DNA of 20,321 bases from a virus: IMG/VR virus record IMGVR_UViG_3300017991_000456, positions 1 through 20,321 of that record, one strand, 5' to 3'. A program made the position numbers and the translations under genes. Below are positions 1 to 20,321 of the stretch, piece after piece; the first letter of the stretch is position 1; every line of letters starts with the position of its first letter. The notes beneath the pieces were generated by a model. That model saw only the letters and a list, made by a program, of their open reading frames with translations, was not told the DNA's origin and searched no databases.

Positions 1-1486
1 ACGATCCGCCGTCGCGGATGGCCAGCATTTCGACGCCCAAATACCATCCGGCAGAATAGAAAGTCGAAGTCGCCATCGTAATCGGCGCGTCGAACGCTTG
101 GATGTCGCTAGACAGGACGATCGGGAAAGATTCCCCCAAGACATTTGTGGTCGTTCCGTCGGACGCAATCAAGCGCATGATGACCGATATTTCAGCGCCG
201 CCCAGGCCGACCGCGTTCGCGTAAAAATGCCCGTTGTAAACGCCGGCCGACGCGGATCCGTCGATTTGATTCGTGTAATACCAGGGGCCCAGGACGTTCG
301 TCCCGACCGCCAGGACCGTCGCCGATGTCCAGACCGTCGCCGGATTTATGTCGACCATCGAATTGCCGGCCAGTGACGGATGATCGTTCGTGTCGCCGAA
401 AAGAATTTGGCCGTACGCGCTTGCCAGCATATCGGCGACTTTTCCGAACGTGACCGCTTCGTCATCGTCAAACAGGACGTTCGTCGACGTGCGAATCATT
501 TTTTCAACAGATACGACCTGGCCGGTGTTCAGCGTATTGACTTCCCAAATAAATGACGTACTGCCAGGATCGAAGCGCCCGATCTTCACGCCGCCCATAT
601 AGATCGACGACGTCGAAAGGAAGATGTCCGCACAATGGACTTCCGAAAACGGCCTGGCCGCGGATCCCCATTTGACGGTATTCGATCCGCCGGGGATCCC
701 GTCGACGAAAACGTGGAAATTGTCATTCGACCAGGCGACGACTTTTCCGCCGCCGGCGACCAGTTCCCGGGCTAGTAAACTGATTCCGGTTTCGTTCGTA
801 TTGACGTAATAGTACCCGTTATAGAAATCGGCCAGGGGACCGACGTACGTACCAGGATCGTCGGCATACAGGACGCCGTTCGAAAAGATGAACGCCGGGG
901 ATCCCGGGCCGACTTCGACGCGGAACCAGGACATCTCGACGATCGGATTCGTTCCCATTTTAAGGCCGGCCAGCATCCCCAGCGTTCCGTCGCGGCGAAG
1001 ATAGTCAAGCGGGATCGGCGGAACGCCGGACGGCGCGGTCCCAGGGGAAAGATCGATTTCGATGGATCCGTGATTCCATTCAAGAATCCCCATATCCGGC
1101 GACGCCAGAATCAGTTGTCCCCAAAGATTTCCGTTCGTAACTAGGGTGTTTGTTTGCGCGTAGTCGACATCGATGAACGCCCGGCCGTTCGTCGTGATAG
1201 CCCAGTTCGTCGAAGATTGCCCGATCGACCATCCGGACGTAATCGATTCGGAATAATAGACGGTTCCGGTTACATTGTTTAGGTTCGTCCAGGCGGCGCC
1301 ATCCCAAAGGGTATAAAAACGGATCCGCGGCGTCGTTCCCATAGCGAAACCGAACGCAAATTCCCGTTGGCGGTGTAACGCGTCGACGTTGATGGGAATA
1401 TGCGGTTTCGCGTCGGGATCATAGCCCAGGGCCGGCGCCGCCAGGAAAAGCGCCGCCAGGATCGCGAGAATCGAACGTCGGATCAT
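1..1486 (-). CDS. Exported distal tail/surface protein with BppU-like N-terminal module (partial, 3' end off window)
   Basis: The frame is open from the ATG at 1484-1486 to the window edge, giving 495 codons with no stop, so the C-terminus is missing. Residues 1-21 look like a classical signal peptide: an Arg-Arg start, a Leu/Ala-rich core and an A-P-A-L-G end. Residues about 40-142 form a beta-rich module resembling the N-terminal domain of siphophage baseplate upper proteins (BppU). It shares spaced motifs (GTT-RI-F, L-NVT, VDV, GQL-L, GS) with the small exported protein at 13240-13701. The rest is Thr/Asn/Gly/Trp-rich beta sequence like tail fibres or adhesins. The start is supported by the Shine-Dalgarno sequence inside the 31-bp repeat just upstream. 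As the last gene seen after the tape measure, it probably builds the tail tip or host-binding surface (inference). No enzymatic motif was recognised. Confidence 0.75.
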   Translation of the reverse strand, partial: MIRRSILAILAALFLAAPALGYDPDAKPHIPINVDALHRQREFAFGFAMGTTPRIRFYTLWDGAAWTNLNNVTGTVYYSESITSGWSIGQSSTNWAITTNGRAFIDVDYAQTNTLVTNGNLWGQLILASPDMGILEWNHGSIEIDLSPGTAPSGVPPIPLDYLRRDGTLGMLAGLKMGTNPIVEMSWFRVEVGPGSPAFIFSNGVLYADDPGTYVGPLADFYNGYYYVNTNETGISLLARELVAGGGKVVAWSNDNFHVFVDGIPGGSNTVKWGSAARPFSEVHCADIFLSTSSIYMGGVKIGRFDPGSTSFIWEVNTLNTGQVVSVEKMIRTSTNVLFDDDEAVTFGKVADMLASAYGQILFGDTNDHPSLAGNSMVDINPATVWTSATVLAVGTNVLGPWYYTNQIDGSASAGVYNGHFYANAVGLGGAEISVIMRLIASDGTTTNVLGESFPIVLSSDIQAFDAPITMATSTFYSAGWYLGVEMLAIRDGGS

Positions 1487-1490
1487 TGTA

Positions 1491-1521
1491 TCCCCTTTCA
1501 TCATAGGCCAGAAAATCCGCC
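1491..1521 (-). repeat. 31-bp intergenic repeat, copy 1, carrying the ribosome-binding site
   Basis: This stretch is identical over 31 bases to 8725-8755. Both copies lie exactly between a stop codon and the next ATG. On the minus strand each ends in GATGAAAGGGGA, a strong Shine-Dalgarno sequence, about five bases before the start codon. It fills nearly the whole gap between the 761-residue gene and the exported protein that follows. A diverged relative (GGCCT...AAAGGGGAAC) precedes the portal gene. Confidence 0.9.
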
Positions 1522-1522
1522 T

Positions 1523-3808
1523 TCAGTCGTCGAAATTCCATTCGTGAATACAGATCGGAACGCCGTAATTGATATACAAATACCATTCGCCAGTTGTTCC
1601 GTTGTAAGGGACGACGGGCGAAACGACGAATCCGGAATAGTTGAATTCGGGAAGATACGCCGGCCCGTCGACGGTCCCGAAAACGCGATACCTGGTCGGT
1701 TTCATGTCGATCGCCGGGAATCCGGATCCTGTCACGCGCATTTCGGCCAGGTTGTTCGTATTTTTGTCGTTCAGGGTTTCCAGGACGCCAGGGAAACAGA
1801 ACGTGACGCGTTCGGCCTGGTATTCTTCGTTGATCCCCCGAACGGACGATTGCGCGACATCGATCCTGGCGCCGTGATGCCTGGCCGCCCTGGCCGCTTG
1901 TTTATAGGCTTCGCGATATGTGATCGAAGAACCAGTGATGACCGCATGACCATATGAAAGCGGGGAATCCGCGGATCCGATCGCGGCAATGTAAATAGGC
2001 CCTGGCCATTGCCCGGCCTGGTATTTGACAACGCCGGAAATCGACCAGGGAATGACCTGGACGCCGTATCCCGGGACCGTGACGGATCCCTTGTTCGTCG
2101 AAAGGGGACCATCCATCGGCAATCCAGCGACTTCCCAGTCCCGGGTAACGGGAACGGACCAGGTATTCGTGACCGTGAAATTGCCCGAAAAAGAAATGTT
2201 CCAGGACCAGGACCAGGCCAGGCCGGCGTCATTTGTGACGTTCAGCGTTCTTTTCCAGTCGTTCGAATAAACCAAAGACCAGGGCGTCGGTTCCGGCGAC
2301 GATCGAAGGCGCGCATATGGTCCGGCCGGGGAATCCGAAATCTTCGCCCAGTTTGTTGTGACATCCGCCCAGGACCATCCTTCGCCTTCCCAGGTTCCGA
2401 CGTTCGATCCCAGGTTCGTTTCGACAACGCCGGCGCGCCAGGTGTTCGATCCCAGGGCCGTAACGGCGACATCCCGTTCCAGCATCATGTCAGACAAAAG
2501 CCATACGCCATCGCGCGCGGGATCCAGACCGATCGCGGATCCATCATATCGCGGGATCATTCGCTTCCAGACCTGGATGACATCGCCGACGTTGTTCGTC
2601 GAATTGCCGGCGTCCGTCAGGACGGCGAAGTTCGTCAGTTTTTGATATGGCGAAACGGGAACGGATCCGGTTACGACGACCGTTTCGAAATAGTTCGAAG
2701 TCGGGCCGATGTCCCCTTCCGTATATTCGCGCCAGGATCCGCCGATCGTGACCTGGTAATGGTCCGGCGCCGGCGCGTTTGTGTCGCCGGAAACGGCCTG
2801 GATCCGAACGTCGCCGGGATCGTTGTACCAGGAAAAGAATTCAGCGTCGCCGGCAAAACCGATCGGCCCGGCCCAAACGTTCGTCGACCAGGCGTTCGTA
2901 TATGTCACAACGCCGACCGCATCCGTCGAAACCGCGCGCCGGCCCAGGCGCGCTTCCGCGATCAGAACGCGGTTCGTCCCTGGCCGGATAGTGAAATATC
3001 CGTCGCGCGTGAAATCGCCGGATCCAGCCTGGTTCGTCATCCATTCCGGAGTATGATTTATTAGTTCTCCCCAGTACGCCGGGCCGCGATAGTAGTTCGT
3101 CGCGAATCCGAATTCTTCGTCGATACATATTTTCGCCAGGGACATTTCCGGCGGCGCTTGCGGGAAATTCGTTTCGCCGGCGGGATCGACGTATTCCCGT
3201 TGGAACCAGGTGTCGACGTCGATCCCTGGTTGAACGAAAAAATTCGCGGCCGATCGTTCGCTTGCGGAATCGTCGAAAGAATACCATAGGCAATAATCGA
3301 CGATCCGGAACGTCGCGAAGGGGACGTCCTGGAAATGGCACACTTCGACGCCGGACGATCCGCCGGCCGAATACGAATAATTCGTTGACCATAGCAACGG
3401 CGCCAGGGGATTCGTGACGCCGGCGTTCGGGACGCGCGTCATGTTCCAGTAATAGGACACGTTCGTCGTGATCGGTTTCTTCACGATGAACGGATAAATG
3501 TTCGTGACGCCGTCGACGATGCCGGTGACGGAAATCGAAATGTTCGTGACGCCGCCGTACGCGTCGGCCGAAATGACGCCGGCGATACGCGGAGTATCGC
3601 GTTCCCCGCGGGAAACGTTATACCGTTGCGCCGCGCGCCAGATCAGGTTCGAAAACGGATCAGGATCCGCCTGGCGCATAAGATGAAACGTCGGATAGTT
3701 TGACCAGGCCGTGAAGGGTTCCGTCCCCTGGGCGCCATCCTGGGCCGTCAGAAACGCGATCAGGGCCAGGACTATAACGCCGTGCCGATATGGATGTCGT
3801 GTTCCCAT
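1523..3808 (-). CDS. Large exported virion-operon protein, 761 aa, function unknown
   Basis: The N-terminus has charged residues, then a hydrophobic run (VIVLALIAFLTA, about residues 11-22) and an A-Q-G site near 27, which together look like a cleavable signal peptide. The mature protein is rich in Thr-Asn pairs, Trp, Tyr, Gly and Ser, with alternating hydrophobic residues, as in beta-sandwich adhesins or tail-spike stalks. No catalytic motif, lysozyme signature or repeat unit was recognised. The gene overlaps the preceding one by 37 bases and has no clear Shine-Dalgarno site, so translation may be coupled. The signal peptide supports this start over the later Met in MRQADPDPF. Its place after the tape measure suggests a tail-tip, fibre or host-surface role. 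An exported adhesin or exclusion protein expressed with the late genes is an alternative. The coding frame is certain; the function is not. Confidence 0.8.
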   Translation of the reverse strand: MGTRHPYRHGVIVLALIAFLTAQDGAQGTEPFTAWSNYPTFHLMRQADPDPFSNLIWRAAQRYNVSRGERDTPRIAGVISADAYGGVTNISISVTGIVDGVTNIYPFIVKKPITTNVSYYWNMTRVPNAGVTNPLAPLLWSTNYSYSAGGSSGVEVCHFQDVPFATFRIVDYCLWYSFDDSASERSAANFFVQPGIDVDTWFQREYVDPAGETNFPQAPPEMSLAKICIDEEFGFATNYYRGPAYWGELINHTPEWMTNQAGSGDFTRDGYFTIRPGTNRVLIAEARLGRRAVSTDAVGVVTYTNAWSTNVWAGPIGFAGDAEFFSWYNDPGDVRIQAVSGDTNAPAPDHYQVTIGGSWREYTEGDIGPTSNYFETVVVTGSVPVSPYQKLTNFAVLTDAGNSTNNVGDVIQVWKRMIPRYDGSAIGLDPARDGVWLLSDMMLERDVAVTALGSNTWRAGVVETNLGSNVGTWEGEGWSWADVTTNWAKISDSPAGPYARLRSSPEPTPWSLVYSNDWKRTLNVTNDAGLAWSWSWNISFSGNFTVTNTWSVPVTRDWEVAGLPMDGPLSTNKGSVTVPGYGVQVIPWSISGVVKYQAGQWPGPIYIAAIGSADSPLSYGHAVITGSSITYREAYKQAARAARHHGARIDVAQSSVRGINEEYQAERVTFCFPGVLETLNDKNTNNLAEMRVTGSGFPAIDMKPTRYRVFGTVDGPAYLPEFNYSGFVVSPVVPYNGTTGEWYLYINYGVPICIHEWNFDD

Positions 3809-4314
3809 AGTCGAAAAATCGGGACATGGTTGTCATTGTCGGGATCGAATTGCCAGGCGAACAAGGGCCAGCGCATGAACGTGTCGTCATCGTGCGGGAT
3901 GTCGTCGGGCCAGACCGCGACTTCCTGTAAATTGATCCCGCGTTCGGAATAGTCATGCCATTTCATCCAGGCCTGGGCGACCAGGTACGGGCCGCCATCC
4001 AGTTCGACGTCGTCGGCGGCGGTAACCGGTTCGACCCATAACGCTTCCCGGCCGGCGATATGAATAAATCCGCCGGCAACGATCAGTTTGTCGTTCGAAT
4101 AGGTCGTCCGGAACGTGACGGGCGTCGAAATATCGGCGTCCGCGATACGGGAAACGACCAGGCCGTTTTCGTTCAACGCGACGCGGATCCCGCGTTCCCC
4201 CCTGGCGCCGTTCAAAAGGCGGCCGATCAGATTCAGATCCCGGGCCGACGGCCGATCGCCAGGCTGATAATTTGTTTTGAATCGGTGCGAAATTCCGCGT
4301 AATCGGCTTGTCAT
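3772..4314 (-). CDS. Distal tail-region protein, unknown, 180 aa
   Basis: This is a soluble protein without signal peptide or membrane segment. The first 40 residues are basic and helical (SARDLNLIGRLLNGARGERG), followed by a beta-rich, acidic, Trp-rich body. It begins three bases after the preceding gene's stop, with a GGGGGAT Shine-Dalgarno-like stretch overlapping that stop. Its 3' end overlaps the next gene by 37 bases. The tight packing after the tape measure marks it as part of the tail module, perhaps a tip or fibre-attachment protein. I do not recognise a family. Codon choice (CTG-GCC, GTC-GAC, ATC-GCG) matches its neighbours. Confidence 0.7.
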   Translation of the reverse strand: MTSRLRGISHRFKTNYQPGDRPSARDLNLIGRLLNGARGERGIRVALNENGLVVSRIADADISTPVTFRTTYSNDKLIVAGGFIHIAGREALWVEPVTAADDVELDGGPYLVAQAWMKWHDYSERGINLQEVAVWPDDIPHDDDTFMRWPLFAWQFDPDNDNHVPIFRLWEHDIHIGTAL

Positions 4315-4317
4315 GGA

Positions 4318-4695
4318 TTATCCCCCAGGCCCGTCGTTGCCTTGCCAGTGATCGGGCGCCAGGATCCATTCGTCATACAGTTCCCAGGTTTGGCGCCGGC
4401 GGACGTATCCAGTTTGTCCGCCGCCTTCCGGCGTGTCCCCGTCGGCGACGCAAATATATTTGGGCGAATCGGCGTCGATCCCGATGGACCCCTTGAAAAC
4501 GGTTCGATCGCCGACCTTGTAAGAAAGGACGGCCCGTTCATGACCGACCTGGGAAGGGAAGGAATTCGCGAGTTCGTGACGCCATATTACGACGACCCAG
4601 TGACTTCGATAGAACACTTTTTGTTCGCCATCTACTTCGAATTCTTCGACGTCCAGGTTATCGGAAACAGAATCTTCGGTCCATTGATATGACAT
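4318..4695 (-). CDS. Minor tail-region protein, unknown, 125 aa
   Basis: This small acidic protein is mostly beta-strand in character and has many aromatic residues (YRSHWVVVIWRHE near residues 29-41; WELYDEWILAPDHW near the C-terminus). There is no signal peptide or membrane segment. The start follows a clear GGGGGAA Shine-Dalgarno sequence, with the ATG ten bases past the tape-measure stop. The gene is followed almost immediately by the next one. Its position directly after the tape measure is where distal tail or tail-tip adaptor proteins sit in siphophages, but it is shorter than a typical Dit protein and no family motif was recognised. Confidence 0.7.
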   Translation of the reverse strand: MSYQWTEDSVSDNLDVEEFEVDGEQKVFYRSHWVVVIWRHELANSFPSQVGHERAVLSYKVGDRTVFKGSIGIDADSPKYICVADGDTPEGGGQTGYVRRRQTWELYDEWILAPDHWQGNDGPGG

Positions 4696-4705
4696 GGTTC
4701 CCCCG

Positions 4706-6895
4706 TCAGTCGGTAACGCCGCCTTCTTTGCCGGCTATTTCTTCCAGCCACTTTTCCATTCGCGCATTATGGTCATTTATACTTTTGAGCGTATCCAGGC
4801 GCGGGTCTTTGTCCGCCGGCGTTCCCGCGATCCGATCGAAAACATCCTCGATCCCTAGTTGCGTCCGCTTTTCTTCGTCGGCCGCCTGGCGTAATCCGAC
4901 AATCTTTTCGAATTCCGCCTGGATCTGTTCAGCCAGTTTAAGCCGCTTTTCCGGATCATCTTCCTTTTCGACATCGCGCTCCATTTCGGCCAGGCGTTTT
5001 TCGCGATCTTTCAATTCCTGGGCCGGCTTCAGTTGTGTAACGCGGAATTCCTGGACGCGTTCTTCCAGTTTTTCCGCGCGTTTCGCGCGATCCTTCTGTT
5101 CGCGTTCTTCTTTCTTGCGCGCCTGTTCGCGTAGTTTGGGGATCAAATCTTCGACGGCCTTGACAAAGTCCGCAAGTCCCGACGCCGTATCTTCGTCGTA
5201 TTTTTCCGATCGTCGAATCTGGTCGATCGCTTCCTGGCCGAATTCCTTTTCGCTGAGGCGCGCCAGTTTGTCGATCGCTTCCTTCCGCGTTTTCGCTTCC
5301 GCGGCCGCCAGGGCCGCCGCTTCCGCGGCCGCCTGGGCCGCCTGTTCTTCCGCCGCGATTCGTTCCTCTTCCGCCGCGATCAGGGCGTCGACTACGTCCA
5401 AATACGCCGCGTATTTTTCCGCGGTCATTTCGGCGATCGCATCGATTGAAATTCCCAGTTTGCCGGCGGCCTGTTTCATGACCGTCGCCAGGTCCAGGCC
5501 TTCCATTTCTTGAATCTGGCGGCCGATCGCCTTTTCACGTTCGGCGTTCTGTTCCGCCAGTGTCGGTTTCAATTCTTCCGCCAGGGCCGCGAATCCCTTG
5601 AGGGCATCCTGTATTTGTTCGTCGGCCGTTCGCCGGCCGCCCGTTTCTTCGTTGAATTGTTGTCCGACGCGTTCGCGTTCCTGGCGAAGTCGTTCGGATC
5701 GAAGTCGTTCCTGTTCCGCTTTCATTTCTTCGCGGAACATCCGGAATTCTTCCTTCAGTGACATCGGCGCTTCGCCGGTCGATTCGCGTCGTTCTTTTTC
5801 GCGCTTGACGGTCATCGTCGCCAGGTCCGCCGCGACCATAGTTTCGCCTGGCGTAGTCGCAAGGGCCGTTGCGCCCTTCAGAATCAGGGATCCAATCATC
5901 GGCGCGGCCTTCAGTAATAGATCGACCGCGATTTCGGCGCCCTTGCGGAACGCGCCGACGACCAGGTCTTTTAAATGGATCAGCGCCTTTTGACGGACGC
6001 CGCCGTCAGTTGCCAGGGCTTTGCCGATCGTGACGGCCGTTTCCAGGACGGATTTCGCGCGTTCGGCCCAGTCTTTCAACGTTCCATCGGAGCGAAGGCG
6101 TTGCAGCCATCCGATCAGCGATTTAATCGCATCCTTCGCCTTTTCGACGAACACGTCGCCGAAATCGCGCATCGCCAGGTTCAGGTTGTCTTTCAGCGTC
6201 GAAACCAGGCCTTCGCCCGTTTCGGAAAGTTCCTGCATCCCGCCTTCGAATCCTTCCAGGGCGCGCCGCAGGACTCCCCAAATTTGGGCGTTCGACGCGC
6301 CGGCCTTTTGCAACCGTTCCAGTTCGGCGCGCGCTTCGCCGGTCAGAAGTCCCATTTCTTGCAGTCGTTGCGCCGCTTCCCCGAACGGTTGTCCGGCCTT
6401 TATGGCCGTGTATGCCCGGCCGACCCACATAGCGACTTCCTGGATATCCCGGCCGGCGGCCGCGGCCGCATCGCCGACCAATTTCAGACCGGCCTCGGTG
6501 TTCAGTACGCCGCCGGTGAATACTTCCAGCAACCGGGACGCATCGGCGATCCCTTCCAGTTGAAACGGTGTTCTGGCGGAAAAATCCGCCAGGGCTTCCA
6601 TATGTTCCCGGGCGCGTTGGAGATCTTTGAACAAGACTTTGAATTGCGTCGTGATCGCTTCGAACCGGAACGCGGTCTGGATCGTTTTCCATAGGGCCGC
6701 CGCGGCGCCGGCGACGCCGGCGGCCATAGCAACGAATCCCATTTTGACGACAGACAAGGCGCGGCCCAGGCCGCGGAACGCCGCCCGGGCGCCGCCGGCG
6801 ATACGTGCCAGGCCGGCCATTTCGCGCTTTGCGGCCGCGACGCCCTTCCCGACCAGGTTACGGGCAAAGATCAGAAATGAAAGTTTCGGCGCCAT
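4706..6895 (-). CDS. Tail tape measure protein
   Basis: This 729-residue protein sets tail length and is threaded inside the tail tube. The N-terminus is basic and Ala/Gly-rich with a hydrophobic segment at about residues 47-72 (VVKMGFVAMAAGVAGAAAALW). A region typical of tape measures follows (RFEAITTQFKVLFKD...REHMEALADFSARTPFQLEGIADASRLLEVF), with small-residue helices after it. From about residue 370 to 690 it is a long Glu/Lys/Arg/Ala heptad-rich coiled coil. It is the longest minus-strand tail gene apart from the 761-residue one. It directly follows the probable assembly chaperone, joined by a TAATG overlap that indicates coupled translation. Using the rough rule of 0.15 nm per residue for tape measures, the tail would be about 110 nm (inference). 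Confidence 0.93.
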   Translation of the reverse strand: MAPKLSFLIFARNLVGKGVAAAKREMAGLARIAGGARAAFRGLGRALSVVKMGFVAMAAGVAGAAAALWKTIQTAFRFEAITTQFKVLFKDLQRAREHMEALADFSARTPFQLEGIADASRLLEVFTGGVLNTEAGLKLVGDAAAAAGRDIQEVAMWVGRAYTAIKAGQPFGEAAQRLQEMGLLTGEARAELERLQKAGASNAQIWGVLRRALEGFEGGMQELSETGEGLVSTLKDNLNLAMRDFGDVFVEKAKDAIKSLIGWLQRLRSDGTLKDWAERAKSVLETAVTIGKALATDGGVRQKALIHLKDLVVGAFRKGAEIAVDLLLKAAPMIGSLILKGATALATTPGETMVAADLATMTVKREKERRESTGEAPMSLKEEFRMFREEMKAEQERLRSERLRQERERVGQQFNEETGGRRTADEQIQDALKGFAALAEELKPTLAEQNAEREKAIGRQIQEMEGLDLATVMKQAAGKLGISIDAIAEMTAEKYAAYLDVVDALIAAEEERIAAEEQAAQAAAEAAALAAAEAKTRKEAIDKLARLSEKEFGQEAIDQIRRSEKYDEDTASGLADFVKAVEDLIPKLREQARKKEEREQKDRAKRAEKLEERVQEFRVTQLKPAQELKDREKRLAEMERDVEKEDDPEKRLKLAEQIQAEFEKIVGLRQAADEEKRTQLGIEDVFDRIAGTPADKDPRLDTLKSINDHNARMEKWLEEIAGKEGGVTD

Positions 6896-7662
6896 TATAG
6901 ATCCCCCCGTTCGCGACCGACCTGGTCGACATACATTTGGAATCTACGCATCCAGATAATACGCGGTCGGTCAGGATCCGGCGCAACGGCCCGTTTCGAT
7001 CCGTCGGCCTTCCTGGATCCCCTGGCCGCCTCTTCCATCCGTTCGACGTACGAATCCAGCAACAATTCGATTTCTTCGAACGGCGTTTTCCAGATCCAGG
7101 TTTCGGGATCCTTCCCGTATTCATGGACCAGGATTTCGATGATCGGGCCCCAGTTGCCGGCGGAATCCGACGGCGGCGCCAGGGCTTCGGATCGGGCCAG
7201 TTGTTTCTTTCCCAGGCGCCCCAGGTCCGATTCGTGTCGATCCTGGAAATCGCAAATCGCTTCCAAAAGATCAATATAGGACGCTTCGATCCCGCGCGAC
7301 CATTTCCGGATCATTTTCTTCCAGGACTTCGGATCGTCGAATCCCCAAACCAGGGAAGGTGATTCCTGGTTCGACATACAAAACGCCAGGGAAAGGTTTT
7401 GCGTATAGTCGTCGTCGGGGAACCAGGCGTTTACCTGTTTCATGAATTCCTGGGCGCCGATCGGCATCCGTCGAAGAACCAGGTTACCGACGCGAACGGC
7501 CGGTTTCAGGATCGCGCGACTATGCCAGTCGTGACCGGACGCGATGACCTTGTCGGCCAGGCGGATGACGTTTTCTATGACGTCCAGATCATTTTCCGGA
7601 TCCAGCGTGACGCCGAATTCGTCGCGAAGTCGGCGGAAACCACTTTTTGCTAGTTCGGTCAT
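6895..7662 (-). CDS. Probable tail assembly chaperone
   Basis: This 255-residue soluble protein is encoded immediately upstream of the tape measure, the place held by tail assembly chaperones (lambda gpG/GT type). It is helical and charged, with conserved-looking Trp and acidic patches. The C-terminal stretch WIWKTPFEEIELLLDSYVER (about residues 195-214) resembles the 'LLDSYxxR' helix often seen in such chaperones or in proteins just upstream of tape measures. Its stop codon overlaps the tape-measure start (TAATG). A run of six G residues (minus-strand sense) lies five bases before the stop at 6903-6908. A -1 slip there would enter the tape-measure frame rather than make a separate extension. 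The assignment rests on synteny and general character, not a diagnostic motif. Confidence 0.65.
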   Translation of the reverse strand: MTELAKSGFRRLRDEFGVTLDPENDLDVIENVIRLADKVIASGHDWHSRAILKPAVRVGNLVLRRMPIGAQEFMKQVNAWFPDDDYTQNLSLAFCMSNQESPSLVWGFDDPKSWKKMIRKWSRGIEASYIDLLEAICDFQDRHESDLGRLGKKQLARSEALAPPSDSAGNWGPIIEILVHEYGKDPETWIWKTPFEEIELLLDSYVERMEEAARGSRKADGSKRAVAPDPDRPRIIWMRRFQMYVDQVGRERGDL

Positions 7663-7678
7663 TCATCGCGCTTCAGGA

Positions 7679-8338
7679 TTAGATCGAATCCATGTATTCC
7701 CACCATGACGCGGCATAGGTTTTCCATCCGTCGCGGCCTTCGCGGATGTCGTCATCCGTGACGTGTCCGGTCCCTGGAATCGTGATATCGCCGTACGCTT
7801 CGCCGGTGACTTCTTTCTTGAATCCATAGTGATACAGGCCGTCGGTTTCGAAGTTTGCGTTCGTTTCGTGTAACGCTTCCGCGGTAAGCATCGAAATCGA
7901 AATCCCGGTCGAAATAAACGATGACGTCGCGGTCATCCCGAATTTGTTGACGATCCCGAATCCGCCGGCCAGCGAAAGGGATATGGCGCCGGCATAGGCC
8001 TTTATCATCGCGGCGCTTGACGGTTTTACGGCCGTGATCGTCGCGGTCGGATATCCGTCGTTCGATGACGAACCAGTAAACGACGTGACCAGATAGGCGG
8101 CGTTCAGGGCGGCGCCGAACGGAACGACCAGCGTCCCGGTCCGGAGTTCGTACGACACGGTCCATTCTTCCCGCGTACGCAAATCGACGACGGCGGCGTC
8201 GATATATTTCGCGTTGCCGGCCAGGACTTCCACGAAATCTTTCCGCGGTCCCCCGGTGATATCGGTGACAACAATTCCGTCCGCGGCGATGACGCCCAGG
8301 CCGAACGGATCCGCCGATTGAATTGCAAAGTCGGGCAT
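7679..8338 (-). CDS. Probable major tail (tube) protein
   Basis: This 219-residue protein is beta-rich with many Thr, Ser, Ala, Gly and Ile residues and no signal peptide. It lies between the terminator/completion genes and the chaperone/tape-measure pair, the normal position of the tail tube subunit in siphophages. Features include an N-terminal VIAADGIVVTDITGG stretch, a hydrophobic Ala/Ser/Thr-rich middle (about residues 100-150) and an acidic, aromatic C-terminus ending near WWEYMDSI. It has a very strong Shine-Dalgarno site (AAAAAGGGGAATCATC before ATG), fitting a highly expressed virion protein. Its start region is duplicated in front of the minigene at 13208-13228. The beta-sandwich major capsid-decoration or another tail protein is an alternative; the name is from context. 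Confidence 0.6.
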   Translation of the reverse strand: MPDFAIQSADPFGLGVIAADGIVVTDITGGPRKDFVEVLAGNAKYIDAAVVDLRTREEWTVSYELRTGTLVVPFGAALNAAYLVTSFTGSSSNDGYPTATITAVKPSSAAMIKAYAGAISLSLAGGFGIVNKFGMTATSSFISTGISISMLTAEALHETNANFETDGLYHYGFKKEVTGEAYGDITIPGTGHVTDDDIREGRDGWKTYAASWWEYMDSI

Positions 8339-8348
8339 GATGATTCCC
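8330..8348. repeat. 19-bp translation-start repeat, copy at probable tail tube gene
   Basis: These 19 bases are identical to 13220-13238. In both places they contain the ATG, the codons for Met-Pro-Asp and part of the Shine-Dalgarno sequence. Here they start the probable tail tube protein. At the other site they start a seven-codon ORF. Confidence 0.85.
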
Positions 8349-8355
8349 CTTTTTA

Positions 8356-8721
8356 TTACGTTTTATTGATGACCCAATACACTATTTGTCCCGCGGCGCC
8401 GTCGCCGGCGGCGTACGGCAAATCCGGACCGTTCCAGAACGCGAATTCGTTCGGTTCCAGAACGATCGGCGTCGCCTGGCCAAAACCGATTTTGGCGTTC
8501 GTTGTTTCGTGGATATTGATGATAAGCCATCGATACGGGCCAGACATTTCTTCGACGACCGCATCCGACAAGATCGTATGAAATTCATCGGCGACCAGGG
8601 TTTTAACGTTCAGCGACGCATCGCCGGCGGTCATTGTGAATTGCGCCGGGCCCAGGCGGATCGGATCCAGATTTTCTATTACAGAATCCAGGATCAGTTC
8701 CAGATTTGCGACAAGTGACAT
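8356..8721 (-). CDS. Small beta-rich tail-associated protein, unknown
   Basis: This 121-residue protein has no signal peptide. The second half (WLIINIHETTNAKIGFG..., about residues 64-80, then a Pro/Glu-rich turn with PNEFAFWNGPDLPYAAG and a final IVYWVINKT) looks like small beta-sandwich proteins that often sit near the tail tube gene in phages ('feature-per-atom, pGe..fR..., yakA' type layout). The family memory is approximate. The start is fixed by the Shine-Dalgarno sequence in the 31-bp repeat, which spans nearly all of the gap from the upstream gene. Possible roles are tail tube decoration or a minor connector. Confidence 0.65.
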   Translation of the reverse strand: MSLVANLELILDSVIENLDPIRLGPAQFTMTAGDASLNVKTLVADEFHTILSDAVVEEMSGPYRWLIINIHETTNAKIGFGQATPIVLEPNEFAFWNGPDLPYAAGDGAAGQIVYWVINKT

Positions 8722-8724
8722 GGT

Positions 8725-8755
8725 TCCCCTTTCATCATAGGCCAGAAAATCCGCC
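8725..8755 (-). repeat. 31-bp intergenic repeat, copy 2, carrying the ribosome-binding site
   Basis: This is an exact match to 1491-1521. It begins just after the TAA of the upstream gene and ends four bases before the next ATG, supplying the sequence GATGAAAGGGGA as ribosome-binding site. The flanking genes of the two copies are unrelated, so the repeat is a mobile or duplicated translation-initiation cassette rather than part of a gene duplication. Confidence 0.9.
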
Positions 8756-8757
8756 GT

Positions 8758-9192
8758 TTAGGATGACGTAGTATCGAAAACCAGTTCGGTTCCGATCCGG
8801 ACGACCCAAAGGATTTGATTGCCGGCATCGCCGCCGACAGGCCGACATTCGGGATCGATCTTGAACATCCCGCCGGACCGCATCCGATACCAGGCCACGT
8901 TCCCCTGATTCCGGATCGGAAGGGCGTCCAGGGTCAGCATGACGAACCGATCGGCGCCTGGTTGCGATGAAAAATAGCCGACGATGTCGGAATCACAACG
9001 GAGTTCCGTGATTTCGTGATTCCAGGTGTTCCGGACATCCCCGCCGCCGCCGAAAAAGATCGCCCAGGTATCGATCGCCGGCGGAAGGCGGCCGATGAAC
9101 GCGTTTTTTTCGTGTTCGGATCCGTTCGCGGCCGCGATGATATCCATTACCTTTTGCTTCGCCGCGGTCAGACTGTCAGGATCGATTGCCAT
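8758..9192 (-). CDS. Probable tail terminator / tail completion protein
   Basis: This 144-residue alpha/beta protein begins with an amphipathic helix (DSLTAAKQKVMDIIAAA, about residues 5-21) and continues with beta-rich sequence including WAIFFGGGGD, FVMLTLDALPIRNQGNVAWYRM and a hydrophobic ILWVVRIGTELVF end. A helix plus beta-sheet of about 130-150 residues between the HK97 gp10-like protein and the tail tube gene is the usual size and place of tail terminators. The start lies three bases past the upstream stop (TGAACATG) with only a weak Shine-Dalgarno match, suggesting translational coupling. The assignment comes from synteny. Confidence 0.55.
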   Translation of the reverse strand: MAIDPDSLTAAKQKVMDIIAAANGSEHEKNAFIGRLPPAIDTWAIFFGGGGDVRNTWNHEITELRCDSDIVGYFSSQPGADRFVMLTLDALPIRNQGNVAWYRMRSGGMFKIDPECRPVGGDAGNQILWVVRIGTELVFDTTSS

Positions 9193-9194
9193 GT

Positions 9195-9713
9195 TCAGGT
9201 CGCCAGAAGTATCTTGTCGATTTCGTTTTCGATGATCCGGAACGCCGCGTCGGCCTCATCTTCGATCGCCCGTTCGATGAACCGGTCGTCGGCCTTTTCG
9301 CCTTTCGACACGGTCCCGATTCCGCGTTCCTGCCAGGAAACGCCCTTTTCGGAATGAATCTTGAACGCGTACGCGCCGGCGTCGGAGTTCGCCGCGACAA
9401 AGATTTCGACGTCATCGCGGCCAGCGCGGAATTCAATGGAATTTTCCAGGCCGCCCGGTTTCCTGGCGGACGTCGACCGCGGTTTCCTGGCGCGTCGGCG
9501 CCTGGTCCGCCCGGCACGTTTGGCCGCCCGGCGAAGATCCGTGTCGGTCGGCGACCTGGGCGCGTATTCCCTGGCCGTATCTCTCATAAGCGTTCCGATA
9601 CGATAGAACGCCCGGGCCAGGGTTTTGTCCGCTTCCTTCGCCAGAAAGTCCAATTTGCGAAGGGCGGCATCCAGGCCCGAAAGGGTAATATCCAAATCTG
9701 GTTGGTCGGCCAT
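9195..9713 (-). CDS. HK97 gp10-like tail completion / neck protein
   Basis: The 172-residue protein has the layout of the HK97 gp10-like family, which joins head and tail. An N-terminal LSGLDAALRKLDFLAKEADKTLARAF helix is followed by RIGTLMRDTAREYAPRSPTDTDLRR (the family's 'a...ap.dTG.Lr.si' region). A basic loop follows, then LENSIEFR..., AYAFKIHSEKG and a C-terminal helix with R/E/A-rich residues. There is an unusually long Arg-rich insertion around residues 61-85 (KRAGRTRRRRARKPRS) that is not usual in the family and may contact DNA. The preceding gap includes TTTCTGGCCT, a fragment related to the 31-bp repeat. No strong Shine-Dalgarno site is visible. Confidence 0.75.
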   Translation of the reverse strand: MADQPDLDITLSGLDAALRKLDFLAKEADKTLARAFYRIGTLMRDTAREYAPRSPTDTDLRRAAKRAGRTRRRRARKPRSTSARKPGGLENSIEFRAGRDDVEIFVAANSDAGAYAFKIHSEKGVSWQERGIGTVSKGEKADDRFIERAIEDEADAAFRIIENEIDKILLAT

Positions 9714-9732
9714 TCTAACAAAGGCCAGAAAT

Positions 9733-10056
9733 TCAACGCGGACGGCGCGTGACGTCGGCCAGGATGGCCGCCAGCATGACCTGAAGGGCGATACCCTTCG
9801 AACGGACGTTCGTTCGTCCTGGGCGATCCTGGCGCGCTTTTCGGATCGATCGCCAGGCCCGATTCTTTATCAGTTCGAATCGAAAGTGTCCGAACCGGCG
9901 AATTATGGCCTGGTTCACGGCCGGCCAGTCGATCGTTCCGCCCGATTCGACGAACGCCAGGGCGTATAATGCGGCCAGAACGCGCGTCCTGGGCCGGCGT
10001 TTCAGGCCGCAAATACGGATGATTTCGGCCGCATTTCTGTTTTCATCCGTTTTCAT
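9733..10056 (-). CDS. Small basic protein, unknown, between MuF locus and tail genes
   Basis: This 107-residue, strongly basic, helical protein has many Arg residues and no signal peptide. The segment RVLAALYALAFVESGGTIDWPAVNQAIIRRFG (about residues 25-56) could be a helix-turn-helix-like fold, but no family was recognised. Codon choice (frequent CTG-GCC, CTG-GCG, ATC) is like that of neighbouring genes, which supports coding. The start has no clear Shine-Dalgarno site; a TTGACG at about 10088-10093 hints at a promoter but its -10 is poor. It is the first minus-strand gene after the 193-base gap that follows the plus-strand gene. It could be a tail/head completion accessory or part of the inserted MuF cargo. 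Confidence 0.6.
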   Translation of the reverse strand: MKTDENRNAAEIIRICGLKRRPRTRVLAALYALAFVESGGTIDWPAVNQAIIRRFGHFRFELIKNRAWRSIRKARQDRPGRTNVRSKGIALQVMLAAILADVTRRPR

Positions 10057-10150
10057 GTCGAAAAATGTTGCATATTACGCGCGGGTCGTCAATAATGTTT
10101 TCGGTTGGCCGGGGATCGAACCCGAATGGGAAGCGAGTGGTTGACCAGGC

Positions 10151-10166
10151 GCCGGCGCGCGCCGGC
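10151..10166. repeat. Perfect 16-bp GC palindrome
   Basis: The sequence gccggcgcgcgccggc equals its own reverse complement. It sits upstream of the plus-strand gene and could be an operator or a hairpin. The 23 bases at 10143-10165 also occur exactly at 12695-12717 inside the head-tail adaptor gene, so part of this may be recurrent GC-rich sequence rather than a dedicated site. Confidence 0.5.
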
Positions 10167-10212
10167 AGAAATTGCGCGCTTGGCCGCCGCAACGGACAAG
10201 GCTGTTAGTCGG

Positions 10213-10241
10213 TATGATCCCCAGGTCGCCTTCAGAAAGGA
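10213..10241 (+). promoter_or_regulatory. -10-like box and Shine-Dalgarno for the plus-strand gene
   Basis: TATGAT at 10213-10218 matches five of six bases of a sigma-70 type -10 box. No good -35 is seen 16-18 bases upstream. AAAGGA at 10236-10241 is a strong Shine-Dalgarno sequence eight bases before the ATG at 10250. It fixes that start rather than the upstream in-frame ATG at 10172. Together they suggest the gene can be expressed independently of the late operon. Confidence 0.45.
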
Positions 10242-10249
10242 CGGGCTCC

Positions 10250-10519
10250 ATGTCAATCAAATACTACTTCCGCGTTGGCGATACCGGGGACACAATGGAA
10301 CGCCCTGGCGGGATCTATCGCGAAACGGATGATGAATCCGGCCTTCGCTATGAATTCTTGAACGCGCGCGGCGAATGGGAAGTCGACATGGATCTGTATC
10401 GTCATTTCGGCGGCCCTGATTTCACGGCGGACGTGATCCCAGTCAGTTTGAAACAGGCCGAAAAGGCGATCGCTGACTGGGCCAAACGGTTCCGCGTTCC
10501 CAGGGCGCCGGCGTCCTAG
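10250..10519 (+). CDS. Small acidic plus-strand protein; candidate immunity/antitoxin for the MuF toxin
   Basis: This is the only plus-strand gene I accept. It encodes 89 residues beginning MSIKYYFRVGDTGD, then GIYRETDDESGLRYEFLNARGEW and EVDMDLYRHFGGPDF, ending with a helix containing SLKQAEKAIADWAKRF. The layout (a YYFRV strand, a Gly/Arg turn, a WE-D..L segment, then an 'I....EAE..I' helix) resembles small proteins often found beside toxin genes in actinobacteria; this likeness is from memory. The start is set by AAAGGA eight bases upstream. It converges on the MuF gene: both stop codons use the palindromic CTAG at 10516-10519. Lying directly beside the toxin-like C-terminus and being transcribed apart from the late operon fits a lysogen- or early-expressed immunity protein (inference). 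Confidence 0.75.
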   Translation: MSIKYYFRVGDTGDTMERPGGIYRETDDESGLRYEFLNARGEWEVDMDLYRHFGGPDFTADVIPVSLKQAEKAIADWAKRFRVPRAPAS

Positions 10520-12423
10520 CGATCGCGCCGGCGATCTTCCGCGGCAAGTTGCCTTTCGATCCTTTTCGTTTCCGCATCCAGGCGCGCCGTTTCTTCACGG
10601 ATCCGGCGTTCCTGTTCCCGTTCTTCGCGGAATTGCGCTTCCGCTTCCGCCAGTTCGTCGCGAAGGCGTTCGTTTCGCCGTTCCGCTTCCGCCAGTTCTT
10701 TCTTCCGGAGTTCGTTTTCCCGGCGAAGGCGATCCAGGTTTTCTTTTGTCGGTCCCAGGCGCGGTTGTTTTGCGATCGCGCGTTGCCGGCCCAGGGTTCC
10801 GCGTTTCGTAATCCGATTGGCGCCTGGCGGCGTCGGAACGGTCGCCCAGGCATCGATATTTTGCTGTTTCCATCGGGCGGCCGCGGCGGCCTGTTTCGGA
10901 TCGTTCGGATCGACCAGGCGGATCTTTTCGTACAAGGGGTGCGCGTATTTTTCTTTCACGGCGATCCCGCGCGGTGTATGAAATTGCAGTTCGACCTTTA
11001 TGCCGTCCGGACGGCGCCAGACCGTATTTATCCCCTTGTATTTTTCTTCCGTCCAGGCGTTCCGGAATTTGGTCGTTCCGTCGTCGGCCTGGACCTGGCG
11101 ATATCCAAGGGCGCGTAACTGTTTCGACGTATTGATGACGCCATCCGTGTATTTGTCATCCGGCATGACCATCGTATATCGAAGGGAATCATGAACGTTT
11201 TTCTTGTCGATCGCGTCCAGCGGCCAGGATGGATTCGATTTGATTTCCGCGGCGATCTTCCTGGTCGTGGACCCTTCTTCCTTTACCGCATATCGGACTT
11301 TCCCGGTTTCCGGATTCAGGCCGACCAGTTCGGCATCGTTCGCTTCCGCCAGGGCGGCCATTGTCGCCGATTGGTCATCTTCGACGGCCCTGGCCCGGCG
11401 GACAATCTTTTTCGCCTTCCTGGCGACGGCCGGCCGTTCCAGGGCCGCGGACAAAGTTGTCTTGTCGCCAGGCGCCGGCGACGCCGCCTGAAAATCGGTC
11501 TTGTATTTCGCGACCTGTTCGCGATCGGACCAGTCGACGTTCGGTTGCGCCGCCTGGCGATCGATGTCGTTCATGTGGATCGTTTCGTCCATCCGCCGGA
11601 TGAAACAATCGCAGTTCGGATGAAACATCCCGGCGTCGAGGGCGGCCTGATACGACGGGAATCGCTTGTCCTTTCCGGAAATCGAAATTATCAGGCCGAT
11701 CCAGGCATCGCATATTTCGCAGGATTCGCCGGACGGGACGATCCGGACCAGGTCATCGCCGTTTCCGATGATCGTGTCCATGTATGATTCCCGGGAAACG
11801 CGCGCCGACGTCGTCCTGGTCAGCATCCGGATATAGTCGCGGTTCGACCATTTGCGGCCGCGCGCATCGATGAACCGATGACTGTCGATATTGCCGGCGA
11901 TCTTGTCCCAGGACGTTTGAAGTTCTTTCTGGATCTGGTTCCTGGTCAGGCCTTCGACGGATCCGCGTCGAAAAACTTCGACGGTCGCCTGGCGCAAGGC
12001 CGCGATATCCGTTTCCGCCATCTTTTTCGTGAAAACCGCGGCCAGGTGTTCGGTCTGGTCCGGATGGATCATCCGGAAATATCGTTCGGTCCGACGGCGA
12101 TCGTATTTGATGATCGAAGGATTGACCTTTCGGCCCTGGCGCCTGGTTTCGAAGATCGCGCGGCGATGCCAGTCGATCGCCGTCCGTTCGGTCATTTCCC
12201 GGCCCCAGCGGTCCAGTTCGGCGCCGGTCAGTTGATAGTGACTGTGGACCTGGTTGAAAAAGTGATCGCGGAAACGTTGCCGGCGTAGATTGTTTGCGTC
12301 CTGGGCGGCGGCGTGGATCTTGTCCGCCAGGGCGGCCCGGGATTTCTGGATCAGGCGTTCGACTTCGCGTTGCGCGACGCGTTGTTGTTGGCGAAGTTTC
12401 CGGATAGATCCCGGGTTCGGCAT
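10516..12423 (-). CDS. MuF-type minor head protein with C-terminal RelA/SpoT-like domain
   Basis: This 635-residue multidomain protein is a minor capsid component probably packaged in the head. Residues about 1-180 are helical and charged. Residues 190-277 match the phage minor capsid protein 2/MuF signature: NRDYIRMLTRTTSARVSRESY, then C235xxC238, then FHPNCDC with H268, C271 and C273, a likely metal site. Residues about 376-502 resemble RelA/SpoT synthetases: an R/K-rich lead-in, D412-S-L-R415, KYKGIN (461-466, the 'GYrSxH' region), VELQFHT (477-483, with E478 and H482) and H495. A coiled coil rich in Arg/Glu fills 558-632. The added domain is cargo-like, as in MuF polymorphic toxins, so the protein may be delivered with DNA and attack cell physiology by making (p)ppGpp, (p)ppApp or by tRNA pyrophosphorylation. 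It starts one base after the previous stop. Confidence 0.85.
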   Translation of the reverse strand: MPNPGSIRKLRQQQRVAQREVERLIQKSRAALADKIHAAAQDANNLRRQRFRDHFFNQVHSHYQLTGAELDRWGREMTERTAIDWHRRAIFETRRQGRKVNPSIIKYDRRRTERYFRMIHPDQTEHLAAVFTKKMAETDIAALRQATVEVFRRGSVEGLTRNQIQKELQTSWDKIAGNIDSHRFIDARGRKWSNRDYIRMLTRTTSARVSRESYMDTIIGNGDDLVRIVPSGESCEICDAWIGLIISISGKDKRFPSYQAALDAGMFHPNCDCFIRRMDETIHMNDIDRQAAQPNVDWSDREQVAKYKTDFQAASPAPGDKTTLSAALERPAVARKAKKIVRRARAVEDDQSATMAALAEANDAELVGLNPETGKVRYAVKEEGSTTRKIAAEIKSNPSWPLDAIDKKNVHDSLRYTMVMPDDKYTDGVINTSKQLRALGYRQVQADDGTTKFRNAWTEEKYKGINTVWRRPDGIKVELQFHTPRGIAVKEKYAHPLYEKIRLVDPNDPKQAAAAARWKQQNIDAWATVPTPPGANRITKRGTLGRQRAIAKQPRLGPTKENLDRLRRENELRKKELAEAERRNERLRDELAEAEAQFREEREQERRIREETARLDAETKRIERQLAAEDRRRDR

Positions 12424-12424
12424 A

Positions 12425-12826
12425 TCAGCATCCCCGGCATAGGCGGACCGACGCGGCGGCGGGCCCTTCGAACAACCATCCGCGGACTTCGTCGGGGATC
12501 CCGACGGACTGGCCTTCCGCGACGCCGTCCGGACAATCCGGATCGCCCAGGATCCATTTCGGCGTTGTCTTGTCGCCGGACGCTATGAAACCGCATCGGA
12601 TCAGATACAGGGCATATTCGAACGCGGCCGCATCTTCGCGCGGGAAGTCGGTTTCGGTCGTCGTCGTTTCGTCCAGTTCCCGGCCCAGTAAACGGACCAG
12701 GCGCCGGCGCGCGCCGGTGACGGCGGCCTGACGCTTGTCCTCGTCGTCGACGCCCAGCCAAATATCAGAAAATTCGTGAGAATCGGCGGCGAAATAGATA
12801 TCGGCGCCAGCGCGATCGATTGCCAT
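12425..12826 (-). CDS. Probable head-tail adaptor (connector)
   Basis: The 133-residue protein has a helical N-terminal half: an acidic DSHEFSDIWLGVDDEDKRQAAVTGARRRLVRLLG stretch (about residues 15-48), then TDFPREDAAAFEYALYLI (about 59-76). This pattern of 'D...kk.Al..Atr.id...' followed by a 'PR' element and a long helix is typical of small head-tail connector proteins sometimes labelled DnaT-like. The C-terminus has three Cys residues, including CRGC at the end, which is unusual and might bind metal. The start follows AAAGGGATTCCACA, a good Shine-Dalgarno spacing. The gene lies just downstream of a strong terminator-like hairpin. Function is inferred from fold pattern and place. Confidence 0.55.
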   Translation of the reverse strand: MAIDRAGADIYFAADSHEFSDIWLGVDDEDKRQAAVTGARRRLVRLLGRELDETTTTETDFPREDAAAFEYALYLIRCGFIASGDKTTPKWILGDPDCPDGVAEGQSVGIPDEVRGWLFEGPAAASVRLCRGC

Positions 12827-12844
12827 TGTGGAATCCCTTTCAGC

Positions 12845-12887
12845 AAAACGGCCGCGTCCCCAGTGACGGACGACGCGGCCGCGGTTT
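12845..12887 (-). terminator. Terminator-like hairpin, possibly bidirectional
   Basis: A perfect 10-bp GC-rich stem (12849-12858 with 12872-12881) encloses a 13-base loop. Minus-strand RNA would leave the hairpin into UUUU (12845-12848). Plus-strand RNA would reach GG then UUUU (12884-12887). The four-base U tract is short, so it may only attenuate. It divides the SAP-like head gene from the downstream connector gene. Confidence 0.5.
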
Positions 12888-12900
12888 TAATTCGATTCGG

Positions 12901-13179
12901 CTATTCGGTATCCGCGTCGCCTTCGGTATCCGCGTCGCCTTCCAGGGCGGCGATGATATCGGCCTTCGTCGCGTTCGAAGGAAGTTCCAGTCCCTTTTCT
13001 TCCGCCAGGGCCAGAAGTTCGGCCTTGTTCTTCGACGACAAGGGCGCCGGCGCGGCGTCCGGATCCGCGGGACCGTCGCAAACTTTCCAGTCGTCCGCCT
13101 TATAGAAATCGACCTTGTCCGCGTCGACTTTTATTACGGCGGATTCTTTCTTCATGAACACTGTTTCGCATATCGCCAT
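12901..13179 (-). CDS. Small head-region protein with SAP/HeH-like C-terminus
   Basis: The 92-residue protein has two parts. The N-terminus (MAICETVFMKKESAVIKVDADKVDFYKADDWKVCDG) resembles short phage structural proteins of the 'F..k..A.i.v.....dfy...W' kind. The C-terminus (residues about 47-80, LSSKNKAELLALAEEKGLEL and KADIIAALEG) is a helix-extension-helix, SAP or LEM-like motif used for nucleic acid or protein binding and often found in small phage head genes. The last 12 residues are two copies of GDADTE, produced by an 18-bp tandem DNA repeat at 12904-12939. It has a strong AGGGGAAAGTC leader before ATG. It is probably a head fibre, head-completion or DNA-binding accessory. Confidence 0.6.
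   Translation of the reverse strand: MAICETVFMKKESAVIKVDADKVDFYKADDWKVCDGPADPDAAPAPLSSKNKAELLALAEEKGLELPSNATKADIIAALEGDADTEGDADTE
12904..12942. repeat. 18-bp tandem repeat (2.2 copies)
   Basis: 12904-12921 and 12922-12939 are identical and are followed by TTC, the first three bases of a third unit. The repeat keeps the reading frame and encodes the duplicated GDADTE tail of the SAP-like protein. The tract is a likely slippage site that changes the length of the acidic tail. Confidence 0.9.
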
Positions 13180-13207
13180 GACTTTCCCCTTTCTTCAGGT
13201 TTGGATA

Positions 13208-13228
13208 CTAGACAACGTTGTCGGGCAT
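13208..13228 (-). CDS. Seven-codon minigene or leader peptide (MPDNVV)
   Basis: The ATG at 13226-13228 opens a frame of six sense codons ending in TAG. It is preceded by a strong Shine-Dalgarno sequence (AAAGGGAATCATC). The start and its leader (19 bp) are identical to those of the probable tail tube gene at 8338, which also begins MPD. The ORF contains a perfect 12-bp palindrome at 13211-13222. It may be a regulatory minigene or a leftover start of a lost gene. Expression is unproven. Confidence 0.3.
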   Translation of the reverse strand: MPDNVV

Positions 13229-13238
13229 GATGATTCCC
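13220..13238. repeat. 19-bp translation-start repeat, copy at the minigene
   Basis: This is identical to 8330-8348. It provides the start codon and part of the Shine-Dalgarno sequence of the seven-codon ORF at 13208-13228. Confidence 0.85.
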
Positions 13239-13239
13239 T

Positions 13240-13701
13240 TTACTGCAAAGGCGTTTGCCTGGCAAGGGATCCCTGGGGATAAATATACACGACGCCGCCG
13301 TCGTTCGTCCCGGTCAGTTGTAATTGCCCGATCAGGGATCCAGTGATGTTCGTAAGATATGGGATGCCGACGTCGACGTATCCCTGGCCGGCCGTTGCGT
13401 TCGTGACCGTCGGGACATACGGGACGTTCGTCGACGCGGTCCCCAGGCGGAATTCCAGGGTGACGTTCGTCAGGTCTTGCGTTACGACGCCGTCGTCATC
13501 CGAAAAACACTGGAATTCGATCCGAAGGGTAGTCCCCTCAAAAAAGGCGCGGGTATTGAATAGCGGCGCGGATCCGCGGTTGAAATCGACATCGAATTCT
13601 TCCGGATCGACATCGGCGGCGGAAACGGAGTAAAGGCCCAGGATCGCGACGATGGATATCAGGGCCCCGACAATGGGTAAGGGTATTGACCATCTTTTCA
13701 T
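13240..13701 (-). CDS. Small exported protein with BppU-like module
   Basis: The 153-residue protein starts with a clear signal peptide or signal anchor: MKR, a hydrophobic stretch (residues 5-24) and an S-V-S-A cleavage-like site near residue 28. The mature part, residues about 51-147, is beta-rich with motifs GTTLRIEF, LTNVTLEF, GYVDV, LIGQLQL and GSL. It matches in order the module in the exported protein at 1-1486, and resembles BppU N-terminal domains. The start follows AGGAAGGAAGAAAA. It lies between the coat gene and head-completion genes, unusual for an exported protein. Possible roles are head decoration after export, host-envelope exclusion, or a misplaced tail module. It has one Cys (residue 65). 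Confidence 0.7.
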   Translation of the reverse strand: MKRWSIPLPIVGALISIVAILGLYSVSAADVDPEEFDVDFNRGSAPLFNTRAFFEGTTLRIEFQCFSDDDGVVTQDLTNVTLEFRLGTASTNVPYVPTVTNATAGQGYVDVGIPYLTNITGSLIGQLQLTGTNDGGVVYIYPQGSLARQTPLQ

Positions 13702-13717
13702 TTTTCTTCCTTCCTGG

Positions 13718-13730
13718 GCCGCCAGGCGGC
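13718..13730. other. Small hairpin upstream of the exported-protein gene
   Basis: A 5-bp stem GCCGC/GCGGC with a three-base loop lies 16 bases ahead of the ATG, next to the Shine-Dalgarno site. It may affect translation of the exported protein. Confidence 0.3.
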
Positions 13731-13755
13731 AGCCTCTTTTCTTCTAACCGTTCGC

Positions 13756-13783
13756 GGCCGACCCTGGCGTCCCAGGGCCGGCC
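13756..13783 (-). terminator. Long hairpin downstream of coat gene
   Basis: The 28 bases fold into a 12-bp stem with one G-U pair and a four-base loop. There is no following U run, so it may stabilise the coat mRNA or slow transcription rather than terminate it. It follows a smaller hairpin that contains the coat stop codon. Confidence 0.4.
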
Positions 13784-13802
13784 TTTCATTGTTGTCATAC
13801 AG

Positions 13803-13820
13803 TCCAGGGCTATCCCTGGA
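13803..13820 (-). other. Hairpin over the coat protein stop codon
   Basis: A perfect 7-bp stem (TCCAGGG/CCCTGGA) with a four-base loop ATAG contains the TAG stop of the coat gene in the loop and stem edge. It could protect the highly used coat mRNA 3' end. The words CCAGG/CCTGG are frequent here, so chance is possible. Confidence 0.4.
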
Positions 13821-14937
13821 AAATCACGCCGCCGTTCGGCTGAATTACTTCGCATCCGCAATAGACATCATAAACGATCGAATCCGACAGGGATACGGTC
13901 GACGATGACATCGAAACACGGATACTAATGCCCTTATATCCTTCGACCGCGGACCCCATGTTCAGCGGGGACGGTGCGACGATCGCGCCAGCGACCGAAT
14001 TCGGGTGATAGAGAACATCGGCCTGGAGTGCGGACTTGAACGTTACCGCGGCATCGTTGCCGGCGATGACTAGGGCGGCCGATACGGCCGGATATATCGG
14101 GATATCGCCTTCGTTCGACGCAAGTGTCAGATCCGCGGTGACGGTATAAACTTGCGTGTCGCCGGCGACAGTGAATCGCGTTCCCTTCTTTACGGTTCCG
14201 GCGGCCGCGGTGAATCCATCCAAGTGAACGGTAGTCGCCGCCAGGACCGGAACGCCGTCGGTCAGGACGGTTCCGGCGATGTCGCCGCGGTCATGTTCGG
14301 ACCCGTTCGGATCCGCGAACCAGTCGAATCCCAGGCGCCGCGGGAGATTGCCTTCGCGAAGTCCCAGGGGACCATCGCCGCCGAAATCGGCGTCCGAAAA
14401 CATGGTCAGTTGCAAGAACGACGCTTCCGCGGTTGTATCGATCAGGGCCAGGCGGCCGTTCTTCACGACTTTGTTGTCCTGAAGAATCTTGCGGCCGGCT
14501 ACGATATGCGCCTTCGTCGACGGATCGGTTCCTTCCGTTCCTGATACATTCCGCGCGAAACCGCGAACCATTGTATCGACGAAATACGTGTCGATCGCGT
14601 CCAGAATCGCGTCCATCGCCGGGATCGTGACCAGGCGCGTGAAACCGTCCAGTTCCAGCGACTTTTGCTTGGTTGTCAGGTCGACGCGAACGTCGAAGTG
14701 ATGTTCCAGGGTCAGATCGACTTCTGTTTCGGTGACATCCTGGGCGTTCGTCGAACCGGTGAATTCTTCCGCCGTGAAGGTTCCCGGGACCGTCACTTTC
14801 ACGGTATCCCCGACCTTGTTGGCCTGAAGAATTTTTTCCTTTTCGCGGGAAACCATGTTCCCGGTCATAAGGCGATCATGAAGGACGATAGCGGCGTCCC
14901 TGGCGACTAGCGTCGGAGTGATGAATGTATTTGCCAT
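13810..14937 (-). CDS. Major capsid (coat) protein, P22 coat-like
   Basis: The 375-residue protein forms the head shell. The N-terminus (MANTFITPTLVARDAAIVLHDRLMTGNMVSRE) and the following VGDTVKVTVPGTF, TEVDLTLEHHFDVRVDLTTKQKSLELDGFTRLVTIPAMDAI and IDTYFVDTMV stretches are the pattern of the P22 gp5-type coat family, an HK97-fold protein. The C-terminal part is beta-rich with VSMSSSTVSLSDSIVYDVYCGCEVIQPNGGVIF. The start at 14937 is chosen because it follows GGGAGAAAAAGTC, a good Shine-Dalgarno site, and the family begins MAN. An open frame extends to 15156 but would overlap the scaffold gene by 194 bases in another frame. Order portal-scaffold-coat supports the assignment. Confidence 0.9.
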   Translation of the reverse strand: MANTFITPTLVARDAAIVLHDRLMTGNMVSREKEKILQANKVGDTVKVTVPGTFTAEEFTGSTNAQDVTETEVDLTLEHHFDVRVDLTTKQKSLELDGFTRLVTIPAMDAILDAIDTYFVDTMVRGFARNVSGTEGTDPSTKAHIVAGRKILQDNKVVKNGRLALIDTTAEASFLQLTMFSDADFGGDGPLGLREGNLPRRLGFDWFADPNGSEHDRGDIAGTVLTDGVPVLAATTVHLDGFTAAAGTVKKGTRFTVAGDTQVYTVTADLTLASNEGDIPIYPAVSAALVIAGNDAAVTFKSALQADVLYHPNSVAGAIVAPSPLNMGSAVEGYKGISIRVSMSSSTVSLSDSIVYDVYCGCEVIQPNGGVIFQG

Positions 14938-14962
14938 GACTTTTTCTCCCTGGCCGGATCCG

Positions 14963-15616
14963 TTACTGGATTTTCCGAACGGCCGCGGCCCTTTCTTCAG
15001 TCGTTTGTTTATCCGGTGTTTTGTCCCCTGAAGGACCGGATCCGTCAGATCCATCGTGACCGTTCCCGCCGGATCCGTGTCCGGATTTATCGACGATCGT
15101 CGCCTTGTTCGCCGTTCGGAACGCTTCGACCAGGGGCCCGGTGACGTTCTGGTCATCCAGGTCTTTGTCGTCCAGGTTCGCGAACGATGTCACAAAAGCG
15201 CCTTTCATGATCTTTTTGTCGACCCCTTCGATGAATGTAATTCCGGATCCATCCATGATCGCGCCGATCTTCCCTTCGCGTTCCCGCTTCGCCACTTCCG
15301 CGGTCATGTTCGCGATTTGTTCATCGCGTTCCTTCACGCGGCCGGCCAGTTTTTCGACTTCCGCCTGGGCCTTTTCAAGATCGGATTTTCCGGCGTTGCC
15401 GGCATCCTCAATCTTCGCGGTCAGGTCGGCGACGGATGCTTTCAATCCTTCGACTTCCTTTTCCGCTTCCGCCTGGCGTTCTTCCGCTTTCCGCCTGGCG
15501 GCGGCCGCCGCGTCATCGATAGCCTTTTGGGGATCGTATTCGGCCAGCGCCTTTTTTTCGACGTCCGTCAAATCTTCCCCGTTCGCGACTTTCTTCAGGA
15601 TTGCGGCGATGTTCAT
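14963..15616 (-). CDS. Capsid scaffolding protein
   Basis: This 217-residue protein probably guides coat assembly and is then lost. It is highly charged and helical, with a coiled-coil heptad region at about residues 38-115 (Ala/Glu/Lys-rich). A short IMDGSGITFIEGVDKKIMKGAF segment follows, then a Gly/Asp/Ser/His-rich linker (GHGSGGNGHDGSDGSG). The C-terminus is a basic helix (TEERAAAVRKIQ), the usual coat-binding end of scaffolds. It is encoded directly upstream of the coat gene, with 25 bases between. The start is preceded by GAAAGGACACGAC. Two small hairpins lie in the leader. No protease motif was seen, so head maturation proteolysis is not indicated here. Confidence 0.82.
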   Translation of the reverse strand: MNIAAILKKVANGEDLTDVEKKALAEYDPQKAIDDAAAAARRKAEERQAEAEKEVEGLKASVADLTAKIEDAGNAGKSDLEKAQAEVEKLAGRVKERDEQIANMTAEVAKREREGKIGAIMDGSGITFIEGVDKKIMKGAFVTSFANLDDKDLDDQNVTGPLVEAFRTANKATIVDKSGHGSGGNGHDGSDGSGPSGDKTPDKQTTEERAAAVRKIQ

Positions 15617-15640
15617 GTCGTGTCCTTTCAGGATTTTTCT

Positions 15641-15681
15641 CCGGATCCAGATCCGGCCGCATTGTCAAACGCCACAATGCG
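15641..15681 (-). promoter_or_regulatory. Two adjacent hairpins in the scaffold leader
   Basis: 15641-15656 is a 6-bp stem (CCGGAT/ATCCGG) with a four-base loop. 15658-15681 is a perfect 8-bp stem (CGCATTGT/ACAATGCG) with an eight-base loop. They fill the gap between the portal stop and the scaffold start and precede its Shine-Dalgarno site. They could tune the step from portal (few copies) to scaffold and coat (many copies), for example through mRNA processing. Confidence 0.4.
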
Positions 15682-15716
15682 AAGGCGATTTCATGAAAGG
15701 CCAGGATTTCAGTCCG

Positions 15717-17261
15717 TCATTCCGCCTGGTCGTCGGCATCGAAGGCGGCGCCGGCGTCGGGATCCGCCTGGTCGCCGGTGTTCCCCTGGACGACCTGGAC
15801 GGCCGGCGGCGCGGTCATCTTGTCCAGTGTCGCGTCGTCCATTTCGTCGATTTCCTTCAGGATTTCGGCCTTCCGGTCGTCGGGGATCTTTCGGATCTGG
15901 TCCATGATTTCGACGGATATCCGCATCGATTCTCGGATCGCGGACCTGGGGAGTTCCAGCGCCGACAATTCGACCAGGGTTTTCATATCCTGGGCGACGT
16001 CGACCAGGTTGAATTGCCGCGGGTATTCCGGTTCATATTCGGCGAACGTCGAATCCAGTTCCCGAGAAATTCCGATCGCCTTCTTTTCGACATCTTCCAA
16101 AAGGATCGCCCTGGTTCGAAGTGTCGCGGCCGGATCCAGGTGATCCCAGGCCTTCGATTCGGCGCTTTCGACCTGGCCGGAATCGCTTTTCCCCAGGGCC
16201 AGGCCGACGATTTCGAACAGTTCCTTTCGCCGGCGCAGGATTTCGTCAGGGATGGCCTTCAGGTCGCCGGCGGCCGGCGTCAGGTATCGGGTGATCCCCG
16301 CGGATTCCTTCGTTTCCATAAGCGGGTATTCGATGCCGCGGACCATTTCCAGGGATTCATCATATGATCGATCCGAAAGGCGCATGACTTCATCGACCAG
16401 ATCGGTCGTGATGACCAGTTGCGGGAACACGGTCTGAATTAGATTTTCATGATGAGCCGATTCCAGGTTCAGCAACGCGGCCTGTACGCGTTCGACGTCG
16501 TCGAACCAATACGGCATCGAAGATGGAACGCCGACGGGGACGAACGGGACCAGTTTGGCCGAAATTGTGAAATCTTCAGTTTGGACGACCTTTTCCGGAT
16601 CATCCGGATCCAGGTAAAGTCGCGTTCCCTTCCCGCGTTCCCAAACAGTCCGAATTACCTTTTCGACGGCCGCGGTCGCGGGATCATCGTTTTCATAAAC
16701 CGATTCTTGCGTTATCAACCAAACCAGGCGGCCATCCTGGCCGAAATGCCAGTCGACGACTTCCGTCGATTTCCATAGCGTCCAGAATATCCGATCGCCT
16801 TCCGCTTCGCGTTGTGCGACGGACCTGGTCGCCGGTTGTCCGGTTGCAGGATCGATGCCAGGCGTTCCGCGGTCGACGCCGATCCAGTCCCATTGTCCGG
16901 CCGTGTAGTTGCCGGAAACGTTCTGCATAAATTCATCGACCGTCAGGCCCGTCCTGGTCGCGTCCGCCGCGAACGTTTCGTCGACGTTGTTCCGGCCGAC
17001 GTCCTGGCCGAAAACGTATTGATTGACCTTTGTGACGATCCGGCCGGCGTAGTTTATCAGGAATGAACGATCGGGCCGGCCCTGGATCCCCGAACCATCG
17101 CCGTTCCAGGACGCGTCGGATTCGCACGGAAACCGGGAAAGGCGCGCGGTGATATACGCGCCGCCGCCGGCCTTTGCCATAAGGTTCCGCCGTAATTGTT
17201 CGTTTCGGTCGGAAAGGATCTTGTGTTTTCGCGTCGCGCGAATATCGGCGGTTTCGGGCAT
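15717..17261 (-). CDS. Portal protein
   Basis: The 514-residue protein forms the ring at the capsid vertex through which DNA is packaged and ejected. It has the SPP1 gp6/HK97-type layout: a helical N-terminus, INYAGRIVTKVNQYVFGQDV (about residues 70-90), a central domain with aromatic strands (VVDWHFGQDGRLVWLITQ), PYWFDDVERVQAALLNLESAHHENLIQTVFPQLVI, a long stalk helix near RRRKELFEIVGLALG and ESAESKAWDHL (355-385 region), and an acidic C-terminal tail rich in Asp/Ala/Gln. It follows terminase with 29 bases between and precedes scaffold. The start follows AAAGGGGAACATC, a strong Shine-Dalgarno site whose leader is a diverged relative of the 31-bp intergenic repeat. Confidence 0.9.
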   Translation of the reverse strand: MPETADIRATRKHKILSDRNEQLRRNLMAKAGGGAYITARLSRFPCESDASWNGDGSGIQGRPDRSFLINYAGRIVTKVNQYVFGQDVGRNNVDETFAADATRTGLTVDEFMQNVSGNYTAGQWDWIGVDRGTPGIDPATGQPATRSVAQREAEGDRIFWTLWKSTEVVDWHFGQDGRLVWLITQESVYENDDPATAAVEKVIRTVWERGKGTRLYLDPDDPEKVVQTEDFTISAKLVPFVPVGVPSSMPYWFDDVERVQAALLNLESAHHENLIQTVFPQLVITTDLVDEVMRLSDRSYDESLEMVRGIEYPLMETKESAGITRYLTPAAGDLKAIPDEILRRRKELFEIVGLALGKSDSGQVESAESKAWDHLDPAATLRTRAILLEDVEKKAIGISRELDSTFAEYEPEYPRQFNLVDVAQDMKTLVELSALELPRSAIRESMRISVEIMDQIRKIPDDRKAEILKEIDEMDDATLDKMTAPPAVQVVQGNTGDQADPDAGAAFDADDQAE

Positions 17262-17290
17262 GATGTTCCCCTTTGCATAAGGCCATCGTT

Positions 17291-18817
17291 TCAGCGCGCG
17301 AAGATCGCGTCCGGATCCTGGGCCGCGATCCTTTTACCGCGGCCAGGCAACGCGATACCATCTTTTTCCCTGGTAAAAAAGTCGAACACAATCGCCGCGG
17401 CGTCGGGCGGATCGTCGTGATCCCCGTCGGGAAATTCGCGGAACGTTTGGACGAATAGGTCGTTCCAGGGCGCGCGGACCAGGTGGACGCCGCCGGCTTC
17501 CATGACCGGTTCGACGGGCGCCAGTTTCGCGGACTTGTCCCCTGGTAGATTCGCCTTCGAAACGGACCGGACGCCCTTCAGGGTTCGTTTCAATTCGACA
17601 TAGGTATCCTTATATGCGCCGAACGCTTCGACTACGACCTGGACGGCCTGGCCATCTTTCTTCGTAGTGTCTAGGATCAGTTTGTTCCGTTCGGTCGCTT
17701 CCGCGCGGACGAATACCATGTCGACGATCCATAGGTCGTGTTTGATGATCTGGAAACCGTCCCGTTCGACCGTTGTCAGGACGACGGTTCCCAGGATCCC
17801 GACGGTATAATCCGGATCATCGGAATCGCGTTCCTTCGCCGACGACGCCAGATCCCAGGCGCGGATATACTTCCCTTTTGGAATTTCCTTCAGGTCGTGA
17901 TACTGGATCCGGTCGACCAGGAAACGGTTCCCGCCTTCGACGACCGGCGAACAGTCCAGCAACGCGGCCGAAAGGGATCCCTGGGCGGCGTACTGTTCGC
18001 GATACCAGGAATCGGGGAACCGTTCGGGGAACAGGAAAGCGCCGGATTCGGGATCCTTCGCGGGGAATTTCAGGATCCGGAATTTCGGGAAATCCTTGTT
18101 CTTTTCGCGTTCCTTTTTGATCCGGCCGCGGATGTCGTCTACGTGCCAGGGCGTCGCGCAAATAATCACGATCGATACAGGGGCCCGGCGGGAAAGGACA
18201 TCTTGGAACGCCGACCAGGTAGTCTTTCGATACTTTTTCGATCGCGCTTCCGCGCGGCTTTTGCAGTAATCGTCGACGATTATCAGATCGCCGCCTTTGC
18301 CGACCAGGGATCCGCCAAGGCCGGTCGCCGTGACCCGGCCAGTTCCGCCGGCGATCTTCCAGGACTGTATGGAATTGTCGCCGCGCGGGATCGCGACGTC
18401 GGGAAACAGTTCGTGGTACTTCGTCGATTTGATGATCGTTTTCGCATCCCGGGAAAACTGTTCGACCAGGTCGGCGCCATATCCCGACATGATGACATCG
18501 GGATCCAGACCGGCCGCCTGGCAACGGCCCAGGAAATAAGGCGGAAGGGCGCGCGATACCAGGTCGGATTTTCCGTGTCGGAACGGAACGACGATATCCA
18601 GGTTCGTCGATTTGCCGGCCAGGTAGTCGTCGATCGCTTTGTCGATCGCGTCGCATATCGCGCGGGTATGCTGGCCGACCAGGAATGGCCAGGGCTTCCA
18701 GAACACGAAACGGACGAATTCCAGGAATGATGACCTAGCCCCGCGTCGGAGCGCCAGTCTATCCTTCGCCGCCAGGATCGCTTTCCGCCGCGGCGACAAA
18801 GGCTTCGATTTCGTCAT
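17291..18817 (-). CDS. terL: Terminase large subunit
   Basis: This 508-residue packaging motor cuts and pumps phage DNA into the head. ATPase motifs: VVPFRHGKSD at 76-85 (Walker A), DLIIVDD at 177-183 (Walker B) and ICATPWH at 219-225 (coupling motif). RNase H-like nuclease residues: D322 in AWDLASS, E397 in VVEAFG, and D472 in the HDDPPDA stretch (467-473). All three acidic positions are kept, so the enzyme looks active. The length is normal. The start overlaps the small subunit by 59 bases, suggesting coupled translation. Gene order terS-terL-portal is standard. Confidence 0.96.
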   Translation of the reverse strand: MTKSKPLSPRRKAILAAKDRLALRRGARSSFLEFVRFVFWKPWPFLVGQHTRAICDAIDKAIDDYLAGKSTNLDIVVPFRHGKSDLVSRALPPYFLGRCQAAGLDPDVIMSGYGADLVEQFSRDAKTIIKSTKYHELFPDVAIPRGDNSIQSWKIAGGTGRVTATGLGGSLVGKGGDLIIVDDYCKSRAEARSKKYRKTTWSAFQDVLSRRAPVSIVIICATPWHVDDIRGRIKKEREKNKDFPKFRILKFPAKDPESGAFLFPERFPDSWYREQYAAQGSLSAALLDCSPVVEGGNRFLVDRIQYHDLKEIPKGKYIRAWDLASSAKERDSDDPDYTVGILGTVVLTTVERDGFQIIKHDLWIVDMVFVRAEATERNKLILDTTKKDGQAVQVVVEAFGAYKDTYVELKRTLKGVRSVSKANLPGDKSAKLAPVEPVMEAGGVHLVRAPWNDLFVQTFREFPDGDHDDPPDAAAIVFDFFTREKDGIALPGRGKRIAAQDPDAIFAR

Positions 18818-19346
18818 CGGTCATTTCGTCCAGGTGTTTCTTCAGGTCCAGGGCGATCCGTTTCGGCGCTTGCCATCCCTTCATTTTTGCCAGGGCGACG
18901 ATCGCGTCCCGTTGATCGTGAAGTTCTAGCGTCGTGATGATCGCGCCGACGTCCCCCGTCGGATTGTAGATCGTTTTCGAGGTGACCTTTTTGATCGCTT
19001 CCGGATTCGGAAGTTCGTCGTTCAGGGCGATATGCCAAACTCCGTCCAGGTTCGCTTCCAGGTAGTCGGTCAGTTTCCCGCGCGCCTGGCGCGTCAGGAT
19101 TTCTTCCGCTTCCTGGCGTTCCATGATGGCGCCCTGGGCGACGGCGGCCTTCAGTTCGTCGATCCTGGCCTGGACGTCGGGCCGGTTTTCGATCTTGTGG
19201 GCGTTCGTTTTGGCGTTCTGGCGCTTCCGTCCGGCGTTCGCTTTTTTCCCGCCATAACCGGCGGCCAGGTAGGCTTCGACGGTAGTTTCGCCCTTGAATC
19301 GGGCGACGGCGTACTGTTCATGACGCGGATTCTTTAACGGTGGCAT
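18759..19346 (-). CDS. terS: Terminase small subunit
   Basis: The 195-residue protein recognises phage DNA and loads the large subunit. It has the terminase small subunit (Terminase_2-like) pattern: HEQYAVARFKGETTVEAYLAAGY at 9-31, a basic KKANAGRKRQNAKTNAHKI segment, RPDVQARIDELKAAV at about 55-69 and an oligomerisation part, MERQEAEEILTRQARGKLTDYLE. The C-terminus (KKHLDEMTDDEIEAFVAAAE) is an acidic helix likely to touch TerL. Its start overlaps the end of the upstream gene by 29 bases, and its end overlaps terL by 59 bases, so the three form one translational unit. Confidence 0.9.
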   Translation of the reverse strand: MPPLKNPRHEQYAVARFKGETTVEAYLAAGYGGKKANAGRKRQNAKTNAHKIENRPDVQARIDELKAAVAQGAIMERQEAEEILTRQARGKLTDYLEANLDGVWHIALNDELPNPEAIKKVTSKTIYNPTGDVGAIITTLELHDQRDAIVALAKMKGWQAPKRIALDLKKHLDEMTDDEIEAFVAAAESDPGGEG

Positions 19347-19893
19347 GGTTCATCCCCCTTCGCCGGCCGACGGCGGCGCGTTGTTTCGTCGGCATTGTCC
19401 GCTTTCTACCATAGGCCGGTTTTTCCGCTTCTTGAGATGACCAGGACCAGGATTTCATCGCGATCGCGTACGCCAGGGCCGGCCAGTTCCGGCGCGCTTT
19501 CTTCAGGCGATTATGCGCCGATGACGTCGAAATCCCGATACGTTCGGCGACAATTCGAAGGGGACGGTCGGGATACGCCAGGCGATCCAGGACGATTTCC
19601 CTGGTCCGCGGTGATAGGGCCAGGATTTGTTTAGCGAGAAACGCCATCCCTTCGACAACCGGATCCGCGGCCGGATCGTGGACGACGGCCGGATCCCCGT
19701 TGAAATCGAAAACGCGATCGACGTCCAGTTCCGCTTCCCCGGGATTCGCCGACGAAAAAATCGCGACGTGACTTCGACCGTGATGACTTCCGCTTTTCGG
19801 ATGGCATTTTGAACATGGGACTTTATCCCAGGGTGTTCGCCGATATTTCCCGGCGGCGATCGCGTCGCCGACTTCGCACTTGTGACATTCCAT
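19318..19893 (-). CDS. Zinc-knuckle protein with sigma-region-4-like HTH; candidate late regulator
   Basis: The 191-residue protein has C3xxC6 and C27xxC30, a probable zinc ribbon, in the first 30 residues. An acidic linker follows. Residues about 94-137 (LSPRTREIVLDRLAYPDRPLRIVAERIGIS, then SSAHNRLKKARRNWPAL) resemble sigma factor region 4 or LuxR-type helix-turn-helix proteins, where a recognition helix follows 'iAe.lgis...v..rl..Ar'. The C-terminus is basic. It directly precedes terS and overlaps it by 29 bases. This suggests a packaging partner or a late transcription regulator. The start is three bases past the previous stop with a weak Shine-Dalgarno match. The assignment is based on motif reading. 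Confidence 0.7.
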   Translation of the reverse strand: MECHKCEVGDAIAAGKYRRTPWDKVPCSKCHPKSGSHHGRSHVAIFSSANPGEAELDVDRVFDFNGDPAVVHDPAADPVVEGMAFLAKQILALSPRTREIVLDRLAYPDRPLRIVAERIGISTSSAHNRLKKARRNWPALAYAIAMKSWSWSSQEAEKPAYGRKRTMPTKQRAAVGRRRGMNHATVKESAS

Positions 19894-19896
19894 CTA

Positions 19897-20321
19897 TCAT
19901 CCCAGGTTCGCCGCCGTTGGTTTCTTCATGAATCGCCGGCCCCGCTTCGTCAGGGAAAACACGGTCGATCCGATTTCCGATCGGTTCGCAACAAGTTTCA
20001 GGTCGACCAGGCGTTTGACGCGCGAAGTGTGCATCCGCCGGCCTTGTTTCAGCGCGCGAAGATCCTGATAGACTTCCGACGGATCCGGCGCGACATCGTC
20101 CGCCGGCGCCAGGGCCGGCAACGCCGGCATTTCGTTCCGGCATATTTCCTGGACGCGTCGGCTGAACGTCGAAATCGACTTCAGTCGTTCTTCCGGCGTC
20201 ATCGCCTGGATGGCATCGAAGGCTTTCCGAACGGCGATCATACGGGCGCCCAGGGCGCCGACGACGCGAAGGATGTCGGGATTGTATCGCCGGCGATAAT
20301 CGCCCAGGTGTCCGAATACCA
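19897..20321 (-). CDS. Winged-helix-like DNA-binding protein (partial, 5' end off window)
   Basis: The frame stays open past the ATG at 20241 to the window edge, adding 26 codons (VFGHLGDYRRRYNPDILRV and on), so the true start is probably outside the window. The visible 140 residues are helical and basic. The C-terminal part, RMHTSRVKRLVDLKLVAN followed by VFSLTKRGRRFM, matches the end of a winged helix: a recognition helix, an 'l...glv' strand and a 'y.LT.rG..f' wing. It ends four bases before the zinc-HTH gene. It is probably a phage regulator or a DNA-binding packaging accessory. No closer family was recognised. Confidence 0.65.
   Translation of the reverse strand, partial: VFGHLGDYRRRYNPDILRVVGALGARMIAVRKAFDAIQAMTPEERLKSISTFSRRVQEICRNEMPALPALAPADDVAPDPSEVYQDLRALKQGRRMHTSRVKRLVDLKLVANRSEIGSTVFSLTKRGRRFMKKPTAANLG

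Follow-up and report, generated by a model that had tools for sequence, protein, structure and literature searches.

Predicted Sec signal peptides on candidate outer virion proteins in the late operon of a tailed-phage lineage

Three proteins encoded in one late operon of a 20.3-kb linear viral contig, the whole of which was analysed and is called the window here, begin with predicted Sec signal peptides, and the other genes of the window score far lower. We consider it somewhat better than even that these proteins (A, B, and C), like their counterparts in related genomes, are outer virion proteins that are made as Sec pre-proteins, exported, cleaved, and loaded on the particles at lysis. For A by itself, a role as a virion fibre with a true leader is rated above this reading as a whole.

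Every gene of the window lies on the minus strand. The terminase comes first, followed by the portal, the scaffold, the P22-type capsid protein, the connector and minor head proteins, and then the tail genes and the tape measure; two small genes come next, and C and A close the series. The terminase large subunit (17291-18817, minus strand) was the query used for finding relatives. The major capsid protein (13813-14937, minus strand) is of the P22-coat type (PF11651, 1.1e-24; PHROG 283, 7e-56), and the tape measure protein (4706-6895, minus strand; PHROG 973, 2.4e-13) is also found in the relatives. The first-pass annotation had described two large signal-peptide proteins after the tape measure. 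The gene order agrees with this, but two small leaderless genes on the minus strand intervene before C: a 125-aa gene (4318-4695), with similar-sized genes at this place in relatives, and a 180-aa tail gene (3772-4314) with a homologue in the related genome G001. The number also needs revision, since in addition to A and C the window encodes a third such protein, B (13240-13701, minus strand), directly downstream of the capsid gene and before the connector; the region marked in that annotation lies 9 kb away. Two further features of the window were observed. The C-terminal half (10519-11460) of a minor head protein (SPP1 gp7-like; 10516-12423, minus strand) matches the SaSAS structure 8vx3 (2e-15), presumably a small alarmone synthetase, and this domain fused to a head protein is possibly an ejected enzyme. 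Just upstream of the terminase genes, the protein encoded at 19318-19893 (minus strand) carries a sigma-70 region 4-like motif (PF04545, 3.5e-6), and several relatives encode homologues close to their terminase.

Leaders were scored with a home-made signal-peptide scorer that considers n-region charge, the h-region, and an AxA-type site, and for which 36 proteins of E. coli and 23 of lambda served as calibration. By this scorer, the N-termini of A, B, and C show a positive n-region, a hydrophobic core, and an AxA-type site as in Sec/SPase I substrates. Their scores (A 11.5, C 10.7, B 10.6) are near those of OmpF (11.4), OmpA (10.9), and Lom (10.6), which bears out the earlier claim of signal peptides on A and C, whereas the remaining 19 window genes score at most 6.4 and the remaining lambda late genes at most 7.8. 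The predicted leaders suggest that all three proteins are Sec/SPase I substrates, which would be exported and cleaved in the host. The signal peptide of A (1430-1486, minus strand) reads MIRRSILAILAALFLAAPA-LG, with cleavage after APA or ALG; a start at 1504 is possible, and the ATG at 1486 behind AAAGGGG is more likely. That of B (13618-13701, minus strand) ends in GLYSVSA-ADVD and is preceded by a strong Shine-Dalgarno sequence, and that of C (3725-3808, minus strand) reads VIVLALIAFLTAQDGAQG-TEPF. An artefact, such as misassembly, inclusion of host genes, misplaced start codons, or N-termini that are hydrophobic by chance, would be most easily imagined for C, whose first 37 nt also belong to the upstream gene and which lacks a clear Shine-Dalgarno sequence. 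The hydrophobic core of its leader lies past the stop of the upstream gene, in DNA coding for C alone. An artefact is highly improbable: a score of 10.5 was reached by 0.04% of 33,000 random N-termini with the composition of the window, which is the chance rate per gene, strong Shine-Dalgarno sequences stand ahead of A and B, and the arrangement is repeated in several relatives, including two contigs that close on themselves in gene content (G003 and G004).

A (1-1486, minus strand) is a tail-fibre-like protein cut by the contig end. Its domain order is leader, BppU-like docking domain (about residues 21-152), and the fibre-type repeat YLRRDGTLGMLAGLKMG (residue 162); such repeat motifs occur among A-type proteins. 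The docking domain, modelled from six sequences with moderate confidence (pLDDT 68, pTM 0.61), is a predicted beta-sandwich. The best solved matches of the model are the baseplate proteins of NF5, 80alpha, and TP901-1 and the neck proteins of Bas63 and Sf14, with VIA-align Z values of 9.7-11.6 against an immunoglobulin-type background of about 6.5. Foldseek gave 1e-5 to 5e-4 for the NF5, 80alpha, and TP901-1 baseplate chains, and the matches among viral models were mostly BppU, baseplate, and neck-passage proteins. Searches of A with sequence profiles returned no Pfam family at E values up to 1 and no relevant PHROG, and the A/B domain sequence had no match to solved structures below an E value of 0.7. 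Because no Pfam or PHROG profile matched, A is likened to BppU in fold and place only: the modelled docking domain resembles the BppU N-terminal domain, and membership of that family is not claimed. A-type homologues in G007 and G002 matched the "tail fiber" families PHROG 9942 and 9729 (2.6e-12 and 2.9e-8). The modelled docking domain, placed directly after the leader, supports a virion role of A. Mature B (153 aa) aligns to the docking domain of A (27%) and is a candidate head/neck decoration. C (1523-3808, minus strand), a Trp/Asn/Thr-rich protein of 761 aa, matched no family, and its structure model was set aside (pLDDT 26). Its position and leader make it a candidate tail-tip or fibre protein.

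Searching viral contigs for direct relatives of A and C with peptide patterns and tblastn gave no hit, and phage records gave no convincing one; relatives were therefore sought through the terminase and tape measure. An initial genome scan with a two-sequence terminase alignment found no relative. Scans with the terminase and tape measure retrieved a lineage whose terminase is about 50% identical. In those relatives whose sequence covers the tail end, small leaderless genes come after the tape measure, and large leader-bearing genes come after these. The leader-bearing proteins in this place measure 856, 239, and 431 aa in G001; 947, 189, and 255 aa in G003; 548, 862, and 154 aa in G004; 402, 1554, and 553 aa in G007; and 989 and 129 aa in L088. 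Across the window, these five genomes, and L100, a leader is present on 11 of 12 post-tape-measure proteins longer than 400 aa, compared with 1 of 184 core late genes, a comparison designed post hoc whose P value is merely illustrative. The lone core gene above the threshold, the terminase of L028, was taken as a false positive. Homologues of A retain the leader despite differing leader sequences, as in G001, where it reads MKRLLHAIAILMIAGSGHA-Q. The C-type proteins of the relatives gave no BLAST match among themselves; their pairing relies on gene position, the leader, and a short motif at the C-terminus, and homology is not claimed for them. A small leader protein near the capsid gene recurs in many members, and signal-peptide proteins stand at or near the position of B in L015, L018, L020, L022, L085, L087, L088, and L099.

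Members of the terminase clade were found on contigs from bins of Lentisphaerae, Lentisphaeria, Kiritimatiellae, and Verrucomicrobia, as well as in one alphaproteobacterial bin. The hosts of the group appear to be mainly Lentisphaerae and Verrucomicrobia, and the host of the window itself presumably belongs there too. The alphaproteobacterial bin, that of L098 (JAGVSR010000171.1), is perhaps a binning error. In L103, L104, and L105, the terminase match around 10001-11536 is limited to residues 23-307, and the nuclease half appears to have been replaced or to have strongly diverged.

Virion proteins normally remain in the cytoplasm, and on this ground the hydrophobic N-terminus might be a retained helix, serving as a trimer plug, docking element, or membrane-inserting tip, and not an export signal. 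L100 offers a further point in its favour. It encodes a leaderless A-type protein (12435-13697, plus strand) whose docking domain aligns to the leader-bearing one of L088 and in which a similar, signal-like segment, GATGVLALALLATTAQG-IPFDE, is internal, behind the docking domain. Against a retained helix stand the positive n-region, AxA-type site, and SPase I-typical length in 31 diverged examples, as well as the leaders on small head-module proteins, which are unlikely to contact membranes. Among the 31 leaders, alanine occupies position -1 in 30 and position -3 in 21; since the scorer itself prefers such sites, this preference supports SPase I cleavage sites and is no proof by itself. We thus regard a retained helix as quite unlikely, including the tail-tip membrane-insertion helix that the first-pass annotation had named as an option.

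Under the favoured reading of export followed by loading from outside, A and probably C would dock at the tail end as fibres or adhesins, and B would be a small decoration of the head or neck. The pre-proteins would be exported by Sec to the periplasm, where the leader would be cleaved off and the protein would fold. Lysis would then mix the compartments and allow the adhesins to attach to particles assembled in the cytoplasm, so that the last assembly step would take place outside it. The P22 tailspike can attach to finished particles in vitro, which makes such a late outside step feasible. Export is not indispensable, because the docking domain of L100 is leaderless, and this counts against the favoured reading, as do the moderate confidence of the docking model and the lack of any fold or family match for C. 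Assembly outside the inner membrane, one of the options raised earlier, is the one we prefer; the leaders appear genuine, and the export, cleavage, and loading are steps that we infer. Both the docking fold and the leaders would also fit a gene with two fates, in which the majority of copies would leave the cell interior to act as decoys or receptor blockers, while a minority would escape Sec and be built into virions in the cytoplasm. We consider this very unlikely, as no alternative leaderless start with a good Shine-Dalgarno sequence was seen near the starts of A and B.

If export and outside loading are correct, they call into question the rule that places the completion of tailed phages in the cytoplasm. 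There is also a warning for annotators: a signal peptide used as a sign of a bacterial, non-virion protein would misfile these fibres. The risk arises because signal peptides serve as an argument for bacterial origin, their absence having been taken as backing phage origin (PMC6199706).

Among known systems, an independent precedent is the Cellulophaga phage phi10:1 (L111). Its gp091-094 (41847-47391), downstream of a tape measure-like gene, are four tail proteins with signal peptides, namely tail-fibre and pectate-lyase proteins, and are annotated in the record as structural proteins detected by MS/MS. Counterparts occur in phi19:3, phi13:2, phi46:3, and Ingeline, where the leaders recur by sequence. 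As in our lineage, these are large adhesins, encoded either behind the tape measure or within the tail-fibre block, and almost every one has a Sec leader. The phi10:1 group differs in having Bacteroidota hosts, and a relation to A, B, and C by sequence is not claimed. The leaders and MS/MS annotation of the phi10:1 proteins indicate that a leader does not bar a protein from the virion, so the premise of the first-pass annotation that virion proteins lack export signals describes the usual case but is not absolute. In phi4:1 and phi14:2, related pectate-lyase (depolymerase) domains lack a leader and are likewise MS/MS-annotated, and one kind of adhesin thus occurs both ways. A wider reading is that tailed phages of PVC and Bacteroidota hosts include a class whose virions are finished outside the cytoplasm, by means of adhesins and head/neck decorations that Sec exports and that are cleaved, fold in the periplasm, and join the particles at lysis; this falls slightly short of an even chance in our estimate.

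In lambda, HK97, TP901-1, B40-8, SSP002, and T1, high scores were found on Lom, a moron, lysis and membrane proteins, Cor, a short tail-assembly chaperone, and small unknowns, and on no large fibre. Small signal-peptide genes near the lysis genes, such as those of Lom, Cor, and spanins, are ordinary in any phage, which counts against export and outside loading. A, B, and C might accordingly be Lom-like late-operon morons that stay outside the virion and act in the envelope in adhesion or superinfection exclusion. Lambda Lom, a signal-peptide gene just after J, is located like A and C where the late operon ends in tail-fibre genes and has a like score, and T1 exports a comparable product, Cor. 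Envelope morons of the Lom type are outer-membrane beta-barrels of about 200 aa, and Lom itself is a small barrel that sits in the host membrane (PMC12309495), whereas A carries the modelled docking fold and fibre repeats. The relatives inspected have no further large post-tape-measure gene for receptor binding, B-type proteins recur in the head module, and the phi10:1 record lists its leader-bearing tail proteins among the virion parts. We therefore hold Lom-like morons to be unlikely. A role as exclusion or adhesion factors, as had been suggested earlier, is possible for C and less likely for A and B, whose docking domain is modelled and aligned, respectively.

The exported endolysins of Gram-positive phages (fOg44, J5a clade) are likewise late-phase products with a Sec leader that are exported before lysis (PMC8878798), but they are lysis enzymes and not structural proteins. 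Two papers on Bacteroidota phages merely count signal peptides (PMC5723332, PMC4615864). The open-access literature yielded no description of leaders on tail fibres, in agreement with the first-pass annotation, to which no description of the arrangement was known. In BppU (ORF48) of the Lactococcus phage TP901-1 and other BppU-N/neck-passage-structure proteins, the fold resembles that modelled for the mature N-terminal domain of A (Z 9.7-11). BppU proteins have no leader, unlike A, and in TP901-1 just the holin and lysin score. The parts are thus known, and a virion docking domain joined to a cleavable Sec leader across a lineage would be, as far as found in the open-access literature, a new combination.

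What the first reader, a model, noticed from the sequence alone, without database searches (positions are those of the whole stretch)
10516..12423. MuF minor head protein fused to a RelA/SpoT-like candidate toxin domain
Seen: residues 190-277 carry the minor-capsid/MuF signature with a C-C-H-C-C cluster. Residues about 376-502 carry D-S-L-R, KYKGIN, VELQFHT and a distal His in the order of RelA/SpoT synthetases. Known: MuF proteins in temperate phages often end in polymorphic toxin domains, and small alarmone synthetases (ToxSAS) act as toxins. Inference: a virion-packaged alarmone synthetase or tRNA-modifying pyrophosphokinase is delivered with the genome. The coiled-coil tail after the domain (558-632) is an unusual extension, perhaps a self-inhibitory or packaging segment.
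Basis: partly seen in the sequence, partly recalled or inferred. Interest (0 to 1): 0.78.

Follow-up and report, generated by a model that had tools for sequence, protein, structure and literature searches.

The report
Phage head toxin with inverted immunity gene
An uncultured phage carries a head protein fused to an alarmone-making enzyme, a published kind of phage toxin, but its predicted protective gene sits back-to-back on the opposite DNA strand, a layout also seen beside several related phage toxins.

Summary
The ORF is on the minus strand (10516-12423, 635 aa): a MuF minor-head region with C235-C238-H268-C271-C273, a RelA/SpoT-type pyrophosphokinase domain (about 340-540), then a charged, probably helical tail. 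The domain matches the exported alarmone synthetase SaEAS (PDB 8vx3; phmmer E 7.9e-15; AlphaFold model pLDDT 90, Z 21.8 against about 12 for the next structures). D412, R415, K452, N466, E478 and Q480 are kept; the usual Arg of the ATP-site RxK motif is Ala.

It is a diverged relative of IapK, the small Apk2 immunity protein: profiles trained only on same-strand neighbours of toxins elsewhere find it at E 4.7e-8 to 2.9e-11 among 10,472 ORFs. Characterised apk2 loci have iapK on the same strand plus a hydrolase gene (aph1). Among 190 distinct toxin domains, 110 had a same-strand IapK-like gene, 13 an opposite-strand one, 67 none found. Toxicity, substrate, packaging and neutralisation remain untested.

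The parts
10516..12423 (-). muf-toxin gene, 635 aa: minor head protein fused to an alarmone-synthetase-like domain
11608..11880 (-). MuF region (residues 182-272) with C235, C238, H268, C271, C273
   Evidence: Pfam Phage_min_cap2 E 3.3e-7; residue positions; PHROG minor head protein families
10804..11406 (-). RelA/SpoT-type pyrophosphokinase domain (residues 340-540), SaEAS-like; D412 at 11188-11190, E478 at 10990-10992
   Evidence: phmmer to 8vx3; leave-one-out profile E 1.8e-33; AlphaFold plus Foldseek and VIA-align
10519..10752 (-). charged, probably helical C-terminal tail (residues 558-635)
   Evidence: composition; only sub-threshold coiled-coil Pfam hits; not modelled
10250..10519 (+). 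candidate immunity gene, 89 aa, IapK family, tail-to-tail with the toxin gene; the two stop codons share CTAG (10516-10519)
   Evidence: profiles without the window E 9.3e-8 to 8.1e-12 and, trained on same-strand genes only, 1.7e-4 to 2.9e-11; blastp to the opposite-strand partner of L104 E 8.3e-4; coding-like codon usage; AlphaFold pLDDT 82; AAAGGA at 10236-10241, 8 bases before the ATG, read by eye
12425..12826 (-). gene directly before the muf-toxin gene; function not identified
   Evidence: no PHROG match at E up to 0.01, no Pfam match at E up to 1
9733..10056 (-). next co-directional ORF beyond the inverted gene; function not identified
   Evidence: no Pfam match, PHROG E 0.11 only; no aph1-profile hit in the window
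13810..15156 (-). major head protein ORF
   Evidence: PHROG 283 E 1.4e-55
15717..17261 (-). portal protein
   Evidence: PHROG 145 E 2.9e-31
17291..18817 (-). terminase large subunit
   Evidence: PHROG 38 E 5e-70

Best explanation
This is a MuF polymorphic toxin of the Apk2/exported-alarmone-synthetase kind with a cognate immunity gene. Shown here: the domain architecture, the SaEAS-like fold and active site by homology and prediction, and the IapK-family relationship of the opposite-strand neighbour. Inferred: the MuF part places a few copies in the phage head; the C-terminal domain moves pyrophosphate from ATP to the 3'-OH of a purine nucleotide, making (p)ppApp and perhaps (p)ppGpp, once it is in a cell; this drains ATP or GTP and stops growth. 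The small IapK-like protein made from the opposite strand blocks the active site and protects the producing cell, from its own transcript rather than from the late head operon.
For: Toxin: phmmer 8vx3 E 7.9e-15; leave-one-out profile E 1.8e-33; model pLDDT 90.3, Foldseek best 8vx3 E 1.8e-12, VIA Z 21.8 over 202 residues, next rows Z about 12. Residues reported for SaEAS (D121, R124, K154, N169, E182, Q184) correspond to D412, R415, K452, N466, E478, Q480, counted by hand on the alignment. MuF. Immunity: profiles built without the window reach the ORF at E 9.3e-8 (round 3), 8.1e-12 (round 4), 3e-11 (round 5) among 10,472 ORFs. With only same-strand neighbours in training: E 0.39, 1.7e-4, 4.7e-8, 2.9e-11, 1e-10 in rounds 2-6, and 0 of 5,000 shuffles scoring as high from round 3 on. 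The best single-sequence match is itself an opposite-strand toxin neighbour, L104, E 8.3e-4. Codon score 0.26 bits per codon against 0.20-0.57 for 13 main genes, on which the score was trained, and at most 0.09 for the other plus-strand ORFs scored.
Against: The Arg of the RxK motif is Ala (A379), and a conserved Ser after QFHT (S in 74 of 75 rows) is Gly. No IapK signal in rounds 0 and 1 of any iteration: there 136 and 87 to 160 of 5,000 shuffles scored as high, so the link needs intermediate sequences. No aph1-like hydrolase in the fragment. No promoter-like site near the immunity gene, though that scan covers sigma-70 type only. Pfam RelA_SpoT misses the domain. No PDB match for the immunity model at E up to 0.001. 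Nothing here shows packaging, injection, toxicity or neutralisation. No tyrosine integrase in the window or in 8 related records, all possibly fragments, so lysogeny is unproved.
Confidence: 0.74

Rival explanations
1. Same protein, but its job is takeover of the infected cell or the lysis-lysogeny choice rather than competition: the injected synthetase slows host metabolism in the phage's favour and the inverted gene switches it off.
For: Jamet et al. propose influence on the lysogeny decision as one role of MuF toxins (PMC5576092, passages). No tyrosine integrase was found in the window or in 8 related records.
Against: A dedicated immunity protein fits protection of a producing cell better. 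Two of three Apk2 domains tested in E. coli were bactericidal and the third slowed growth (PMC12226406).
Confidence: 0.3
2. A tRNA 3'-end pyrophosphokinase, as in the toxSAS group FaRel2/PhRel2/CapRel, rather than a nucleotide pyrophosphokinase.
For: Same superfamily fold: CapRel Z 11.4, FaRel2 Z 7.5.
Against: SaEAS is far nearer (Z 21.8). The RYT and GxN motifs are those described for Apk enzymes; SaEAS has RYT, GxN and QFHT in the alignment, as the window does.
Confidence: 0.07
3. A decayed or non-catalytic domain kept as a structural extension.
For: RxK Arg replaced by Ala and Ser to Gly after QFHT; a 7-residue insert before the RxK motif.
Against: All 12 invariant columns are kept. The RxK Arg is also replaced in 12 of the 74 other rows (A, V, K, N or S). 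An immunity-family gene with coding-like codon use sits beside it.
Confidence: 0.1
4. The plus-strand ORF is spurious and the toxin has no immunity here, as in Sec-exported SaEAS.
For: No match in phage or plasmid records at E up to 1, in Pfam at E up to 1, or in PDB folds at E up to 0.001.
Against: Profile E 9.3e-8 to 8.1e-12, also without any opposite-strand gene in training; shuffle controls; codon usage; position and the shared CTAG stop; BFVD fold match E 3.5e-6, TM 0.76, an unnamed protein.
Confidence: 0.06

Closest known systems
Apk2 (MuF adenosine 3'-pyrophosphokinase toxins of Streptococcus, Mannheimia and Pasteurella prophages; PMC12226406)
   Same: MuF head part followed by a RelA/SpoT-fold synthetase domain with RYT and GxN motifs; IapK-family partner next to it
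   Different: 24-30% identity in the domain to the phage relatives L001-L006 and L009; syn4 FH instead of YH; immunity gene on the opposite strand; no aph1 found; 95-residue tail; gene lies after the major head gene, not next to the portal gene; acceptor nucleotide unknown
SaEAS (Streptomyces albidoflavus exported alarmone synthetase, PDB 8vx3; PMC12691689)
   Same: Closest solved structure and sequence; same ATP-site residues; FH in syn4
   Different: SaEAS is Sec-exported, has no phage part and no immunity gene; it makes (p)ppGpp and (p)ppApp
IapK immunity proteins
   Same: The 89-aa ORF belongs to the same profile family and sits at the same place, next to the toxin's 3' end
   Different: Longer (89 against about 70 aa), very diverged, inverted
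Apk1/Tas1 with Tis1 (T6SS; PDB 6ox6)
   Same: Same catalytic fold, Z 12.3
   Different: PAAR/T6SS delivery (PMC12226406); no PDB match at E up to 0.001 for the window's partner

Membership tests
MuF polymorphic toxin | MuF-family head domain in the N-terminal part | tested here: met
   Pfam Phage_min_cap2 above its cut-off; PHROG minor head families
MuF polymorphic toxin | muf gene directly after the portal gene (context given in PMC5576092, passages) | tested here: not met
   A further ORF (14963-15616), the major head gene and other ORFs lie between portal (15717-17261) and muf (10516-12423); membership by the Pfam domain does not need this context
MuF polymorphic toxin | Known toxin domain in the C-terminal part | tested here: met
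   the domain is followed by a tail of about 95 residues
MuF polymorphic toxin | Small ORF downstream that encodes an immunity protein | tested here: inconclusive
   IapK-family ORF adjacent but on the opposite strand; neutralisation not tested
Apk2 | MuF part plus synthetase domain in one protein | tested here: met
Apk2 | Adenosine 3'-pyrophosphokinase activity | not testable with these tools
   Motifs are compatible, but SaEAS with RYT, GxN and QFHT uses both purines
Apk2 | iapK and aph1 genes following on the same strand (usual context, not the definition) | tested here: not met
   IapK relative is inverted; no aph1-profile hit in the window, which may be a fragment
Apk2 | Falls in the clade of the characterised Apk2 domains | tested here: inconclusive
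   The free trees put the window elsewhere with weak support; the AU test does not reject it inside that clade, p 0.77
RelA/SpoT-type synthetase fold | Fold and metal/ATP residues | tested here: met
   the RxK Arg is Ala; Pfam RelA_SpoT does not ring
toxSAS tRNA pyrophosphokinases | tRNA CCA end as acceptor | not testable with these tools
   Weaker fold similarity only
IapK immunity | Sequence family | tested here: met
   Window-free profiles E 9.3e-8 to 8.1e-12, same-strand training only 2.9e-11; not visible in rounds 0 and 1
IapK immunity | Blocks the toxin's active site by binding | not testable with these tools
   No complex was modelled

The most novel reading that the evidence does not exclude
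A recurrent 'inverted immunity' layout of phage head toxins: the immunity gene is set tail-to-tail against the toxin gene inside an otherwise one-way head operon, so that immunity (and antisense reading into the toxin's 3' end) comes from its own transcript in lysogens or early in infection, uncoupled from late toxin synthesis. The layout seems to have arisen several times.
Probability: 0.35. Interest if true: 0.58.

Novelty: new variant of a known kind. Interest (0 to 1): 0.42.

Why it matters
The toxin itself adds a diverged, environmental member to a published kind. The inverted IapK-like gene matters more: a phage that packs a toxin into its own head must protect the cell that makes or inherits it, and when that protection is expressed is, as far as I know, open. 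An immunity gene on the opposite strand, found beside several diverged toxin domains, makes it directly testable whether immunity is expressed apart from the head genes. The profile also extends the IapK family well beyond the characterised sets and finds immunity genes that a search restricted to same-strand neighbours would miss.

Tried and rejected
Single-protein scans of viral contigs with the toxin domain, the immunity ORF and the MuF part found no confirmed relative; alignment queries were needed. Phage and plasmid records gave no relative of the immunity ORF at E up to 1. PADLOC gave nothing useful. The immunity model had no PDB match at E up to 0.001, so a Tis1- or antitoxin-like fold was neither shown nor excluded. 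Placing the window inside or outside the Apk2 clade failed: weak support, and the AU test did not reject the window inside it. The idea that the tail is special was dropped. A regular expression for the MuF His/Cys pattern (found in 32 of 111 viral/other and 0 of 79 genome rows) was too strict to count MuF parts: it missed L029, which PHROGs shows to have a head-morphogenesis part; for comparison Pfam rang Phage_Mu_F in 20 and Phage_min_cap2 in 4 of 54 ORFs. For L098 and L104 PHROGs matched only the toxin region, so a MuF part there is not shown. Host: terminase and capsid relatives in phage records are all under 60% identical and spread over many hosts; no host is claimed. Limits of the censuses: the loci kept were the best 80 of 296 and of 212 confirmed viral matches and the best 80 (79 loci) of 218 genome matches; counts are for those sets plus the 11 phage and plasmid loci and the window. 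An earlier, smaller census (75 distinct domains: 52 same strand, 2 opposite, 2 inside the toxin ORF, 19 none) is superseded.

Full report
WHAT IS THERE. The window is a virus record of 20,321 bases and may be a fragment. The genes that could be named run on the minus strand: terminase small and large subunits, portal, major head protein, the muf gene in question, a tail-completion/neck protein and a tape measure, with unnamed ORFs between. The finding's ORF is the minus-strand 10516-12423, 635 aa. Its MuF region matches Pfam Phage_min_cap2 at residues 182-272, E 3.3e-7, and holds all four cysteines of the protein and H268.

THE C-TERMINAL DOMAIN. Pfam RelA_SpoT does not ring. But phmmer of the domain against all PDB chains gives one match, 8vx3, at E 7.9e-15. 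That entry is named SaSAS in the sequence table and is the SaEAS enzyme of PMC12691689 (parts 1-3 of 11 of the text read; further passages). A toxin profile from ten relatives, without the window, finds the ORF at E 1.8e-33 among 4,256 ORFs. An AlphaFold model of residues 320-556 built on 63 viral relatives has mean pLDDT 90.3 and pTM 0.86. Its best PDB match is 8vx3 (Foldseek E 1.8e-12; VIA Z 21.8, rmsd 2.7 over 202 residues); the next rows are small alarmone synthetases and Tas1 at Z about 12, and DNA polymerase folds reach about 8.

ACTIVE SITE. Twelve columns are invariant in the 64-row alignment, the window among them: K381, K389, D412, R415, T417, E478, Q480, H482, T483, H495, R502, P532. 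SaEAS residues D121, R124, K154, N169, E182 and Q184 fall on D412, R415, K452, N466, E478 and Q480; the mapping was counted by hand on the alignment printed. Departures: the RxK Arg is Ala (R in 62 of 75 rows; A, V, K, N or S in the other 13, window included) and the Ser after QFHT is Gly (S in 74 of 75); 7 residues are inserted just before RxK. Residue numbers printed run one lower than those of the alignment tool used here.

THE PARTNER GENE. Characterised apk2 loci carry iapK and the hydrolase gene aph1 after the toxin gene (PMC12226406, whole text read). In the phage loci fetched here both lie on the toxin's strand in L001-L005 and L009, and iapK alone in L006. The window has neither on that strand. 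It has a plus-strand ORF whose ATG at 10250 follows AAAGGA at 10236-10241 (read by eye) and whose stop codon overlaps the toxin's stop codon in CTAG at 10516-10519. Its codon use scores 0.26 bits per codon; the 13 main genes on which the score was trained give 0.20-0.57, and the other plus-strand ORFs scored (ATG start, 60 aa or more) at most 0.09, apart from the same ORF counted from an earlier start (0.19).

FAMILY OF THE PARTNER. A profile was seeded with seven same-strand neighbours of MuF toxins and iterated (rounds numbered from 0), accepting only ORFs near a toxin domain and never the window. In the first set (4,256 ORFs) the window's ORF was not reported in rounds 0 and 1 and came up at E 0.16 and 0.017 in rounds 2 and 3; 136, 160, 1 and 0 of 5,000 shuffled versions scored as high in rounds 0 to 3. 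With two more scans (252 loci, 249 with the toxin domain, 10,472 ORFs) it was again absent in rounds 0 and 1 and reached E 0.041, 9.3e-8, 8.1e-12 and 3e-11 in rounds 2 to 5, with 0 of 5,000 shuffles as high from round 2 on. From round 2 those profiles include opposite-strand genes of other loci. A control that trained on same-strand genes only gave E 0.39, 1.7e-4, 4.7e-8, 2.9e-11 and 1e-10 in rounds 2 to 6, so the result does not depend on them; of 566 minus-strand ORFs in the zone behind the toxin genes, duplicates and the window included, 14 scored below 1e-3 in round 6 (L104, window, L100, L108, L107, L029 and three copies of it, L098, L113, L102, L164, L125). The best single-sequence match is the opposite-strand gene of L104, E 8.3e-4, 31% over 77 aa. 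An AlphaFold model has pLDDT 82, no PDB match at E up to 0.001 and one viral-structure match below 0.001, an unnamed 92-aa protein, E 3.5e-6 and TM 0.76.

HOW COMMON IS THE INVERSION. Among 190 distinct toxin domains (exact-sequence duplicates merged, near-duplicates kept), an IapK-like ORF at E below 0.02 was found on the same strand in 110 (75 viral/other, 35 genome), on the opposite strand in 13 (12 viral/other plus the window) and not at all in 67 (23 and 44). Of the 13, L013 (E 0.011) and L125 (E 0.0016) are weak, and L132's gene lies 1,137 bases away. Ten, the window included, lie within 33 bases of or overlap the toxin gene's end with E below 1e-3: L029, L098, L100, L102, L104, L107, L108, L113, L164 and the window; L100 and L102 are cut by the contig end, L107 and L108 are near-twins, and L098, L102 and L113 are close kin. 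In L098 and L104 the inverted gene lies between the toxin gene and a major head gene that again runs in the toxin's direction, as in the window, where co-directional ORFs flank the inverted gene on both sides. L029 shares the CTAG stop overlap, but there further minus-strand ORFs follow. On a quick tree of 111 viral/other domains, 88 with a known orientation, seven of the inverted cases group together and the rest, the window included, are scattered; the fewest changes are 6. The tree is poorly supported, so several origins are likely but not proven.

MECHANISM. Shown: architecture, fold, active-site residues, family of the partner. From the literature: Apk2 domains make (p)ppApp, slow or kill E. 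coli, and are neutralised by IapK binding or Aph1 hydrolysis (PMC12226406); SaEAS makes both alarmones (PMC12691689); MuF proteins are thought to sit in the head and are proposed to enter the cell with the DNA (PMC12226406; PMC5576092, passages only). Inferred: that this protein does the same, and that the inverted gene gives immunity from a separate transcript. The acceptor nucleotide cannot be called: the window has the RYT and GxN motifs of Apk enzymes but FH, as in SaEAS, rather than YH.

NOVELTY. RelA-like MuF toxins were reported in 2017 (PMC5576092) and characterised since; 39 MuF sequences are counted in PMC12691689. I saw no mention of opposite-strand immunity genes in the texts seen: in PMC5576092 a word search gave no 'opposite' or 'orientation', and 'convergent' and 'strand' only in the reference list; PMC12226406 says that the two genes follow apk2. 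Searches of the held library. The primary papers Bartoli 2023 and Ahmad 2023 were not read (Ahmad not held; Bartoli seen only in a reference list), so absence from print is not claimed.

Noticed in passing
L081:3632-6904 and L084:3773-8263: A weak IapK-like segment lies directly after the toxin domain inside the same long ORF (E 0.005 and 0.015; positions), as if toxin and immunity were fused.
   Followed up: partly
L059 and L061 (2,070-aa ORFs); L043 and L067 (1,518 aa or more, open at the contig side): The synthetase domain sits inside or near the end of very long phage ORFs.
   Followed up: no
alignment A4 members: Among 54 toxin ORFs scanned with Pfam, one carries a Zeta toxin domain, one a XkdF-like serine protease domain and two DUF5872.
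   Followed up: no
window 1523-3808 and 13240-13701, minus strand: Two ORFs in the structural cluster begin with signal-peptide-like hydrophobic N-termini (judged by eye), odd for phage structural genes.
   Followed up: no
window 12901-13179, minus strand: The C-terminal half of this 92-aa ORF matches short segments of PHROG endonuclease VII and Arc-like families (best E 1.1e-9), probably a shared small motif.
   Followed up: no
window 19318-19893, minus strand: ORF with a sigma-70 region 4 domain (Pfam E 3.5e-6) beside the terminase genes.
   Followed up: no
L093 (5,968-base contig): A second IMG/VR contig carries a terminase large subunit 100% identical to the window's, so the phage or a very close one was assembled more than once.
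   Followed up: no
window 10516-12423: The toxin domain also matches the C-terminal end of the XopAD type III effector model of NCBIfam (80.6 bits against a whole-protein cut-off of 2000); PMC12691689 notes alarmone synthetase domains in XopAD proteins.
   Followed up: no
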